Below are positions 1-64,000 of a stretch of 64,000 bases of DNA, piece by piece. Where the stretch lies: contig NZ_CADFEN010000001.1 in NCBI RefSeq assembly GCF_902833145.1, forward strand, positions 745,994-809,993, written 5' to 3'. Each line of letters opens with the position of its first letter. Position 1 is the stretch's first letter. Under the pieces are notes generated by a model, which was not told the DNA's origin, searched no databases, and saw only the letters and a list, made by a program, of their open reading frames with translations. The translations under genes were made by a program, and so were the position numbers. Source of the DNA: Burkholderia sp. BCC0506 (lineage in GTDB: Bacteria; Pseudomonadota; Gammaproteobacteria; Burkholderiales; Burkholderiaceae).

Positions 1-327
1 GCTCGCCAGAACCAGGATGGCAAAGAGCGTCTACGACGCGTCCTGGTCGTCCTTCCGAAACAAGCTCCGCTACAAGGCGATCGCGCACGGGGCCACGTTC
101 GAGGAAGTCGACGAAAGCGGTTCGACCCAGTCCTGTTCGTCGTGCGGGTCGAAAGACAGCACGACGCGGCCGAAAGGTATCGCGGGACTGCGAACAAGAG
201 AGTGGGCTTGTAGTGACTGTGGTGTCGTGCATGATCGTGATACCAACGCTGCGTTGAACATTCTCCGATGCGGACGTGCATCGCCAGGTGTGGGAATCCT
301 CTCCCTTTAGGGAGATGAGGGCGTCAA
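1..327 (+). mobile_element. Right end of an IS200/IS605-family element
   Basis: The left edge of the window lies inside a tnpB-like gene. Just after its stop, a short hairpin (CTCCC-TTTA-GGGAG, about 301-315) is followed by GAGGGCGTCAA. A subterminal palindrome followed by a GTCAA-type end is what IS605/IS1341 right ends usually look like, so the element probably ends near 327. No tnpA is visible; it may lie outside the window or be absent, as in IS1341-type elements. The stop codon of the neighbouring glycosyltransferase (324-326 on the other strand) falls inside this end. The exact boundary is inferred. Confidence 0.6.
2..310 (+). CDS. tnpB: TnpB (OrfB) RNA-guided nuclease/transposase, C-terminal part, cut by window edge
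   Basis: This is the C-terminal end of an IS200/IS605 TnpB protein; the frame is open to the first base, so the gene starts outside the window. The visible part carries the family zinc ribbon (CSSCG then CSDCG, four cysteines) and the final HDRDTNAALNIL block, which holds the last RuvC-like catalytic aspartate. TnpB proteins are RNA-guided nucleases that help maintain these elements rather than carry out transposition. Whether the upstream two thirds is intact cannot be judged. The tail GVGILSL and the stop at 308-310 are typical for the family. Confidence 0.85.
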   Translation, partial: LARTRMAKSVYDASWSSFRNKLRYKAIAHGATFEEVDESGSTQSCSSCGSKDSTTRPKGIAGLRTREWACSDCGVVHDRDTNAALNILRCGRASPGVGILSL

Positions 328-1325
328 AGGAAGAGCACCCTGAAATGAAGCGCACCGCGCATGCGCCAGTACAGCGACACGGGCGGAATCGCGATGGACG
401 TGACGATCATCTCCGCCACATGCGACACCGTGAGCTGCGTGCCGCGCAGCCGTTTCGCGCAAAACCCCGCGGTAATCGCGGCCCACACCGCCGCGCACAC
501 GATGCCCGGCGCCGGCCAGCCGGCGGCGAAACAGCCGATCGCGCCGAGCGCGGCGAGCACGGCCGCGTAGTAATGCCACGGCGGCGTCGGCCGGATATGG
601 CGCCGGTAGGTCGCGCGATGCTTCTTGTACAGCAGCGCATCGAAATACACCTTCGACTGCGCGCCGATGCTCGACCCCCAGCGCGCGGGGCGCACCGGAT
701 GCACGATGCGCGCGGCGTCGGCGCCGACGATCGGCCCCGCATGCTCGCGCAGCGCGAACATCAGGTCGGCGTCCTCGCGCCACGCGCGCGTGAAGCGTTC
801 GTCGAAGCCGCCGACGCGCTCGAGCGCCGCGCGCCGCACGAAGCAGTTCGCGGTCGCGAATTCCGCGTGCGCCAGCCCCGCCGCATCGCGTTCGTAGTCG
901 GTCGGGCACGGCCGCAACGGCACGTCGATCCGGCCGGCCGCGGCCGCCGCCGACGGCGCGGCTTGCAGCGCGGCCGCACCGTGGCGCAGCCAGTCCGGAT
1001 CGGGGATCGTGTCGTCGTCGGTGAACGCGATCAGCGCACCGCCCGCGCTGCGCCAGCCGACGTTGCGCGCGCCGGCCGGGCCTTGCGTGTCGGGCGCGGT
1101 CATGTAGCGGATCGCCGGCACGCCGGTCACGCGCGCGCGGCACGCATCGACGACGGCGCGCGCGCTGCCGGCCGGATCGTCGTCCACCACGACGATCTCG
1201 TAGGCGGTCGGATCGAACGCCTGCGCGCACAGCGCATCGAGGCAGCGTTCGAGCAGGTCGGGCCGCCGGTAGGTCGGCACGACGACCGACACCACCGGCG
1301 GCAGATGCGTGGCGCGCATGTTCAT
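324..1325 (-). CDS. Family 2 glycosyltransferase, probably clipped at its C-terminus
   Basis: A GT-A fold glycosyltransferase of about 333 residues. The N-terminus has VVSVVVPTYRRPDLLERCL and EIVVVDDDP, followed by FTDDDTIPDPDW, which is the DXD-type metal and sugar-nucleotide site. A hydrophobic stretch near residues 255-290 suggests membrane association after the catalytic domain. The ATG at 1325 overlaps the stop of the carbamoyltransferase (ATGA) and has GGAGAAG upstream. It is the last gene of a five-gene minus-strand operon and probably transfers a sugar to a surface glycan. The stop codon lies within the presumed end of the adjacent insertion sequence, so the native C-terminus was probably replaced by a few residues. 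Donor and acceptor are unknown. Confidence 0.85.
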   Translation of the reverse strand: MNMRATHLPPVVSVVVPTYRRPDLLERCLDALCAQAFDPTAYEIVVVDDDPAGSARAVVDACRARVTGVPAIRYMTAPDTQGPAGARNVGWRSAGGALIAFTDDDTIPDPDWLRHGAAALQAAPSAAAAAGRIDVPLRPCPTDYERDAAGLAHAEFATANCFVRRAALERVGGFDERFTRAWREDADLMFALREHAGPIVGADAARIVHPVRPARWGSSIGAQSKVYFDALLYKKHRATYRRHIRPTPPWHYYAAVLAALGAIGCFAAGWPAPGIVCAAVWAAITAGFCAKRLRGTQLTVSHVAEMIVTSIAIPPVSLYWRMRGALHFRVLFL

Positions 1326-3067
1326 CTGGGCTTCTCCAGCAGGAACGGGCCGATCACGAGCGCGTCGAGCGGCGACGTCCAGAAGCATTCGATCGCGTCG
1401 CGCGGCGAGCACACGATCGGTTCGCCGCGCGTGTTGAACGACGTGTTGACGAGCACCGGCACGCCGGTGAGCGCGTCGAACTCGGTCAGCAGCGCATGCA
1501 GCAGCGGATGCTGCGCTTCGTCGACGGTCTGCACGCGCGCGGTGCCGTCGATATGGCGCACGGCCGGAATCTTCTCGGCGCGCTCGGGCACCACGTCGTA
1601 CACGAACAGCATGAACGGCGCGCGCAGCGGCGTGCGCCGGCCGCCGCTGAACCAGTGGTGCGCGCGATCCTCGAGCACGACCGGCGCGACCGGCCGGAAA
1701 TCCTCGCGATCCTTGATCCGGTTCAGCTTGTGCTGCATGTCCGGGTCGATCGGCGACGCGAGGATCGACCGGGCGCCGAGCGCGCGCGGGCCGAACTCCA
1801 TGCGCCCCTGGAACCAGCCGATCACGCGGTTCGCCGCGAGCAGCGCGGCCGTTTGCGCGGCGACGTCGGCGAGCCGCCGGTATGGCAACTGCGCTTCCTT
1901 CAGGAACGCCTCGATCGCCTCGTCGCCGTACGCCGGCCCGAGATACGCGTGGTCCATCCGCCAGTCGCCGCGCGCGCCGCGCATCCGGAAGTCGGTCCAC
2001 AGCGCGGCGCCGAGCGCCGTGCCCGCGTCGCCGGCGGCCGGCTGCACCCACACGTCGTCGAACGGGCCGCGATCGCGGATCTTCGCGTTCATCACGCAGT
2101 TCAGCGCGACGCCGCCCGCCATCGCGAGCTGCCGCTCGCCGGTCTCGGCGGCCAGCCAGTCGACCGCCTGCAGCGTCGTCTCTTCCAGCACCAGTTGCAA
2201 CGCATGCGCGATGTCGCAGTGATGCGGCTCGATCGGGCCGCCGCGCTCGCGCGGCGCGCCGAACCGCGCGGCCAGATCCGCGTCGACCACCTCATAGCGC
2301 CCTTCGCCGCGATACCGCACCAGCTTGCGCATCTCGTCGGCGAACACCGGCTTGCCGTACGACGCGAGCGCCATCACCTTGTATTCGTCGGACGAGTGCA
2401 GGAAGCCGAGATAGCGCGTCACGCGCTCGTACAGCAGCCCGAGCGAATGCGGCAGGTTGACCTGCCCGAGCCGCCGGTACGCGCGGCCGTCGAATACGCC
2501 GTAGCTCGTCGTCGCGCGCTCGCCGCGCCCGTCCATCGTCATCACCGCGCAGCGCTCGAACGGCGCCGCGAGAAACGCGCTCGCCTCGTGCGCGAGATGG
2601 TGCTCGATGAAATGCCAGCGGAACGGCCCGTCGTGCGTGACGCCGCGAAAGCGCCGCTGCAGGTGATGCGGCACGCCGCCCGCGAGCTGGCGCGGCGCGT
2701 TGACGATCGACGACAGGAACAGCGGATGCCACGGCGACGCGCCGTCCTCGCGCGGCGCATGCGCGGACGGCGACAGCGGCAAGGTCAGCGCGGGCGGCGT
2801 GCCTTCGCGGTCGAGCTCGAACCACGGGTCGTACGAATACGCGACGTGGTCGACCTCCGCGAGCGCGATGCCGGCTTCCGCGAGGCAATAGTCGATCGCA
2901 TGGAAAGGCAGCTCCCAGGTGGAAAACGGCACCGGGCGCTTCGCGTGCTTCACGTGCGTGAAGCGTTCGTCCTCGGCCGCGGCGATCACGACGCCGTCGC
3001 GCACGATGCACGCGGCGCTGTCGTGGAAGGCGGCGTTGATGCCGAGCGTATGGATCGGGTCTGGCAT
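1322..3067 (-). CDS. NodU/CmcH-family carbamoyltransferase
   Basis: The 581-residue protein has the two-part layout of the NodU/CmcH O-carbamoyltransferases. The N-terminal Kae1-like half starts TLGINAAFHDSAACIV and contains EHHLAHEASAF, a metal-binding histidine region. The C-terminal half has FRPVAPVVLED and PVLVNTSFNTRGEPIV. Family members transfer a carbamoyl group from carbamoyl phosphate to a sugar or antibiotic hydroxyl. The setting, with glycosyltransferases on both sides and a heptose-type phosphatase, points to decoration of a polysaccharide or glycolipid rather than an antibiotic. The start has GAGGA upstream and lies 3 bp after the GT9 stop, so the genes are probably cotranscribed. 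The acceptor is not known. Confidence 0.88.
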   Translation of the reverse strand: MPDPIHTLGINAAFHDSAACIVRDGVVIAAAEDERFTHVKHAKRPVPFSTWELPFHAIDYCLAEAGIALAEVDHVAYSYDPWFELDREGTPPALTLPLSPSAHAPREDGASPWHPLFLSSIVNAPRQLAGGVPHHLQRRFRGVTHDGPFRWHFIEHHLAHEASAFLAAPFERCAVMTMDGRGERATTSYGVFDGRAYRRLGQVNLPHSLGLLYERVTRYLGFLHSSDEYKVMALASYGKPVFADEMRKLVRYRGEGRYEVVDADLAARFGAPRERGGPIEPHHCDIAHALQLVLEETTLQAVDWLAAETGERQLAMAGGVALNCVMNAKIRDRGPFDDVWVQPAAGDAGTALGAALWTDFRMRGARGDWRMDHAYLGPAYGDEAIEAFLKEAQLPYRRLADVAAQTAALLAANRVIGWFQGRMEFGPRALGARSILASPIDPDMQHKLNRIKDREDFRPVAPVVLEDRAHHWFSGGRRTPLRAPFMLFVYDVVPERAEKIPAVRHIDGTARVQTVDEAQHPLLHALLTEFDALTGVPVLVNTSFNTRGEPIVCSPRDAIECFWTSPLDALVIGPFLLEKPR

Positions 3068-3070
3068 GCG

Positions 3071-4273
3071 TCAGTTCCTCGTGATGACGTGCGCGAACGG
3101 AATCACGTTCGATGCGCGCGCCGCGACCGGCTCGTCGCCGTGCGCGGCGGCCCGCGCGGCCGCGCGTTGCGCATGGCGCGCGCTGCCGCGCAGCAGCGCG
3201 TGCACGGCGGCGACCACGTCGTCGACGCCCACGCCGCGCAGGCACGGATGGCCGGGCTGGTTGCACACGCTGCGATAGCAGTTGCGGCACGGCACGTCGG
3301 CGTTCAGCACACGGTGCGGCACACGCCACGGCGTGTGCTGCGGATTGGTCAACGCATACAGGTCGACCACCGGCGTGCCGAGCGCGGCCGCGAGATGCAC
3401 GGGACCGCTGTTGTTCGACAGCAGCAGGTCGGCCGTCTCGATCAGCGCGCCGAGTTCGCCGAGCGGCAACACGCCGGCCAGCGGCACGGCGCGCGGCCCC
3501 GCCCGTTCGCACACCGCGTCGACCAGCGCGCGTTCGCCCGCGCTGCCCGTCACCGCGATGCCGTCGAACAGCGGCGCGACGGCGGCGGCCGCTTCGCCGA
3601 ACCGCTCGGCCGGCCAGCGCCGCGACGCCGCGCTCGCGCCCGGATGGACGACCAGCCAGCGTGCGCGCGTCGGGTCAGGCCCACGCGCGCCGCCGACGCG
3701 CTGCAACGCGGCCTGCAGGCGCGCGCGCACCGCGCGCCGCGCCGCGTCGCCCGGCTCGAACGCCATCCGCCAGTCCGACGTCTTCGCGCCGACCGCGCGC
3801 ACCAGCGCGAGCTGGCGCGCCACCTCGTGGCGCACGTGCGCTTCCGGCTCGGTTTCCGGCACGCGGTCGGTCAGCAGCTCGTACGGGTTCTCGCGGCAAT
3901 GCGCGAGCCGCAACGGAATGCCGGCGAGCCAGCACATCATCGCGGCGGGCAACGGATTCTGGCTGTACACGGTAAAGATCACGGCCGCGTCGAAGCGGCC
4001 CGCCAGCAGCCGGTCGATCATGTCGAGATCGGCCACCGGATCGCCGCGCCCGTCCGGATGCTTGACCCACGGCGCGTCGTAGCTCCACACGTCGTCGACC
4101 ATCGGCAGATGCTTCGCGAGCGCCGCGCCGGTGCGCGAGGTCAGCAGCGTCAGCTGGCGATCGGTGCCGCTCTCCTTCAGCGCGCGCAGCGCGGGCGTGG
4201 TCATCAGCACGTCGCCGATGCTGTCGAGCCGCACGCACAGGATGCGGCGGGCGCGGCTCCAGGCCGTGCTCAT
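3071..4273 (-). CDS. Family 9 glycosyltransferase, heptosyltransferase-like
   Basis: This 400-residue protein opens with RILCVRLDSIGDVLMTTPALRALK, the signature N-terminus of ADP-heptose:LPS heptosyltransferases (GT9, GT-B fold). The C-terminal half has WLVVHPGAS and LLSNNSGPVHLAAALGTPVVDLY, the nucleotide-sugar-binding block. The ATG at 4273 overlaps the stop of the phosphatase gene (ATGA), which argues against longer readings of the frame. Together with the GmhB-like enzyme upstream it suggests that a heptose-type sugar is made and added by this operon. The core waaC/waaF genes are normally elsewhere in Burkholderia, so this is probably an accessory enzyme with a different acceptor. Confidence 0.85.
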   Translation of the reverse strand: MSTAWSRARRILCVRLDSIGDVLMTTPALRALKESGTDRQLTLLTSRTGAALAKHLPMVDDVWSYDAPWVKHPDGRGDPVADLDMIDRLLAGRFDAAVIFTVYSQNPLPAAMMCWLAGIPLRLAHCRENPYELLTDRVPETEPEAHVRHEVARQLALVRAVGAKTSDWRMAFEPGDAARRAVRARLQAALQRVGGARGPDPTRARWLVVHPGASAASRRWPAERFGEAAAAVAPLFDGIAVTGSAGERALVDAVCERAGPRAVPLAGVLPLGELGALIETADLLLSNNSGPVHLAAALGTPVVDLYALTNPQHTPWRVPHRVLNADVPCRNCYRSVCNQPGHPCLRGVGVDDVVAAVHALLRGSARHAQRAAARAAAHGDEPVAARASNVIPFAHVITRN

Positions 4274-4881
4274 CGCCGCACCCACGAGCCGTGCCGGCGC
4301 ACGGCCTCGCGCACGACGATGTCGGCGGCCAGATCGACGCGGTCGACGACGTGGTGCGGCGTGCGCGCGGCGTTGACGTGCCATTCGGTCTCGTGGCCGC
4401 AGTCGACCAGGATCGTGCCGCAGCGCGCGGTGCGGCCGGCTTCGACGTCGTCGAGGATGTCGCCGATCATCCAGCTCCATTCGGGTACCGCGCCGAGCAC
4501 GGCCAGCGCGCGGCGCAGCATGCCGGGGCGCGGCTTGCGGCAGATGCAGTCGCAGCTGTAGCGCGGCACGCTGCCCCGCGGGTGATGCGGGCAGTAAAAA
4601 AAATCCGCCAGCGTCGCGCCATTTGCTTCGAACAGTTCGGCGAGACGCTGGCGGACCGCGCCAAGCTCGTTTTCGGTAAAGCGGCCGAGCGCGACGCCCG
4701 GCTGGTTCGACACGACCGCCAGCGGCATGCCGGTCGCGCCGAGCGTGCGCAGCGCCCGCGCCGCGCCCGGCGCGAGGCGCATGCGCGCGGGATCGACGTT
4801 GTACGGCACGTCCTCGAGCAGCGTGCCGTCCTTGTCGAGCAGCACCGCGCCGGGCAGCCGGCGTTCGCGCTTCAGGGCCAT
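4270..4881 (-). CDS. gmhB: HAD-IIIA phosphatase, D-glycero-D-manno-heptose 1,7-bisphosphate phosphatase-like
   Basis: A 203-residue HAD hydrolase. Motif I is LLDKDGTLLEDVPYN with the nucleophile aspartate, motif II is SNQPGV, and motif IV is GDILDDVEAG. Between them lies CPHHPRG...CDCICRKP, the Cys/His zinc-binding loop typical of GmhB and histidinol-phosphate phosphatases. GmhB removes the C7 phosphate from heptose bisphosphate during ADP-heptose synthesis, which fits the downstream GT9. The gene overlaps the SDR gene by 10 bp upstream and GT9 by 4 bp downstream. A histidinol-phosphate or other sugar phosphatase role cannot be excluded from sequence alone. Confidence 0.8.
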   Translation of the reverse strand: MALKRERRLPGAVLLDKDGTLLEDVPYNVDPARMRLAPGAARALRTLGATGMPLAVVSNQPGVALGRFTENELGAVRQRLAELFEANGATLADFFYCPHHPRGSVPRYSCDCICRKPRPGMLRRALAVLGAVPEWSWMIGDILDDVEAGRTARCGTILVDCGHETEWHVNAARTPHHVVDRVDLAADIVVREAVRRHGSWVRR

Positions 4882-5621
4882 GACGTCTCCTTCATCGGCA
4901 GCACCATCAGCTCCGGCACCACGGTGCCCGGCGGCTGCGTCAGCACGAAGCGCACGGCGGCCGCCACGTGCTCGGGCGGCTGCAGCGTGTCCTCGTCGAT
5001 GTCGGGGAAACGGTCGAGCAGGAACGGCGTGCGCATCCCGCCCGCGACGATCGCCGACACGCGCACGCCGCTCGGGCGCAGCTCGGCATGCAGCGCGTGC
5101 GACAGGCCGAGCAGCCCCCACTTCGTCGCGTGGTACGCGGACGCGTTCGGCCACGCGCGCTTGGACGCGGTCGACGCGATGTTGACGATATGCCCGTTGC
5201 CGCGCGCCTTCATCATCGGCACGGCCGCGTGGCACATCAGATACGGGCCGAACAGGTTCGTCATCAGCACCTGCTGCCACGCGTCGACGCTCACGTCGTC
5301 GATCGGCGCGGTCACGTCGATCGCCGCGTTGTTGACGATCACGTCGAGCTCGCCGAGCGATTCGCGCGCATCGTGCACGACCTGCAGCACCGACGCCTCG
5401 TCGCGCACGTCGAGCGGCCGGCCCACCGCCTGCCCGCCGTGCCGCTCGAGCCGCTGCGCGACGGCCGCCGCGCGGTCGCCGTCGAGATCGGCGACGACCA
5501 CGTGCGCGCCGTGCTGCGCCAGTTCTTCGCAAATGGCTTCGCCGAGACCGCGGCCGCCCCCGGTCACGAGTGCGGTCCGGCCGGCGAGCGGCGGTCTGGC
5601 TGGATCGTGAGTCGCGTTCAC
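4872..5621 (-). CDS. Short-chain dehydrogenase/reductase
   Basis: A classical SDR of about 249 residues. It has the NAD(P) motif TGGGRGLGE near the N-terminus, NNAAID, and the catalytic Ser and YHATK (Tyr-x-x-x-Lys). A GTG start at 5621 is chosen because AGGAGG sits 5 nt upstream; no suitable ATG exists without a long non-homologous extension. It is the first gene of the five-gene sugar operon and may oxidise, reduce or epimerise a sugar nucleotide intermediate, though the family covers too many substrates to say. The next gene overlaps it by 10 bp, which supports translational coupling. Confidence 0.85.
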   Translation of the reverse strand: MNATHDPARPPLAGRTALVTGGGRGLGEAICEELAQHGAHVVVADLDGDRAAAVAQRLERHGGQAVGRPLDVRDEASVLQVVHDARESLGELDVIVNNAAIDVTAPIDDVSVDAWQQVLMTNLFGPYLMCHAAVPMMKARGNGHIVNIASTASKRAWPNASAYHATKWGLLGLSHALHAELRPSGVRVSAIVAGGMRTPFLLDRFPDIDEDTLQPPEHVAAAVRFVLTQPPGTVVPELMVLPMKETSWP

Positions 5622-5781
5622 CTGCACCTCCTGTCGATGTCGGAAAGCAATCTGACTGACGGCGACGCTTGTCGCGACAACCGTCGATGCATGAGGTACA
5701 GCGAAAACCGTGCCGGCCTGCCCGCGCCCGCGCCGCATCGGGCCGTGCCGCCCGCCCGCTGGCTTTTTTATAACCGGCTGT

Positions 5782-5804
5782 AAAAACGGGTCCGGGCGGC
5801 CCCG
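5782..5804 (-). terminator. Probable intrinsic terminator after the 5806 gene
   Basis: Read on the minus strand, directly after the stop of the gene ending at 5806, a CGGG/CCCG stem with a GC-rich loop is followed by TTTTT. The stem is short, so the call rests on the T-run and the position. It would insulate the sugar operon from the ABC transporter unit upstream. Confidence 0.45.
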
Positions 5805-5805
5805 C

Positions 5806-6333
5806 TCAGATCGCGAGCCCGTCCGGCGTCGCCTGCGCGCGGTGCTTCGCGAGCGCGCGCAGGCAGTGCGCGATGCAGCCCGCGAACGCCTCGTCGAACC
5901 ACGGCTGCGCGCCCGACACGCCGACCACGATGCCGCCGAGCGCGACGCCGCCCCACAGGTTCGTGTCGCCCGCGCGCAGCCGGTACGGCTCGAGCGCCTG
6001 CACGACGTGACCGTCGCGCCCCGTTTCCCACGACAGCCGCGCCTTGGCCCGCGCATACGCGCGATAGTCGGCGTCCCAGTCCTTCGGGTCCGGCAGCGAA
6101 AACTCGTACAGGATCGCGTCCTCGAACGCCGCGTCGTGCGGCCCGAGCGCCGGGTCCATGATCACGATGTGCAGGCAGCCGCTGTCGCCGACGAAGTCGC
6201 TCTGCAGCGCGGCAGACAGGGTCGGCAGCAGCAGCTCGACGGCCGCCACCGCGGCCTGGCGGTCGGCGAACGCACTACCGCCGCGACGCGCGTTCAGGGC
6301 TTCGGGTGTCGTCGGGTTCAGAAGATTCGGCAT
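5806..6333 (-). CDS. Conserved hypothetical protein
   Basis: A 175-residue protein that I do not recognise. The ATG at 6333 is preceded by GGAG and is preferred over an upstream ATG at 6363 that lacks a good site. It has no clear signal peptide or membrane segment. A central acidic stretch (HDAAFEDAILYEF) and a glycine-rich segment (GGVALGGIVVGVSG) are the most visible features. Its first 59 bp overlap the end of the ABC-receiver fusion gene, so the two are very likely translated from one message, and it may act in the same process. No function is assigned. Confidence 0.65.
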   Translation of the reverse strand: MPNLLNPTTPEALNARRGGSAFADRQAAVAAVELLLPTLSAALQSDFVGDSGCLHIVIMDPALGPHDAAFEDAILYEFSLPDPKDWDADYRAYARAKARLSWETGRDGHVVQALEPYRLRAGDTNLWGGVALGGIVVGVSGAQPWFDEAFAGCIAHCLRALAKHRAQATPDGLAI

Positions 6334-9076
6334 GGATTTCTCCGGAGGAAAACGCGAGCGCACGCAACGCCGCGATCAGGTCGGCCGCTACCGCGGGCTT
6401 GGTCAGGTATGCATGGAAACCGGCTTCGACCGCGCGCGTGCGATCGCGATCGCGTGCATGGCCGGACAATGCCAGCGCTTCGAGCGGCGCACGGCCGTCG
6501 CGATCGCGCGCGGCGTCGAGCTGACGCACGCGCGACATCACCGTGTAGCCGTCCTCCTCGTCGTCGCCGAGGTCGATGTCGCACACGAGCAGCGCCGGCC
6601 AGTCGGCGCGGCGCGCGCGCCACAGATCGTCCAGCAACGCCTGGCCCGACGCATACGCATGCACGTCGGCGCCGGCGACCTTCAGCAGCGCGGTGAGCGC
6701 CTCGCGCGCCTCGTCGTGGTCGTCCACGCACGCAATGCGCAGGCCGTCGAGCGGCTTCGCCGCGGCCGCCGTGCCGGCGTCCGGATTCGGCACCGCGCCG
6801 TCCGGTTGCACCGACGCCGGCGCAACCGCGCAGATCGGCAGCGACAGGTGCAGCATCACGCCGGTATCGTCGCGTTCGCGCACGACGTAGCCGCCGGCCT
6901 CCTCGATCGTGTCCTGCAAGCGTTCGAGATCGATCAGCGACAGTTCGGTTGCGTCGACGCTCGTGCACGCGATCGTGATCCGCGCTTCCGGGTCGTGGCG
7001 TGCGGTGCGCACCTCGAGCTGCCCGCCGCTGCTCGCGTCGACCGCGCCGCGGCACAGTTCCCACACGAAGCGCCGCAGCGCGGCCGGATCGGCCTTGACG
7101 ACCAGATCCTCGTCCGACAAATGGCGGAACACCGGTACGCCGCGCTGCGCCGCCGCCTCCGCCAGCGAATCGAGCACCTGCGACACGAGCGGGTTGATCC
7201 GCACCGGCTGCCGCGCGAACTTCGCCTCCGTGCGTTCCAGTTCGCGCTGCTTCGCCTGCAGCGACCACATCTGCGCATACACGCCGCCGCTTTCGAGCAG
7301 CTCGTCGTGGGTGCCGTGCTCGACGAGCCGGCCGTGCTCCATCACGAGGATGCGGTCGGCATCGACGATCGTCGACAGCCGGTGCGCGATGATGAGGCTC
7401 GTGCGATGCTTCGCGACGCGCATCAGCTCCTGCTGGATCGCGCGCTCCGAGCGCGTGTCGAGCGCCGACGTCGCCTCGTCGAACACGACGATCGGCGGCG
7501 CCTTCAGCAACGCGCGCGCGATCGCGACGCGCTGCCGCTCGCCGCCCGACAGCCGCACGCCGCGCTCGCCGACGCGCGTGTCGTACGCGTCGGGCAGCCG
7601 CTCGATGAACGCGTCGAGCTGCGCGCCGCGCGCGGCCGCGATCACTTCGCGGCGGGTCGCGTCGCGCTTGCCGTACGCGATGTTGTACGCGAGCGTGTCG
7701 TTGAACAGGATGGTGTCCTGCGGGACGATGCCGAGCGCGTCGCGCAGGCTGCGCTCGGTGACGAGCCGCAAATCCTGGCCGTCGATCCGGATCGTGCCCG
7801 CATCGGGCTGGTACAGCCGGAACAGCAGCCGCGCGAGCGTCGACTTGCCCGAGCCGCTGCCGCCGACCACGGCGACCGTCTGCCCGGGCTCGATACGAAA
7901 CGACACGTCGAACAGGATCTGCCGGCTCGGCTCGTAGCCGAAATCGACATGCTCGAACGCGATCGCGCCGCCGCGCACGACGAGCGGCTGCGCACCGGGC
8001 GCATCGCCGTCCTCGCCCGGCTTGCCGCGCGCGTCGAGCAGCCCGAACAGCCGCTCGATGTTCGTCATCGCGTCGTTCGCCTCGCGGAACACGAAGCCGA
8101 GCGCATTCAGCGGCAGGCTGATCTGGATGATGTACGCGTTGATCAGCACGAGGTCGCCGATCGTCATCGCGCCGCGCGCGACCTGCTGCCCGGCGAGCAG
8201 CATCACGGCCGCGATCCCCGCGCCGATGCACGCGCTCTGCCCGATATGCAGCGCCGACAGCGCGTACTGGTTGTCCACGCCGGCCTCGCGCCATGCGTCG
8301 AGCACGCGGTCGAGCCGGTCGCGCTCCACGTCCTCGCGCGCGAAGTACTTCACCGTGTCGACGTTCAGCAGGCTGTCGACCACGCGCGAATTCGACTCGG
8401 CCTCGAGCGCGTTCACGCGTCGCTGGTAACGCATGCGGCGACGCGTGAACACGACCGTATACGCCGCGTAGACAGCGAACGTGACGAAGATGATCGCGGT
8501 GAAGCCGCCGCCGTACTTGCCGATCACGATCACGAGCACCGAGCCGATCTCGATGGCCGTCGGCACGATCGTGAACACCGCGACGCCGAGCAGGTAGCCG
8601 ATACCGGCCGTGCCTTTCTCGAGGTCGCGCACCACGGCGCCTGTCTCGCGCTGCGCATGAAAGCGCGCGCCGAGGCGATGCAGATGGCCGAACGTGCGCA
8701 CGGTAAATGACGCGACCGTATGCTGCGTGACCTGCACGAAGGTCATGTCGCGCACTTCGTTCAGCGCGTTCGATGCGAAACGCACGACCGCGTACGCGAA
8801 CAGCAGCAGCACCGGCCACGCCATCGGCTGGCCGGCCGTGCGGCCGAAACCGTCGACGATGTCCTTGAGCAGCAGCGGCACCGAGACGGCCGCCGCTTTC
8901 GCGAGCACCAGCAGCACGATGGCCGCCAGCACGCGCGCGCGGTAGTGCCAGATCGCGCGCCAGAGTTCGACGGCGATCCGCACCCGCAGGCCGCGCGCGT
9001 CGCGGCGGCCGCGGCGGTCGCGGCCGGCAGCCGCCTCACTGTCCTGGATGGGCGTGTCGTCGATTCCGGTCGTCAT
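6275..9076 (-). CDS. Atm1-like ABC exporter fused to a kinase-like ATPase domain and a receiver domain
   Basis: The 933-residue protein reads as three parts. Residues 30-340 form the six-helix exporter domain, with NVDTVKYFAREDVE, a hallmark of the Atm1/HMT1 (heavy metal or glutathione conjugate) branch. Residues 370-610 are a full ABC ATPase: Walker A GGSGSGKST (405-413), LSGGERQ (509-515), VFDEATS (531-537), H565. Residues 620-750 resemble a worn histidine kinase ATPase domain (NPLVSQVLDSLAEAA, AALRRFVWELCRGAVDAS). Residues 778-905 are a receiver with D785/D786, phospho-acceptor D833, S871 and K893. Atm1-like exporters normally end after the ABC domain, so the fusion suggests phosphorelay control of export. 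There is no obvious His phosphorylation box. The reading frame is unbroken. Confidence 0.85.
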   Translation of the reverse strand: MTTGIDDTPIQDSEAAAGRDRRGRRDARGLRVRIAVELWRAIWHYRARVLAAIVLLVLAKAAAVSVPLLLKDIVDGFGRTAGQPMAWPVLLLFAYAVVRFASNALNEVRDMTFVQVTQHTVASFTVRTFGHLHRLGARFHAQRETGAVVRDLEKGTAGIGYLLGVAVFTIVPTAIEIGSVLVIVIGKYGGGFTAIIFVTFAVYAAYTVVFTRRRMRYQRRVNALEAESNSRVVDSLLNVDTVKYFAREDVERDRLDRVLDAWREAGVDNQYALSALHIGQSACIGAGIAAVMLLAGQQVARGAMTIGDLVLINAYIIQISLPLNALGFVFREANDAMTNIERLFGLLDARGKPGEDGDAPGAQPLVVRGGAIAFEHVDFGYEPSRQILFDVSFRIEPGQTVAVVGGSGSGKSTLARLLFRLYQPDAGTIRIDGQDLRLVTERSLRDALGIVPQDTILFNDTLAYNIAYGKRDATRREVIAAARGAQLDAFIERLPDAYDTRVGERGVRLSGGERQRVAIARALLKAPPIVVFDEATSALDTRSERAIQQELMRVAKHRTSLIIAHRLSTIVDADRILVMEHGRLVEHGTHDELLESGGVYAQMWSLQAKQRELERTEAKFARQPVRINPLVSQVLDSLAEAAAQRGVPVFRHLSDEDLVVKADPAALRRFVWELCRGAVDASSGGQLEVRTARHDPEARITIACTSVDATELSLIDLERLQDTIEEAGGYVVRERDDTGVMLHLSLPICAVAPASVQPDGAVPNPDAGTAAAAKPLDGLRIACVDDHDEAREALTALLKVAGADVHAYASGQALLDDLWRARRADWPALLVCDIDLGDDEEDGYTVMSRVRQLDAARDRDGRAPLEALALSGHARDRDRTRAVEAGFHAYLTKPAVAADLIAALRALAFSSGEIHAESSEPDDTRSPERASRR

Positions 9077-9123
9077 GCACGCATTGCTCGCGGTCGGGGT
9101 CGCGTCGTGTCACGCACGGGCGT

Positions 9124-9987
9124 TCAGTGGCGCGGCTCACGTTCGCGGCCGCGCACCACGGTGCCGGGCTCCGGGTCGCGCGCGGCGGGCTGCGTGGGCG
9201 TGACGGTCCGCTGGTCCGGATGCAGCACCATGCCCGTATCGTGTTCGCCTTCGCGGCGCACGCGCACGCGGTTCTCGACGTCGCGCACGCCCAGGCAGCC
9301 ATCGGCCAGATCCTCGATGTCGTGCTTCATCCAGCGCGCCGGCACCGTGCCGTCCAGCTCGACGCGACCTTCTTTCACCTGCACGCTGACGTCGCTCACG
9401 TCGATCTCGAGCGCATGCGCGAGCCGCTCGCATACGTCTTCGCGAATCCGCTCGTCCGAGCGCGTATAGCCTTTCGGCCCGCGGCGGTGGCGCAGCGCAT
9501 CCCGTTCGGTGTCCCTACCGAAGCGCGACAGATCGGGGGCGCTGCCGCCGTAGCGCGGGTCGCCGCGCGGGTCGCCCATGTCGCGCTCACCGCCGTACCA
9601 CCCCATCCGGTGATGGCCGCGGTATTCGGCGCGCTCGTCGCCGTACCGGCCTTCGCGGCCCTGCGCACCGCGGCCCGGGTCGCCGTAGCCGCGCTCGGCT
9701 TCCCGCGCCGGCTGGCGCGTGCCGCGCGGCCAGTCCGGTTCCGCGGTACCGCGCCGCTGGTCGGCCGGCCGCGCCGCGCGCTCGCTCCATTCGCTGCCCC
9801 AGTCTTCCGGGCCCGTATCCTCGCTCGCGAAGCGGCGGTAAGCCGACTCGTAGCCTTCTTCCGGCCAGCGTGCCGGATCGTCGGGGATGCCGCGCTCGCC
9901 GGCGCCCCGGTACGCGCGTTCGTCGCGCTCGTGCCAGTCGGGCGGGCCGCCGCGCTCGCCGGACCGTCCGGGATATCGTCGTTGCAT
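9124..9987 (-). CDS. BON-domain protein with a long charged, low-complexity N-terminus
   Basis: A 287-residue protein. The C-terminal part (about 190-260) is a BON domain: IREDVCERLAHALEIDVSDVSVQVKEGRVELDGTV-type order of elements, then DIEDLADGCLGVRDVENRVRV. The first 190 residues are rich in Arg, Gly, Asp, Glu and Tyr (many RYGD, RGAGERG-like patches) and are probably disordered. BON domains bind phospholipid and occur in OsmY and mechanosensitive channels; here no signal peptide is seen, so the protein may be cytoplasmic. The ATG at 9987 has AAGGAGAG upstream. Burkholderia carry several such proteins near stress genes. Its role is inferred only as envelope or osmotic stress related. Confidence 0.75.
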   Translation of the reverse strand: MQRRYPGRSGERGGPPDWHERDERAYRGAGERGIPDDPARWPEEGYESAYRRFASEDTGPEDWGSEWSERAARPADQRRGTAEPDWPRGTRQPAREAERGYGDPGRGAQGREGRYGDERAEYRGHHRMGWYGGERDMGDPRGDPRYGGSAPDLSRFGRDTERDALRHRRGPKGYTRSDERIREDVCERLAHALEIDVSDVSVQVKEGRVELDGTVPARWMKHDIEDLADGCLGVRDVENRVRVRREGEHDTGMVLHPDQRTVTPTQPAARDPEPGTVVRGREREPRH

Positions 9988-10171
9988 CGTGTCTCTCCTT
10001 GACCGCCTGCGCCGCGCGCGGCCCCATGCCGCACCGCGGCGCGCGTCGGTCGGGTGAATGCAAATCGCGTGCCGGCGCCGTTGCCGCGCCGCGACAGTGG
10101 CGCGTCGCCGCACCGGGACACCGCCCGGCGCCCCAATCTGCAACGCGATTGCAGTTTTTGCGTGCCGGGCG

Positions 10172-10534
10172 TCACGGCGTGCCGCCGGACTCGTCCGGCT
10201 CGCCCGATTCGTCCGTGCGGCCGGGTTCGCTCAGCCGCTCCGTGCGGTCCGGCTCGATGTCGGCGCCTTCTTCCAGCGTCGAATCGCCGTCCGCCGACGC
10301 GCGCTCGCCGGTGCCGGCGCGATCCGTGTCGCTGTCGAGCGACGCGTCGCCGCGTTCGAGCGCGTGGTCGTCCAGCGGCGAATCGACGTCGAACGAATGG
10401 CGTCGCGCGCCCGCCGTATCGCTGCCGCTGTCGGACGAGTCGCTCGGGCCGAGCGCGCGGCCGTCGCGGCCGCGGCTGGCGTTGTCGTCGTCCGGGCCGG
10501 CCGGTTCGTTGTCGGGATTCAGCGTGCTGTTCAT
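10172..10534 (-). CDS. Small, very acidic low-complexity protein
   Basis: A 120-residue protein made mostly of Asp, Glu, Ser, Gly, Pro and Arg, with repeated DSD, EPDRTE and GEPDESG-type patches; it is predicted to be disordered and strongly acidic. The start at 10534 is supported by AAGGAGG upstream. It lies on the same strand and just upstream of the BON gene, which also has a disordered region. I recognise no domain. It could be an intrinsically disordered stress protein. The high GC content makes spurious frames common here, so the ribosome-binding site is the main reason for calling it. Confidence 0.55.
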   Translation of the reverse strand: MNSTLNPDNEPAGPDDDNASRGRDGRALGPSDSSDSGSDTAGARRHSFDVDSPLDDHALERGDASLDSDTDRAGTGERASADGDSTLEEGADIEPDRTERLSEPGRTDESGEPDESGGTP

Positions 10535-10802
10535 GTCGGCCTCCTTGCGTGGCTTGCCGCCGTGCGAGCGGCCGGATGGCCGCCCGCACGGCCGGCGGAC
10601 TGCGCTGTCGTGCAATCGGCATGCCGCGCCGGGCGCCGACGGCGGCCACGGCGGACGGCACGGCCGATGCGCACCCATTGATCAGCCGATTCGAGTTCCT
10701 TTATGCTTTCGGACGTGCCAATCGATCCGTATGGCCGCCGCCGGCGCGCCCGGCGGCGGGCCGGCGACCTGGGGCCGCCCGTATTTCCAACCTGCCGCTC
10801 CG

Positions 10803-12395
10803 ATGAAGAAAGACGACGCCGATCTCCAACCGCATCCGCCGCCGCCCGGCTCGTCCGACCCGCGCGACCTGCAGCACCGCTTCGCCGAATTCCGGTTCCA
10901 GACCGTGGTGGAGTCGATCACCGACTATGCGGTGTTCATGCTCGACCCTTACGGCAACGTCGCGACGTGGAACGCCGGCGCCGAGCGCATCAAGGGTTAC
11001 GCCGCCGGCGAAATCGTCGGCCACCATTTTTCGCTGTTCTATCCGACCGACGCGATCGCCGCCGGCCGGCCGTCGCAAGGGCTCGCGCTGGCCGCCGCGC
11101 ATGGCCACTTCCAGGGTGAAGGCTGGCGCGTGCGCAAGGACGGCACGCAGTTCTGGGCGAGCGTGACGATCACGCCGGTGTACGACGCGACGCACGAGCT
11201 GTGCGGCTTCATCAAGATCACGCGCGACATGACCGAGCGCAAGCGGCTCGAGGAACTCGAGGCGTCGACGCAGCGGCTCAGCGTGTTCATCGCGACGCTC
11301 GCGCACGAGCTGCGCAATCATCTCGCGCCGCTGCGCAATTCGGTCGGCGTGCTGCAGAGCCTGCCCGAGCTGCCGCCCGCGCTCGCGCAGTGCCGCGACG
11401 CCGTGAACCGCCAGGTCGGCCAACTGACGCGGCTCGTCGACGATCTGCTCGACGTCGGGCGTATCACGGCCGGCAAGGTCGAACTCGACGATCGCCCCGT
11501 CACGGTGCGCGACATCGTGTGCCGCGGCGTCGAGAGCATCCAGCCGAAACTGGCCGCGCGCGGGCAGTGGATTCGCGTCGACCTGCCTGACGATTCCGTG
11601 GTGCTGCACGGCGACGACGCACGGCTCGTGCAGGTGCTGCACAACCTGCTCGACAACGCATCGAAATTCTCGCCGCAAGGCGGCCGCATCGACGTCAGCG
11701 CGCGGATCGACGGGCAGTTGGTCGCGGTCGACGTCGTCGATCACGGCGTGGGCATCGCCCCCGGCGCGCTCGAAAAGATTTTCGACCTGTTCGAACAGGA
11801 TGGCGCGTCGGGCCACTCGCCGTCCGGCGGTTTCGGGCTCGGTCTCGCGATCTGCCGGTCGTTCGTCGAACTGCACGGCGGGCGGATCGTCGCGCGAAGC
11901 GACGGGCCCGGCCACGGCGCGACGTTCACGGTATGGCTGCCGATCGCGCACGTGGCACGCAACGAACCCGCCGCGCCGCCTGCGCCGGTCGCGCCCGCGC
12001 AGCCGGCGGTCGAGCCGCTGCGCATCGTCGTCGTCGACGACAACCGCGACTCGGCCGATACGCTCGCGGTGCTGCTGCAGTTGAAAGGACACGCGCCGCG
12101 CGTTGCCTACCACGCGGCCGACGCACTCGCGCTCGCCCGCGACTACGCGCCGCAGTTGATGATCCTCGACCTGACGATGCCGGACGTCGACGGCTTCACG
12201 CTGCTGCGGGAACTTCGCGCGATCGATGCGCTGCGCGACACGACGTGTGTCGCGCTGTCCGGCCATGCCCGCGCGTCCGACCTCGAACGCACCGAACGCG
12301 CGGGCTTCGACGACCATCTTGTGAAGCCCGTCGAGATGGCCGTCCTCGACGCGCTGCTGGAGCGCGTCGCGCGCCGGGTTCAGGGCACGCCGTAA
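10803..12395 (+). CDS. PAS hybrid sensor histidine kinase/response regulator
   Basis: A 530-residue soluble hybrid kinase with no membrane segments. Residues 30-150 are a PAS domain (DYAVFMLDPYGNVATWNAGAERI, then PAC-like GFIKITRDMTERKR). The HisKA box is LAHELRNHLAPLRN with H168. The ATPase domain has the N-box LLDNASKFS, G1 DHGVGI and G2 GFGLGLAI. After a Pro/Ala linker, a receiver domain (405-525) has D412/D413, phospho-acceptor D456, and K508. It probably senses an internal redox or ligand signal through PAS and passes phosphate within itself. No separate output regulator is adjacent; the receiver of the ABC fusion at 6275-9076 is a possible partner. An in-frame ATG at 10731 would add 24 residues. 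Confidence 0.88.
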   Translation: MKKDDADLQPHPPPPGSSDPRDLQHRFAEFRFQTVVESITDYAVFMLDPYGNVATWNAGAERIKGYAAGEIVGHHFSLFYPTDAIAAGRPSQGLALAAAHGHFQGEGWRVRKDGTQFWASVTITPVYDATHELCGFIKITRDMTERKRLEELEASTQRLSVFIATLAHELRNHLAPLRNSVGVLQSLPELPPALAQCRDAVNRQVGQLTRLVDDLLDVGRITAGKVELDDRPVTVRDIVCRGVESIQPKLAARGQWIRVDLPDDSVVLHGDDARLVQVLHNLLDNASKFSPQGGRIDVSARIDGQLVAVDVVDHGVGIAPGALEKIFDLFEQDGASGHSPSGGFGLGLAICRSFVELHGGRIVARSDGPGHGATFTVWLPIAHVARNEPAAPPAPVAPAQPAVEPLRIVVVDDNRDSADTLAVLLQLKGHAPRVAYHAADALALARDYAPQLMILDLTMPDVDGFTLLRELRAIDALRDTTCVALSGHARASDLERTERAGFDDHLVKPVEMAVLDALLERVARRVQGTP

Positions 12396-12405
12396 ACGCC
12401 CGCGC

Positions 12406-12729
12406 TCAGGCCATTGCCCGGCACATCGCCGCGCACGCCTCGCACGCGAGCGCGCAGCGGCGGCAATGCTCGTGCGCATGGCGCGAACACTCGGCCGCAC
12501 ACAGGTCGCACGCATGCGCGCACAGCGCGCAAATGCGTGGTGCCAGCCCGCTGCGGCGCGCCATCGCGCCCGACGCGAAGCGGCACAGCTGCGCGCACTC
12601 GATGTCGAGCGCGATGCACGCGGCCAGCGCATGCACGTCGCGCTCCGCGAGACAGGATGCCGCACAGGTGTCGCACGCGTGCGCGCAGGCGTCGCACGCG
12701 GCCATGCAGTTGTCGTATCGATCGTTCAT
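12406..12729 (-). CDS. Cysteine-rich four-helix copper-binding protein (DUF326/Csp-like)
   Basis: A 107-residue protein with 19 cysteines, mostly in C-x-x-C or C-x-x-x-C spacing along helices (NCMAACDACAHACDTC; ICALCAHACDLC; CRRCALACEAC). This is the pattern of the copper storage proteins (Csp, DUF326), in which Cys-lined four-helix bundles hold many Cu(I) ions. No signal peptide is seen, so a cytosolic copper store (Csp3-like) is the best guess. The start at 12729 begins MNDRYDNC as in homologues I recall and has GGGAG upstream. An in-frame ATG at 12765 overlaps the alcohol dehydrogenase stop (ATGA) and would add 12 residues. Either way it is cotranscribed with that gene. Confidence 0.85.
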   Translation of the reverse strand: MNDRYDNCMAACDACAHACDTCAASCLAERDVHALAACIALDIECAQLCRFASGAMARRSGLAPRICALCAHACDLCAAECSRHAHEHCRRCALACEACAAMCRAMA

Positions 12730-12761
12730 CGCAGTGCTCCCGGTTTCGGTTCGTGTCGTCG

Positions 12762-13967
12762 TCATGGCGCAAGCTTCACCTTCATCCAGCCCGGCTCGCG
12801 TACGTCGAACGCGCGATACGCATCGATCGCGTTCGTCAGCGGCTCGCTGCGCGTGAGCACCGACAGCGGGTCGAACGCGCCGCTGCGCACCAGCTCGACG
12901 AGCGGCGGCGTCACCGTCCGGTGATTGCAGTTGCCCATCTTGATCGTGAGGTTGCGGTTCATCGCGTCGCCGATCGGAAACACGCGCGCCGCCGGCGGAT
13001 ACACGCCGATCACCGAGATCGTGCCGGCCTTCGCGACCGCGCGCACCGCCCACTGCAGCACCTGCGACGGCCCGTCGCCCGGCACCCAGTTGCGGCCGTC
13101 CGGCTTGCGGTGCGGCGCAATGGCGTCGACTTCCGCATCGAACGCGCGCGCGGCGTCGCGATCGGCCGCGGCCGGCCCGTGCGTCGCGCGCATCGCGTCG
13201 ACGCCCACCGCGTCGATCACGCGGTCGACGCCGATCCCGCCCGTCAGCCGCAATATCGTGTCGACCGGATCGTCCTCGGAAAAATCGACGATCTCCGCGC
13301 CCTGCGCGCACGCCATCTCGAGACGCGACGCAACGCGGTCGACCGCGATCACGCGCCCGGCGCCCATCAGCTTCGCGCTCGCGATCGCGAACTGGCCGAC
13401 CGGCCCCCCGCCGAACACGGCGACCGTGTCGCCCGGCTTCACTTCCGCGAGTTGCGCGCCGAAATAGCCGGTCGGGAAGATGTCCGACATCAGGATCGCG
13501 CGATCGTCGTCGATCGCATCGGGCAGCCGGATCAGGCTCGCGTGCGCAAGCGGCGTGCGCGCATATTCGGCCTGCAGCCCGTCGAACGGGCCCGTATCGG
13601 CCGGCCCGCCGAAGAACGCGGTGCCCGCGCGCGGCCCGCCCGGGTTCGCGACGTCGCATTGCGCGGTGTAGCCCGCGCGGCAGTAGGCGCAGCTGCCGCA
13701 CGCGATCGTCGACGGAATCAGCACGCGATCGCCGCGCCGCAGGTTGCGCACGTCGCGCCCGACCGCCTCGACGATGCCGACGCCCTCGTGCCCGAGGATC
13801 GTGCCCGGCTTCATGCCGCCGAGCGTGCCGCGCACCATGTGCAGATCGGTGCCGCAGATCGCGCTGGCGGTCAGGCGCACGACCGCGTCGGTCGCCGCGG
13901 AGACTTCCGGATCGGGTACCGTGTCGATGCGAATGTCGCCGATGCCGTGAAATACGACTGCTTTCAT
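12762..13967 (-). CDS. Zinc-dependent alcohol dehydrogenase, glutathione-independent formaldehyde dehydrogenase-like
   Basis: A 401-residue medium-chain dehydrogenase. The catalytic zinc region is ICGTDLHMVRG with GHEGVGIVEAVG. The structural zinc lobe is CGSCAYCRAGYTAQC (four Cys). The NAD(P) site is VAVFGGGPVGQ. The extended C-terminal part (IDAVGVDAMRATHG, GNCNHR) resembles the FdhA/formaldehyde dismutase branch rather than simple ADH. It probably oxidises an aldehyde or alcohol with NAD. The ATG at 13967 is preferred to a longer reading. It overlaps the copper-binding protein gene downstream, suggesting a joint stress or detoxification unit. Substrate is not determined. Confidence 0.85.
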   Translation of the reverse strand: MKAVVFHGIGDIRIDTVPDPEVSAATDAVVRLTASAICGTDLHMVRGTLGGMKPGTILGHEGVGIVEAVGRDVRNLRRGDRVLIPSTIACGSCAYCRAGYTAQCDVANPGGPRAGTAFFGGPADTGPFDGLQAEYARTPLAHASLIRLPDAIDDDRAILMSDIFPTGYFGAQLAEVKPGDTVAVFGGGPVGQFAIASAKLMGAGRVIAVDRVASRLEMACAQGAEIVDFSEDDPVDTILRLTGGIGVDRVIDAVGVDAMRATHGPAAADRDAARAFDAEVDAIAPHRKPDGRNWVPGDGPSQVLQWAVRAVAKAGTISVIGVYPPAARVFPIGDAMNRNLTIKMGNCNHRTVTPPLVELVRSGAFDPLSVLTRSEPLTNAIDAYRAFDVREPGWMKVKLAP

Positions 13968-14182
13968 GTCAGGCCCTCCTTGTCGAAAGCGGAAACGGTG
14001 AATGTGACCGTCGAGCCGATCGAGCAAGTGGTGCGCCTGTGCGGGCGCGCGCGGCGCGCCGCGATGCGCGGACAGCGAAGCGCTTCGATTCCGGGGAAAA
14101 ACCGTGCCGGCGCGTCAGTCCGTCGGATAGGACAACACGATCAGCGAGTTCATCAGCAACGCCAGGTGTCGTCGAGCCGACG

Positions 14183-15709
14183 TCACGCGGGCGCCATCTG
14201 CCGCTCGAACGCCGCTTCGGCCTTCAGGCTGTCGAGATCGCGGGCGATCGTCACGACCGCGAGCCGCGTGTTGCCGCGCCAGTACGCGATCGAGCAGTCG
14301 TGCGCGCCGAGGTGGCCGTCGATCTCGACGCGATCCCATTGCTCCGCATGCCCGACATAGCGGATCGTCAGGTCGTAATGCTGGCTCCAGAAAAACGGCA
14401 CCGCGTCGAACGGCCGCCGCTGACCGAGCATGTTGCGCGCCGCGACGATGCCCTGCCGTTCGGCGACGACCCAGTGCTCGACGCGAATCCGCTCGCCCGT
14501 CAGCGGATCGGGCCAGCGCGCGATATCGCCGGCCGCGTAGATACCGGGCGCGCTCGTCTGCAGGAAGCGGTCGACCGTCACGCCGCGTTCGACGGCGAGC
14601 CCCGCATCCTGCGCGAGCCCGACGTTCGGATGCACGCCGATGCCGACCAGCACGACGTCCGCCGGCAGCACGTCGCCGCTCGACAGCGTCACGCTGTCCG
14701 GCGCGATCCCCGCAGGCGTCGCGCCGAGATGGAACACGACGCCGTGCGCTTCGTGCAGCGCCTTGACCGTGTCGCCGAGCGCATCGCCGAGCACGCGGCC
14801 CATCGGATGCGGATCGGGCGCGACGACGTGCACGTCGAGCCCGCGCGTGCGCAACGCGGCCGCCGCTTCGAGCCCGATGAAGCTCGCGCCGACCACCACG
14901 CAGCGACGCGCGGTTTTCAGCTTCGCGATCAACGCATCGCAATCGGCGCGCGAGCGCAACGTACACACGTGCGGCAGATCGGCGCCGGGCACGTTCAGCC
15001 GATTCGGCTCGGCGCCGGTCGCGAGCAGCAGCGCGCCGTATTCGATACGGCTGCCGTCGGCCAGCTCGACCGCCCGTTGCGCGGGATCGATGCGCGCGAC
15101 CCGCGTGTTGCAGCGCACGTCGATCCGCTGCTCGGCATAGAACGACGGCGCGCGCAGCGGCAGCCAGTCGGCCTCGGCCGTGCCCGCGAGGTAATCCTTC
15201 GACAGGTTCGGCCGGTCGTACGGCGGATCGGCATCGGCGCTCAGCAGCGTGACCGGATGCGGATAGCCTTCCTGCCGCAGTGTCACGGCCGCCGCGATCG
15301 CAGCGGCCCCGCCGCCGACGATCACGACCGACGCGGGCAGCCCGGCCGCCTTCAGCGCGGGCGGCACGGCGGCCGGCCGCGCATCGAGGACGACGGCGCG
15401 GCCGTCGCGCCGCTCGACGCGCCAGCACGGCAGCCCGTCGAGCGCCGGCGCGCGCGCCATCTCGCCGGTGCGCAGGCAGAACGCCGCGTGATGCCACGGG
15501 CAGCGAATCGTGTCGCCGACCAGCAGGCCCTCGGCCAGCGGGCCGCCGTAGTGCGGGCATTGCGCGCCCACCGCGAACAATTCGTCGCCGCGGCGCACGA
15601 GCAGCACCGCCGTATCGCCGACATGGCCTTCGATCATCGCGCCGTCGGCGAGATCGTCGAGCGCGATCCCTTGCGTGAGATCGGGTGAGGACGCATCGCT
15701 TCCAGTCAT
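14183..15709 (-). CDS. FAD-dependent oxidoreductase with N-terminal Rieske domain
   Basis: A 508-residue protein related to AIFM3 and ferredoxin reductases. Residues 10-110 are a Rieske [2Fe-2S] domain with the ligands C51-P-H53 and C70-P-W-H73. Then follow two dinucleotide-binding units: VVIVGGGAAAIAAAVTL (FAD), RPNLSKDYLAG, LLLATGAEP, CVVVGASFIGLEAAAAL (NAD) and GIYAAGDIARW. It should pass electrons from NAD(P)H through FAD to the fused cluster or to a partner. The ATG at 15709 keeps the full Rieske domain. It is transcribed alone and toward the alcohol dehydrogenase, 215 bp away. Its physiological partner is unknown. Confidence 0.88.
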   Translation of the reverse strand: MTGSDASSPDLTQGIALDDLADGAMIEGHVGDTAVLLVRRGDELFAVGAQCPHYGGPLAEGLLVGDTIRCPWHHAAFCLRTGEMARAPALDGLPCWRVERRDGRAVVLDARPAAVPPALKAAGLPASVVIVGGGAAAIAAAVTLRQEGYPHPVTLLSADADPPYDRPNLSKDYLAGTAEADWLPLRAPSFYAEQRIDVRCNTRVARIDPAQRAVELADGSRIEYGALLLATGAEPNRLNVPGADLPHVCTLRSRADCDALIAKLKTARRCVVVGASFIGLEAAAALRTRGLDVHVVAPDPHPMGRVLGDALGDTVKALHEAHGVVFHLGATPAGIAPDSVTLSSGDVLPADVVLVGIGVHPNVGLAQDAGLAVERGVTVDRFLQTSAPGIYAAGDIARWPDPLTGERIRVEHWVVAERQGIVAARNMLGQRRPFDAVPFFWSQHYDLTIRYVGHAEQWDRVEIDGHLGAHDCSIAYWRGNTRLAVVTIARDLDSLKAEAAFERQMAPA

Positions 15710-15939
15710 GACGTGGCTCCCGAAAAGTCAGGTAACGATCCCATTATCGCCATCCCTCCTGAAAAGAACAGGTACAGACGCCCCGCAGCGCACGCAAACG
15801 CGGACTGTAGCTTGTACGCGATCCATGACCGACGTAGAACGTGATCGACGTTGCGGCGCAACACGCCGGCCGCGCAGCGAGGGGCCGCGCGACCCGCGCA
15901 ATCCGCGTGCCCCTTCCCCCGTCATAGGAGCGCTACCCG

Positions 15940-16056
15940 ATGGCCACCGTGCTGTGCGTGCTCTACCCCGATCCCGTCGACGGCTATCCGCCGCGCTACG
16001 TGCGCGACGCGATTCCGGTCATCACGCGCTATGCGGACGGTCAAACCGCGCCGACG
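15940..16056 (+). pseudogene. N-terminal remnant of NAD-dependent formate dehydrogenase
   Basis: The frame starting at 15940 encodes MATVLCVLYPDPVDGYPP and continues to GQTAPT, about 39 residues. These match the start of the soluble NAD-dependent formate dehydrogenase of Burkholderia as I remember it. After that the sequence departs (HVTMNADRST...) and stops at 16158. A good ribosome-binding site (AGGAG, 9 nt upstream) is kept, so the 5' end looks like the authentic gene start. The rest of the roughly 390-residue enzyme is missing, consistent with a deletion. A short peptide could still be made. The opposite-strand gene begins 252 bp further on with its end at 16131. Confidence 0.75.
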
Positions 16057-16130
16057 CACGTCACGATGAATGCGGATCGCAGCACGCCGGCGGTAACGCG
16101 AAGCCCGCCCATGCGCTGGCGCGCTCGCCC

Positions 16131-16379
16131 TCACGCGTCGTCGACGTTGTCCGCGTAGTGGTCGATCGCGACCTTGCACTCGTCGAACACCGCCGTCAGC
16201 AGCGCGATGTCGTTCGACTCGAGCCACTTGCGGATCTGCAGGAACTGGCCGGTGCCGAGATCGGCGAGGCGATCCGGATCGTCGGTCGTCACATCGACGA
16301 CCGCGATCGCGCGATTGCCGGGCAGCGGCGACAGCGTCGCCGCGATGTCGAAGCGCCGGTAGGATTGATCGATGCGCAT
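16131..16379 (-). CDS. Small conserved hypothetical protein
   Basis: An 82-residue soluble protein that I do not recognise (MRIDQSYRRFDIAATLSPLPG at the start, then VVDVTTDDPDRLADLGTGQFL and a helical, acidic end). The start at 16379 has GGGAG upstream. It lies 34 bp downstream of the DUF1269-like gene on the same strand and is probably cotranscribed with it. The end of this gene abuts the broken formate dehydrogenase fragment. The function is unknown. Confidence 0.55.
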   Translation of the reverse strand: MRIDQSYRRFDIAATLSPLPGNRAIAVVDVTTDDPDRLADLGTGQFLQIRKWLESNDIALLTAVFDECKVAIDHYADNVDDA

Positions 16380-16413
16380 GTAACGCTCCCGAATCGGTTC
16401 GAAAGGCGCGCGC

Positions 16414-16869
16414 TCAGTCGAGCGCCTGGCGAAAGACCTTGCCGCCGAATCCCGTCACGACGTTGTCGACCGAGAACGGCGTGTCCTCCTTCGCTTCGAG
16501 AATGACCGCGACGGTGCCGGACACGAGCCGCGCCGCGACCGTCTCGACGAACGTGCCGTCGAGCAGCGCATTGCCGGCCGCTTGCGCGAGGATGCCGGCA
16601 CCCGCGCCGGCCGCCATGCCGGTCACCACGCCGAGCGGCCCCGCGAGCAGGCCGAGCAAGCCGCCCGCGAACGCGCCGATCACGCCGCCCTTGAACGGCC
16701 GCGATTCGGCATCGAGCACCGCGAGCTTGCCGTTCGCATCCCTCTCGACGACGACGCCATTCTCGATATCGAATCCTTCGTTCTTCTCCGACAACGCGTC
16801 GAAATCGTTCGCGGCCTGACGGGCCGTCTCGACGCTGCCGAATACGGCGACGATCAATTGCCTGGTCAT
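16414..16869 (-). CDS. DUF1269-type glycine-zipper membrane protein
   Basis: A 151-residue protein. The N-terminal half begins LIVAVFGSVETARQAANDFDAL, as in DUF1269 proteins. The middle (residues 70-110) is a Gly/Ala-rich hydrophobic hairpin (VIGAFAGGLLGLLAGPLGVVTGMAAGAGAG), a glycine-zipper type membrane segment. The C-terminal part (VAARLVSGTVAVILEAKED) is soluble. Such proteins are often found near stress genes in proteobacteria, but the molecular role is not known. The ATG at 16869 has GAGG upstream and is chosen over a longer frame with an Arg/Ala-rich, unlikely extension. It lies between psiE and the 82-residue protein on one strand. Confidence 0.75.
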   Translation of the reverse strand: MTRQLIVAVFGSVETARQAANDFDALSEKNEGFDIENGVVVERDANGKLAVLDAESRPFKGGVIGAFAGGLLGLLAGPLGVVTGMAAGAGAGILAQAAGNALLDGTFVETVAARLVSGTVAVILEAKEDTPFSVDNVVTGFGGKVFRQALD

Positions 16870-16953
16870 GCGGCACCTCGTGTGTTGGGATGAGAGGGGG
16901 GCCGCCGCACGTCGCACGGCGCGCCGGGGTTCGCTTCGAACGCTGCCCGCGCG

Positions 16954-17406
16954 TTACTTGCGGGCATGCACATCGTCCTCGACATCGTCGACGTCCGCCG
17001 GAAAGCGATGCTGGCCGAAACTCAGGATCAGCACGCCGAGCGCGAGCAGCACGATCCCGAAGGTCGTCATCAGCATCCGCTCGGGGCTGTCGGTCGCGCC
17101 GCGCAGGATCAGGTCGCGCGCGAGCGACGTCATCGCGATGAACAGCGGAAACCGCACCGGCAGCCTGCCGAGCCGCAGGTAGCGCAAGTCCATCGCGAGC
17201 ACTTCCAGATACAGGAACATCAGCAGCAGGTCGGTCAGCGACACTTCGCCCGCGAGCACGACCTTCCACGCTTCCTGCGTCATCGCGAACGCGGTTGCCA
17301 GCCCGATCACGACCAGCCCGGCCAGCTCGGCCGCGTGAAGGAAATGGCCGAAGCGGCGACGGATGCGCTCGGCGGCCGTATCGGGGGAGGCGGTGGATGT
17401 ATTCAA
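16954..17406 (-). CDS. psiE: PsiE-family phosphate-starvation-inducible membrane protein
   Basis: About 150 residues with four hydrophobic segments (LAGLVVIGLATAFA; LTDLLLMFLYLEVLAM; PLFIAMTSLARDLIL; MLMTTFGIVLLALGVLIL) in the order seen in PsiE, a small inner-membrane protein induced by phosphate starvation whose function is unknown. No ATG or GTG fits the N-terminus. A TTG at 17406 overlaps the stop of the upstream LysR-like gene as TTGA, so translation is probably coupled. That start has no ribosome-binding site of its own, which agrees with coupling. The C-terminus is acidic (DVDDVEDDVHARK). Confidence 0.75.
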   Translation of the reverse strand: MNTSTASPDTAAERIRRRFGHFLHAAELAGLVVIGLATAFAMTQEAWKVVLAGEVSLTDLLLMFLYLEVLAMDLRYLRLGRLPVRFPLFIAMTSLARDLILRGATDSPERMLMTTFGIVLLALGVLILSFGQHRFPADVDDVEDDVHARK

Positions 17407-17783
17407 CGCGTTATCCGGTGCAGTGTCGTGGGTGCCGCGATCGACGTTCCGTCGCGGCAGCGGGTGGTTTCGGGAAGCGGTAAGCCTGCGACGGGCTGGC
17501 GGGAAACCGTTGCGTACGCATCGGCTCCGCTCGCGCCGGTCGCCTGCGCGACCGCGGACAGCGTGCGCCGGCAACACGCGTAAAACGCGACGCCGGCCTC
17601 GGTGCACACGACCGCGTCGCCCGCGCGGCGCAGCAACAACCGGCAGCCGAGATAGCGTTCGAGGCCATCGAGCCGCGCGCTCACCCGTGCGACGTCGAGC
17701 TTCAGATCGGACGCCGCGCCGGACAGCCCGCCATGCTCGACGATTGCACCGAAAATACGCATCGCTTCCAAAAGGTTCATCAT
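17403..17783 (-). CDS. Truncated LysR-type DNA-binding protein (HTH only)
   Basis: A 126-residue protein. Residues 1-65 are a LysR winged helix-turn-helix (MNLLEAMRIFGAIVEHGGLSGAASDL, then LDGLERYLGCRLLLRR). A full LysR regulator would continue for another 200 residues as an effector domain; here the frame ends after a short Ala/Thr-rich tail. It may be a decayed regulator or a free DNA-binding module. The stop overlaps the TTG start proposed for psiE by 4 bp, so it still shares a message with psiE. Two adjacent Met codons start the frame. Whether it is functional is uncertain. Confidence 0.55.
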   Translation of the reverse strand: MMNLLEAMRIFGAIVEHGGLSGAASDLKLDVARVSARLDGLERYLGCRLLLRRAGDAVVCTEAGVAFYACCRRTLSAVAQATGASGADAYATVSRQPVAGLPLPETTRCRDGTSIAAPTTLHRITR

Positions 17784-18194
17784 GACGGGCGTCGTCGGGC
17801 AGAGCGGAACCTAATCTACTGCACGCGACACGCACGCTCAAGAGCACAGCGCCGCGCGCGCCAGGAGTACAGCTGAGCGGGCGCCGCACAAAATCCGGCC
17901 TTGTTTGACCCATTCGAATGACAGATCGTCGATACGTGTTCCAAAGACCCGCCGAAGCTGCTAGATTGCATGCTCGACGACGTTACGCGGTGCGGGCAGC
18001 TCACGCGCCGGGCGAACGCGCGGCCACCCCGTCCGCCTCCTCTTCGCGCCGGAGGCCGGCCGCCGCCGCTGCGGCCCGTTGCGCGATGCCCGCGCAACGT
18101 CCTTCATCCGCATGTCACAAAGAGAACAGTCGCATGACACAGTTCAACCGTTCGCCTTCGCGCGCCGCGGCTGCCGCGGCCCGTCCGTCCCGAC
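17784..18194. other. Intergenic region upstream of LysR fragment and DyP peroxidase
   Basis: A 411 bp divergent region. It holds no recognisable domain-coding frame. The only small frame of note is 18134-18202 (+), 22 codons starting MTQFNRSPSR, with AAAGAG upstream; it ends 8 bp inside the peroxidase gene and could help its translation, since the peroxidase ATG itself lacks a good ribosome-binding site. The region around 17810-17990 is less GC-rich than its surroundings and probably contains the two promoters, but I cannot place them with confidence. Confidence 0.4.
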
Positions 18195-19274
18195 ATGACT
18201 GACCGGCAAGCCGCGATGCAGACCACGCCTCCCCCGCTCTCCCAGGCCGTTCACAGCACGATCACGCGCAGCGCGATCTTTCTCGTGGCGACGATCAATC
18301 CCGGCGCCGATCACGCCGACACGATCCGTTCGTGGTGCGGCGACATCGCCGCGCTCGTGCGCTCGGTCGGCAAGCGCGTGCCGGGCGGCAACCTCACGTG
18401 CGTGTGCGGCTTCGGCTCCGACGCATGGGATGCGCTGTTCGGCGAACCGCGCCCCGCGTCGCTGCATCCGTTCCGCGAATTCGGCGCCGGCCAGCGCGTC
18501 GCGGTCGCGACGCCCGGCGACATCCTGCTGCACATCCGCGCCGAAGCGATGGACCTGTGCTTCGAACTCGCGACGCAATTGCTCAATGCGCTCGGCGACG
18601 CGGTCACGGTCGTCGACGAGGTGCACGGCTTCCGCAATTTCGACCAGCGCGCGATGATCGGCTTCGTCGACGGCACCGAGAACCCGGAAGGCCGCGAAGC
18701 GGTCGACTTCACGGTGATCGGCGACGAAGACGCCGAATTCGCGGGCGGCAGCTACGTGCTCGTGCAGAAGTACCTGCACGACATGGCCGGCTGGAACGCG
18801 CTCGCGGTCGAGACGCAGGAGCGCATCATCGGCCGCACCAAGCTGTCCGACATCGAGCTCGCGCCGGACGTGAAGCCATCGTGCTCGCACAGCTCGCTGA
18901 CCACGCTCGACGAGGGCGGCCAGGAAGTGAAGATCCTGCGCGACAACATGCCGTTCGGGCGCCCGGGCGCCGGCGAATTCGGCACCTATTTCATCGGCTA
19001 TGCGCGCTCGCCGGCGCCGATCGAGCAGATGCTCGAGAACATGTTCGTCGGCCGCCCGCCGGGCAACTACGACCGCCTGCTCGACTACAGCCGCGCGGTC
19101 ACCGGCTCGCTGTTCTTCGTGCCGTCGGCCGACCTGCTCGAAGCGCTCGCCGACCGCCCGGCGCCGGCCGCCGGCGCCGCCCAACCGGAATCCACGCCGT
19201 CCGCGCCTTCCGCACCGCAGCGCGACGGCTCGCTGAACATCGGCTCGCTGAAAGGAACCCCGACCTATGAATAA
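18195..19274 (+). CDS. DyP-type haem peroxidase, encapsulin cargo
   Basis: A 359-residue dye-decolourising peroxidase. It carries the family motif GFVDGTENP (156-164) with catalytic D159, a haem-ligand His candidate H232 (SCSHSSL), and the distal Arg R249 (ILRDNMPFG). After the catalytic domain, a flexible Pro/Ala linker (about 318-343) leads to DGSLNIGSLKG (344-354), which is the classic encapsulin cargo-loading peptide. The enzyme is therefore expected to sit inside the shell made by the next gene, whose ATG overlaps its last codons. Encapsulated DyP is linked to oxidative stress defence in other bacteria. The ATG at 18195 is weakly supported; M8 is an alternative start. Confidence 0.92.
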   Translation: MTDRQAAMQTTPPPLSQAVHSTITRSAIFLVATINPGADHADTIRSWCGDIAALVRSVGKRVPGGNLTCVCGFGSDAWDALFGEPRPASLHPFREFGAGQRVAVATPGDILLHIRAEAMDLCFELATQLLNALGDAVTVVDEVHGFRNFDQRAMIGFVDGTENPEGREAVDFTVIGDEDAEFAGGSYVLVQKYLHDMAGWNALAVETQERIIGRTKLSDIELAPDVKPSCSHSSLTTLDEGGQEVKILRDNMPFGRPGAGEFGTYFIGYARSPAPIEQMLENMFVGRPPGNYDRLLDYSRAVTGSLFFVPSADLLEALADRPAPAAGAAQPESTPSAPSAPQRDGSLNIGSLKGTPTYE

Positions 19275-20082
19275 CCTGCATCGCGAACTCGCCCCGATCT
19301 CGTCGTCCGCGTGGGAGCAAATCGAAGAGGAGGTCGCGCGCACCTTCAAACGATCGGTGGCCGGCCGCCGCGTGGTCGACGTCGACGGCCCCGCAGGCCC
19401 CGAGCTGTCGGCCGTCGGCACCGGGCACCTGCTCGACGTCGCCGCGCCGCGCGAGCACGTGAACGCGCGGCTGCGCGAAGTGCGCACGATCGTCGAGCTG
19501 ACGGTGCCGTTCGAGCTGAGCCGCGACGCGATCGACAGCGTCGAGCGCGGCGCGCGCGACGCCGACTGGCAGCCGGCGAAGGAAGCCGCGCAGCGGCTCG
19601 CGTTCGCCGAAGACGGCGCGATCTTCGACGGCTACCCGGCGGCCGGCATCGTCGGCATCCGCGAAGGCACGTCGAACCGCCGGCTCACGCTGCCGGCCGA
19701 CGTCGGCGCGTACCCGGACGCGATCAGCGACGCGCTGGAAGCGCTGCGCCTCGCCGGCGTGGACGGCCCGTACTCGGTCGTGCTCGGGTCGGATGCCTAC
19801 ACCGCACTCAGCGAAGCGCGCGACCAGGGCTATCCGGTCCTCGGCCATATCAAGCGCATCGTCAGCGGCGAGATCATCTGGGCGCCGGCGATCAGCGGCG
19901 GCTGCGTGCTGTCCACGCGCGGCGGCGATTACGAGCTGCACCTCGGGGAAGACGTGTCGATCGGCTACACGAGCCATACCGACAAGAGCGTCCGCCTGTA
20001 CCTGCGCGAAACGTTCACGTTCCTGATGCTGACGAGCGAAGCATCGGTGGCCGTGGCGCCGCAGGGCAACACGGCCGCCTGA
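19267..20082 (+). CDS. Encapsulin shell protein (family 1)
   Basis: A 271-residue HK97-fold shell protein of the linocin/encapsulin family. It starts MNNLHRELAPISSSAWEQIEEEVARTFKRS, a standard encapsulin opening. It continues with GRRVVDVDGPAG, the E-loop region, VLGSDAYTALSEA and the C-terminal SIGYTSHTDKSVRLYLRETFTF. Encapsulins self-assemble into T=1 or T=3 nanocompartments that package enzymes bearing a C-terminal targeting peptide. The 8-bp overlap with the DyP gene, which ends in such a peptide, makes a complete two-gene system. No flavin or ferritin cargo gene is seen nearby. Confidence 0.93.
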   Translation: MNNLHRELAPISSSAWEQIEEEVARTFKRSVAGRRVVDVDGPAGPELSAVGTGHLLDVAAPREHVNARLREVRTIVELTVPFELSRDAIDSVERGARDADWQPAKEAAQRLAFAEDGAIFDGYPAAGIVGIREGTSNRRLTLPADVGAYPDAISDALEALRLAGVDGPYSVVLGSDAYTALSEARDQGYPVLGHIKRIVSGEIIWAPAISGGCVLSTRGGDYELHLGEDVSIGYTSHTDKSVRLYLRETFTFLMLTSEASVAVAPQGNTAA

Positions 20083-20186
20083 ATGCGGTGGCCGGCGCGC
20101 GATGCCCGCCCGGGCGTCGCGCGCGGCGGCCGCGCCGCTGGCCGCAGGTTCGTCGCCGATCCAACCCATCTTGCATGGAGGATTTC

Positions 20187-20456
20187 ATGAGCGAATCGAA
20201 TGACGCATTACAGGCGCTGCAGGCGTCTGTCGCTACCCTGAAGCAGACGGTCGATGCGAACGCGGGCAGCCAGGCGAGCGATACCGCCGTACTGTTTACC
20301 GTCGTGTCGCTGATGCTGGCCGAGCTGCCGCCCGACACGCGCAACCTGATCGAGGATTCGTTTTCCGTCTGGGCCAATGGTCTGCAGAATGCGGCGCTGT
20401 CGGCCGACGTCAAGCAGATCGCACGGCAACGGCTCGCGATGACACTGTCCGACTGA
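20187..20456 (+). CDS. Small helical hypothetical protein downstream of encapsulin
   Basis: An 89-residue protein, MSESNDALQALQASVATLKQ at the start, predicted to be mainly alpha-helical with a heptad-like first third and ending VKQIARQRLAMTLSD. The ATG has GGAGG 5 nt upstream, so it is very likely translated. It follows the encapsulin gene by 104 bp on the same strand. It lacks the encapsulin cargo peptide. I do not recognise a family. It might be an accessory of the compartment or simply a neighbour. Confidence 0.65.
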   Translation: MSESNDALQALQASVATLKQTVDANAGSQASDTAVLFTVVSLMLAELPPDTRNLIEDSFSVWANGLQNAALSADVKQIARQRLAMTLSD

Positions 20457-21058
20457 TCGCGGTTCACCACGGTTGCGCGATGTCCGGCGCGTACCGTGCA
20501 ACCGCTCCCGGCCTTCGCCAGCCTCCCGGCAAGCATCGGCCGCGCTGCGTGCGTGGCCGGGCGTACCCGCGTCGCGCCCGCGCCGCGCGTCGTATCCCGT
20601 CTTGCCCGCCGTTTTCCGGCTGCCGGCGCCCTGCGCGCCCATGTCGCACCGCGCGCCGTTCGCGCGCGGCCTCTCCCCGCCCCCGTCCACCGCGAGCCGT
20701 ACGCGCCGCCCACGCCCGCGCCGCCGCGCGCTGGCCCGTCTGTACTCCTTGCCGGCCGAAGGCGCGCGCATGTGAGGGTGCAATTCACGGCCGGCCCGGC
20801 ATGGAACTGTGTCTTGGATGGCCCGTGCCGATTCGCTATTTTGAACGCAGTCGAAGCGATGCCGTGGGCGCCTCGCAGCACGCGCGCTTCCCGCCCCGAC
20901 CGCGACCGTACGCGCCGCCGGCGCGCGCTGCGCGAGCGGCCGGATGCGGCACGCGCGCCGCCGCGGTGCGCGCCGTGCGTGCGGTCGGGACGCGCGAGCG
21001 CCGCACCGCATCGGGACTTCACCTTCGACCCGCCTTCACCGACAGGAGCCAGACCACC
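20457..21058. other. Intergenic region upstream of the Clp ATPase
   Basis: A 602 bp stretch between two same-strand genes. It is open in several frames only because it is GC-rich; the encoded Arg/Pro/Ala strings match no protein type and have no ribosome-binding site. The one notable element is the promoter-like pair at 20814-20842. Nothing else is supported. Confidence 0.5.
20814..20842 (+). promoter_or_regulatory. Candidate promoter for the Clp ATPase
   Basis: TTGGAT (20814-20819) and TATTTT (20837-20842) are separated by exactly 17 bp in an otherwise very GC-rich region, about 217 bp before the clp start. The fit to a sigma-70 promoter is moderate. The upstream base gives CTTGGAT, which also loosely resembles a heat-shock minus-35, but there is no CCCCAT box. 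Confidence 0.35.
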
Positions 21059-23899
<2,841 letters not shown>

Positions 23900-23908
23900 A
23901 AAAACGCA

Positions 23909-23959
23909 TGCCCTGCAACCCGGGGCACGCATGACCGGCTCCGTCCGCCGGACGGAGCC
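23909..23959. terminator. Paired hairpins after the Clp gene
   Basis: Ten bases after the clp stop there is an imperfect stem (GC-TGCCC/GGGCA-GC, 23907-23932) preceded by a run of seven A. It is followed by a perfect 10-bp stem with a 3-nt loop (GGCTCCGTCC/GGACGGAGCC, 23937-23959). On the plus strand no T-run follows, so the A-run side would serve transcription from the right. It probably ends clp transcription, perhaps with Rho. Confidence 0.4.
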
Positions 23960-24023
23960 GCCCCACGCCGCGACACGGCGCAACCGAGCCACCCGCATCG
24001 GGCCCGGCTATTGGAGATTCACC

Positions 24024-26303
24024 ATGACAAATCGACGCGAAGTGCCAGGGATCAGGAAATACGATGGGCCCGCCGGCGGTTGGGGCGCGCTTCGCGCGAC
24101 AGCCGAGGCGGTACGTACGCAGATGGAAACCATCGAGGCGCCGATCGTGCTGATGCGGACCAACCAGCCCGACGGCTTCGACTGCCCCGGCTGCGCGTGG
24201 CCCGACAAGGAACACAAGTCGACGTTCCAGTTCTGCGAGAACGGCGCGAAGGCCGTCACGTGGGAAGCGACGACCAAGCGCGTGACGCCCGAGTTCCTCG
24301 CGGCAAACACCGTGTCGTCGCTGCTGCGCATGTCGGACTACGAACTGGAGAACATGGGCCGGCTCACGCATCCGCTCGTCTACGACCGCGCGACCGACAC
24401 GTTCCGCGCGATCGAGTGGGACGACGCGTTCGCGCGCATCGGCGAAGTGCTGCGCGCGCTGCCGCCCGAGCAGGTCGAGTTCTACACGTCGGGCCGCGCG
24501 TCGAACGAAGCCGCGTACCTGTACCAGTTGTTCGCGCGCGAGCTCGGCACCAACAACTTCCCCGACTGCTCGAACATGTGCCACGAGCCGACCAGCGTCG
24601 GCCTGCCGCAATCGATCGGCATCGGCAAGGGCACGGTGTCGCTGGAAGACTTCGACCACTGCGAGCTGATCATCTCGATCGGCCACAACCCCGGCACGAA
24701 CCATCCGCGGATGATGGGCACGCTGCACGAATGCTCGCGCCGCAACGTGCCGATCATCGTGTTCAACCCGCTGCGCGAGCGCGCGCTCGAACGCTTCGCC
24801 GATCCGCAGGACATGATCGAGATGGCGTCGTTCGGTTCCACGCGGATCGCGTCGACGTACTACCAGGTCGATGCGGGCGGCGACGCGGCCGCGCTGAAAG
24901 GCATCATGAAGGCATTGCTGAAGCTCGAGGCCGAACAAGGCGGCGTGCTCGATCGCGACTTCATCGCGCAGCACACTCAAGGCTTCGACGACTTCTCGGC
25001 CGACCTCGAAGCCACGTCGTGGGACGACATCGAGCGCGCGAGCGGCCTGAGCCAGGCGCAGCTCGAACAGGTCGCGCTCGCGTACGCGAAGTCGAACGCG
25101 ACGATCGTCACGTACGGAATGGGCGTCACGCAGCACAACAAGGGCACGGCCACCGTGCGCCTGATCGCCGACCTGCTGCTGATGCGCGGCAACTTCGGCA
25201 AGCCCGGCGCGGGCATCTGCCCGCTGCGCGGCCACTCGAACGTGCAGGGCAACCGCACGGTCGGCATCACCGAGAAGCCGTCGGCCGAGTTCCTGAAGAA
25301 GATCGAGGACGTGTGCGGCTTCACGCCGCCCGCGCGGCACGGACACGACGCGGTTCAGGCCATGCAGGCGATGATCGACGGCACCGCGAAGGCGCTGCTG
25401 TGCCTGGGCGGCAACTTCGCGGTCGCGCTGCCCGATCCCGAGGTGTCGTTCCCGGCGATGGCGAAGCTCGACCTGAGCGTGCATCTCGGCACGAAGCTGA
25501 ACCGTTCGCACCTGCTGGTCGGCAAGGAAACCTTCATCCTGCCGGTGCTCGGCCGCACCGAGCTCGACATGCAGGCCACCGGCCGGCAGTCGATCACCGT
25601 CGAGGATTCGATGTCGATGGTTCATGCGTCGGCCGGCAAGCTCAAGCCCGCGTCGGACCGGTTGCGCTCGGAGCCCGCGATCGTCGCCGGCATCGCGCAT
25701 GCGACGCTGCCGAACAGCAAGGTCGCGTGGCTCGACCTGATCGCCGACTACGACCGCATCCGCGACCTGATCGACAAGACGGTGCCCGGCTTCGAGGCGT
25801 TCAACGAGCGGATCCGCACGCCGGGCGGCTTCCGCCTGCCGCTGCCGCCCACCGAGCGCGTGTGGCCGACGCCGACCGGCAAGGCGATGTTCTCGGTCTA
25901 CAAGGGCGTGAAGGAGGACGCGGACGTGCTCGGCGCCGAGCACGTGCTGCGGCTGATCACGCTGCGCAGCCACGACCAGTACAACACGACGATCTACGGG
26001 CTCGACGACCGCTATCGCGGCGTGTTCGGCCGGCGCGACGTGCTGTTCATGAACGCGGCCGATCTCGAGAAGTACGGGCTCGAGCACGGCGACCTCGTCG
26101 ACATCGAGACGGTCACCGCGTCGGGCCGCACGCTGCGCCTCGAGAAGATCACCGCGATCGAGTACGACATCGCGCCGGGCTCGGTCGGCGCGTACTACCC
26201 GGAAGCGAACGTACTCGTGCCGCTCGACTACATCGACAAGGAAAGCGGCACGCCGTCGTACAAGTCGGTGCCGGTGCGCGTCGCGCGCTCGGCGGTGGTG
26301 TGA
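24024..26303 (+). CDS. FdhF/YdeP-family molybdopterin oxidoreductase
   Basis: A 759-residue molybdopterin-dependent enzyme of the YdeP group (formate dehydrogenase H-like alpha subunit). Near the N-terminus only C54-P-G-C57 and C71 remain of the usual four-Cys iron-sulphur site. The pterin-binding blocks follow: FYTSGRASNEAAYLYQLFAR, NMCHEPTSVGL (the Cys lies where FdhF has its Mo-ligating selenocysteine), ISIGHNPGTNHPRMM and LRGHSNVQGNRTVGI. The C-terminal part is the molydopterin dinucleotide-binding barrel (LRSHDQYNTTIYGLDDRYRGV). E. coli YdeP is linked to acid resistance; its substrate is not firmly known. The gene has GGAG before the ATG. The fdhD-moeA-moaAED genes at 44.6-49 kb could mature it. 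Confidence 0.88.
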   Translation: MTNRREVPGIRKYDGPAGGWGALRATAEAVRTQMETIEAPIVLMRTNQPDGFDCPGCAWPDKEHKSTFQFCENGAKAVTWEATTKRVTPEFLAANTVSSLLRMSDYELENMGRLTHPLVYDRATDTFRAIEWDDAFARIGEVLRALPPEQVEFYTSGRASNEAAYLYQLFARELGTNNFPDCSNMCHEPTSVGLPQSIGIGKGTVSLEDFDHCELIISIGHNPGTNHPRMMGTLHECSRRNVPIIVFNPLRERALERFADPQDMIEMASFGSTRIASTYYQVDAGGDAAALKGIMKALLKLEAEQGGVLDRDFIAQHTQGFDDFSADLEATSWDDIERASGLSQAQLEQVALAYAKSNATIVTYGMGVTQHNKGTATVRLIADLLLMRGNFGKPGAGICPLRGHSNVQGNRTVGITEKPSAEFLKKIEDVCGFTPPARHGHDAVQAMQAMIDGTAKALLCLGGNFAVALPDPEVSFPAMAKLDLSVHLGTKLNRSHLLVGKETFILPVLGRTELDMQATGRQSITVEDSMSMVHASAGKLKPASDRLRSEPAIVAGIAHATLPNSKVAWLDLIADYDRIRDLIDKTVPGFEAFNERIRTPGGFRLPLPPTERVWPTPTGKAMFSVYKGVKEDADVLGAEHVLRLITLRSHDQYNTTIYGLDDRYRGVFGRRDVLFMNAADLEKYGLEHGDLVDIETVTASGRTLRLEKITAIEYDIAPGSVGAYYPEANVLVPLDYIDKESGTPSYKSVPVRVARSAVV

Positions 26304-26498
26304 TGCCGCGGGAGAGCTGGGTCGCGGCATACGCCGCGCCTTTCAGCCCGCCTGCCGCCCCGCTCTTCGGTCTCGCGGCCGCGCATCGCCATCGATGCGG
26401 CGGCAGGGTCGAGATAGGCGAGCGAAGCATCTGCCGCGCCACACGGGAACGAATCATGCGCGTTAGGTGTTGTCCGGTATCGAATGGAGGACGGCTCG

Positions 26499-26792
26499 AT
26501 GAAACCCCTGACAATTGCAACGCGTCGAATTCTGGCGACCCTCGTGACAGGCGGCGCACTCGCCGCGACCGGCGCGGCCTTCGCGCAAGGCTACGGTGCA
26601 CCGCAACCGAGGTACGAAGAGCGAGCGCCCGCCCCGGGGGCCGGTGTATCGGTCGAGATCGGCATGCACGGCGACCGCTACTGGGACGGCCATCGCTACT
26701 GGGAACGCGACGAGTGGAGGCATCATCATCCGCGCGATCGCGATCCGTGGCGCGAGCATGAGCACGAACGCGAGCACGAGCATCGTGAATAG
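26499..26792 (+). CDS. Small periplasmic His/Asp/Arg-rich protein (DUF2502-like)
   Basis: A 97-residue protein with a clear signal peptide (MKPLTIATRRILATLVTGG, cleavage probably after AAFAQG). The mature part is short and rich in His, Trp, Asp, Arg and Glu (HGDRYWDGHRYWERDEWRHHHPRD, then EHEREHEHRE). The layout resembles E. coli YpeC/DUF2502 periplasmic proteins. The His/Asp tail suggests metal binding, but this is only a guess. GGAGG precedes the start. It is monocistronic, followed by a possible terminator near 26905. Confidence 0.7.
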   Translation: MKPLTIATRRILATLVTGGALAATGAAFAQGYGAPQPRYEERAPAPGAGVSVEIGMHGDRYWDGHRYWERDEWRHHHPRDRDPWREHEHEREHEHRE

Positions 26793-26904
26793 CGACGACT
26801 CACCGCGTGGAGTGTGACGCGGGTTGAAACCCAGACTCCGATGGTAAAGCGCTCCGGTAAATAAGCGCGAACTGCATCATCATACTTTTCCAGATCAACT
26901 TGAA

Positions 26905-26943
26905 TGCGGCCTCATCCGACAGGAGATGGCCGCACTCTTTTAT
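26905..26943 (+). terminator. Possible intrinsic terminator
   Basis: A perfect 7-bp GC-rich inverted repeat (TGCGGCC at 26905-26911, GGCCGCA at 26928-26934) with a 16-nt loop is followed by CTCTTTTAT. It lies about 110 bp past the small periplasmic protein gene. The loop is rather long, so support is moderate. Confidence 0.4.
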
Positions 26944-27033
26944 GATCTTGCACGGTGGCATGATTGCCTGAGCAACTGCATCGCTGCGACCTTCGACGAC
27001 GGGCATCCGACGGGAACCGCCGGCGTCGGCCGG

Positions 27034-27480
27034 CTACACGTTGGCCCAGGCGTCGGTGCCCTTCTGGTACTGCATCACGCCGCCATGGAGCCGCACCCGC
27101 AGGTTGCCGTCCGGCACCTGCACCCAGTCGGTGATGTCGAGACTCCGCATCAACGCGACGAAGAAATCCCGCACCTCTTGCGACGCGTTGGCCTGCCAGA
27201 CGTCGATGCGCCCGAGGCACGCACGCAGGTCGCCGCTTTGCTGCATGATCGTCTCGACCTGTCCGGCGACGTCCGCCGCCGTGTCGTACACGTTCGTGCC
27301 GTCGGAACCGACGATCGACAGATGGATGCCGCGCACCAACGTCGGCTGGCCGGGCGTCTGCTCGACGAGCGCGATGCAGCTCGTCATCACACCGAAATCG
27401 ATTTCCGCCGCATCTCCCCATTTGCGCTCGCCGACTCCGAGCGGCGCGGGACCTTGTACGTTCTCGATGATGTAGGGCAT
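27034..27480 (-). CDS. Hypothetical protein at the edge of the reb cluster
   Basis: A 148-residue soluble protein starting MPYIIENVQGPAPLGVGERK; GAGG precedes the ATG at 27480. It reads as mixed alpha/beta (LVRGIHLSIVGSDGTNVYDTA; QVETIMQQSGDLRACLGRIDVW; a Trp-rich end). I do not recognise a family. It is the most distal gene on the minus strand of the R-body region, with about 210 bp between it and the next gene upstream, so it may be part of the same regulon or an unrelated neighbour. Confidence 0.6.
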   Translation of the reverse strand: MPYIIENVQGPAPLGVGERKWGDAAEIDFGVMTSCIALVEQTPGQPTLVRGIHLSIVGSDGTNVYDTAADVAGQVETIMQQSGDLRACLGRIDVWQANASQEVRDFFVALMRSLDITDWVQVPDGNLRVRLHGGVMQYQKGTDAWANV

Positions 27481-27692
27481 GGTTTCCTCACATGACTGAA
27501 CAGGACTGCCGATAGCGGGCCGCAACGTGTTCAGCCAAGAACGTGCGTCGCTCCCGCCGCTCACTTTCCGCATCGGGCCCGACGGCCCGGCGGGTCGTGT
27601 CGATGGATACTGTGCCGCCGCATGCGCGGCAGGCGATCGCCCCGCGGTTCACGCGGCATGACGCGCGCGGCGTTCGTCATCCGCGCCGCGCC

Positions 27693-28304
27693 TTACGTGC
27701 CCTTCTTGTCCAGCAGCGCCTGATACTTCTGCAGGCTCTCGTCGATCCGGTCGAGCGCGACGCTCGCGGCCTCGCCTTCGATCGCCTCCGCGGCGCCCGC
27801 GACGACCGCCGCGGTCGCGACGAACAGGTCGGTCAACAGCAGGCCCACCGCATCCATCGCCATGCCTTTCACGTCCTCGTCGATGGTCTTCTGCGCGAGG
27901 TCCTTCATCAGCACGCTCTTGCCCGCGATCGCCAGCGACGTCGACGCCTCGAAGTAGTTGGCCGCCGCCTGCGCGACCATGCCGCCGGCCTGCGTGATCA
28001 TCATGTTCGGGCCGACGGAGATCTGCGTCGTCGCGTAGGACGCCGTCTCCGCGTTGATCGCCTGCACGGTCTGCAGCGCCGACGGGGCGGAGCCGGCCGC
28101 ACCCGCGATTTGGTCCGGCGCCTTCAGTGCATCGGTGAACCGGCGCAGCCGGTTGACCGGCCACGCACGCTTGCCGGCTGTCGCCGGTGCGTCCTGCGGC
28201 GCGCCCCCGGCCTGCGCCGTCGCTTCGGCTGCGGCGTCCGCGACATCGTCCGGTGCTTGCGTCGGGCCGTCTCCGCGTCCGCCCAAAAGACCTTTCATGT
28301 TCAT
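27693..28304 (-). CDS. Hypothetical Ala-rich helical protein of the reb cluster
   Basis: A 203-residue protein. The first 60 residues are Ala/Pro/Asp-rich; the rest is strongly helical and small-residue-rich (LQTVQAINAETASYATTQISVGPNMMITQAGGMVAQAAANYFEASTS... order), a composition similar to the R-body structural proteins. A hydrophobic stretch (LLLTDLFVATAAVVAGAAEAI) is near the C-terminus. It lies 30 bp downstream of a RebB-family gene and is probably cotranscribed. No clear ribosome-binding site precedes either ATG (28304 or 28298). It may be an accessory or atypical R-body subunit; this is inference from context and composition. Confidence 0.6.
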   Translation of the reverse strand: MNMKGLLGGRGDGPTQAPDDVADAAAEATAQAGGAPQDAPATAGKRAWPVNRLRRFTDALKAPDQIAGAAGSAPSALQTVQAINAETASYATTQISVGPNMMITQAGGMVAQAAANYFEASTSLAIAGKSVLMKDLAQKTIDEDVKGMAMDAVGLLLTDLFVATAAVVAGAAEAIEGEAASVALDRIDESLQKYQALLDKKGT

Positions 28305-28333
28305 GGTTCAGGTATCCCGATAGTCATCGCGTC

Positions 28334-28627
28334 CTAGTGCGTGGAGCCCGTCGTCGACCCACCCGCCGCAGGCAGCGACGCGCCGCCCGATGGCGGCTTC
28401 GGCGACGCTTCGACGGACAGGATCATGGCCACGGCCTTCGACACGACGGCGTTCGAAATCTGGTTCAGCGCCGCCTGCTGCTGCGTCATGTTCTGCGCCG
28501 AGATGCCGACGGCCTGGCTGAACATCTGGTAAAGCGTGCCCAGCGCCTGGGCCGGCGATCCCGCGACGACGTTCACGTTGGTCTGCGTCAGCGCGTCGGT
28601 AATCTGCTCATTGACTTTGTCTGCCAC
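28334..28627 (-). CDS. RebB-family R-body protein, divergent copy
   Basis: A 97-residue protein. Its N-terminal core VNEQITDALTQTNVNVVAGSPAQALGTLYQ matches, position by position, the conserved start of the three other RebB-like proteins in this cluster (T-D-A-x-T-Q-x-N-V-x-V-V). It then has an amphipathic Gln/Ala-rich helix and a Pro/Gly/Ser tail not found in the others. A GTG start at 28627 is chosen because AGGAGG lies 4 nt upstream and the longer frame has no such site. RebB proteins polymerise into R-bodies, coiled protein ribbons that unroll on a pH change. This copy lies downstream of the sigma factor gene, apart from the main trio. Confidence 0.8.
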   Translation of the reverse strand: MADKVNEQITDALTQTNVNVVAGSPAQALGTLYQMFSQAVGISAQNMTQQQAALNQISNAVVSKAVAMILSVEASPKPPSGGASLPAAGGSTTGSTH

Positions 28628-28741
28628 GAGGCCTCCTCGGATCTCGGCTTCGGCATGCGATTGAAGGAACGGGCGGGCCGGCAGGCCATCGACGCCGCGC
28701 ATGCCGTTAGGAACGCTGCATGCCGGCGTTCGTGAACGCGC

Positions 28742-29299
28742 TCATGCGAGTTCCTCGCGCAACTTCTTGCGCAGCAGCTCGACGCGCTTTCTGGCAAGCG
28801 GCTCGTTGATTCCGAGCGTCGCGGCGATGTGGAGATAGGGCCGGTCCTCCTCGAACTTCAGCGTGAACAGCATCTGCTGCTGCGGGGACAGCATGGACAA
28901 CGCCTGCTCGAGACGCTGCAGCTGCTGTCTCAGCAGCAGTTGCTGCTCGACCGACGGCGCGTGGCCGGCCAGCTCGACGGCGTGATCGTCGTCCCAGCCC
29001 GGGTCGAATTCGAGCATGCCGCTTTCGCGCAGGCGGCGGCGCGCGCCATCGAGGAACGCGTGATTCAGCGCCAGAAACAGAAAGCCCGTCAGGTTCCGTA
29101 CGCGCTCGGGCGAGCGCTGCAGGTAAATGTGGACCTTGAGCGCGGTATCGGAAAGCAGCTCGTCGGCGCGATGAATATCGCCCTTGCACAACAGGCGCGC
29201 GCGACGCCGCAATTTCCCCTGCATTTCCCGCCACGCGCGATCGAGCTGCTGCGCCGGAGATTCGGGCGGCGGGGCAGCGTGCTGGTTCGAGGTCGTCAT
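28742..29299 (-). CDS. RNA polymerase sigma factor, sigma-70/ECF-like, of the reb cluster
   Basis: A 185-residue protein with the layout of a short sigma factor. Region 2 (about 25-90) includes RRRARLLCKGDIHRADELLSDTALKVHIYL and NLTGFLFLALNHAFLDGARRR. Region 4 (about 120-180) includes LEQALSMLSPQQQMLFTLKFEEDRPYLHIAATLGINEPLARKRVELLRKKLRE, a helix-turn-helix. AAGGAAG precedes the ATG. No anti-sigma gene is seen next to it. Sigma-like regulators are known beside reb genes in other proteobacteria, so it probably controls R-body production. It is divergent from the Crp/Fnr gene across a 411-bp AT-richer spacer. Confidence 0.82.
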   Translation of the reverse strand: MTTSNQHAAPPPESPAQQLDRAWREMQGKLRRRARLLCKGDIHRADELLSDTALKVHIYLQRSPERVRNLTGFLFLALNHAFLDGARRRLRESGMLEFDPGWDDDHAVELAGHAPSVEQQLLLRQQLQRLEQALSMLSPQQQMLFTLKFEEDRPYLHIAATLGINEPLARKRVELLRKKLREELA

Positions 29300-29371
29300 C
29301 CCGTGTCTTCCTTTTTTATGGAAAACACAGAATCGATTCGATGCCGGGAATGGCGCTGTTACCCGTGTAAC

Positions 29372-29392
29372 ACCGATATAACGATAATCGGT
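29372..29392. promoter_or_regulatory. Inverted repeat, candidate operator
   Basis: ACCGAT and ATCGGT form a perfect 6-bp inverted repeat with a 9-bp AT-rich centre, about 75 bp upstream of the sigma factor start. Size and place fit a binding site for a dimeric regulator. The binder is not known. Confidence 0.35.
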
Positions 29393-29406
29393 TTCGGTAA
29401 ATATTC

Positions 29407-29420
29407 TTGATTATTATGAA
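29407..29420. promoter_or_regulatory. FNR/DNR-like binding site
   Basis: TTGAT-TATT-ATGAA differs from the FNR consensus TTGAT-N4-ATCAA at one base. It lies in the spacer between the sigma factor and a Crp/Fnr-family gene, where such a site would be expected. Short motifs occur by chance in AT-rich DNA, so this is tentative. Confidence 0.3.
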
Positions 29421-29710
29421 CGGAAATTTTAATTCGCCGGCATAGCCCGATCCGTCGTTTCAGGTGCGACGCCGGACCGGACTGAATAACGGCATTGCGA
29501 TGAAAAAGAACGACTACCGCCGCGATGCGTCCGTGCAGCGGCATGCCGCTTCCCGTGTCGGCCGGTCGAGCGCGGTGGCCGCCAACGTGCCGCCCCGTCC
29601 GCACCGTTTGCCGATTATTTCAATACTTTCATTATTCATTTTTCACGCAATGCCGAAGGCAGCGTTTTTCGCTAGGTGGCTGCATCGTCAAACAACCTCG
29701 CGCGGAAAAC

Positions 29711-30385
29711 ATGCCTGCCCTTGCTAACGCTCAAACGCTGCGCAATATACCGATACTCACCGGTCTTCCGGAAAGCCTGCTCGCCCACATCGAGCGGCAT
29801 GTCACGCCCTGGCCCGAACACGGCAATCGCCTGCTGTTCTTCAAGGGCGAGCCGGGGGATTTCGTCGCGTTCGTGCACCATGGCCGTGTCTACAAGACGC
29901 TGCACGAACCCGGCGGACGCGAAATCATTCTCGGCCATGCGATGCCGGGCGACTTCATCGGCGAAAACGCGCTGACTCGCGCGCATCGGCGCAGCTTCAC
30001 CGCCCAGTTGAGCGCCGACTGCCGCATTTCGCTGCTGTATCGCCAGCACTTCGCACCGCTGCAGGCCGACGCGGAATTCATGGGGCGCATCCACGAGCAG
30101 CTGTGCCGGCACATTCAGCAGTTGAGCGACTTCGTCGAGTCGGCATGCCTGTACCGGCTCGAAGCCCGGCTCGCGCGCCATCTGCTGAACCGCATGCAAG
30201 GGAATGATCTCGAGGTGCCGCTGCCGGAGAACCAGAGCATCCTCGCCGCGATGCTCAACGTCAGCCGGCCGCGGCTGAACGGCAGCCTGCGGAAGATGCA
30301 GCGCGACGGCCTGATCCGGCTACACGAACACGGTGTGACGATTCAGAAACCGGAGCAGCTCCGGACCATCGCCGACACCAATTGA
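29711..30385 (+). CDS. Crp/Fnr-family transcriptional regulator of the reb cluster
   Basis: A 224-residue regulator. The cyclic-nucleotide-binding-like beta barrel covers about 15-130 (FFKGEPGDFVAFVHHGRVYKTL, GREIILGHAMPGDFIGENAL). A long dimer helix follows, then a winged helix-turn-helix (about 170-215: ENQSILAAMLNVSRPRLNGSLRKMQRDGLI). It lacks the N-terminal cysteine cluster of oxygen-sensing FNR, so the signal is unknown; it could be cAMP, NO, haem or another ligand. It is divergent from the sigma gene and convergent with the rebB trio. Position suggests it controls R-body expression together with the sigma factor. The ATG at 29711 has a weak GGAAAA upstream. Confidence 0.85.
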   Translation: MPALANAQTLRNIPILTGLPESLLAHIERHVTPWPEHGNRLLFFKGEPGDFVAFVHHGRVYKTLHEPGGREIILGHAMPGDFIGENALTRAHRRSFTAQLSADCRISLLYRQHFAPLQADAEFMGRIHEQLCRHIQQLSDFVESACLYRLEARLARHLLNRMQGNDLEVPLPENQSILAAMLNVSRPRLNGSLRKMQRDGLIRLHEHGVTIQKPEQLRTIADTN

Positions 30386-30463
30386 CGCCCGGCAGGCGCG
30401 CGCGTCATGCGGCGCCGCCGTGCAGGCAGGTTGCGCGCCGGGTTGCGCGGCGCGCAATGAAGA

Positions 30464-30787
30464 TCAGCCGCGCCCGTGGCCGAGGGCGTTCATCAACTGC
30501 GCGACGGCGGCCAGTTGCGAGACGAAGCTGTCGTTCGACGAGCGCGCCGCGCTGGCCAGCCCCGCCGGCGAGCCCGCGTAGAGCTGCATGATGCCGACGG
30601 TCGTGGCGGCGAGGTTCGACGCCGCCTGGTTCGCCTGCATCTGCACTGCGTTGTGAAGCAGGATCGCGGAGGCATGGCTGTTCGACTGCATGAGCGTACC
30701 CAAGGCCACGGCGGGCGCTTCGCCCACTACCTTGACGTTGGCTTGCGTGACTGCATCGGTCATCGCGGGGGAAACCTGTTCCGGCAT
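30464..30787 (-). CDS. rebB: RebB-family R-body protein
   Basis: A 107-residue RebB-family protein. Its core VSPAMTDAVTQANVKVVGEAPAVALGTLMQ is followed by an alanine- and glutamine-rich helix (HNAVQMQANQAASNLAATTVGIMQLY) and a short helical end. AGGAG lies 8 nt upstream of the ATG. It is the last of three tandem rebB-type genes on the minus strand. RebB proteins in Caedibacter assemble into the R-body ribbon, a coil that springs open and bursts membranes. It has no signal peptide; the structure forms in the cytoplasm. Confidence 0.88.
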   Translation of the reverse strand: MPEQVSPAMTDAVTQANVKVVGEAPAVALGTLMQSNSHASAILLHNAVQMQANQAASNLAATTVGIMQLYAGSPAGLASAARSSNDSFVSQLAAVAQLMNALGHGRG

Positions 30788-30966
30788 GTCGTTGCTCCTG
30801 GTTTGCGCGCCGCTGCGGCGCGGTCATGGCGAAAGCATGAGGGGGCGGTCGGCGCCGTCGATACGCGGCAGGGTGTCCGGCGGCACGGGCGTCGACCCGG
30901 CGTCGGGCGCGCGGCGCCGGGCGACAGCCACCGCGATCGGGGCCGCCGCCCGGCGCCGACGCCGGG

Positions 30967-31329
30967 TTACGCGGTCAGCGCCTTGCCGAGCGCCAGCACG
31001 TCAGCCAGCACGGACAGCACGCCGTTCGAGCCGATTTCCGTCGCGGCGGCACCGGCGCTCGCCGGCCCGAGCGTGTACAGCTGCATCGTGCCGACGTTCG
31101 TCGAGGTCGGCAGCTGCACCGCGGACTGCGACTGCTGCTGCACGGCGTTCTCGAACAGCACGCTGAGCGAATGGCTCTGGGCCTGGTACAGCGAGCCCGT
31201 GGCCATCGCGGGCGCTTCGCCGACCACCTTGACGTTGGTCTGCGTGACCGCGTCGGTGATCGCGGCGTTGACCGCACAGGTCTTGCAGGGGTCCTTCGTG
31301 TCAAGCGGATCGTTGACGTCGTTTGCCAT
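30967..31329 (-). CDS. rebB: RebB-family R-body protein with Cys motif
   Basis: A 120-residue RebB-family protein. After a short head containing DPCKTCAVN, the core ITDAVTQTNVKVVGEAPAMATGSLYQAQ and the helix FENAVQQQSQSAVQ match the neighbouring copy at 31522 closely. The C-terminal part (STNVGTMQLYTLGPASAGAAATEIGSNG) is also shared. The C-x-x-C pair near the N-terminus is present in both copies and could crosslink or bind metal. AGGAGA precedes the start. The two genes are evidently tandem duplicates separated by 192 bp. Confidence 0.88.
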   Translation of the reverse strand: MANDVNDPLDTKDPCKTCAVNAAITDAVTQTNVKVVGEAPAMATGSLYQAQSHSLSVLFENAVQQQSQSAVQLPTSTNVGTMQLYTLGPASAGAAATEIGSNGVLSVLADVLALGKALTA

Positions 31330-31521
31330 CGTATTTCTCCTGGTTCGCGAACGGGCGCCGCATCGAATCGGCTCTGCCCGCTCTGTCGTTTGCTCCGGAA
31401 CACCGCGCGGCACCATGGGTCAGGCGCCGGCGGTCATGCTGCGATCCGCGGCACGGCGGCGGTATCGGCGGCGCGTGCCGCTTGCGCCGCCGCTCGACCA
31501 CGGTGCTGCGACGACGCCTTA

Positions 31522-31854
31522 CTACTTGGCCACGGCCTTCCCGATCGCGATCACGTCGGCCAGAATGGAAATGATCCCGTTCGCGCCGATTTCCGTGGCG
31601 GCCGCGCCCGCGCTTTCCGGCCCGATCGTGTAGAGCTGCATCGTCCCCACGTTCGTCGACGTTTGCGACTGGATCGCGGCCTGCGACTGCTGCTGCACCG
31701 CGTTCTCGAACAGGATGCTGAGCGAATGGCTCTGGGCCTGGTACAGCGAGCCCATCGCCATTGCCGGCGCTTCCGCGACCACCTTGACGTTGACCTGTGT
31801 GACCGCATCGGTAATTGCGGGATTGACCTGGCACACTTGACACGTATCAGCCAT
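31522..31854 (-). CDS. rebB: RebB-family R-body protein with Cys motif
   Basis: A 110-residue RebB-family protein, the first of the tandem trio. It starts MADTCQVCQVNPAITDAVTQ, then has VNVKVVAEAPAMAMGSLYQAQSHS and a Gln/Ser/Ala-rich helix. It is nearly identical in its middle and C-terminal parts to the 30967-31329 protein. AAGGAG precedes the ATG. Tandem rebB-like genes are a hallmark of reb loci, where different copies build and regulate the ribbon. The 91-bp gap to the upstream gene suggests one transcript starting before 32599. Confidence 0.9.
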   Translation of the reverse strand: MADTCQVCQVNPAITDAVTQVNVKVVAEAPAMAMGSLYQAQSHSLSILFENAVQQQSQAAIQSQTSTNVGTMQLYTIGPESAGAAATEIGANGIISILADVIAIGKAVAK

Positions 31855-31945
31855 TTGTTGCTCCTTGGTTCACGTAGTTGAGAGGTCCGCACATCGGGGC
31901 CGGCCGGTTTCGCGTTGTTTCGCGTTCCGCCGCATGACCCGCGTG

Positions 31946-32599
31946 CTACTCCATGGACGCTGGGCCGCGCGTATCGTGAACGGCGGCGATGGGTTCGGAC
32001 GCTACGGCTGCGCCGGCGCCGATGTTCCGCAACCGGTCCTCCATCGCGTCGAGCCTGACGGCAAGCCGTTCGGCGAGCCATTCGGCAAGCCGTTCCGCGA
32101 GCGCATCGCCGTATTGCCGGAAGCATGCTTCGATTTCCTGCCGGATCAGGCCCGTCAGCTGTTCCCCGATCATCGTCAGCGCTTCGCGGGTGCTGTCCTG
32201 GATTCCGGCTGCACCGGATGCCGGCGCGTCGCCCGCCGGCTCGTGCGCGTCGAGCACGCCCGCTACTTTCCGCTGTTCCGACGCCAGCATGCCGAGGGTC
32301 GTCTCGTTCTGCGTATCGATCGTCTGCAGGATGCCGCGCATCTTCTCGTACGCCTTTTGCTGGTTGAGCTGCAGAAAATGCTTGATCTGTTCGCGTGCCT
32401 CCTGCCGGGTCTTGAACTGCGGCAAGGGCGCGTTCGCGGCGCTCGCCGGTGCGGCCGGGCCGGCGGCGGCCGGCGGCGGGCTCCCGTGCCGGCCCGACAG
32501 CCGCTCCAGCAGCACCCGTTCTTCGCCGGGTTCGAGCGGCCGTCCGAGTCGTTTCTCCGCGAGCTGGCGCAGCAAGGGGTCGAGTGCGTCGTCGCTCAT
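31946..32599 (-). CDS. Coiled-coil hypothetical protein at the head of the rebB operon
   Basis: A 217-residue soluble protein that I do not recognise. It begins MSDDALDPLLRQLAEKRLGRPL, then has a Pro/Ala-rich linker and long amphipathic helices rich in Gln, Glu, Arg and Leu (FKTRQEAREQIKHFLQLNQQKAYEKM; TREALTMIGEQLTGLIRQEIEACFRQYGDALAERLAEWL order), probably a coiled coil. GGAGG precedes the ATG. It is the first gene of the minus-strand rebB unit. It may be a scaffold, chaperone or regulator of R-body assembly; this is inference from position only. Confidence 0.7.
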   Translation of the reverse strand: MSDDALDPLLRQLAEKRLGRPLEPGEERVLLERLSGRHGSPPPAAAGPAAPASAANAPLPQFKTRQEAREQIKHFLQLNQQKAYEKMRGILQTIDTQNETTLGMLASEQRKVAGVLDAHEPAGDAPASGAAGIQDSTREALTMIGEQLTGLIRQEIEACFRQYGDALAERLAEWLAERLAVRLDAMEDRLRNIGAGAAVASEPIAAVHDTRGPASME

Positions 32600-33093
32600 G
32601 GCGCGCACCTCCGCGTGGCTCGCCCGCGGCACGGGTACGTGCGGTTCGGGTCGGATTTCGGGTCGGTGGGACGCCGCGCCACGGCGCCGCGGCCGGCGTG
32701 CTGCAATGGATCTCGCATGGGGTTCTCCTGGAAAGGGATGTGCGGCGGCCTTGCCGGAAATTTCGGCAGGACCGCTGCAAGGACGAACCGTGCGAGGGGT
32801 ATGTGAAACCGGTCGGCACCGCGCGCGGGCGGCGCCCGTTCCCGACAATTCTTGACTGTGTCCGGACCGCCGAACTGTTAGGATGCCGGTCGCCTCTACG
32901 CGGGCAGCGGGCAGCGGGCACGCCCACTGAACCGTCCCCTTTTCCAAGGCCAAGCGGCTGGTAAACTTTGCGCTCATGCCCGGGCGACCGGGCACCGCAC
33001 GGCCCACCGCCCGTAAAACCCGTCATACCCCGGCCTCGCCCCGCGCGATCCGTTGCAGTAACCGTTGGAGTGGCGCGCCCCGCGCCTGCAAGC
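32600..33093. other. Divergent intergenic region, rebB operon and trpS side
   Basis: A 494-bp region between the minus-strand rebB unit and the plus-strand small membrane gene. Frames crossing it are Arg/Pro/Ala-rich with no ribosome-binding site. It should contain the rebB operon promoter, but no clear sigma-70 pair is seen on that strand, which would fit use of the dedicated sigma factor. Confidence 0.4.
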
Positions 33094-33249
33094 ATGAAGA
33101 AACCGAAGCAGCCTTCCCGCCCCTCGCACCACAAAGACCGCACGCCGCTCGTACGCGCCGGCGCACTGCTGCTGATGGCCGGCCTGCTGTACCTGCTGTG
33201 GCCGTCCGCCGAAACCGCCTACCTCGCGATGGAGTCGGTGATCCGCTGA
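33094..33249 (+). CDS. Small single-pass membrane protein
   Basis: A 51-residue protein, MKKPKQPSRPSHHKDRTPLV followed by one hydrophobic helix (RAGALLLMAGLLYLLWPSAETAYLAM). The basic head and single helix suggest an inner-membrane protein with the N-terminus inside. No strong ribosome-binding site is seen. It stops 26 bp before the trpS promoter element. The function is unknown. Confidence 0.5.
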   Translation: MKKPKQPSRPSHHKDRTPLVRAGALLLMAGLLYLLWPSAETAYLAMESVIR

Positions 33250-33275
33250 AGCACGCTGCCAACCACGCACTACGC

Positions 33276-33281
33276 TATACT
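33276..33281 (+). promoter_or_regulatory. Minus-10 element of the trpS leader
   Basis: TATACT lies 6 bp before the leader peptide ATG. The block CGCACTACGCTATACT is kept in the second copy at 38925-38938 with the same distance. Transcription would then start at or next to the ATG, so the leader peptide may be translated from a leaderless message. The minus-35 is not obvious. Confidence 0.55.
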
Positions 33282-33287
33282 TGCGCG

Positions 33288-33338
33288 ATGGAAACCCGAC
33301 CTGCCTCGCCGAACGTGCATCGCTGGTGGCGCGCCTGA
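33288..33338 (+). CDS. trpS leader peptide with tandem tryptophan codons
   Basis: A 16-residue frame encodes METRPASPNVHRWWRA with two adjacent Trp codons (33324-33329) just before the stop. It sits 121 bp before trpS and overlaps GC-rich segments that can fold in alternative ways. This is the textbook layout of a Trp attenuator leader: ribosomes stall on the Trp codons when charged tRNA-Trp is low. A near copy (METKPASPIVHCWWRA) exists at 38945. It has no ribosome-binding site, which fits a leaderless start from the adjacent TATACT. Confidence 0.85.
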   Translation: METRPASPNVHRWWRA

Positions 33339-33342
33339 CCCA

Positions 33343-34472
<1,130 letters not shown>

Positions 34473-34809
34473 GCGGCGCCGTCACGCCCGCTCGCGCTAC
34501 GCTGCCGCATGACACACGGCCTCGATCCGCTTGCCGGCCGGATCGATCAGAAAAGCCGCCGACTCGCTGCCGGCGACTGCCCCGAACACTCGCTACACGC
34601 TCGCGACGCAACGCTGCTGGGTCCGAGAATCAGGCATTCGACGGCAACCGCCAGCGGCGGCCTGCTATCAGGACTGACGCACGCCTCATCCACGGCTCAG
34701 ACGGCAAGCCCCGCCCGCCGGCAAGGCATGCATGCGATGTGGCAAATTGCAGGCAAACAGTTGCCCTGCGCATGCCGGCCGACGCCGTTGCGCTGTGAAT
34801 CTTGCCCTG
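34473..34809. other. Intergenic junction between trpS and the export genes
   Basis: Apart from the VOC remnant at 34497-34557, the rest (34560-34809) shows no coding or structural feature I can support. The left boundary of the accessory segment lies near 34560, where similarity to the right-hand copy stops. Confidence 0.5.
34497..34557 (-). pseudogene. 3' end remnant of a VOC-family gene
   Basis: Read on the minus strand, 34557-34497 encodes AFLIDPAGKRIEAVCHAAA and a stop. This matches the C-terminus of the intact VOC protein at 40275-40685 (AFLIDPAGNRIEAVCNAAP). The match ends abruptly at about 34560. It shows that trpS was originally followed by a convergent VOC gene and that this junction has been split. 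The remnant has no start and cannot make the protein. Confidence 0.8.
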
Positions 34810-36342
34810 CTATCTACGGCTCACCGAAGCGTCGTCGGCAAGGCTCCACATTCCCAGCTTTCCGAGCTTCGCCGCCAGTTGCAACCGGGCTGAACGCCAG
34901 TCGGTCAACGCTTGAATGCGCTGCCGCTTGGCGGCCGCCATCGATGACTGAGCATTGAGCAGTTCGAGGATATTCCCCACCCCGCCCTGATACCGATGTT
35001 GCGCCGCCGTGTAGGAGCGGCGAGCGACATCGAGCAGTGTCGCACTGTTGCCAATGTTATGAGTCGCCGTTTGCAACGCCTGGTAACTCGTCCATACATC
35101 CAGACCAACCTGCTGCTGCACTTCGTCGAGCGTATCTCGCTGGAATTCGACCTGCGCTTCATCCTGCCGGATCTGGTACGTCCGCCCGAACCCGTCGAAG
35201 ATCGGTATCGTCAACTGAAACCCCAAATACCATTCGTGCCCAGTGGTTGGAAACTGAGGTACGCCTATTTGGAGCGTCGTCGGTTCGTTATTTTCGCTAT
35301 ATTTGGCCACAAGGCTCAAACTCGGCAGCCCAGCGGCGCGTGTTTGAGAAACCTTGGCGACTGCAGCCGCTACTTGCTCCTGGGCAGCCACTACACTGGG
35401 ATGCGATCGCTTCGCTTCCTGGATGAGATCCGCAACGGCTTCATTGAATTCCCCATCGGGTGCCACACCGTCACCGACGTCCGGCAGCGTGATCTGTATG
35501 TCAGGATCAAGGTTCAAATCCGACGCGAGTGAACCCAGTGCGGTCTGCCATGCGCCCAGTGCCTTGGTGCGCTCGACGACGGTTTCGGCCCATGATGTCT
35601 GAGCCTGTAACTCGTCACTGATCGGCGAGATGCCTTTGTCCACGCGAACCGTTGCCGCCTTGAAGCTACCGTTGGCCGTTTGCTCGATCTCATCAGCCGC
35701 GGCGAACGCACCTTGCGCGGCCTGTGCCGCATAGTAGTCTTTTGCCACGTTTGCGAAAGCGGTTTCGAGCGCCGCCTGCTGGTTCGCCTGCGCCACCGCC
35801 AACAAGGCCGTGGCATTCCTCAGCGCCGCGGAGCGACCACCGAAATCATAGAGCACCCAACTCAACGAAACATTGTCCGTTCTGAGTGCGCTATTCCGGT
35901 AAACAGAACTGTACTGCGGCAGGCCGGTGATGTTTGTCACGGTTTCATCGCGTACACCTTGCCACGTCGCGGATACCGTAGGCAAATAAGCGGCGCGACC
36001 GATACCGACACCCGCAGTCTGTATCTTGACCTGGGCCCACGCTTCGCGCGTTTTCGGATTGTTGCAGAGACTGCGTTCGACGGCATTCTGCAAAGGTAGA
36101 GGACGAGGGAGCGGGCCGAATATACAGACATTCGCGGCCCCGTTGTCGAGCATCGCACCAGAGGCTGTCGCCGACACGGCCCCGCTGGTACGCAGTGGAT
36201 CGAACGCCCAAACGGGATCCGATACGCCGGCGATGGAAAACAGCGCGAGCAAGCCCGTGAAGAGCGTCCGCGTTAGCCTCTTCGCCTGCACCTTCATTCG
36301 GCGCGTAGGTTCGCTAGCATCTCGATTGCGTTCAACGTTCAC
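34810..36342 (-). CDS. TolC-family outer membrane efflux protein
   Basis: A 510-residue outer membrane factor. A signal peptide lies at about residues 17-46 (RTLFTGLLALFSIAGVSDPVWA). Two OEP repeats follow, with long helices (LRNATALLAVAQANQQAALETAFANVAKDYYAAQAA; NIGNSATLLDVARRSYTAAQHRYQGGVGNILELLNAQ) and beta segments such as LSWVLYDFGGRSAAL and GFQLTIPIFDGFG. It forms a channel across the outer membrane for type I secretion or efflux. The GTG start at 36342 has AGGAGA upstream and overlaps the hlyD stop by 11 bp. It lies with hlyD in a segment bracketed by trpS duplicates. Its lower GC and mixed codon use suggest transfer. Confidence 0.88.
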   Translation of the reverse strand: MNVERNRDASEPTRRMKVQAKRLTRTLFTGLLALFSIAGVSDPVWAFDPLRTSGAVSATASGAMLDNGAANVCIFGPLPRPLPLQNAVERSLCNNPKTREAWAQVKIQTAGVGIGRAAYLPTVSATWQGVRDETVTNITGLPQYSSVYRNSALRTDNVSLSWVLYDFGGRSAALRNATALLAVAQANQQAALETAFANVAKDYYAAQAAQGAFAAADEIEQTANGSFKAATVRVDKGISPISDELQAQTSWAETVVERTKALGAWQTALGSLASDLNLDPDIQITLPDVGDGVAPDGEFNEAVADLIQEAKRSHPSVVAAQEQVAAAVAKVSQTRAAGLPSLSLVAKYSENNEPTTLQIGVPQFPTTGHEWYLGFQLTIPIFDGFGRTYQIRQDEAQVEFQRDTLDEVQQQVGLDVWTSYQALQTATHNIGNSATLLDVARRSYTAAQHRYQGGVGNILELLNAQSSMAAAKRQRIQALTDWRSARLQLAAKLGKLGMWSLADDASVSRR

Positions 36343-37627
36343 GCAGACTCTCCTGACTCGTCTGCATCACCGGATCAAGGAAATAGTGCGCGACGCTGCG
36401 CTTTCCGGTCTTGATCTCGGTCGTCACCTCCATGCCGGGTGTCAGATTGATCCATTGATCGTTGGCGAGAATCCGGTTCGTCGGCAGTCGAACATGTGCG
36501 ACAAACGTCAGGCCGAGCTTTTTGTCCGGTACCGCGTCGTTGGAAACCGAGACAACCTTGCCGGTCAGGTAGCCATAGCGCGTATAGGGAAACGCTTCTA
36601 TCTTCACAGTCGCCGTCTGACCGACCTTCACAAACCCGATGTCCTTGTTTTCGATATTCGCCTCAACCTCGACAGAATCGTCGGGCACGATTTCCATCAC
36701 GGACTGAGCTGCAGTGGCGACGCCTCCGAGCGTATGAATGGCCAGTTGCTGGACCGTACCGTCGACAGGAGAGGTCAAGCTCATCAGCTTTTGTCGTGTA
36801 TCCGCCTTCGTCTCGTCATTCCGACTTTGCACGAGCTGCTGAGTCGCCTTGTCGAACGTATCGAGCTGAGCGCTTCGAAATTGCGATGTCGTCGAAGCAA
36901 TGTCCGCCCGCTGCTCCGCAATCCCTTCGATCAGCTCGTGTGCATGACTTTTCTGAGCAGCAAGCTCATGCTCTTTTTCGAGTGCGGCCTGCTCCTTGTC
37001 CAGGTAATCGGTCCGCGCCACGTACTTGTCTTCTGCCAGGGACTGGTACTGGTCGGCCTGCTGGCGGGCGAGCGGCGCCGTCGCGGCCAGTCGGGCGATT
37101 TCCTGATGGGTTTCGTCGAGCTCGGCTTCCTTCTTGAGCAATTCGGCCTGCGCACTGCTCAACTTGTCGCGATACTCACGATAGAGTCCGTCCGCATAAT
37201 GTTGCGCGTCCTGCAGCTCGCTTTCCAATGCACCATCGACGCGTACGACCTTGGGCGGCTGCCCCGAACTCAGGGCGTCCAGCAATGAGCGCGCGCGTCC
37301 TGCGGCGAGCGCCGCTTCAATTCGGGATGAGCGTGCCTTGTCGGAATCCGCCGCGGCCTGGGTCGAATCAAGTTGCATCAGCAACTGTCCCGCGTGCACT
37401 CGCTGCCCGTCATGAACAAAAATCTGCCGTACGACGCCGGTTATGGCGGGCTGGATGACCTTCACCCGCACGCCAGGCAGCAGTTTCCCTTTCGCGACGG
37501 CTACGATGTCGAGCTGGCCGAACAACGCAATCAGCGTGACGAAACCCGCCAGCGCGACGATAATCCGCATCGCCCACTGCGGCGCCGGATGCACCGGTGT
37601 TTCCACCAACTCGAGGTTCGCGGGCAA
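36332..37627 (-). CDS. hlyD: HlyD-type membrane fusion protein of a type I secretion system
   Basis: About 431 residues. It matches the E. coli HlyD branch: FLPANLELVETPVHPAP, one membrane helix (MRIIVALAGFVTLIALFGQLDIVA), a long coiled coil (about 95-290), the lipoyl-like SPVDGTVQQLAIHTLGGVATAAQSVMEIVPDD, FPYTRYGYLTGKV and the end SLRER. It joins an inner-membrane ABC transporter to TolC. No ABC gene is present. The start is a problem: only a TTG (37627) exists in frame, and recognisable N-terminal residues continue upstream to the edge of AT-rich DNA at about 37690. The gene may be truncated or frameshifted at its 5' end. Confidence 0.82.
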   Translation of the reverse strand: MPANLELVETPVHPAPQWAMRIIVALAGFVTLIALFGQLDIVAVAKGKLLPGVRVKVIQPAITGVVRQIFVHDGQRVHAGQLLMQLDSTQAAADSDKARSSRIEAALAAGRARSLLDALSSGQPPKVVRVDGALESELQDAQHYADGLYREYRDKLSSAQAELLKKEAELDETHQEIARLAATAPLARQQADQYQSLAEDKYVARTDYLDKEQAALEKEHELAAQKSHAHELIEGIAEQRADIASTTSQFRSAQLDTFDKATQQLVQSRNDETKADTRQKLMSLTSPVDGTVQQLAIHTLGGVATAAQSVMEIVPDDSVEVEANIENKDIGFVKVGQTATVKIEAFPYTRYGYLTGKVVSVSNDAVPDKKLGLTFVAHVRLPTNRILANDQWINLTPGMEVTTEIKTGKRSVAHYFLDPVMQTSQESLRER

Positions 37628-37670
37628 AAAGGCCCGCTCGTGTGAAAGACGCGACCGCCCGTTTTTTACC

Positions 37671-37991
37671 TCATCTGAAGCACACCTCAGTCACATATCC
37701 TTTCAACCCCACGACCAAGAGTGCAATTAGGATAAAAAAAGAAATCATGAATACCAGCTTCATCCTTGGAGGGATTTTACTGGACGCAAGTGAAGTAACA
37801 AATGCAAAAATTGTCGCAATCGGCCCTATTGTCACAAGCAAAGCAAACGCCATTGCAGGAATGCCTCGCATATTTCTAATATAATCATTGCACAGCCCAC
37901 CCATTCCACCAACAATAAAGGCTACAGGCAAAATAAAATAAATTAATAATTTTAAATTACCCCTATCCACACCCCCTCCCGCCATCGCCAT
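37671..37991 (-). CDS. Small three-helix membrane protein in the AT-rich insert
   Basis: A 106-residue protein with about three hydrophobic segments (LLIYFILPVAFIVGGMGGLC; AFALLVTIGPIATIFAFVTSLA; LVFMISFFILIALLVVGL) separated by short basic or polar loops. The start MAMAGGGVDRG follows GGGGTGAAAGA. Its stop overlaps an ATG as ATGA right at the missing 5' end of hlyD, hinting that it once led into hlyD in an operon. Small membrane proteins beside HlyD/TolC exporters are often immunity proteins for exported peptides, but no toxin gene is identified, so this is only an idea. Codon use is AT-rich. Confidence 0.65.
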   Translation of the reverse strand: MAMAGGGVDRGNLKLLIYFILPVAFIVGGMGGLCNDYIRNMRGIPAMAFALLVTIGPIATIFAFVTSLASSKIPPRMKLVFMISFFILIALLVVGLKGYVTEVCFR

Positions 37992-38298
37992 TCTTTCACC
38001 CCAAAATCAATCGAAACACTTCCCCGCCCGCGCATCACAATTAAATCCAATAACAGCGTGACACACAAACCAATAACATCTCTCTATTTTTCACTCAAAA
38101 GTATAGGTCAACACGAACTTCATTCCGATATCAATAAATAATCACCGATACACTTCCGGATCCCCGTCACACAGATAATCAGCCTCTCAACAGGAAGCCA
38201 AAGAACAAGCTGCGCGCATTATTTCCCAACAGCCCATGAAAAGGAGCTTGGAAAGCGAAATACATCGACACCCGGCGCAGTAGGTTCTGTTTCTACTC
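37992..38298. other. AT-rich stretch without a supported gene
   Basis: Short minus-strand frames only, such as a 28-codon frame starting MYFAFQAPFHG near 38245 and a 35-codon frame starting MVGSSRRRLRVETEP near 38325 that ends at about 38225. None has a strong ribosome-binding site. No repeat or structure stands out. Confidence 0.4.
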
Positions 38299-38454
38299 TC
38301 AAACGTCGTCGGCTACTGCCAACCATGTCGACCAAGCAGAATTCAAGCCATTTAGGTTTGGATATTTAAAATTGATACGCCCATCACCCAGAAAATATAA
38401 TTTCTTATGTTCATCCGGATTAAAGGAAAGAAAATAGAAATTCGCTTGATGCAT
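38299..38454 (-). CDS. Short orphan ORF, 51 residues
   Basis: The minus-strand frame from ATG 38454 encodes MHQANFYFLSFNPDEHKKLY and on to INFKYPNLNGLNSAWSTWLAVADDV. Its composition is that of a real folded protein (aromatic-rich, mixed charge), unlike chance frames here. It is too short to recognise. A second frame (38472-38576) lies just upstream, so both may be pieces of one broken gene. There is a weak GGGG stretch before the ATG. Confidence 0.4.
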   Translation of the reverse strand: MHQANFYFLSFNPDEHKKLYFLGDGRINFKYPNLNGLNSAWSTWLAVADDV

Positions 38455-38471
38455 GAACGACCCCGGTTTAA

Positions 38472-38576
38472 TTATTTTCCTACAATTTTTCCAATATCGA
38501 CATCAAATGACACTGCATACATCCGATGATACTCCATACCCATCCATTTGCAAACGGCAACATTACAATTCACCAT
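38472..38576 (-). CDS. Short orphan ORF, 34 residues, with a truncated paralogue at 39118
   Basis: The frame MVNCNVAVCKWMGMEYHRMY then AVSFDVDIGKIVGK ends 17 bp before the 51-codon frame. Its first residues (NCN-x-x-x-CK) recur in the repeat at 39118-39198, where MNCNSIICK is cut off by the trpS leader sequence. A repeated start in two places suggests a real gene that was partly duplicated. No family is recognised. Confidence 0.35.
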   Translation of the reverse strand: MVNCNVAVCKWMGMEYHRMYAVSFDVDIGKIVGK

Positions 38577-38626
38577 TACCCTTACGGGAGCCAGTCATAT
38601 TTCATAATATTTCTTTCTTTTTGAAA
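38546..38626. repeat. 81-bp degenerate direct repeat, copy 1
   Basis: It aligns without gaps to 39118-39198, with about 62 of 81 positions identical by eye, including an identical AATATTTCTT block. On the minus strand each copy has a 7-codon frame (MKYDWLP here) after an A/G-rich stretch, then the start of the NCN...CK frame. It lies inside the AT-rich insert. Confidence 0.7.
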
Positions 38627-38932
38627 TAAGTTATCGATTCTGCCTCTACTTTCGCGCACACGAAAATCCACCGCATCTCCCGACAAGTGCCGAGTTTTCA
38701 TAATTACAAATCGCGTTTCTTAAACAGATCTTCCGGTACGGCACGTCAAGATCACCAGCATTCGATAAAACCCGGGTGCCAATGTAAGACAAAGCCGCAA
38801 GAATTACCGTTGCACTGCTGCAATCCGCCCACGCCGATAAGTGCAGCGCTGCGGTCGGATGAGAATATCCGGGGCCTCAGCGATACAGTCATTCGGCATT
38901 TCGCCTCCGACGCGGTCCGCTGCGCACTACGC
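38606..38932. other. AT-rich to mixed stretch without a supported gene
   Basis: Between repeat copy 1 and the second trpS leader, no frame on either strand has a believable start. From about 38750 onward GC content rises toward the chromosomal level. A plus-strand frame runs through it into the leader peptide but has no ribosome-binding site. Confidence 0.4.
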
Positions 38933-38938
38933 TATACT
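38933..38938 (+). promoter_or_regulatory. Minus-10 element of the second trpS leader copy
   Basis: TATACT, 6 bp before the leader ATG, as in the intact copy at 33276. The preceding bases CGCACTACGC are also kept, so this promoter may still fire into the broken trpS copy. Confidence 0.45.
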
Positions 38939-38944
38939 GCCGCG

Positions 38945-38995
38945 ATGGAAACGAAACCCGCCTCGCCGATCGTGCATTGCTGGTGGCGCGCCTGA
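38945..38995 (+). CDS. Second copy of the Trp-Trp leader peptide
   Basis: Encodes METKPASPIVHCWWRA: 13 of 16 residues as in the trpS leader, with both Trp codons and the stop kept. Distances to the downstream hairpin segments are the same as in the first copy. It no longer precedes an intact trpS. The differences show that it is a diverged copy, not a recent tandem duplication. Confidence 0.75.
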   Translation: METKPASPIVHCWWRA

Positions 38996-39033
38996 CCCAG
39001 GCGGCCCGTTTTTTTTTGCATGTCCCAAACGTG

Positions 39034-39085
39034 ATGCCGCCAGCGATGGCGGCATTTGCGTTTCTGCGCTGACGTCATCGCTGGC
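39034..39085 (+). promoter_or_regulatory. Second copy of the Trp attenuator
   Basis: The 8-bp hairpin (39034-39055) and the competing pair 39039-39048 with 39076-39085 are both present. Compared with the first copy there is a compensating base-pair change in the competing stem, while the hairpin is unaffected because the base is in its loop. A run of nine T lies at 39010-39018, just after the leader stop. Confidence 0.65.
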
Positions 39086-39117
39086 GGCTTCGATAACCCG
39101 GAGCCCCACGCTTCGCA

Positions 39118-39198
39118 ATTTGCAAATGATGGAATTACAATTCATCGTTTACCTTACCAAAGTCGGTCTTCTTTCATAATATTTCTTCCTTTATGAAA
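39118..39198. repeat. 81-bp degenerate direct repeat, copy 2
   Basis: Gapless match to 38546-38626. On the minus strand it has GGAAG, then a 7-codon frame (MKEDRLW) at 39177-39154, then MNCNSIICK, which runs into the trpS leader tail at 39117. It occupies part of the place where the first two thirds of the second trpS copy should be. Confidence 0.7.
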
Positions 39199-39250
39199 GA
39201 ACGTTTCTGTGTAAGGAACGACTGTCACAGTCCGAACAATCCGTGCGCCA

Positions 39251-39552
39251 GCCAGGTCGAGGGCAACGTCGTGTTCGCGTTCCTCGATACGTTCGAGCCC
39301 GACGCGGCGAAGGTCGACGAACTGAAGGCCCACTATCGCCGCAGCGGCCTCGGCGATAGCGTCGTCAAGCGCGTGCTGAACGAGCGGCTGCAGGAATTGA
39401 TCGAGCCGATCCGCGCGCGCTGTCGAGAGTTCGAGGCCGACAAGGCCGAGGTGATGGCGATCCTGAAACGCGACACGCTGCGCGCACGAGAAGTGGCGGA
39501 GGCGACGCTCGCGGAGGTTAAGGGGGCGATGGGGCTGACGTATTTCGATTGA
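39251..39552 (+). pseudogene. trpS: C-terminal fragment of a second trpS
   Basis: Encodes the last 99 residues of a tryptophanyl-tRNA synthetase ([20 protein letters not shown] to GLTYFD), differing from the intact trpS at 34171-34472 in about nine residues. The catalytic part (HIGH and KMSKS motifs) is missing: between the leader copy and this fragment only about 140 bp of AT-rich DNA remains. An ATG at 39193 opens a 119-codon frame through it, but such a product could not charge tRNA. Similarity to the intact gene starts at GCCAGGTCGA (39251). Confidence 0.85.
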
Positions 39553-39892
39553 GCGATCCAATGGCGACGTGCATTGCGCTCACTACGCAATGCACGCTCG
39601 ACATGGAACGCAACCGGCAACAATTCGAAAACCTTCCGTCCCTGGCATCACATCGAAGAAAAAGGCCGGCTGCGCGAGCGTTCCGTCGGTGCTTCCGCCA
39701 CCACGCGGCCAGAGACGGCCGTCGTGTGGCTTTCGCGTGAGTCGCTCGTCAACGTGCCACCGCAGCAGCTGGCCTACCCTCGACATTGCTCCGCAAAGAC
39801 GACTTCGCTAACGTAGCCCGCCAATAACAACGACGGCGAACGGGGACGTACAACGTGTGCGGCCTGCCTCGCCTGCATCCCGAGGGCTCCGC
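39553..39892. other. Intergenic region after the trpS fragment
   Basis: 340 bp. Three overlapping plus-strand frames of 60-80 codons cross 39549-39816 but none has a ribosome-binding site, and their proteins are Arg/Ser/Ala-rich without family resemblance. No other structure is seen. Confidence 0.4.
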
Positions 39893-40252
39893 GTGAATAC
39901 CTATTGCGACCGACACAACTGGGAAGCGCTGGAAGCGTTCGTTCGCAAGGAAGCCGCTGTCTCGGACAAGCGCCGTATTACAGAGCAAACCTCCATCTCG
40001 GACGACCTGGGGCAGACCGGCGACGACGCCGACATCTTCATGGAACGCTTTTTCGACCGCTTCGACGTCGATCGCGGGGACTACGATTTTGGGCGTTACT
40101 TCCTGATGGAGGGCGAGGGGCTGCTCTATCACGTGTTGCGAAAATACCTGCTCGGAAAGCCCCATACGTTCCAGCGACATGCATTGACCGTCGGCATGCT
40201 GAGTAAAGCGATATCGCTGGGGACGTGGGACTCCAAAGCGGTCGAAAACTGA
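39893..40252 (+). CDS. DUF1493-family (acyl-carrier-like) protein
   Basis: A 119-residue protein with the DUF1493 layout: EAFVRKEAAVSDKRRITEQTSISDDLGQTGDDADIFMERFFDRFDVD order, then DYDFGRYFLMEGEG. The DDLGxxGDDADxF block resembles acyl carrier proteins, but the carrier serine is not in the usual DSL setting. Such proteins are small, cytoplasmic and of unknown function, often near accessory or interbacterial competition genes. A GTG at 39893 with GAGGG upstream is chosen; a GTG at 39857 is the other option. It lies between the trpS fragment and the VOC gene. Confidence 0.7.
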   Translation: MNTYCDRHNWEALEAFVRKEAAVSDKRRITEQTSISDDLGQTGDDADIFMERFFDRFDVDRGDYDFGRYFLMEGEGLLYHVLRKYLLGKPHTFQRHALTVGMLSKAISLGTWDSKAVEN

Positions 40253-40274
40253 CGACCGCGGAACATCTCCACCG

Positions 40275-40685
40275 TCATGGCCGCTCGCGCTCTGGCGCCG
40301 CATTACACACGGCCTCGATCCGGTTGCCGGCCGGATCGATCAGAAAAGCCGCGTAGTAGTTGCTGTGATAATGCGGCCGCAATCCAGGGGCACCGTCGGA
40401 CCGGCCGCCCGTCGCGAGGCCGGCCTCGAAAAACGCATGCACCTGCTCGCGGGAAGCGGCCTTGAAACACCAGTGCCGCTTGCTCGTCCCGACTTCGGCG
40501 GGATCCAGATACACCGCCAGAAAAGTCGATGCCGGGTCGTCCGCGTTGCACCGTTCGCCATAGCCGAGCGCATTGGGCCGGTCATAAACCTTGGTCGCGC
40601 CCAGCGCAGCCATGACGGCATCGTAGAAGGGGCGTGCCAGATCGATATCCGGCACAGCGATCGACACGTGATCGAGAAGTTGCAT
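40275..40685 (-). CDS. VOC-family (glyoxalase/dioxygenase-like) protein
   Basis: A 136-residue protein of the vicinal oxygen chelate fold: MQLLDHVSIAVPDIDLARPFYDAVMAALG, then FLAVYLDPAEVG, HWCFKAASREQVHAFFEAG, and YYAAFLIDPAGNRIEAVCN. Metal-ligand candidates are H6, the His in HWCF and the Glu in RIEAV. Members range from glyoxalase to fosfomycin resistance; no specific reaction can be named. The ATG at 40685 follows a long gap. Its last 20 codons are duplicated beyond the insert at 34497-34557. Confidence 0.85.
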   Translation of the reverse strand: MQLLDHVSIAVPDIDLARPFYDAVMAALGATKVYDRPNALGYGERCNADDPASTFLAVYLDPAEVGTSKRHWCFKAASREQVHAFFEAGLATGGRSDGAPGLRPHYHSNYYAAFLIDPAGNRIEAVCNAAPERERP

Positions 40686-40777
40686 GGTGTTGGCTCCATT
40701 GAACGAACCGAGTCTACACACTCGTCACCGATCCGACCGATCAACCTCACCGACGACTACACTACCGACCACGCCCT

Positions 40778-41698
40778 CTACGTGATCTGATACGTCGACG
40801 CCGGCACGAACTCCTCGGGTATCGGCCGATCCCCGAGTTCCAGCACCGACCGCTCGATCGTGCGCGTGATCGCATCGAGCGCGAGCGCATTCGGCGCGAG
40901 ACCGAACGGCTCGGCCACTTCGTTCGCGATCGCTTCCAGCGCGATCAGCGTGTACGAAATGAACACGCAGATCAGCGGCGTGAAGAATTCAGTCGAATCG
41001 ACGAGCCCGAACGGCAGCAGCACGCAATACGCATACACGGTGCGATGCAGCAGCACGCTGTACGAAAACGGAATCGGCGTCGACAGGATGCGCTCGCAAC
41101 CGCCCACCGACTTGCCGAGTTCGTCGAGCTGCGCTTCGAACATCCAGCAGGTCGCGTCGCCGCCGGGGACGCGGCCCAGCGCACGGACGATACCGCCGCG
41201 CAATTCGTCGAGGATCGCGACCGGCTTGTAGCATTTGCCGCCGAGCGCGGCCGTGCGCTCCGCGCCGAGAATGCGCAGCAGGTCTTCGGTCGGATCGGTA
41301 TGGCGCAGCTGGTGCTTCAGCGCATACGCGAGCGCGATCAGCAGATCGGCGAGCCGGTTGCGCTCGGCATCGCTCACGCTGTCGGGCAGGTAGCGATGCA
41401 GTTGCGACGTCACGGTGCGCGCGGCGATCAGCAGGTTGCCCCACAGGTGCCGCGCTTCCTTGAAGCGCTCGAAGCTCGCGTTGTTGCGAAACCCGAGGAA
41501 GATCGCGAGCGCGAGCCCGAACAGCGTGAACGGCGCCGTGTTGAGCGGAATCTTCTCGCCGAAGATGCGCCCGTTCGTGAAGACCGCCAGCGTGCTGACG
41601 ATCGCCATGAACACGAGCTGGGGAATGATCGATTGCAGCACGGAGCCGTTCCATACGAACAGCATCCTGAGCCAGTTCTGTCGTGGTCTGACGATCAT
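40778..41698 (-). CDS. Bestrophin-family membrane channel protein (YneE-like)
   Basis: A 306-residue inner-membrane protein. It begins MIVRPRQNWLRMLFVWNGSVL, has membrane segments near 22-45, 60-80, 205-230 and 235-255, and carries the family region FTLFGLALAIFLGFRNNASFERFKEARHLWG. The C-terminal part has TPLICVFISYTLIALEAIANEVAEPFG. Bacterial bestrophins form pentameric ion channels. The gene is on the same strand as cydAB and downstream of them, separated by a large hairpin at 41743-41794, so it is probably independent. Confidence 0.87.
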   Translation of the reverse strand: MIVRPRQNWLRMLFVWNGSVLQSIIPQLVFMAIVSTLAVFTNGRIFGEKIPLNTAPFTLFGLALAIFLGFRNNASFERFKEARHLWGNLLIAARTVTSQLHRYLPDSVSDAERNRLADLLIALAYALKHQLRHTDPTEDLLRILGAERTAALGGKCYKPVAILDELRGGIVRALGRVPGGDATCWMFEAQLDELGKSVGGCERILSTPIPFSYSVLLHRTVYAYCVLLPFGLVDSTEFFTPLICVFISYTLIALEAIANEVAEPFGLAPNALALDAITRTIERSVLELGDRPIPEEFVPASTYQIT

Positions 41699-41742
41699 GA
41701 TGTTTTCTCGACTGCCAAAGGAATACGCAACCCGTTGCGCCC

Positions 41743-41794
41743 GCACCCGATACGCAACGGCCCGCGCATGGCGGGCCGCTTTCGCATCGGGTGC
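41743..41794. terminator. Large nested inverted repeat after cydB
   Basis: A 9-bp outer arm pair (GCACCCGAT at 41743-41751, ATCGGGTGC at 41786-41794) encloses an inner CGGCCCGC/GCGGGCCG hairpin. It starts just past the cydB stop (41803, minus strand). No T-run follows. It most likely ends or stabilises the cydAB transcript. Confidence 0.45.
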
Positions 41795-41802
41795 CGTACC
41801 GC

Positions 41803-42810
41803 TCAGTGATAACCGATGTCGCCCTCGCGCACCTTGCCGCGGAACACGCGGTACTGCATCGCGCTATACACGAGGATGATCGGCAGCACGATCACGGTGC
41901 CGACGAGCGCGAACAACTGGCTCGCATGGCTCGACGACGCGTCCCAGATCGTCAGCGACGGCGGCACGATGTTCGGCCAGATGCTGATCACGAGCCCCGT
42001 GTAGCCGAGGAACACGAGCGCGAGCGTCAGCAGGAACGGCGTGGCCTCGTGCGCACGCTTCACCGTGTGGAAGATGCCCCACACGCATGCGACGACGAGG
42101 ATCGGCACCGGCAGGAACCAGCCGAGGTTGCCGCTGCCGAACCAGCGATGCGCGACGGCCGGCAGCCCGATCACGGTCCACAGGCTGACCACGCCGATCA
42201 CCGCGAGCAGCACGCCCGCGAGCGGCTTCATCAGCAGCCGCATCTTGCGCTGCAGTTCCCCGTCGACCTTCAGGATCAGCCAGCCGCAGCCGAGCGTCGC
42301 GTAGGTGACGAGCACGCCGATCCCGCACAGCATGCTGAACGGCGACAGCCAGTCGAACGGCCCGCCCGCGAACTGGTTGTTCTCGATCTTGATGCCCTGC
42401 AGCAGCGAGCCGAGCACGATCCCCTGGCAGAACGCGGCGAGCGCCGAGCCGCCGATGAACGCGAGATCCCACATATGCTGCGTACGCGTGGCTTTCGCGC
42501 GCAGCTCGAACGCCGCGCCGCGGAAGATCAGCCCGACCAGCATCAGCACCAGCGGCAGGTAGTTGGCCGGCAGCAGCGTCGAGTACACGACCGGGAACGC
42601 GCCGTAGAGGCCCGCGCCGCCGAGCACGAGGAATGTCTCGTTGCCGTCCCACACCGGCGCGACGGTGTCGAGCATCACCTGGCGCTCGGCCTTCGCATCG
42701 AAGAACGGAAACAACAGCCCGATGCCGAGATCGAAGCCGTCCAGCATCACGTAGATGAATACGCCGAGGCCGATGATCGCGGCCCACACGACAGGAAGAT
42801 CGATGTGCAT
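41803..42810 (-). CDS. cydB: Cytochrome bd ubiquinol oxidase subunit II
   Basis: A 335-residue CydB/CioB protein with eight or nine membrane helices. It starts MHIDLPVVWAAIIGLGVFIYVMLDGFDLGIGLLFPF, the typical subunit II opening, followed by DTVAPVWDGNETFLVLGGAGLYGAFP and GAAFELRAKA. With CydA it forms a terminal oxidase that reduces oxygen with quinol and supports low-oxygen or cyanide-tolerant respiration. The ATG at 42810 lies 2 bp after the cydA stop, so the genes are cotranscribed. No CydX-like small subunit was recognised after it. Confidence 0.94.
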   Translation of the reverse strand: MHIDLPVVWAAIIGLGVFIYVMLDGFDLGIGLLFPFFDAKAERQVMLDTVAPVWDGNETFLVLGGAGLYGAFPVVYSTLLPANYLPLVLMLVGLIFRGAAFELRAKATRTQHMWDLAFIGGSALAAFCQGIVLGSLLQGIKIENNQFAGGPFDWLSPFSMLCGIGVLVTYATLGCGWLILKVDGELQRKMRLLMKPLAGVLLAVIGVVSLWTVIGLPAVAHRWFGSGNLGWFLPVPILVVACVWGIFHTVKRAHEATPFLLTLALVFLGYTGLVISIWPNIVPPSLTIWDASSSHASQLFALVGTVIVLPIILVYSAMQYRVFRGKVREGDIGYH

Positions 42811-42812
42811 GG

Positions 42813-44213
42813 TTACTCCGCTTCGGTGACGTTCAGCGGCGTGGACAGCGCGCTCTTGCGCAGCCCCGGATGCCGGTGCAGCTCGATGTAGCCGGCCTGG
42901 GCCGCCGGCCCGCGCTTCATCAGTTTCATCATGTAGTAGATACCCGTTCCGAATACCAGGAAATACACGACCACGAACACCAGCAGCGACACGCCGACCT
43001 GCTGAGCGGTGAGCGGGGAGACCGAGTCGACGGTACGCAGCACGCCGTACACGGTCCACGGCTGCCGCCCGACCTCGGTCGTGATCCAGCCGGCCAGCAA
43101 CGCGACGATGCCCGATGGCCCCATGCATACGACGAACCGCTGGAACCAGCGCGTTTCATACAGGCGCCCACCCTTTCTCAGCAGCAGCCCGAGCAGCGCG
43201 GTGAGCAGCATCAGCATCCCGAGGCCGGCCATGATCCGGAACGTCCAGAAGACGATCGGCGAATACGGGCGGTCCTGCGGCGGGAATTCCTTCAGCCCGC
43301 GGATCTCGCCGTCCCAGCTGTGCGTGAGGATCAGGCTGCCGAGGTGCGGCACCTGGATCGCATAGCGCGTGGTTTCGGCCTGCATGTCGGGCAGCCCGAC
43401 GAGGTTCAGCGCGGTGCCGCCCTTCTCGGTTTCCCACAGCCCCTCGATCGCCGCGATCTTCGCCGGCTGGTATTGGCGCGTGTTCAGCCCGTGCGCATCG
43501 CCGACGACGATCTGGATCGGCGCGAGCACCAGCAGCATCCACAGCGCCATCGAGAAACTACGCTTCACCGGTTCGTCGCGGCGCCCCTTCAGCAGGTGCC
43601 ACGCGCCGCACGCGGCGACGATGAAGCCCGCGACGATGAACGCCGCGATCGTCATGTGCACGAGACGGTACGGAAACGACGGGTTGAAGACGACCTTGAA
43701 CCAGTCGACCGGCACGACGAGCCCGTTCTCGATCTTGTAGCCTTGCGGCGTCTGCATGAAGCTGTTCGACGCGAGAATCCAGAACGTCGAGATCAGCGTG
43801 CCGACCGCGACCATCAGCGTCGCGAAGAAGTGCGCGCGCGGGCTCACGCGCTGCCAGCCGAACAGCATCACGCCGAGGAAGCCGGCCTCGAGGAAGAACG
43901 CCGTCAGGACTTCGTACGTGAGCAGCGGCCCCGTGATGTTGCCCGCGACACGCGAGAAGCCGGCCCAGTTGGTGCCGAACTCGTACGCCATCACGACGCC
44001 GGAGACGACGCCCATCCCGAAGCCGATCGCGAAGATCTTCGACCAGAACTGGAACATGGATTTGTAGGCGGCGTCGCCGGTGACGAGATAGCGCCATTCC
44101 AGCACTGCCAGGAAGCTCGCCATGCCGATGCTGATCGCGGGGAACACGATGTGGAACGACACCGTGAATGCGAATTGCAATCGGGCGAGATGGAACGCAT
44201 CGAAGATTTCCAT
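42813..44213 (-). CDS. cydA: Cytochrome bd ubiquinol oxidase subunit I (CioA-type)
   Basis: A 466-residue CydA/CioA protein. It starts MEIFDAFHLARLQFAFTVSFHIVFPAISIG, with conserved His ligands for haem b595/d, and has GRQPWTVYGVLRT in the quinol-binding loop, which is short as in cyanide-insensitive (CIO) oxidases. SFMQTPQGYKIENG, WDGEIRGLKEFP and QPAKIAAIEGLWETEKG are also typical. It binds three haems in the inner membrane. The ATG at 44213 is preferred to a longer frame. It is the first gene of cydAB, probably under oxygen control. Confidence 0.94.
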   Translation of the reverse strand: MEIFDAFHLARLQFAFTVSFHIVFPAISIGMASFLAVLEWRYLVTGDAAYKSMFQFWSKIFAIGFGMGVVSGVVMAYEFGTNWAGFSRVAGNITGPLLTYEVLTAFFLEAGFLGVMLFGWQRVSPRAHFFATLMVAVGTLISTFWILASNSFMQTPQGYKIENGLVVPVDWFKVVFNPSFPYRLVHMTIAAFIVAGFIVAACGAWHLLKGRRDEPVKRSFSMALWMLLVLAPIQIVVGDAHGLNTRQYQPAKIAAIEGLWETEKGGTALNLVGLPDMQAETTRYAIQVPHLGSLILTHSWDGEIRGLKEFPPQDRPYSPIVFWTFRIMAGLGMLMLLTALLGLLLRKGGRLYETRWFQRFVVCMGPSGIVALLAGWITTEVGRQPWTVYGVLRTVDSVSPLTAQQVGVSLLVFVVVYFLVFGTGIYYMMKLMKRGPAAQAGYIELHRHPGLRKSALSTPLNVTEAE

Positions 44214-44635
44214 GACCGTAATTTGCTCGTGGTTGTGAGGACGTACGCTCGAAGCAGGAAATCGCGCGACGGCTTCGCGACAACCCATGCGAACACGGAC
44301 GATCGCTCGCACGGCATCGAAGCGTGAATGACGATATCGCGTTTGCAACGATACTCGCAATCACTCGAACGTGCGCTGAAACTGTGCTGCTTGCGCCGCC
44401 GAAGATGTGTGCACGGAAAATAGTTTCCGTGCCGGCGGGACGCTCAGCTGTACTGCTTTCCGCGTGGCGGCGCTGTGTCTCGGGCGCACTGTTCACTCCA
44501 ATTAACATGGGATCCAACGCCTGCCCGCCGCGGTCGTGCGCCCGTCGGCGCCCGCCCGGCGGCATCGATTCCCGTCGTTCGGCGCCCGCGCCGAGCCCGG
44601 CCGGCCCGCCGGCCGCCCCGCCTGGAGAAAACCGC

Positions 44636-45493
44636 ATGGAGCCCCCCCGCCGCGACGATCCGACCGGCAGCATCGCGTGTCAGGTGACCCGCCATCGTGC
44701 CGGCGACGCGTGCGACACCGTCGATCGCGTCGTCGACGAAACGCCGGTTGCACTCGTGTTCAACGGCATCGCGCACACGGTGATGATGGCCACACCGATC
44801 GACCTCGACGCGTTCGGCCTCGGCTTCGCGCTGAGCGAAGGCATCGTCGAGCGCGCGTCGGACGTCTTCGACATCGAAAGCGAATGCCGGCCCGGCAGCG
44901 CCGAAGTGCGGCTGACCGTGTCGCAGCAGGCGTTCATGGCGCTGAAGGCGCACCGCCGCGCACTGGCCGGCCGCACCGGCTGCGGCGTGTGCGGCATCGA
45001 AAGCATCGCGCAGCTCGACCTGCACCCGCCGCGTATCGCGGCCGCCGGCGCGGCCGCGGGCATCGGCGCCGACGCGATCGCGCGCGCCGCGCGAGCGTTG
45101 CCGGCCCGCCAGACGCTGATGCGCGAGACGGGCGGGATCCACGCGGCCGCGTGGTGCGATCGCGACGGCACGGTGCTCTACGTGTTCGAGGACGTCGGCC
45201 GCCACAACGCGCTCGACAAGCTGATCGGGCAGCTCGCGCGCCGCCGCGCCGACCTGCGCGCGGGCTTCGTGTTCCTGTCGAGCCGCGCGAGCTACGAACT
45301 GGTGCGCAAGGCCGCGCGGGTCGGCATCCCGATGATCGCGACGATCTCGGCGCCGACGTCGCTCGCGATCGACGTGGCCCGCGAAGCCGGCGTGCGGCTG
45401 CTCGGCTTCTGCCGCAACGACGGCTTCGTCGAATACGTCTCGCCCGCCGCCGCTCACCTCGACCCATTGCCTGCACCGGCCCACTCGTCATGA
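44636..45493 (+). CDS. fdhD: Formate dehydrogenase sulphurtransferase
   Basis: A 285-residue FdhD. It has TPIDLDAFGLGFALSEGIV, the essential TGCGVCG motif with C116 and C119, and FEDVGRHNALDKLIG. FdhD passes sulphur from IscS to the molybdenum cofactor, needed for formate dehydrogenase activity. GGAGA precedes the ATG at 44636, and its stop overlaps moeA (ATGA). It heads the fdhD-moeA-moaA-moaE-moaD set. The obvious client in this window is the FdhF/YdeP-like enzyme at 24024, since the NAD-dependent FDH remnant at 15940 is not a molybdoenzyme. Confidence 0.93.
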   Translation: MEPPRRDDPTGSIACQVTRHRAGDACDTVDRVVDETPVALVFNGIAHTVMMATPIDLDAFGLGFALSEGIVERASDVFDIESECRPGSAEVRLTVSQQAFMALKAHRRALAGRTGCGVCGIESIAQLDLHPPRIAAAGAAAGIGADAIARAARALPARQTLMRETGGIHAAAWCDRDGTVLYVFEDVGRHNALDKLIGQLARRRADLRAGFVFLSSRASYELVRKAARVGIPMIATISAPTSLAIDVAREAGVRLLGFCRNDGFVEYVSPAAAHLDPLPAPAHSS

Positions 45494-46704
45494 AACACCT
45501 GTTCGATTTCGATACCGCGCAGCAGCAATTCGCCGGCGCGTTCGCGCCGCTCGAGGCCGCCGCGCCCGTGCCGGTCGCGCAAGCGCGCGGCCACGTGCTG
45601 GCCGCGCCGCTGACCGCGGTGCTCGACCAGCCACCGGCCGACCAGAGCGCGATGGACGGCTATGCCGTGCGGCACGCCGACCTCGCGCACGGCGAACCGC
45701 TGCGCGTCGCGCAGCGCTGCTATGCCGGCGACACGCCCGCGCCGCTCGCGCCGCGCACGGCCGCCCGCATCTTCACCGGCAGCCTGATTCCGCCCGGCGC
45801 CGACACCGTCGTGATGCAGGAGCAGGCGCACGAACAAGACGGCAGCGTCACGTTCGACTTCCCGCAGCGCCGCGGGTCGCACATCCGCCGCCGCGGCGAG
45901 GAAGTCCGCGCGGGCGACCTGCTCGTGCCGGCCGGCGTGCGCATGGGCGCGATGCACGTCGGCGTGGCCGCCGCGCAAGGATTCGCGCGGATCGACGTGC
46001 GCGCGGCACTGCGCGTCGGGATCCTGACGACCGGCGACGAACTGGTCGCATGCGGCGACGCGCGTGCGCCGCAGCAGATCTACAACAGCAACGCACCGAT
46101 GCTCGCCGCGCTGGTCGCGGGAACCGGCGCCGACGTCGCGATGTGCCGGCACGCGGCCGATACCGCGGCCGCCGTCGATCGGGCGCTGCGCGACCTGCAC
46201 GCGCGGTGCGACCTCGTGATCTGCGTCGGCGGCGCGTCGGTCGGCGACAAGGACCTGCTGCGCCCTGCACTCACCGCGCTCGGTGCGTCGTTCCTCGTCG
46301 CCGGCGTGCGCATGAAGCCTGGCAAACCGGTCGCGCTCGCGCGGCTCGATGCGCGGCCCGTCGTGCTGCTGCCCGGCAATCCGGGCGCCGCGACGACCGC
46401 GTTCGCGCTGTTCGTCGCGCCGCTGATCCGCCGCCTGCAGGGGCGCGACGCGTGCCTGCTCGTCGTGCCGTCGCTGCCGATCGACACCGGCTTCGAGCCG
46501 GATGCGCAGCGGGAGCGCTTCGTGCGCGTGCGCTGCACGGTGGGCACCGACGGCGCCCCGGTACTCGATACGCTGCGCCAGCAAGGCGCCGGCACGCTGC
46601 AGTCGCTCGTGCAGGCAACCGGCCTCGCCCGGCTGCCGGCCGGACGCACCATCGCGCGCGGCGACGCGGTTCCGTACTACGAATTCGCACGCTGGCTCGC
46701 ATGA
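45490..46704 (+). CDS. moeA: Molybdopterin molybdenumtransferase
   Basis: A 404-residue MoeA. It has DQSAMDGYAVR, RIFTGSLIPPGADTVVMQEQ, the MoCF-binding VGILTTGDELV, VCVGGASVGDKDLLRPAL-type block and LLPGNPGAATTAFALFV. It inserts molybdate into adenylylated molybdopterin. Its ATG overlaps the fdhD stop by 4 bp. Burkholderia usually have another moeA in the core genome; this copy is in a complete accessory set, which would allow cofactor supply matched to the local enzyme. Confidence 0.93.
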   Translation: MKHLFDFDTAQQQFAGAFAPLEAAAPVPVAQARGHVLAAPLTAVLDQPPADQSAMDGYAVRHADLAHGEPLRVAQRCYAGDTPAPLAPRTAARIFTGSLIPPGADTVVMQEQAHEQDGSVTFDFPQRRGSHIRRRGEEVRAGDLLVPAGVRMGAMHVGVAAAQGFARIDVRAALRVGILTTGDELVACGDARAPQQIYNSNAPMLAALVAGTGADVAMCRHAADTAAAVDRALRDLHARCDLVICVGGASVGDKDLLRPALTALGASFLVAGVRMKPGKPVALARLDARPVVLLPGNPGAATTAFALFVAPLIRRLQGRDACLLVVPSLPIDTGFEPDAQRERFVRVRCTVGTDGAPVLDTLRQQGAGTLQSLVQATGLARLPAGRTIARGDAVPYYEFARWLA

Positions 46705-46933
46705 GCGCGACGCCGGATAGCTGCGCGATGCAGCGCCTTCGCCCCTTTCGCCGGCACTTTCGCCGCACCTGTCGCACGTCGCGCGCGGCGAACTGTATTC
46801 CTGCAATTCGGGCGCGATTGTGTCTCTGCCGGCCCAACCCGGCGGACTATGCTCACGATGAGGCGCGTCACGACCCGGACGCCGACACGTCGGCACCCGC
46901 GCGGCCGAACGGCGACGCCTCTTCGCTTACTTC

Positions 46934-48055
46934 ATGCAGGCCGACGACCCGATCGTGAATGCCATCGTTTCCGCCGCGCCGGCCGCCGCCTCATCCGGCG
47001 GCGTATCGCCCGGCGCTGTCCCCCGCCCGTCCGACACGCTCGGCCGCCCGCTGCACGACCTGCGCCTGTCCGTCATCGACCAGTGCAATTTCCGCTGCGG
47101 CTACTGCATGCCGCGCGAGAGCTTCGGCGCCGACTACGCGTTCATGCCGTCGTCCGAGCGCTTGTCGTTCGCGCAACTGGAAACGATCGCGCGCGCCTTC
47201 ACGTCGCTCGGCGTCGAGAAGATCCGCATCACGGGCGGCGAGCCGCTGCTGCGCCGAAACCTCGAAGCGCTGATCGAACGACTGGCCGTACTGACGACCG
47301 TCGACGGCAAGCCCGTCGAAATCGCGTTGACGACCAACGGCTCGCTGCTCGCCGCAAAGGCACGCACGTTGCGCGATGCGGGGTTGTCGCGCGTGACCGT
47401 GAGCCTCGACGCGCTCGACGACGCAGTATTCCGCCGGATGAGCGACGCCGACGTGCCCGTGTCGCGCGTGCTGGCCGGCATCGAGGCCGCGCATGCGGCC
47501 GGGCTCGCGCCGGTCAAGGTCAACGCGGTGATCGAGCGCGGCGTGAACGACGACCAGATCCTGCCGCTCGTGCGGCACTTCCGGCACACGGGCGTGGCCG
47601 TGCGTTTCATCGAATACATGGACGTCGGCGGCGCCAGCTTCTGGTCCGGCGACAAGGTCGTGCCGGCCGCGCGGATGCGCGAGCTGATCGACGAACACTA
47701 CCCGCTCGTGCTCGTCGGCGAGCCGGGGCACGACGCCACCGCGATCCGTTGCGCGCACATCGATGGCGCGGGCGAAGTCGGCTTCATCGCAAGCGTGTCG
47801 CATCCGTTCTGCGGCACCTGCTCGCGCGCCCGCGTGTCGGCCGACGGCCAGCTGTATACGTGCCTGTTCGCGACGCAAGGCACCGACCTGCGGCCGTGGC
47901 TCGACGATGCGGCGTCGACCGCCGACCTCGCCGCCGCCGTGCGCGCACGCTGGACGCAGCGCGACGACCGCTATTCCGAGCGCCGGGCCGCACGGCCGGC
48001 CCGCGCGCCGGGCAAGACCTATCCGACCGTGCGCATGTCGCTCGTCGGCGGCTGA
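46934..48055 (+). CDS. moaA: GTP 3',8-cyclase
   Basis: A 373-residue radical SAM enzyme. The N-terminal cluster is C51-NFR-C55-GY-C58; the SAM region includes RITGGEPLLRR; the C-terminal second cluster is CGTCSRARVSADGQLYTC; the tail ends in GG as needed for activity. It turns GTP into 3',8-cyclo-GTP, the first step of molybdopterin synthesis, with MoaC (not present here). The first 35 residues are an Ala/Ser/Pro-rich extension. It lies 229 bp after moeA, long enough for its own promoter. Confidence 0.94.
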   Translation: MQADDPIVNAIVSAAPAAASSGGVSPGAVPRPSDTLGRPLHDLRLSVIDQCNFRCGYCMPRESFGADYAFMPSSERLSFAQLETIARAFTSLGVEKIRITGGEPLLRRNLEALIERLAVLTTVDGKPVEIALTTNGSLLAAKARTLRDAGLSRVTVSLDALDDAVFRRMSDADVPVSRVLAGIEAAHAAGLAPVKVNAVIERGVNDDQILPLVRHFRHTGVAVRFIEYMDVGGASFWSGDKVVPAARMRELIDEHYPLVLVGEPGHDATAIRCAHIDGAGEVGFIASVSHPFCGTCSRARVSADGQLYTCLFATQGTDLRPWLDDAASTADLAAAVRARWTQRDDRYSERRAARPARAPGKTYPTVRMSLVGG

Positions 48056-48102
48056 CACGCCGCCGCGCGATACAGGATGCGCCGCCCACTGGAGAACCTG
48101 TC

Positions 48103-48675
48103 ATGACGACCTTCACCGAATCCCGCGCCGGGCTGCCGGACGATCCGCCGCGTGCCGGCAGCGCCGCGCCGCCCGTCGACGCGACCGATTCGCACCCCGA
48201 ATCGGCGCCCGCCATTGCCGCCGGCTTCGAAGTGCGCGTGCAGCATGCGCCGATCGACGCGGGCGCGGAGCTTGCGCCGATCGTTCGCAACCCAAATGTC
48301 GGCGCGGTCGTGAATTTTCTCGGGGTCGTGCGCAAGGAAGGCGACGTCGACGACGTCGTCGCGCTGGAAGTCGAGCACTATCCGACGATGACCGAGCAGG
48401 CGCTGTGGAGCATCGTCGAGGAGGCCACCGCACGCTGGCGGCTCGAAGCGGTCAGGATCGTGCACCGCGTCGGCCGCATTCCGCTCGGCCAGCCGGTCGT
48501 GCTGGTCGTGGTGGCCGCCGCGCATCGCGCGTCCGCGTTCGACGCGTGCGAATTCCTGATGGATTTCCTGAAGACCCATGCGCCGTTCTGGAAGAAGGAG
48601 ATCCGGCACGACGGCGAATCCGGCTGGGTCGAGGCGAAGGCGCACGACGACCTGGCGATGCGGCGCTGGGGCTGA
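48103..48675 (+). CDS. moaE: Molybdopterin synthase large subunit
   Basis: A 190-residue MoaE. The domain runs from about residue 40: FEVRVQHAPIDAGAEL, VGAVVNFLGVVR, EVEHYPTMTEQAL, HRVGRIPLGQPVVLVVVAAAHRASAFDACEFLMDFLKTHAPFWKKE order. Compared with the usual 150 residues it has a 40-residue Pro/Ala/Asp-rich N-terminal extension. It makes molybdopterin from precursor Z using sulphur from MoaD, coded next. GGAG precedes the ATG at 48103. Confidence 0.92.
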   Translation: MTTFTESRAGLPDDPPRAGSAAPPVDATDSHPESAPAIAAGFEVRVQHAPIDAGAELAPIVRNPNVGAVVNFLGVVRKEGDVDDVVALEVEHYPTMTEQALWSIVEEATARWRLEAVRIVHRVGRIPLGQPVVLVVVAAAHRASAFDACEFLMDFLKTHAPFWKKEIRHDGESGWVEAKAHDDLAMRRWG

Positions 48676-48726
48676 CGCCTCCGCGTCGTGCTTTCCGATT
48701 CCGCCGTTCCTGCTCGAGACATCGCA

Positions 48727-48984
48727 ATGAAGCTGACGATCAAATATTTCGCGAGCATTCGCGAACAACTGGCGCTCGACGAGGAAACCGTCGAGATCGA
48801 TGCGCGCGAACTCACCGTCGACGCGCTGCGCGGCACGCTGGCCGCACGCGACGCGCGTAGCGCGGAGGCGCTGCGGATGGACCGCCCCGTGCGGGCAGCC
48901 GTGAACCTCGAAATGGTGACCGGGGAATTCGTCGTGCGCGAGGATAGCGAGGTCGCGTTCTTTCCGCCGGTGACGGGGGGATGA
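48727..48984 (+). CDS. moaD: Molybdopterin synthase sulphur-carrier subunit
   Basis: An 85-residue ubiquitin-like protein, MKLTIKYFASIREQLALDEE at the start and ending VAFFPPVTGG, with the C-terminal Gly-Gly that is thiocarboxylated. It donates sulphur to the MoaE active site. It is the last gene of the molybdenum cofactor set and follows moaE by 51 bp. The ATG at 48727 is chosen from the fold; the ribosome-binding site is weak. Confidence 0.9.
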   Translation: MKLTIKYFASIREQLALDEETVEIDARELTVDALRGTLAARDARSAEALRMDRPVRAAVNLEMVTGEFVVREDSEVAFFPPVTGG

Positions 48985-49206
48985 GGCGACGCGGGGGCTG
49001 CGCGCTTCGATGCAGTCGTTTCGATCGGCGTATCGACCGTGAACGCGGTCATCGGCGCCAGTCTGGAAAAACAACGGTTCTTCGCGAGTTCCTCGGCGAC
49101 AGCCAGGGAGGAACGCCGGCGGTCGGCCAGGTCCGTCACTCGACGGTGCGGCCGGATTTGGTGACAATCTCAGTCGTTCTGCCCGTTTAGGTCACATAGA
49201 TCCGCG

Positions 49207-49773
49207 ATGAATCTCAACGAAAGATTAATCGAAATTGCCCGACAGTCGTCCTGGTGTATGTCTGCGCTGTCGGCGGCAGGTGCGCTTGGCCTGAAATCCT
49301 GGTGCATTGGCGCAGGAGCCATTCGCAATTTGGTCTGGGACTCACTTCACGGATATGTGACTCCGACACGCCTGGCCGATGTCGATTTGGCCTACTTCGA
49401 CGCGTCCGATTTGTCGTCGATTCGCGATGCCGAAATCCAACGCAGCCTCACGGCGGCATGTCCCGAAATTCCATGGGAGGTCACAAATCAGGCCGCTGTT
49501 CATCTCTGGTTTGAGAGCACCTTTGGGCATCCTGTGTCCCCCTTCAGTTCACTGGCCCAAGCCGTTGCGTCGTGGCCGGAGTACGCGACGACGGTAGGAC
49601 TGACTTTGCATAGTGACGGGACAATAGAGGTCTGCGCACCATACGGACTCGACGATCTTTTTTCCATGGTGGTACGACGCAATCCAGCGCGTGTCAGCAT
49701 TGATACTTATCTTCGGCGAGTCCAGCAGAAAAGATACAAGGACCGCTGGCCCCGTGTGACCATAATCGTTTAG
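49207..49773 (+). CDS. Nucleotidyltransferase family protein (DUF925/YitQ-like)
   Basis: A 188-residue protein with the minimal nucleotidyltransferase pattern: WCIGAGAIRNLVWD (GG/GS-like motif), then LADVDLAYFDASDLS (two catalytic Asp), EVTNQAAVHLWF, and a C-terminal DLFSMVVRRNP. This is the order in the YitQ/DUF925 group. The protein is probably cytoplasmic; its substrate is unknown. Its base composition is less GC-rich than the neighbours, with many A/T third positions, so it may be acquired. The flanking gaps (48985-49206 and 49774-50005) hold nothing I can support. Confidence 0.82.
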   Translation: MNLNERLIEIARQSSWCMSALSAAGALGLKSWCIGAGAIRNLVWDSLHGYVTPTRLADVDLAYFDASDLSSIRDAEIQRSLTAACPEIPWEVTNQAAVHLWFESTFGHPVSPFSSLAQAVASWPEYATTVGLTLHSDGTIEVCAPYGLDDLFSMVVRRNPARVSIDTYLRRVQQKRYKDRWPRVTIIV

Positions 49774-50005
49774 AAATGTCGCCGGCAGTGAAGTGGCGTG
49801 TTACCGACCGAAGTCGGCCATGAGGCGACCTTCGTCTGGGACGTCGGTCGGACGTTCACATGACCGATCCCCGTCGGCAAGCCATCATTCGCTCGTTGGG
49901 ACACCTTGTACCCTATCCTGTTTGTGCAATCGCCTGTTGCCTCTTTGAAGGCCGGGGTCGTGTTCGAAGGCGCTTCCAAGCGGAGCCACCATAATCGCCC
50001 GTGCA

Positions 50006-50917
50006 TCAAGTGGAAAAGGCTTGCGAGGACGATTCCCGCTCCGGCACGTGCTCGAGCAGATGCGCAACAAATTGGGTGAGCTTCGGCAGGGGGCGCCGGT
50101 CGTGTCGGTACACGATGTGGACGGGGCGGGGATTGGGCGAGTAGGCTTGCAGTACTTGTACCAACGTTCCATTTGCCAGATCCTGAGCTACCAAGACTTC
50201 CGGTTGCAGCAACAATCCCGCGCCAGCGATTGCAGCCATGCGCAAGGCGTTGCCGTCATTGCACGCGAACACTGATTCTGTCGCCAAGCGCAGGCCGTCC
50301 CCATCCTTGAGCTTCCAGCCGCTACGGCCATTCCACACCGTATGAGACAGGCAGTGATGGACGCTAAGATCCTGCGGCGTCTCCGGACGCCCGTATTGAG
50401 CGAGATAGCCCGGCGATGCACAGATCACCATGCGATACATGGTCAACGGCTTTGCAATCAGGTCGGCATCGCCCAATTCACCAATGCGGATGGCCAGATC
50501 AAAACCCTCGTCAATCAGGTTGACGTTGCGATTGCTCAATTCCAGTTCTACACGCACGAGCGGATGCATATGCCGGAAAGTCGCGGCCAGTGGGGCGATG
50601 ACACAGGCACCGAAGGTGATCGGCGCACTGATACGCAATGTGCCGGACGGTGACGCGCGTAGTCGCTCGACCGACGTTTCGGCGATACGCATGTGTTCGA
50701 GCGCGCGCTTTGCGTCTTCGTAAAAAACGCGGCCGGCATCAGTCAGACTCTGGCGCCGTGTAGTGCGCTCCAGTAAGCGCGCACCGAGACGCTCTTCGAG
50801 CTCGCGCACATATTTGCCGACCATTACCGCCGATATGTCCAGGTGCTTCGCTGCTTCGGTGAAGTTGCCTCTCTCCACGACTGCAACGAAGGTTTCCATG
50901 GAACGCAATTTGTCCAT
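50006..50917 (-). CDS. LysR-family transcriptional regulator
   Basis: A 303-residue LysR protein: winged helix-turn-helix at 1-60 (MDKLRSMETFVAVVERGNFTEAAKHLDISAVMVGKYVRELEERLG) and an effector domain (about 90-295; GTLRISAPITFGACVIAPL). It is of the CrgA/aldehyde-responsive sort often found next to reductases. It is divergent from an SDR gene across 107 bp that contain an inverted repeat, so it probably controls that gene and itself. The effector is unknown. GC content here is moderate. Confidence 0.9.
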   Translation of the reverse strand: MDKLRSMETFVAVVERGNFTEAAKHLDISAVMVGKYVRELEERLGARLLERTTRRQSLTDAGRVFYEDAKRALEHMRIAETSVERLRASPSGTLRISAPITFGACVIAPLAATFRHMHPLVRVELELSNRNVNLIDEGFDLAIRIGELGDADLIAKPLTMYRMVICASPGYLAQYGRPETPQDLSVHHCLSHTVWNGRSGWKLKDGDGLRLATESVFACNDGNALRMAAIAGAGLLLQPEVLVAQDLANGTLVQVLQAYSPNPRPVHIVYRHDRRPLPKLTQFVAHLLEHVPERESSSQAFST

Positions 50918-50951
50918 ATTACGAACTGTGGCTTAGTAGTATCGGAAATTT

Positions 50952-50969
50952 AAACACATTTATGTGTTT
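50952..50969. promoter_or_regulatory. Inverted repeat in the LysR/SDR divergent promoter
   Basis: AAACACAT and ATGTGTTT form a perfect 8-bp inverted repeat with a 2-bp centre, in an AT-rich stretch midway between the two starts. It is a good candidate for the LysR operator, although it lacks the usual T-N11-A form. Confidence 0.45.
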
Positions 50970-51024
50970 TTCGGTTCGAGGAAGAATAGCGACATTCCAA
51001 TTTGAATTCGGAAAGGAGTGTTTT

Positions 51025-51633
51025 ATGAAGATCGTCGTAATCGGTGCCAGTGGGGACGTTGGTCGTTCCGTTGTGGATGAGCTTGCGCGTGACGGCAAAC
51101 ACGAAGTCATTCGTGTCGGTCGTACCCGGGGTGATCATCAAGTTGACATTGCTCGCGATGACAGCGTGAGCGCGCTGTTCAAGCAAATCGGCTCCGTCGA
51201 TGCCATCGTTGTTGCCGCAGGCAATGTCATTCTGGCTCCAATCGAGAAAATGACAGCAGCCGACTTCCATCGAGGCTTGCAAGACAAGCTGCTCGGTCAG
51301 GTGCGTGTCGCGTTGATTGGTCAGCATTACCTGAGCGACGGCGGCTCGATTACGCTGACCTCCGGCATCGCTGTCGATGATCCGATTGCTCAAGGTTCCC
51401 ATGCCGCAGCGTCGAATGCCGGGATTGAAGGATTCGTGCGTGCCGCCGCATGCGATTTTCGCCGGGGCATCCGAATCAATGCCGTTAGTCCAACCATGCT
51501 GATTGAATCCATGGACCGGTTTGGCCCGTTCTTTCCCGGCTACGAAGGCGTGCCGGCGACGCGTGTGGCGATGGCCTATCGACGCAGCGTGGAAGGCGTG
51601 CATACCGGCCGCGTATATCGGGTTGGTCATTGA
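51025..51633 (+). CDS. Short-chain dehydrogenase/reductase
   Basis: A 202-residue SDR of the short, atypical kind: KIVVIGASGDVGRSVVDEL (NADP-type nucleotide site), VDAIVVAAGN, SITLTSGI and RINAVSPT. The usual YxxxK is replaced by HAAASNAGIEG, so the catalytic Tyr is absent, as in several related families. AAGGAG precedes the ATG at 51025. It is divergent from the LysR gene and followed by a strong terminator. Its substrate is unknown. Confidence 0.85.
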   Translation: MKIVVIGASGDVGRSVVDELARDGKHEVIRVGRTRGDHQVDIARDDSVSALFKQIGSVDAIVVAAGNVILAPIEKMTAADFHRGLQDKLLGQVRVALIGQHYLSDGGSITLTSGIAVDDPIAQGSHAAASNAGIEGFVRAAACDFRRGIRINAVSPTMLIESMDRFGPFFPGYEGVPATRVAMAYRRSVEGVHTGRVYRVGH

Positions 51634-51798
51634 AGTAAAAAACCTCGCGGCACTTTCGCCCCATCTGCTGCTGTTACAGCCGATATCCAGCCCGTGAATG
51701 GCCGCCGTACTTGCGAAACGCGCCACACGGGTCACGCAGCGGCGACCGGCAGCAATGGGTCGGCCAGCGACACCCACGCAAATCCACGAAGCACCCAA

Positions 51799-51825
51799 AC
51801 AAAGCCGGCACGAGGCCGGCTTTGT
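51799..51825. terminator. Strong bidirectional terminator
   Basis: A perfect 11-bp inverted repeat (ACAAAGCCGGC/GCCGGCTTTGT) with a 5-nt loop lies between the convergent SDR and MocR genes. The A/T-rich outer arms give a short T-run on both strands, as in Burkholderia bidirectional terminators. Confidence 0.75.
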
Positions 51826-51855
51826 CATCGAAACACAACGTACCGCAAACACCGT

Positions 51856-53280
51856 TCACCGCATGCACGCCCCTGCCAGCTTCCCGACCGTGATCACCGC
51901 CTGCTCGATCTCCGGCGACCACGGGCTGCTGTAGTTCAACCGGATGAAGTTCCGGTAGTTGTCCGTGATCGAGAACATGTAGCCGGGGCCGATCGTGATC
52001 CCCTGCTCCAGCGCAAGCTGGTACAGCCGCATCGCATCGACCTGCGCCGGCAGCTCGACCCACAGCACGTACCCACCCGCCGGGGTCGAAATGCGCGTGC
52101 CCTCCGGGAAAAACCGCGACACCATCGCCCGCATCAGGTTCGCCTGCTGCGCATACGCCTTGCGAATCCGCCGCAGATGATGTTCGTAGCCGTCGCGTTC
52201 GAGAAACTCCGCGATCGCGAGCTGCGGCAACGACGGCGTCGCGAGCGTATTCAGGAACTTCAGCTTCTCGACCTGATCACGATAGCGGCCGGGCAGCGCC
52301 CAGCCGATCCGGTACGCGGCCGTCAGGCTCTTCGAGAACGACGAACAATGCAGCACGATCCCGGTCCGGTCGTAGGATTTCAGCGAACTCGGATGCGTGT
52401 CGCCGAAATACAGTTCGTTGTACACGCCGTTCTCGATGATCGGCATGCCGGCCTTCGTTGCGAACTCGACCAGTTCGCGCTTGCGCTCGTCCGGCATCTG
52501 GAACCCCAGCGGGTTCTGGAAATTCGGCATCACCATGCACGCGGCGATCGGCTGCGACTTCGCGATCGCGGCCAGCGCCGCGATGTCGATCCCGTATTCC
52601 GGGTGCGTCGCCACCTCGATCGCCTTCATCCCCATCCGCTCGATCGCGTGCAGCATCGCGTAGAACGTCGGCGATTCCACCGCGATCGTGTCCCCCGGCT
52701 TCGCCACCGCCTGCAGGCACAGGTTGATCGCCTCCGTCGCGCCCACCGTCACGATGATCTCGTTCGGGTCCACCGACATCCCGTTTTCCAGGTACCGGCG
52801 CGCGATCTGCCGGATCAGCCGCGGATGACCCGGCGGCAGTCCGTCCGTCACGCCCCACAGCGACTTGTCGCGGCCGGCGGCGTACGCGTAGCGGTTCAGC
52901 TTTTCGAACGGAAACAGGCTCGGGTCCGGATACGGCGAGCCGAGCGGCACCGCGTCGTCGGTCCCGATCGAACGCAACGTCGACAGCACGAGCCGGCTCA
53001 CGTCCACCGACGACGAGATCGCGATCGGCTTCGACGGCCGCAGCTCGCGCACCGGCGCGTGGCCGTCGTCGCGCCGCAGGTTCACGAAATAGCCCGACTG
53101 CGGCCGGCTCTCCAGCAGCCCGCGGCTTTCCAGCAGCAGATACGCGTGCAGCACGGTCGTGATGCTGATCCGGTGCTGCTGGCTCGCCTGCCGCACCGAC
53201 GGAATCCGGTCGCCGTGCCGGTACACGCCCTGGCGGATCAGGCGCTCGATGTCGTCCGCGAGTTTTTCATAGAGTTTCAT
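51856..53280 (-). CDS. MocR-type regulator (GntR helix-turn-helix fused to aminotransferase-like domain)
   Basis: A 474-residue protein. Residues 1-75 are a GntR winged helix (MKLYEKLADDIERLIRQGVYRHGDRIPSVRQASQQHRISITTV order). The rest is a fold-type I aminotransferase domain with VTVGATEAINLCLQAVAKPGD, PNFQNPLGFQMP and the PLP lysine in SFSKSLTAAYRIGW. MocR proteins use PLP as a sensing cofactor. The ATG at 53280 is preferred to an Arg-rich extension. No obvious target gene is adjacent; the inverted repeat at 53549-53589 may be its operator. Confidence 0.9.
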   Translation of the reverse strand: MKLYEKLADDIERLIRQGVYRHGDRIPSVRQASQQHRISITTVLHAYLLLESRGLLESRPQSGYFVNLRRDDGHAPVRELRPSKPIAISSSVDVSRLVLSTLRSIGTDDAVPLGSPYPDPSLFPFEKLNRYAYAAGRDKSLWGVTDGLPPGHPRLIRQIARRYLENGMSVDPNEIIVTVGATEAINLCLQAVAKPGDTIAVESPTFYAMLHAIERMGMKAIEVATHPEYGIDIAALAAIAKSQPIAACMVMPNFQNPLGFQMPDERKRELVEFATKAGMPIIENGVYNELYFGDTHPSSLKSYDRTGIVLHCSSFSKSLTAAYRIGWALPGRYRDQVEKLKFLNTLATPSLPQLAIAEFLERDGYEHHLRRIRKAYAQQANLMRAMVSRFFPEGTRISTPAGGYVLWVELPAQVDAMRLYQLALEQGITIGPGYMFSITDNYRNFIRLNYSSPWSPEIEQAVITVGKLAGACMR

Positions 53281-53844
53281 CGTGCGTCTCCCGCTGGCGC
53301 ACGCGGCCGCACCGCGCCGCCGTGTGCGTCCAATACGCACGTGTTGCGCGCGTTTCGCCCGTGGACCGGGCCGTCGTGATTCCTGATCTTTCCCTCCGGT
53401 TTTGCCTTTTCCATCGCGCTGGCTCTCTCTTGAAGATGCGCCGGCAGGGTTCCGGAATAGCGGGATCTGCGGCACTGTGCACTTGATGATTGGATCTTAA
53501 GAGAAGAACAGTTGGCGACGAGCACACACATCGAACGCGCGAACAAGAGTACAGTTCGGCGCGAATCGCGCATCTCAGGAAAACTGTACGTCTTATGAAA
53601 TGGCTGGACAGCCGGATGCGGGCCGAGCGGGCCCGACCGGCCTGGAACGCCCGCCGCACGGGCCTGCGCGCGGCTGCGGCAATCGGGGTGCAATACTGTG
53701 CGTCCGCCAGTTTTTTCACGGTGAGCGCCCGACCATGCAGCACACGCTCGAACACCCCGCCGGCCCGGGAAGCGCGCCCCGGCGCCGGGCGACCAGTACA
53801 GAAGAAATCGCGCCGGAACAATCCAGCCGCCCCAGGAGCACACG
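53281..53844. other. Divergent region between MocR and DUF4132 genes
   Basis: 564 bp with no supported gene; frames are Arg/Pro/Gly-rich. It holds the inverted repeat at 53549-53589 and an AT-richer patch at 53480-53600, where the promoters probably are. Confidence 0.45.
53549..53589. promoter_or_regulatory. Inverted repeat GTACAGTT/AACTGTAC, candidate MocR operator
   Basis: GTACAGTT (53549-53556) and AACTGTAC (53582-53589) are perfect inverted copies 25 bp apart, in the spacer upstream of the MocR gene. Spaced repeats are usual for MocR regulators. A similar GTACAG...CTGTAG pair occurs at 15772-15810. Confidence 0.4.
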
Positions 53845-56019
53845 ATGATCGACCACGCCCTCGTCGCACTGCTGATCGCGCGGCTGACCGACCCGGCCGC
53901 CCACGCGGGCTCCGTCGACGAGGCGATCGACCTGTCGGCGCTCGACGCGCCCGCGCTCGGCGCCGTGTGGCCGGCGCTGCGGCGCGTCGAGCACGAGATC
54001 CTCGTACGCGACCAGGCGTTCGGCGACCCACGCGCCGAATTCGCGCGCTGGCTGCACCGGCAGATCGACGCGCTCGGCCTCGAGCCGCTCATCGGCGCCG
54101 ATGCTGCACTCGAGCTGTTCCGCGCCATGCCGGCCGGCGAATGGAAACGCGCGCTGGAGGATCTGCCCTGCCTCGATGCGCTGCCGTCGCCGGCGCTGCA
54201 GGCCGAACTCGCGCGGATCGCCGGCGAACCGGAAGCAGGCGGATTGCGCGCGGCATCCGCCTATGCCGCGTATGCGCTCGACTGGTTCGCGGGCCGTCGC
54301 GACTTCTCGGCGCGGCACGCCGCGTATGCGCAGTTGCTCGCGGATTCGCCGTTTCGCGTGCGCGAACTCGACGTGCTCCCGGCGCTCGGCCCGGCCGCGC
54401 TGCTCGCGCTGGCCGCGACCGACGGCGGCTATTTCGCGCCGAAGCGGCTGTGGATCGACTCCAGCGATCCGGCCGTGACGCTCGCGGAAGAAGCCGCGTA
54501 CGTCGCCTTCGCGCGCGACGCGTTGACCGAAGCCGCGCGGCAGGTCGCGGCGCTGCATGCCGGGACCGTGCCCTACGAAGCCGATCGCGCGTTCACGACC
54601 GACGACGCGCAGGTGCTCTCACGCGCCGCGCGGGTTGCCGCCTATCGCGACGAGGCATGGCTGCGCCCGCTGATCGGGCCGCTGCTGACGGGCGTGTGCG
54701 TCGCGCCGACGGCCGCGAAAACCGCGCCGTCGCAGTCGCTCGCGATCGCGCTCGGCCATGCGATCGAGACGATCCCGACACCCGAGAGCGTGCGCGCGCT
54801 GCGCGACGCGCTGGCCGTCGTCCGTCATGCGGGCGTGCAAAAGAAACTCGCGCGCAACCTGAAGCCGGCCGAACGCGCGCTCGGCGAGCGGCCGCACACC
54901 GCGCTGCGGATGACGCTCGACGCGAAACCCGACAAGAAACAATCGGCGATGCTCGCCGCGTGCATGGAAGCGGGCTTCTGGCAGCCGATGACGCTCGGCC
55001 ACGCCGAATGGCGCGAGCGGCTCGTCGATGCGCCGGCCGGCGCCGCGTTCTCGGCGCGGATGATCTGGCAAGCGCGTCGCAGCGATGGCGCGACGCAGTC
55101 GTTCATGCCCGACATCGCCAAAGACAAGGTCGTGCTGCGCGATGCGGCCGGCCACGCATGCGAGATCGCCAGCGACTGCACCATCCGGCTATGGCACCCG
55201 CTGCTGGCCGACGCGGACGAACGGCTCGCGTGGCAGCGCGCGATCGTCGGCCGGTCGCTGCGGCAACCGGTCAGGCAGGCGTTCCGCGAGTACTACGTGC
55301 CGAGCGACGACGACGCGTCGGCCAGCGATACCGCGATGTTCGAAGGTCACGTGCTGTCGAGCCGGCCGCTGCTCGGCGTCGCGCGCCGCGAAGGCTGGTC
55401 GATCCGCGCGTACGACGACGCGCTCGTCCGCGAATTCGGCGACGTGCGCGCGACCTTCGTCGTCGATGCGCGGCTCTATCCGGGTTCGGAAAGCCACGGG
55501 ACGTCGCGCCGGCTGGTCGTCGAACGCCGGCACGGCGCGCGCTGGGCGCCAGTGCCGATCGGCGAGATCGATCCGGTCGTGTTCTCCGAAGTCGCGCGTG
55601 CGGTCGACCTGCTCGTCAGCGTGTCCGCGTTCGCGCTCGACGACGATGCCACGCGGGCGGCGGCCGCTGCCGAGGCGACGGACCCGGCCCGCCAGCGCGA
55701 CCTCGAAACGGAACGCCGGCAGCGCCTGAACCGGTTGTCGGAGCTGCCGCTGGGCGTGATGGCGCGACATCGCAGGCATGTGCTGTCGCTCGTGTTCGCC
55801 GAACCGGTTGCGCAAGGGAGGATCACGATCGACGAACGCCATGTGCGCGTCGGCGCGTGGTCGGTGCATTGCGCGACCGGCCGCGTGACACGCGACGGCG
55901 AACCGGTCGAACCTGCGATCGCGCCGCCGCCGTCGCCGTTGCGCGCGGTGCCGTGGCTGCCGTACGACGAAGCGCTGCTGCAGCGGATCGTCGACGTCGT
56001 CGCGGGGTTGCTCGACTGA
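53845..56019 (+). CDS. Large DUF4132-domain protein
   Basis: A 724-residue soluble, Ala/Arg-rich protein. The C-terminal half (from about 365) has the DUF4132 pattern: ACMEAGFWQPMTLGHAEWRERL, MIWQARR, CTIRLWHPLLADADERLAWQ, PVRQAFREYYVP and DARLYPGSESHGTSRRLVVE. The N-terminal half is helical repeat-like. Proteins of this type (MolR-like) are known beside WGR domains; the function is not understood. The start at 53845 lies in a region with a weak ribosome-binding site (CAGGAGCACACGATG, so GGAG is present). It is monocistronic and convergent with the next gene. Confidence 0.8.
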   Translation: MIDHALVALLIARLTDPAAHAGSVDEAIDLSALDAPALGAVWPALRRVEHEILVRDQAFGDPRAEFARWLHRQIDALGLEPLIGADAALELFRAMPAGEWKRALEDLPCLDALPSPALQAELARIAGEPEAGGLRAASAYAAYALDWFAGRRDFSARHAAYAQLLADSPFRVRELDVLPALGPAALLALAATDGGYFAPKRLWIDSSDPAVTLAEEAAYVAFARDALTEAARQVAALHAGTVPYEADRAFTTDDAQVLSRAARVAAYRDEAWLRPLIGPLLTGVCVAPTAAKTAPSQSLAIALGHAIETIPTPESVRALRDALAVVRHAGVQKKLARNLKPAERALGERPHTALRMTLDAKPDKKQSAMLAACMEAGFWQPMTLGHAEWRERLVDAPAGAAFSARMIWQARRSDGATQSFMPDIAKDKVVLRDAAGHACEIASDCTIRLWHPLLADADERLAWQRAIVGRSLRQPVRQAFREYYVPSDDDASASDTAMFEGHVLSSRPLLGVARREGWSIRAYDDALVREFGDVRATFVVDARLYPGSESHGTSRRLVVERRHGARWAPVPIGEIDPVVFSEVARAVDLLVSVSAFALDDDATRAAAAAEATDPARQRDLETERRQRLNRLSELPLGVMARHRRHVLSLVFAEPVAQGRITIDERHVRVGAWSVHCATGRVTRDGEPVEPAIAPPPSPLRAVPWLPYDEALLQRIVDVVAGLLD

Positions 56020-56029
56020 GCGGGCGCCG

Positions 56030-57442
56030 TCAGATCGAACCGAACAGCGCGCGCGGCCGGTCCTTCAGCGTGCCGGACAGGATGCGCAACCCGTTGACGA
56101 GCTCGTCGCGCGTAGCCGGGCACGCGAGGTTGATGCGCACGCCATGCTCGATTTCCGCGCGGTCGACCGCGAAGGTCGACGACGGCATCACGATCACGCC
56201 GCGCGCCTTCGCATTCGCGGCGAAGTCGTCGGCACGCCACGGCGGCGGCAGCCGCAACCACACGAACATGCAGGCGGGATCGGACTTCAGTTGCCCGGCC
56301 GGCAGCAGTTCCCGCGCGAGATCGACGCGCGCGCGAATCTCGGCAAGCTGCGCGGCCATGATCCGCTCGGCGGTGCCGTTCTCGATCCACACCGTCGCAA
56401 TCAGCATCGACGTGGGCGCCGGCATCCACGCGGTGGTGCGCACGGCTTCCGCGCACAGCGCGACGCTGTCGCGCGGACAGCTCAGGTAGCCGAGGCGCAG
56501 CCCCGGCGCGAGGATCTTCGATGTCGCGCCGATATGGAACGTCAGCTCCGGGCACAGCCCCGCGATGGCCGGCAGCCGGTCGCGCACGAGCGGGCCGTAC
56601 ACGTCGTCCTCGATGATCGTCACGTGATGGCGCCGCGCGATGTCGACGAGCGCCATCCGGCGCGCGAGGCTCATCGTCGTCACGGTCGGGTTCTGGAGGT
56701 TCGGCACGACGAAGATCGCCTTGACGGGCATGCGCTGGCAGATCCGCTCGATCTCGTCGGGCAGCAGGCCGTCGTCGTCGGCCGGCGCGCTGACGATCTC
56801 GAACTGGAACACCGGCGCGAGCGCCTTGAGGCCGTAATACGTGAGGCGGTCGGCGACGATCACGCCGTCGGTGCCGATCAGGCTGTTGAGCACCGCATAC
56901 AGCCCGTGCTGCGCGCCGCTCGTGACGACTACCTGGTCGCGCGACGGCGCGAAGCCCGGCGCGGCCAGCCACTGCGCGCCGGCCGCACGCGCCCAGTCGG
57001 GGCCTTGCGGCGGCTGGTATTCCTGCAGCGCGGCAAACCGCGGGTCGTTCGGCAGCGTGCCGAACGTCTGCGCGAGGCTCGCGAGAAATTCGCCGGTTGC
57101 CGGACGGTTCACGGTCAGGTCGATCACGCCGTTGCCGGCCGCCAGCGATGCGCGGGCCGGCTCGATGCTCGGCATCGCCCCGCCGGTGACGAGCGAGCCG
57201 CGACGCTTGCTGCCGATCACGAGGCCGCGCAGCTGCAATTCCTTGTACGCGCGCGACACCGTCGACACGTTGATGCCGAGCTCGGTCGCGAGCTGGCGTT
57301 GCGGCGGCAGGCGGCTGCCGGGCGGATACACGCCGTTGCGGATTTCCGCCTCGATCGAGCTGGAGACCTCGACGTAGGTCGGCCGCTTCGCCTGTACTGG
57401 CAGGCCGCCGTCGCGCTCGCCGGAAAGTTTGTCTGATGCCAT
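56030..57442 (-). CDS. MocR-type regulator, aminotransferase-like
   Basis: A 470-residue GntR/aminotransferase fusion. The winged helix is at about 20-90 (YVEVSSSIEAEIRNGVYPPGSRLPPQRQLATELGINVSTVSRAYKEL order). The PLP domain has VVTSGAQHGLYAVLNSL, PNLQNPTVTTM, IIEDDVYGPL and the PLP lysine in GATSKILAPGLRLGYL. The ATG at 57442 is used. It is divergent from a DadA-like oxidase gene, and the 231-bp spacer is full of CACACAA repeats, so it probably controls that amino acid unit with PLP or an amino acid as signal. Confidence 0.9.
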   Translation of the reverse strand: MASDKLSGERDGGLPVQAKRPTYVEVSSSIEAEIRNGVYPPGSRLPPQRQLATELGINVSTVSRAYKELQLRGLVIGSKRRGSLVTGGAMPSIEPARASLAAGNGVIDLTVNRPATGEFLASLAQTFGTLPNDPRFAALQEYQPPQGPDWARAAGAQWLAAPGFAPSRDQVVVTSGAQHGLYAVLNSLIGTDGVIVADRLTYYGLKALAPVFQFEIVSAPADDDGLLPDEIERICQRMPVKAIFVVPNLQNPTVTTMSLARRMALVDIARRHHVTIIEDDVYGPLVRDRLPAIAGLCPELTFHIGATSKILAPGLRLGYLSCPRDSVALCAEAVRTTAWMPAPTSMLIATVWIENGTAERIMAAQLAEIRARVDLARELLPAGQLKSDPACMFVWLRLPPPWRADDFAANAKARGVIVMPSSTFAVDRAEIEHGVRINLACPATRDELVNGLRILSGTLKDRPRALFGSI

Positions 57443-57456
57443 CTGTCGCCCATGAC

Positions 57457-57646
57457 CACACAAAAAGCGTTTGTCTGCCGTTTTGGCTTGCACAGCGATT
57501 GTATATGACCTCCCTGCCCCGTCAATCATGGACCGAAAAGTCTGCTGAATCAGCAGGTTGAAATCGGGTAAACGCCAGCGCCACACAATACTATTTTGAT
57601 TGCACACAAAAAATTACTGTGTGATTCTTGATTGCAACTTTGTGTG
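57457..57646. promoter_or_regulatory. Repeat-rich operator region between MocR and the oxidase gene
   Basis: CACACAA or its complement occurs at 57457-57463, 57582-57588, 57603-57609 and 57640-57646, with TGTGTG at 57618-57623. A perfect palindrome CTGCTGAATCAGCAG lies at 57542-57556. Repeated sites in both orientations beside a MocR gene suggest its binding region and divergent control. Confidence 0.5.
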
Positions 57647-57673
57647 TATCACGTCCACCGGAGGGGAAGCGTC

Positions 57674-58903
57674 ATGGCGAACGTCGCCATCGTGGGTGCA
57701 GGCTTCATCGGGCTTGGCGCGGCGGCATGGCTGCAACGCGACGGGCATCGCGTGACGCTGTTCGATCCGGCCGGCGTCGGCCAGGGCGCGTCGTTCGGCA
57801 ATGCCGCGACGTTCGCGCCGTACGGTTGCGTGCCGGTGAACGGCCCGTCGGTGTTCCGCAACCTGCCGCACTTCCTGTTCGCCGCCGACAGCCCGCTGCG
57901 CATTCGCTGGCCGTACCTGCTGCACGGCGCGCCCTGGCTCGCGCGCTTCCTGCTCGCGTCGACGCCCGCGCGGCACGCACGCAGCGCGAGTGCGCTGGCC
58001 GCGCTGCTGTCGCGCGCCGCCGACGGCTATGCGCCGCTGCTCGCGCCGTCGCGGCTCGCGGCGTTCGTGCGGCCGCGCGAATGCCTGTACCTGTACGCGC
58101 GGCAGGCGTCGTTCGACGCCGCGCAGCCGTCGCTCGCGCTACGGCGCCGGCTCGGCGTGCCGTTCGAGACGCTCGATGCAAGCGCGATCCGCCGGCTCGA
58201 GCCCGCGCTCGCGCCGATCTTCTCGCGCGGCGTGCTGTTCGTCGGCAGCTGGTATTTCTCCGATCCGCACGGGTTTCTCGGCGAATTGTTCGCGCAGCTC
58301 GCCGTCGCCGGCGCGACGCTCGAACGCGCGCGCGTCGAACGGATCGCCCCCGCCGGCGACCGCGTGAACGTACACGCGGACGGCACGGTGCGCGCGTTCG
58401 ATCACGTCGTCGTCGCCGCGGGCGCCCGCTCGCGCGAATTCGCCGCGGCGTGCGGCGACGCGGTGCCGCTCGACACCGAACGCGGCTATCACGTGCAGTT
58501 CGGCGTGCACGAGCCGATCGTCACGCGGCCGGTCGGCTGGGCCGAGCGTGGTTTCTACATGACGCCGCTCGACGAAGGGCTGCGCGCGGCCGGCACGGTC
58601 GAACTCGGCGGCTTCGACGCGCCGATGAATCCGTCACTGGTCGCGTTGCTCACGCGCTCCGCGCGCGAAGCCGTGCCGTCGCTCGGCACGCCGACGCGCA
58701 GTTGGCTCGGGTTCCGGCCGACGCTGCCCGACGGCGTGCCCGTCATCGGCCGCGCCCGCGACAGCGCGCGCGTGATCCACGCATTCGGTCATCAGCATCT
58801 CGGCGTGACGCTCGCCGGCATCACAGGGCAGATCGTCGCCGACCTCGTCGCCGAACGCGCACCGTCGCTCGACCTCACGCCGTACCGGGCCGCGCGATTC
58901 TGA
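57674..58903 (+). CDS. DadA-like FAD-dependent amino acid oxidase/dehydrogenase
   Basis: A 409-residue FAD enzyme: VAIVGAGFIGLGAAAWLQRDGH (FAD site), QGASFGNAATFAPYGCVPV, a substrate domain, VVVAAGARSREFA, and GFRPTLPDGVPVIGRA near the C-terminus. This is the D-amino acid dehydrogenase (DadA) layout. It probably oxidises a D-amino acid or imino acid. GGAGGGG precedes the ATG at 57674. The next gene codes for an amino acid-binding protein, so the pair likely serves uptake and catabolism of an amino acid under the divergent MocR. Confidence 0.88.
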   Translation: MANVAIVGAGFIGLGAAAWLQRDGHRVTLFDPAGVGQGASFGNAATFAPYGCVPVNGPSVFRNLPHFLFAADSPLRIRWPYLLHGAPWLARFLLASTPARHARSASALAALLSRAADGYAPLLAPSRLAAFVRPRECLYLYARQASFDAAQPSLALRRRLGVPFETLDASAIRRLEPALAPIFSRGVLFVGSWYFSDPHGFLGELFAQLAVAGATLERARVERIAPAGDRVNVHADGTVRAFDHVVVAAGARSREFAAACGDAVPLDTERGYHVQFGVHEPIVTRPVGWAERGFYMTPLDEGLRAAGTVELGGFDAPMNPSLVALLTRSAREAVPSLGTPTRSWLGFRPTLPDGVPVIGRARDSARVIHAFGHQHLGVTLAGITGQIVADLVAERAPSLDLTPYRAARF

Positions 58904-58940
58904 CGCGCGCCACGATTTCCACCCCTGAAGGAGAAGCATC

Positions 58941-60092
58941 ATGAATCGTCGTCACTGGCTGGCATGGCTGGCCGTCTGCTCGATCGGCACGGTCGCGGCG
59001 TCCGCGCACGCCGCGGACCCGGAAACCGTCAAGATCGGCTTCGCCGGCCCCCTGACGGGGCCCGTCGCGCGCGTCGGCAAGGATCTGCAATACGGCGCGC
59101 AACTCGCGCTCGACGAGGAAAACGCGAAGCATCCGACCATCGGCGGCAAACCGGCGCGCTTCGTGCTCGACGTCCAGGACGACCAGGCCGATCCGCGCAT
59201 CGCGATCCAGGTCGCGCAGAAGCTCGTCGACGACGGCGTGGTCGGCGTGATCGGCCACTACAACTCCGGCTGCAGCATTCCGGCGTCGGCCGTCTACAAG
59301 CAGGCGAACGTCGCGATGATCACGCCCGGCTCGACCAATCCGCAACTGACGATGCAGGGCTTCAAGAACGTGTTCCGCACGATGGGGCACGACGGTGTCG
59401 GCGGCGTGGTGGCCGGCCGCTTCGCGGTCGAGCAACTGAAGGCCAAGCGGATCGGCATCATCGACGATCGCACCGCGTTCGGCCAGGGCCTCGCCGACGC
59501 GTTCGAGAAAGGCGTGAAGGACGCGCACGGCAGCATCGTCGGCCGCGAATACACGAACGACAAGGCCGTCGATTTCCGCGGCATCCTGACGACGATGAAG
59601 AGCAACAACATCGACCTGCTGTTCTTCGGCGGGCTCGACGAACAGGGTGCGATGCTCGTCAAGCAGATGCGCTCGCTCGGCATCCGCGCGCAACTGTTCG
59701 GCGCCGGTGCGTTGAAAAGCAACGCGTTCCTGAAGATCGCCGGCAACGCGGGCGAAGGCACGCAGGATCTGGAGCCCGGCCCCGCGCTCGACAAGCTGCC
59801 GTCGGCCGTCGCGTTCGCGCAGCGCTACAAGGCGCGCTTCAACCAGGACGTCGAGCTGTATGCGCCGTTCGCGTACGACGCCGCGCTCGCGATGATCGCG
59901 GCGGTCCGCAAGGCCGACTCGCTCGATCGCGGCAAGATCGTCGCGAGCCTGCCCGGCGTGTCGGTCACCGGCGTGACCGGCAAGATCTCGTTCGACGAGC
60001 GCGGCGACCTGATCAAGCCGCCGTACACGCTGTTCCGCGTCGAACAGGGGCAGTGGCGCAGCATTCGCACGGTCGGCGGCGCGTCGAACTGA
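58941..60092 (+). CDS. Periplasmic branched-chain amino acid-binding protein (LivJ-like)
   Basis: A 383-residue solute-binding protein. It has a signal peptide (HWLAWLAVCSIGTVAASAHA), then VKIGFAGPLTGPVARVGKDLQYGAQLALDE, VGVIGHYNSGCSIPAS, MITPGSTNPQLT, and KISFDERGDLIKPPYTLFRV. These are typical of the Leu/Ile/Val family (Periplasmic_binding 6). AAGGAG precedes the ATG. It lies 37 bp after the DadA-like gene. The permease and ATPase genes are not here, so it may share a transporter coded elsewhere. The ligand is unknown. Confidence 0.92.
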   Translation: MNRRHWLAWLAVCSIGTVAASAHAADPETVKIGFAGPLTGPVARVGKDLQYGAQLALDEENAKHPTIGGKPARFVLDVQDDQADPRIAIQVAQKLVDDGVVGVIGHYNSGCSIPASAVYKQANVAMITPGSTNPQLTMQGFKNVFRTMGHDGVGGVVAGRFAVEQLKAKRIGIIDDRTAFGQGLADAFEKGVKDAHGSIVGREYTNDKAVDFRGILTTMKSNNIDLLFFGGLDEQGAMLVKQMRSLGIRAQLFGAGALKSNAFLKIAGNAGEGTQDLEPGPALDKLPSAVAFAQRYKARFNQDVELYAPFAYDAALAMIAAVRKADSLDRGKIVASLPGVSVTGVTGKISFDERGDLIKPPYTLFRVEQGQWRSIRTVGGASN

Positions 60093-60123
60093 TCGACGCC
60101 GGGCGGCAGGGGGCAGGCGGCGC

Positions 60124-61044
60124 CTACCGCGCCGTCTGCTGTCGCTGCACCTCCTGCGCTTTCATCTGCAGATACGCGCCGCGCTCCACCTCGTGCAGTT
60201 GCAGCGGATACTGCTCGGTCGCATCGAACCAGCGCGCGAGGCGCTGGTCGAGCGGCTTGTCGAGCGTCGCGAGATACGTGTCGATCGCCAGGTAATAGCG
60301 CATCGTGTTGCGCTCCAGCAGCCCGCGCACGCCGCCGATGTATTGCGGCTGCGCGGCCGAGGCGCCGCTGGCGGGCGTGAACCCGACCTTGTCGCTGCCG
60401 ACGGTCGCGAGGTAGGTTTTCATCGCCATCCGGCCGACCGTGCCGAAGCCATACGAATACGTGAGATGCAGGAACGTGCGCGACGCGCCGACCGGCACGG
60501 CCTCCAGCGCGATCCGGTAGTCCTTCGTGCCCATCGGCCCGCTGTCGGCCGTCAGGTCGACCTGGAAATAGTCGGGCGTCGCGGCCGCCACGCGATAGCG
60601 GAACTGCACGCGATAGGTGTCCGACAGCTTCTGCTCGATCTTGCGGCCGAGGTTCACGTCGAGCACCGGGCCGTTGCCGCCGCTCGACGCGCGGCAGTAC
60701 TTCGTGTTCAGGTGCAGGATCAGCACCGCGCACCAGTTGGCAGGGCCTTGCGCGGGATCGTTGAGCTGGCCGTTCACCACCGCGAACGGATAATCGACGA
60801 CCGCATAGATGTCGCCTTTCAACGACGACGACGCTTCCGACGATTCGAGCACCACGGGCCGGTGAAACGCGTTGTCCTTCAGTTGGGGCCCGAGGCTGCG
60901 GTAGCGGTCGAGCAGCGCGGCCGCGCCGTTCGCACCGTCCGCGCCGAACGACAGCGCGCTCCAGCCCACACACAGGGCCACGACGAGCGCGTGGCACGCG
61001 CGGCGCGCGAGCCGCGTGCCGCGCGAAGGTCCGGATGTCTCCAT
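60124..61044 (-). CDS. Secreted hypothetical protein
   Basis: A 306-residue protein with a likely signal peptide (RRACHALVVALCVGWSALSFGA). The mature part is mixed, with LKGDIYAVVDYPFAVVNGQL, NWCAVLILHLNTKYCRAS (two Cys that may form a disulphide) and beta-rich segments (YRVQFRYRVAAATPDYFQVDLTA). I do not recognise the family. The ATG at 61044 is preferred. It is convergent with the binding protein gene and 31 bp from it. Confidence 0.75.
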   Translation of the reverse strand: METSGPSRGTRLARRACHALVVALCVGWSALSFGADGANGAAALLDRYRSLGPQLKDNAFHRPVVLESSEASSSLKGDIYAVVDYPFAVVNGQLNDPAQGPANWCAVLILHLNTKYCRASSGGNGPVLDVNLGRKIEQKLSDTYRVQFRYRVAAATPDYFQVDLTADSGPMGTKDYRIALEAVPVGASRTFLHLTYSYGFGTVGRMAMKTYLATVGSDKVGFTPASGASAAQPQYIGGVRGLLERNTMRYYLAIDTYLATLDKPLDQRLARWFDATEQYPLQLHEVERGAYLQMKAQEVQRQQTAR

Positions 61045-61130
61045 GTTTTTACTCCGTGGCGCACGATGGCCGCGCGCATGGGTCACAGAATACGCCTGCC
61101 CGCTACGCGGCGCGGCATGCGGCGCGATCG

Positions 61131-61454
61131 TCATCGGCTGCGCTTCACCGGCAGCGGCAATTGCGCTGCGGTGATCCGGATCGGCGTCGCCAGCCACTCG
61201 CGATCGTCCCGGCGATCGCCCGCAATGACGAGATGCGGCTTCGCGCCCGGATACGGCGGGGCTTCGTCGCACGCGCCGAGATACGCGCGGCCTTCGGGCG
61301 TCGGCTTGACGAACAGCCGGTCGTCGCAGACGAGCGCGACCCTCCTGCCGTCGCAATGGATGCCGTATTCGCCGAACATCTTGCGCGCCGATACCGCACC
61401 GGCCGCCGCGCTCTGCTCGACGATGAAATCGACCGTGCTCTGGCTCGATGCCAT
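61131..61454 (-). CDS. TfoX N-terminal-domain protein
   Basis: A 107-residue protein with the TfoX/Sxy N-terminal pattern: VDFIVEQSAAAGAVSARKMFGEYGIHCDGRRVALVCDDRLFVKP order. Free-standing TfoX-N proteins are common in Burkholderia; the C-terminal domain of competence regulator TfoX is absent. Their role is not established, and a competence function should not be assumed. The ATG at 61454 is used. It lies between a secreted protein and the integrase on one strand. Confidence 0.82.
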   Translation of the reverse strand: MASSQSTVDFIVEQSAAAGAVSARKMFGEYGIHCDGRRVALVCDDRLFVKPTPEGRAYLGACDEAPPYPGAKPHLVIAGDRRDDREWLATPIRITAAQLPLPVKRSR

Positions 61455-61511
61455 TTCAATCTCCGGGACCGAAAGAATCGTCTGACCGGCGTCGATGCCG
61501 CGTCGTTCAAC

Positions 61512-63248
61512 TCATTTGTCGATACCGAATGCGCTCGACATCTGCCGCGCCCGCTTCACGTCGTCGCCATGCAGATAGATCGACGTCGTCGAGATCGACG
61601 CATGCCGCAGGTTGTCGCGCACCGTCGTCAGCTCCGCGCCGCGCGCCAGCGCGTGCGTCGCATGCGTATGCCGCATCCAGTGCGGGCTCGCCTGGCGCAG
61701 CTTGTGCGCGAGCGCCGGGTGATCGGCTTCGACGGCGTCGGCCGTCTGCGCGAAGAAACGCTGCATCACCTTCCACAGCCGCACGCTCGTGATCGCGGCC
61801 GCGTCGTCTTCCGCGAGGCTCGGAATCAGCGGCGTATCGGGCCGCCAGCGCGCCGGCGTGACCGGCAACCGGCGCGCGACCAGATAGCGGTCGAGCGCCG
61901 TGCGCGCCAGCGGCGGCAGCGCGACGCGGGCGGCCTTGCGGCCCTTGCCGATCACCTTCAGCCACGCGTCGCCGTGCGCGTCCGTCTCGATGTCGCCGAG
62001 CGTCGCACCGACCAGTTCGCTCGCGCGCAGCCCGGTCGCATAGCCGAAATCGAGAATGAAGCGCAGGCGGTGCGCGGCGGCCGGCGTCCAGCCCGACTGT
62101 GGCGCACCCTTGACCGGGCGTTGCTGGAACTCGAGCCCGTCGGCGATCGTGCGGACCAGCAGCCACTCGCCTTCGGTGAACGCATGCGACGTATCGAGCG
62201 CGGTCACGCCGCGCGTGTCGCGCACCTTCACGCCCGCGAACGGATTCGCGAGCAGGTAGCGCTGCTCGATCAGCCAGCGGAACAGCGCGCCGAGCACCGA
62301 CAACGTATACGCCGCCGACCGCGCGGACAACGCGCCGGAGAACGGCCGCCAGTCCGGCGCACCGCGCGGGCGCACGGGCCCGACCCAGCGTTCGTGCGGC
62401 GTCGGGCGCCGGATGAACGCGCGATAGGCGAGCGCATCCTCGGTCGTCAGCGACGACAGCGCGCGGCCGCGCTCGACGATCGCCCACAGGATCAGCCGCT
62501 CGGCTTCCTTGCGGTACGCGCGGCGGGTCGCGGCCGATTCGTGCAGCGACAGCCATGCGTGGACGGCCGCGTAGTCGTTGTCCGCGTCGAGCGTGCTGGT
62601 CGCGCGCGGCGCGCGGAACGTGCCGGCCGAGCCGTCGACTTCGTGCGGCAGCTTCAGTTGCTCCCACGGCACGATGCTGCCGCGCGGCGTCGCGGCGATC
62701 AGCGCGCGCGCCCGCTCGGTCAGGTCCGGATGCGCGGCGAAGAACGCCTCGATGCGCCGCGCGCCGGCCATGCCGAGGCCCGCGATCGCGCGCCACCACT
62801 GGCGCCGGCGCGGAATCCGCACCGTCAGGTCGGCGAGCGTCGCGATCCCGTGCGCCCGCAATGCCACGACCGCGCGCGCCGGCAGCCACAGGCCGACGTC
62901 GTCGCCGATCTGCGGGACCGGCGCGCGCGCATGACGCAGCAGCGCGATCGCGTCCGTTGCCGCCTTCGCCTCCCGTAAACGCTCACCGTCGGGGTGGCCG
63001 AACCGTTCCGCGAGATCGGGGCGGCCGACCTGCCGCGCGATGCGCACGAGGCGGCGGCGAATGGCGCCGATGACGCCGCGCGCCGAGCGCCCGTCGCCGA
63101 GCCGGTCGGGCAGGTAGCGTTCGACGGCCTGGCGCACGGACATGCCTGCGTACCACGCGCGCAGCGCGGCCAGTTCGTCGGCATCGGGAAAGCCTGCGGG
63201 CGCAGGCGCGGAATCGGGGGAAAGCGGTGAAGCGAGGCGCGGTTTCAT
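61512..63248 (-). CDS. Tyrosine recombinase with DUF3701-like N-terminal region
   Basis: A 578-residue site-specific recombinase. The C-terminal catalytic domain (about 370-570) has the set R in GYATGLRASELVG, K in GKGRKAARV, HWMRHTHATH, H in NLRHASI and the nucleophile in TSIYLHG. A core-binding SAM-like domain precedes it (about 225-345). The first 220 residues resemble the DUF3701 region found in some Burkholderia integrases (DLAERFGHPDGERL, VGLWLPARAVVALRAHGIATLADL). No tRNA gene or attachment repeat is seen next to it. It may be a resident Xer-like or integron-like recombinase rather than part of an active island. Confidence 0.88.
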   Translation of the reverse strand: MKPRLASPLSPDSAPAPAGFPDADELAALRAWYAGMSVRQAVERYLPDRLGDGRSARGVIGAIRRRLVRIARQVGRPDLAERFGHPDGERLREAKAATDAIALLRHARAPVPQIGDDVGLWLPARAVVALRAHGIATLADLTVRIPRRRQWWRAIAGLGMAGARRIEAFFAAHPDLTERARALIAATPRGSIVPWEQLKLPHEVDGSAGTFRAPRATSTLDADNDYAAVHAWLSLHESAATRRAYRKEAERLILWAIVERGRALSSLTTEDALAYRAFIRRPTPHERWVGPVRPRGAPDWRPFSGALSARSAAYTLSVLGALFRWLIEQRYLLANPFAGVKVRDTRGVTALDTSHAFTEGEWLLVRTIADGLEFQQRPVKGAPQSGWTPAAAHRLRFILDFGYATGLRASELVGATLGDIETDAHGDAWLKVIGKGRKAARVALPPLARTALDRYLVARRLPVTPARWRPDTPLIPSLAEDDAAAITSVRLWKVMQRFFAQTADAVEADHPALAHKLRQASPHWMRHTHATHALARGAELTTVRDNLRHASISTTSIYLHGDDVKRARQMSSAFGIDK

Positions 63249-63389
63249 GGGCGCCAGTTTGACAGAAGCGCGCGCGGCCGGAAATGTCGCGCGCGACCTC
63301 GAACGGGCCGGCCGTCGCCGCGCTTTCCCGAGACGGTGCCCGCCACGGGCGACACCGCCGGACGAAAGCCGGCGGCGGCCACGCCCGCG

Positions 63390-63581
63390 TCACGTCTCGC
63401 CTTTCGGCCCCGGGTTCAGCATCACGACGAAGCCGGCCACGCCGACGATCAACGCGATGGCGCCGCCATACAGCGCCGTCGCGGCATCGAACAGCAGGCC
63501 CGTCACGACGGCCATCATCCCGGCGAGCGACACGAACACGGCGAGCGCCGCGACGACGATGCGGTACTGGCGGCGTATCAT
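63390..63581 (-). CDS. Small two-helix membrane protein
   Basis: A 63-residue protein with two hydrophobic helices (IVVAALAVFVSLAGMMAVVTGLLF; ALYGGAIALIVGVAGFVVML) and a short basic head MIRRQYR. It starts 14 bp after the stop of the universal stress protein gene, so they are probably cotranscribed. The function is unknown. Confidence 0.6.
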   Translation of the reverse strand: MIRRQYRIVVAALAVFVSLAGMMAVVTGLLFDAATALYGGAIALIVGVAGFVVMLNPGPKGET

Positions 63582-63594
63582 CGCGCGCGCCGCG

Positions 63595-64000
63595 TCATGC
63601 CGCGGCCGGGGCGGCCGGCGCGTCGGCGTCGTCGCCGCGAATCAGCAGCACCGGGCACTTCGAGCCGCGCACGAAACGCTCGGCGACGCTGCCGAGCAGC
63701 ACGCGCCGGATGCCGCGCCGCCCGTGCGTGCCGACCACCGCGAGATCGATCCCGTGCTCCTTCACGTAGCGTTGCAGGCGTTCCGCGATGTCCTCGCCGA
63801 TACTCTCGGTCTCGATCAGTTCCGCTTCGCCCTTCGCGCCGGCTAGCGCGACGACCTGTTCGGCTTCGCGCAGCACCTTGCGCCCGTCGTCGCGGATTTC
63901 CTCGACGAGCGCGTGCGGATCGATACGGCCGGCATACGTGAACAGCACCGACTTGTCGACCACATACACGACGCTGACGTGCGTATCGCCCGCCAGCGCC
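63595..64000 (-). CDS. Universal stress protein (UspA family), N-terminus outside the window
   Basis: The visible 135 residues are the C-terminal part of a UspA-fold protein. HVSVVYVVDKSVLFTYAG is a typical second strand, and GTHGRRGIRRVLLGSVAERFVRGSKCPVLLIR contains the ATP-binding G-x2-G-x9-G-S motif. The frame continues past the right edge, so the gene starts outside. It probably binds ATP and acts in stress survival. It lies upstream of a small membrane protein gene on the same strand. Confidence 0.9.
   Translation of the reverse strand, partial: ALAGDTHVSVVYVVDKSVLFTYAGRIDPHALVEEIRDDGRKVLREAEQVVALAGAKGEAELIETESIGEDIAERLQRYVKEHGIDLAVVGTHGRRGIRRVLLGSVAERFVRGSKCPVLLIRGDDADAPAAPAAA

What the first reader, a model, noticed from the sequence alone, without database searches (positions are those of the whole stretch)
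26900..32600. R-body (reb) locus with four RebB-type proteins, a sigma factor and a Crp/Fnr regulator
Four proteins (28334, 30464, 30967, 31522) share the same core, T-D-A-x-T-Q-x-N-V-x-V-V followed by a small-residue helix, which is the RebB family of R-body subunits. They are grouped with a sigma factor, a Crp/Fnr protein and three unknown proteins. R-bodies are coiled ribbons that unroll and can burst membranes; they are best known from Caedibacter. A complete-looking set here suggests that this strain can make one, and the three unknown proteins may be new parts.
Basis: partly seen in the sequence, partly recalled or inferred. Interest (0 to 1): 0.85.

Follow-up and report, generated by a model that had tools for sequence, protein, structure and literature searches.

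The report
R-body genes with cysteine-tagged ribbon subunits
This stretch of a Burkholderia genome holds a complete-looking gene set for an R-body, a coiled protein ribbon that can unroll and burst membranes; the set is of a known kind, but two of its ribbon proteins carry an unusual pair of cysteines, and next to them lies a gene position that other species fill with quite different genes and that may hold the payload.

Summary
Four proteins match Pfam RebB far above its cut-off (E 1e-20 to 1e-23) and are the only four in the genome. With the sigma factor, the Crp/Fnr protein and two of the three 'unknown' proteins they make up the published 'Group 2' reb cluster, the kind with which P. aeruginosa PA14 makes R-bodies. 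So the locus is a new member of a known kind.

Two points go beyond the papers I found. (1) Two of the four subunits carry an N-terminal CxxC just before the Reb core. All 25 loci of this arrangement have it (24 in two subunits); 0 of 98 control frames and 0 of 24 annotated Rebs of five other species do. A 2026 survey says no Reb has a second cysteine. (2) The third unknown (148 aa) lies directly after the rapA-like gene, in a slot that other species fill with unrelated genes (lipase plus phospholipase D, patatin, lysozyme set, papain-like and others): 34 of 47 loci have an occupant. The 148-aa gene also occurs without RebB, so it is more likely a passenger or payload than an R-body part. The redox and payload roles are inference.

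The parts
31946..32599 (-). HP2.2-like protein, 217 aa (called P9 in my calls); first gene of the operon with three Rebs
   Evidence: no family; conserved at the same place in 25 of 25 Burkholderia loci of this arrangement and in relatives
31522..31854 (-). Reb subunit, 110 aa, with Cys5-x-x-Cys8
   Evidence: PF11747 83.8 bits; CxxC conserved
30967..31329 (-). Reb subunit, 120 aa, with Cys15-x-x-Cys18
   Evidence: PF11747 79.7 bits; CxxC, often CxCxxC in orthologues
30464..30787 (-). Reb subunit, 107 aa, no cysteine
   Evidence: PF11747 73.0 bits
29690..30385 (+). Crp/Fnr-type regulator, counterpart of RcgA/HP2.4; start uncertain (29525 to 29711)
   Evidence: PF00027 49.4 bits, PF13545 48.3 bits
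29357..29372 (.). palindrome TGTTAC-N4-GTAACA, candidate site of the Crp/Fnr protein, 58 bases upstream of the sigma gene
   Evidence: exact match; conserved in the alignment of 19 loci. Binding not tested
28742..29299 (-). sigma-70 family (ECF-type) factor, counterpart of FecI2/HP2.3, 185 aa
   Evidence: TIGR02937 53.5 bits, PF08281 38.1 bits
28334..28627 (-). short Reb protein, 97 aa, in the place that PA14 gives to RebD
   Evidence: PF11747 73.7 bits; order in relatives
27693..28304 (-). RapA/HP2.1-like protein, 203 aa (P2)
   Evidence: no family over cut-off; 27 of 299 family genomes and 12 of 398 genomes of family f6 have it; Ruegeria pomeroyi reb-cluster homologue at E 1e-11
27034..27480 (-). 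148-aa protein of unknown family (P1) in the variable slot after the RapA-like gene; passenger or payload candidate
   Evidence: 21 of 65 genus genomes; invariant C35, H53, C88 in 21 sequences; no family

Best explanation
The locus is a complete Group 2 R-body (reb) cluster. The Crp/Fnr protein and the sigma factor switch on, probably in few cells, the Reb subunits, the RapA-like and the HP2.2-like protein; the subunits polymerise into a coiled ribbon that can unroll and rupture membranes when the cell is engulfed. In this Burkholderia variant two of the four subunits carry a CxxC pair in front of the Reb core, which most likely binds a metal or forms disulfides between neighbouring subunits and so stiffens the ribbon or makes it respond to redox state. 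The 148-aa protein in the slot after the RapA-like gene is co-inherited with the cluster but is not a ribbon part. Shown here: family membership, gene order, conservation, cysteine pattern. Taken from papers: regulation and R-body formation in PA14. Inferred: that this strain makes R-bodies, what the cysteines do, and what the 148-aa protein does.
For: Four RebB matches. Order HP2.2-Reb-Reb-Reb, Crp divergent, sigma-Reb-RapA-P1 kept with small exceptions in 25 loci; the same gene classes in other genera, in unnamed family f6 and in Ruegeria pomeroyi DSS-3. Purifying selection on all nine genes. In PA14, RcgA and FecI2 are both needed for rebP1 expression and RapA co-localises with the R-body (Wang 2021, sections read). 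Palindrome before the sigma gene. CxxC in 49 of 97 Reb frames of 25 loci, 0 of 98 control frames, 0 of 24 annotated Rebs of five named species, 2 of 4 in B. pyrrocinia LWK2.
Against: No R-body has been seen in this strain. G010 keeps P1 but lacks hits for sigma, first Reb and third Reb in its cluster, so clusters decay. Two further genomes of the same genus (G039, G043) have a differently arranged cluster without cysteines. The sigma-70 consensus scan found 0 promoters, which says little for an ECF-type factor. The exact-palindrome chance was not computed; with up to two mismatches 0.31 matches are expected in the window and 2 were found.
Confidence: 0.8

Rival explanations
1. The slot gene after rapA encodes the cargo that the R-body releases: Group 2 R-bodies are a shared membrane-bursting device with an interchangeable payload, and P1 is the payload in this clade.
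For: Slot directly after the RapA-like gene occupied in 34 of 47 loci by unrelated genes: P1 (20, two of them with an alpha/beta-hydrolase-like gene and a PLD gene in front), gene sets with Phage_lysozyme and either patatin, bestrophin-like or an unassigned 326-aa gene in front (3), YiiX-like (7), an unassigned 725-729 aa protein (3), a 463-aa protein in Ruegeria (1). MACPF occurs in 3 of 65 genus genomes and 2 of the 3 copies lie beside P1 or the reb cluster. The hydrolase-like gene occurs in 5 of 65 genomes, 4 of the 5 copies directly after rapA, two of these only fragments. PA14 has three unconserved ORFs whose tag numbers put them in the same place (Wang 2021). Raymann 2013 already asked whether R-bodies deliver species-specific toxins.
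Against: 11 of 47 loci have no intact occupant and seem kept; 2 could not be judged. Loci are related, so counts are not independent. Several occupants (bestrophin-like, lysozyme) fit lysis or transport as well as cargo. No contact between any slot product and a ribbon is known. P1 has no detectable toxin family.
Confidence: 0.3
2. P1 is only a neighbour: an unrelated mobile or island gene that sits beside reb because both were gained in one island.
For: B. stagnalis (G059, L044) has P1 with MACPF and two unassigned genes but no RebB, at the same site at which G049 has the reb cluster. P1 relatives at 52-53% occur in two cyanobacteria without reb genes in the fetched 16 kb; one of those genomes has four weak RebB matches on another contig, the other none.
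Against: 20 of 25 loci of this arrangement keep P1, 1 of the other 40 genus genomes has it (Fisher p 3.5e-11, not corrected for kinship), and it stays under purifying selection.
Confidence: 0.45
3. The cluster is a relic that no longer makes R-bodies.
For: Decayed copies exist (G010, L046); no expression data.
Against: All frames are open here and dN/dS is 0.10 to 0.39 for the nine genes.
Confidence: 0.07

Closest known systems
Group 2 reb synteny of Raymann et al. 2013 (PMC3583457)
   Same: Rebs with two partner proteins of about 205-220 aa, a sigma factor and a Crp-type regulator (text read); here 203 and 217 aa
   Different: P1 is not mentioned in the sections read; Crp gene inverted between sigma and Reb operons; cysteine pairs in two Rebs
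PA14 reb cluster of Wang et al. 2021 (PMC8322103): rcgA, fecI2, rebD, rapA, rebP1P2
   Same: same gene classes; order Crp-sigma-short Reb-RapA-slot-HP2.2-Reb-Reb seen in relatives
   Different: Burkholderia order is HP2.2-Reb-Reb-Reb upstream; three unconserved PA14 ORFs (27650, 27660, 27675) in place of P1. PA14 sequences were not fetched
Caedibacter taeniospiralis pKAP298 Rebs
   Same: RebB family; 33% identity over 93% of the window subunit
   Different: at most one cysteine each in three annotated Rebs, no CxxC
Ruegeria pomeroyi DSS-3 megaplasmid reb cluster (NC_006569)
   Same: Crp, sigma, Reb, RapA-like (E 1e-11), slot, 207-aa protein in the HP2.2 place, Reb, Reb
   Different: slot holds a 463-aa protein of no known family; no cysteines in its Rebs

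Membership tests
RebB family (PF11747) | score over Pfam gathering cut-off | tested here: met
   4 of 4, 73.0 to 83.8 bits against 24
Group 2 reb cluster | sigma factor and Crp-type regulator beside the Rebs | tested here: met
Group 2 reb cluster | two partner proteins of about 205-220 aa | tested here: met
   203 and 217 aa, conserved at fixed places
Group 2 reb cluster | sequence homology of the two partners with the published HP2.1/RapA and HP2.2 | tested here: inconclusive
   published sequences not fetched; the Ruegeria reb-cluster protein matches P2 at E 1e-11, its 207-aa protein matches an HP2.2-like relative only at E 0.03; hhalign of P2 with the Rebs 0.3%
R-body producer | SDS-insoluble coiled ribbon | not testable with these tools
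   needs microscopy
Reb diagnostic features of Dorr et al. 2026 | no second cysteine in any Reb | tested here: not met
   two of four subunits have CxxC; the paper's statement was read
Reb diagnostic features of Dorr et al. 2026 | QITD motif in domain 1 | tested here: not met
   one of four has QITD (28334-28627); the others read AITD, AITD and AMTD; the paper calls the motif characteristic, not absolute
CheD-type glutamine deamidase (for P1) | profile similarity | tested here: not met
   hhalign 0.5%; 12 of 12 P1 sequences score -1.1 bits or less, not above shuffles

The most novel reading that the evidence does not exclude
Group 2 R-bodies are a standard membrane-bursting ribbon with an exchangeable payload encoded directly after rapA; in this Burkholderia clade the ribbon is held or triggered through CxxC pairs (metal or disulfide) and the payload is the 148-aa Cys/His protein P1. 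The slot is where the long-sought R-body toxin should be looked for.
Probability: 0.25. Interest if true: 0.9.

Novelty: new variant of a known kind. Interest (0 to 1): 0.6.

Why it matters
What kills the target of an R-body is an old open question: in the Paramecium system the ribbon alone does not kill (Raymann 2013, section read). The Dorr 2026 survey left out neighbours without Reb homology as too noisy. A fixed position after rapA with changing, often hydrolytic, genes gives a short list of candidates that can be removed one at a time in tractable strains. The CxxC pairs make a direct, cheap test possible of whether ribbon mechanics can be set by redox state or metal, which also matters for use of R-bodies as switchable materials.

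Tried and rejected
P1 as a CheD-like deamidase: the Cys/His spacing suggested it, but profile comparison and hmmsearch with 300 shuffled controls give no support. The same hhalign set-up also failed for P2 against the Rebs, which the literature regards as distant relatives, so it is a weak test; the hmmsearch is the better one. P1 against solved structures: best hits are copper-ATPase metal-binding domains at E 0.013, not convincing. P1 in phages: no match; in viral contigs: none; in plasmids: two Burkholderia replicons. Weak Pfam hits for members of the P1 alignment (ComGF and others, best E 0.0058) were set aside: they are single or double and unrelated. Rfam: no match in the window; tRNA: none. 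A remnant of the hydrolase or PLD gene between P2 and P1 in the window: none found. A first cysteine count used a narrow pattern that missed most Group 1 Rebs and grouped two same-genus loci with other genera; one search replaces it. Of the 98 control frames at least four are short spurious frames and at least two are counted twice (one genome entered by two loci). RebB in 369 genomes of the class: 4 of 369, three besides the window's own, not followed.
Full report
WHAT IS THERE. The species of the window was not determined. The nine genes are, on the minus strand, HP2.2-like (31946-32599), Reb (31522-31854), Reb (30967-31329), Reb (30464-30787); then the Crp/Fnr gene on the plus strand (scanned as 29690-30385); then on the minus strand the sigma factor (28742-29299), a short Reb (28334-28627), the RapA-like gene (27693-28304) and P1 (27034-27480). 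All are under purifying selection against 13 orthologues; the median ratio is 0.10 for the two cysteine-bearing subunits and 0.39 for P1.

KNOWN KIND. Raymann 2013 (abstract and sections 11 and 13 read, plus passages) defines Group 2 by two partners of about 205-220 aa, a sigma factor and a Crp-type protein. Wang 2021 (abstract, sections 6, 8 and 9 and passages read) shows for PA14 that RcgA and FecI2 are needed for rebP1 expression and that RapA co-localises with R-bodies. Dorr 2026 (abstract, Results, first part of the Discussion and passages read) names Burkholderia as a genus rich in Group 1 and Group 2 clusters. Matsuoka 2017: abstract and outline only. The window fits Group 2. In NCBI annotation the same genes of B. 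pyrrocinia LWK2 are called RebB family R body protein, Crp/Fnr, sigma-70 family and, for the three others, hypothetical protein.

DISTRIBUTION. 33 of 65 same-genus genomes have RebB. 25 of them have a cluster of the window's arrangement (window plus L045 to L068); two more (G039, G043) have a differently arranged cluster with a RapA-like gene. The RapA-like protein is found in 27 of 299 genomes of the family and in 12 of 398 genomes of another, unnamed family f6 (I suspect Pseudomonadaceae, not shown). In those 12, ten have the order Crp-sigma-short Reb-RapA-slot and two lack Crp and sigma hits.

CYSTEINE PAIRS. Dorr 2026 states that cysteines are rare in Rebs and that no second cysteine occurs in the few cases with one. 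Here two of four subunits have CxxC directly before the conserved core, with conserved ribosome-binding sequences upstream of both starts. In one search, 25 of 25 loci have at least one such subunit and 24 of 25 have two; 49 of 97 Reb frames. Controls: 0 of 4 in G039/G043, 0 of 23 in seven loci of other genera of the family, 0 of 30 in f6, 0 of 41 in ten Group 1 loci of the genus (spurious and double counts told in Tried and rejected), and 0 of 24 annotated Rebs of Ruegeria, Eleftheria, Caedibacter, Azospirillum and Bealeia, five of which have a single cysteine. Six control frames of Group 1 and two of other genera hold one cysteine. B. pyrrocinia LWK2 has the pairs in 2 of 4. The papers found with 'R-bodies, cysteine, reb genes' (5, four listed) and 'R-body, disulfide, RebB' (1) were seen as listings, apart from the two I had read in part. 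Metal binding or inter-subunit disulfide is the simplest use of such a motif; that is inference.

THE SLOT. Directly after the RapA-like gene, 34 of 47 loci (25 Burkholderia, 9 more of the family, 12 of f6, Ruegeria) have a gene that is neither Reb nor HP2.2: P1 in 20 (in G028 and G049 preceded by an alpha/beta-hydrolase-like gene and a PLD gene, PLDc_2 32.1 bits, cut-off 27); in three other loci of the family a block with Phage_lysozyme (172.8 bits in the one copy scanned), a gene of holin-like look and an esterase-like gene below cut-off, headed by Patatin (70.4 bits), Bestrophin-like (158.7 bits in the one copy scanned) or an unassigned 326-aa protein; a YiiX-like protein in seven (two scanned, Peptidase_C92 below cut-off in both); a 725-729 aa protein without Pfam family in three (two scanned), called ADA in my scripts by look alone; and a 463-aa protein without family in Ruegeria. 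Eleven loci have no intact occupant (one of them only a hydrolase fragment); two could not be judged because the contig ends. In G039 and G043 the YiiX-like gene lies between sigma and the short Reb instead. Loci within a clade are not independent.

P1. It is in 21 of 65 genus genomes and in no other genus among 398 genomes of the family. The genome-contig scan gave 13 loci: 11 Burkholderia and two cyanobacteria at 52-53% identity. In 21 sequences T33, S34, C35, H53, C88 and others are invariant, and these stay invariant with the two cyanobacteria. In B. stagnalis (G059) P1 lies with two unassigned genes and a MACPF gene (67.0 bits) and the genome has no RebB match. G049 has the MACPF gene and one of the two unassigned genes just upstream of its reb cluster, followed by the same large regulator gene, so cluster and island share a site. 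This argues that P1 can be inherited apart from reb. CheD kinship was tested and not supported.

REGULATION. The 390 bases between sigma and Crp genes are conserved in 19 aligned loci and hold TGTTACCCGTGTAACA at 29357-29372, a plausible site for a Crp/Fnr protein. With the PA14 result this suggests Crp/Fnr to sigma to Reb, which was not tested here.

VERDICT. A sound, complete-looking R-body locus of a known kind, with a subunit variant that contradicts a published generalisation and with a slot that makes the old question of the R-body toxin testable. Odds: Group 2 cluster near certain; R-bodies made by this strain likely; slot as payload about 0.3; the combined bold reading 0.25. Searches for print on payload: 'R-body, MACPF, reb' 0 papers; 'R-bodies, phospholipase, reb' 2 papers seen as listings; the broader cargo search gave 983 papers at four of five terms, 12 listed.

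Noticed in passing
L044:2374-7311 (G059, B. stagnalis); L053:12800-15000 and L139 (G049): MACPF gene with an unassigned 286-312 aa gene at one shared site, beside P1 without RebB in one genome and beside a reb cluster in the other.
   Followed up: partly
L081, L082: P1 relatives at 52-53% identity in two cyanobacteria; the Anabaena azotica genome also has four weak RebB matches (23.6 to 26.4 bits) on another contig.
   Followed up: partly
L127, L128, L129: Phage-type lysozyme and a holin-like two-helix protein inside reb clusters of related genera: a possible lysis cassette for letting R-bodies out.
   Followed up: partly
L046 (G010): Reb cluster with no hits for the sigma factor and two Rebs, but P1 kept; a copy of the hydrolase-like gene lies on another contig.
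   Followed up: no
window 20480-23899: Plus-strand gene with Clp_N and AAA_2 domains (ClpV/ClpB type) not far from the reb cluster; may belong to a type VI secretion set (recalled, not tested).
   Followed up: no
window 23931-26303: Molybdopterin oxidoreductase gene on the plus strand.
   Followed up: no
window 33421-34472: A trpS-like gene (named by eye from its sequence, no family scan) lies beside the cluster; its homologue flanks the cluster in several relatives.
   Followed up: no
window 38001-39000: G+C falls to 0.459 and skew to -0.233 in a genome of about 0.68.
   Followed up: no
L153:14276-14441 and L153:1-1049: In B. pyrrocinia LWK2 a family 1 encapsulin shell gene and a ferritin-like gene lie within 7 kb on either side of the reb cluster.
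   Followed up: no
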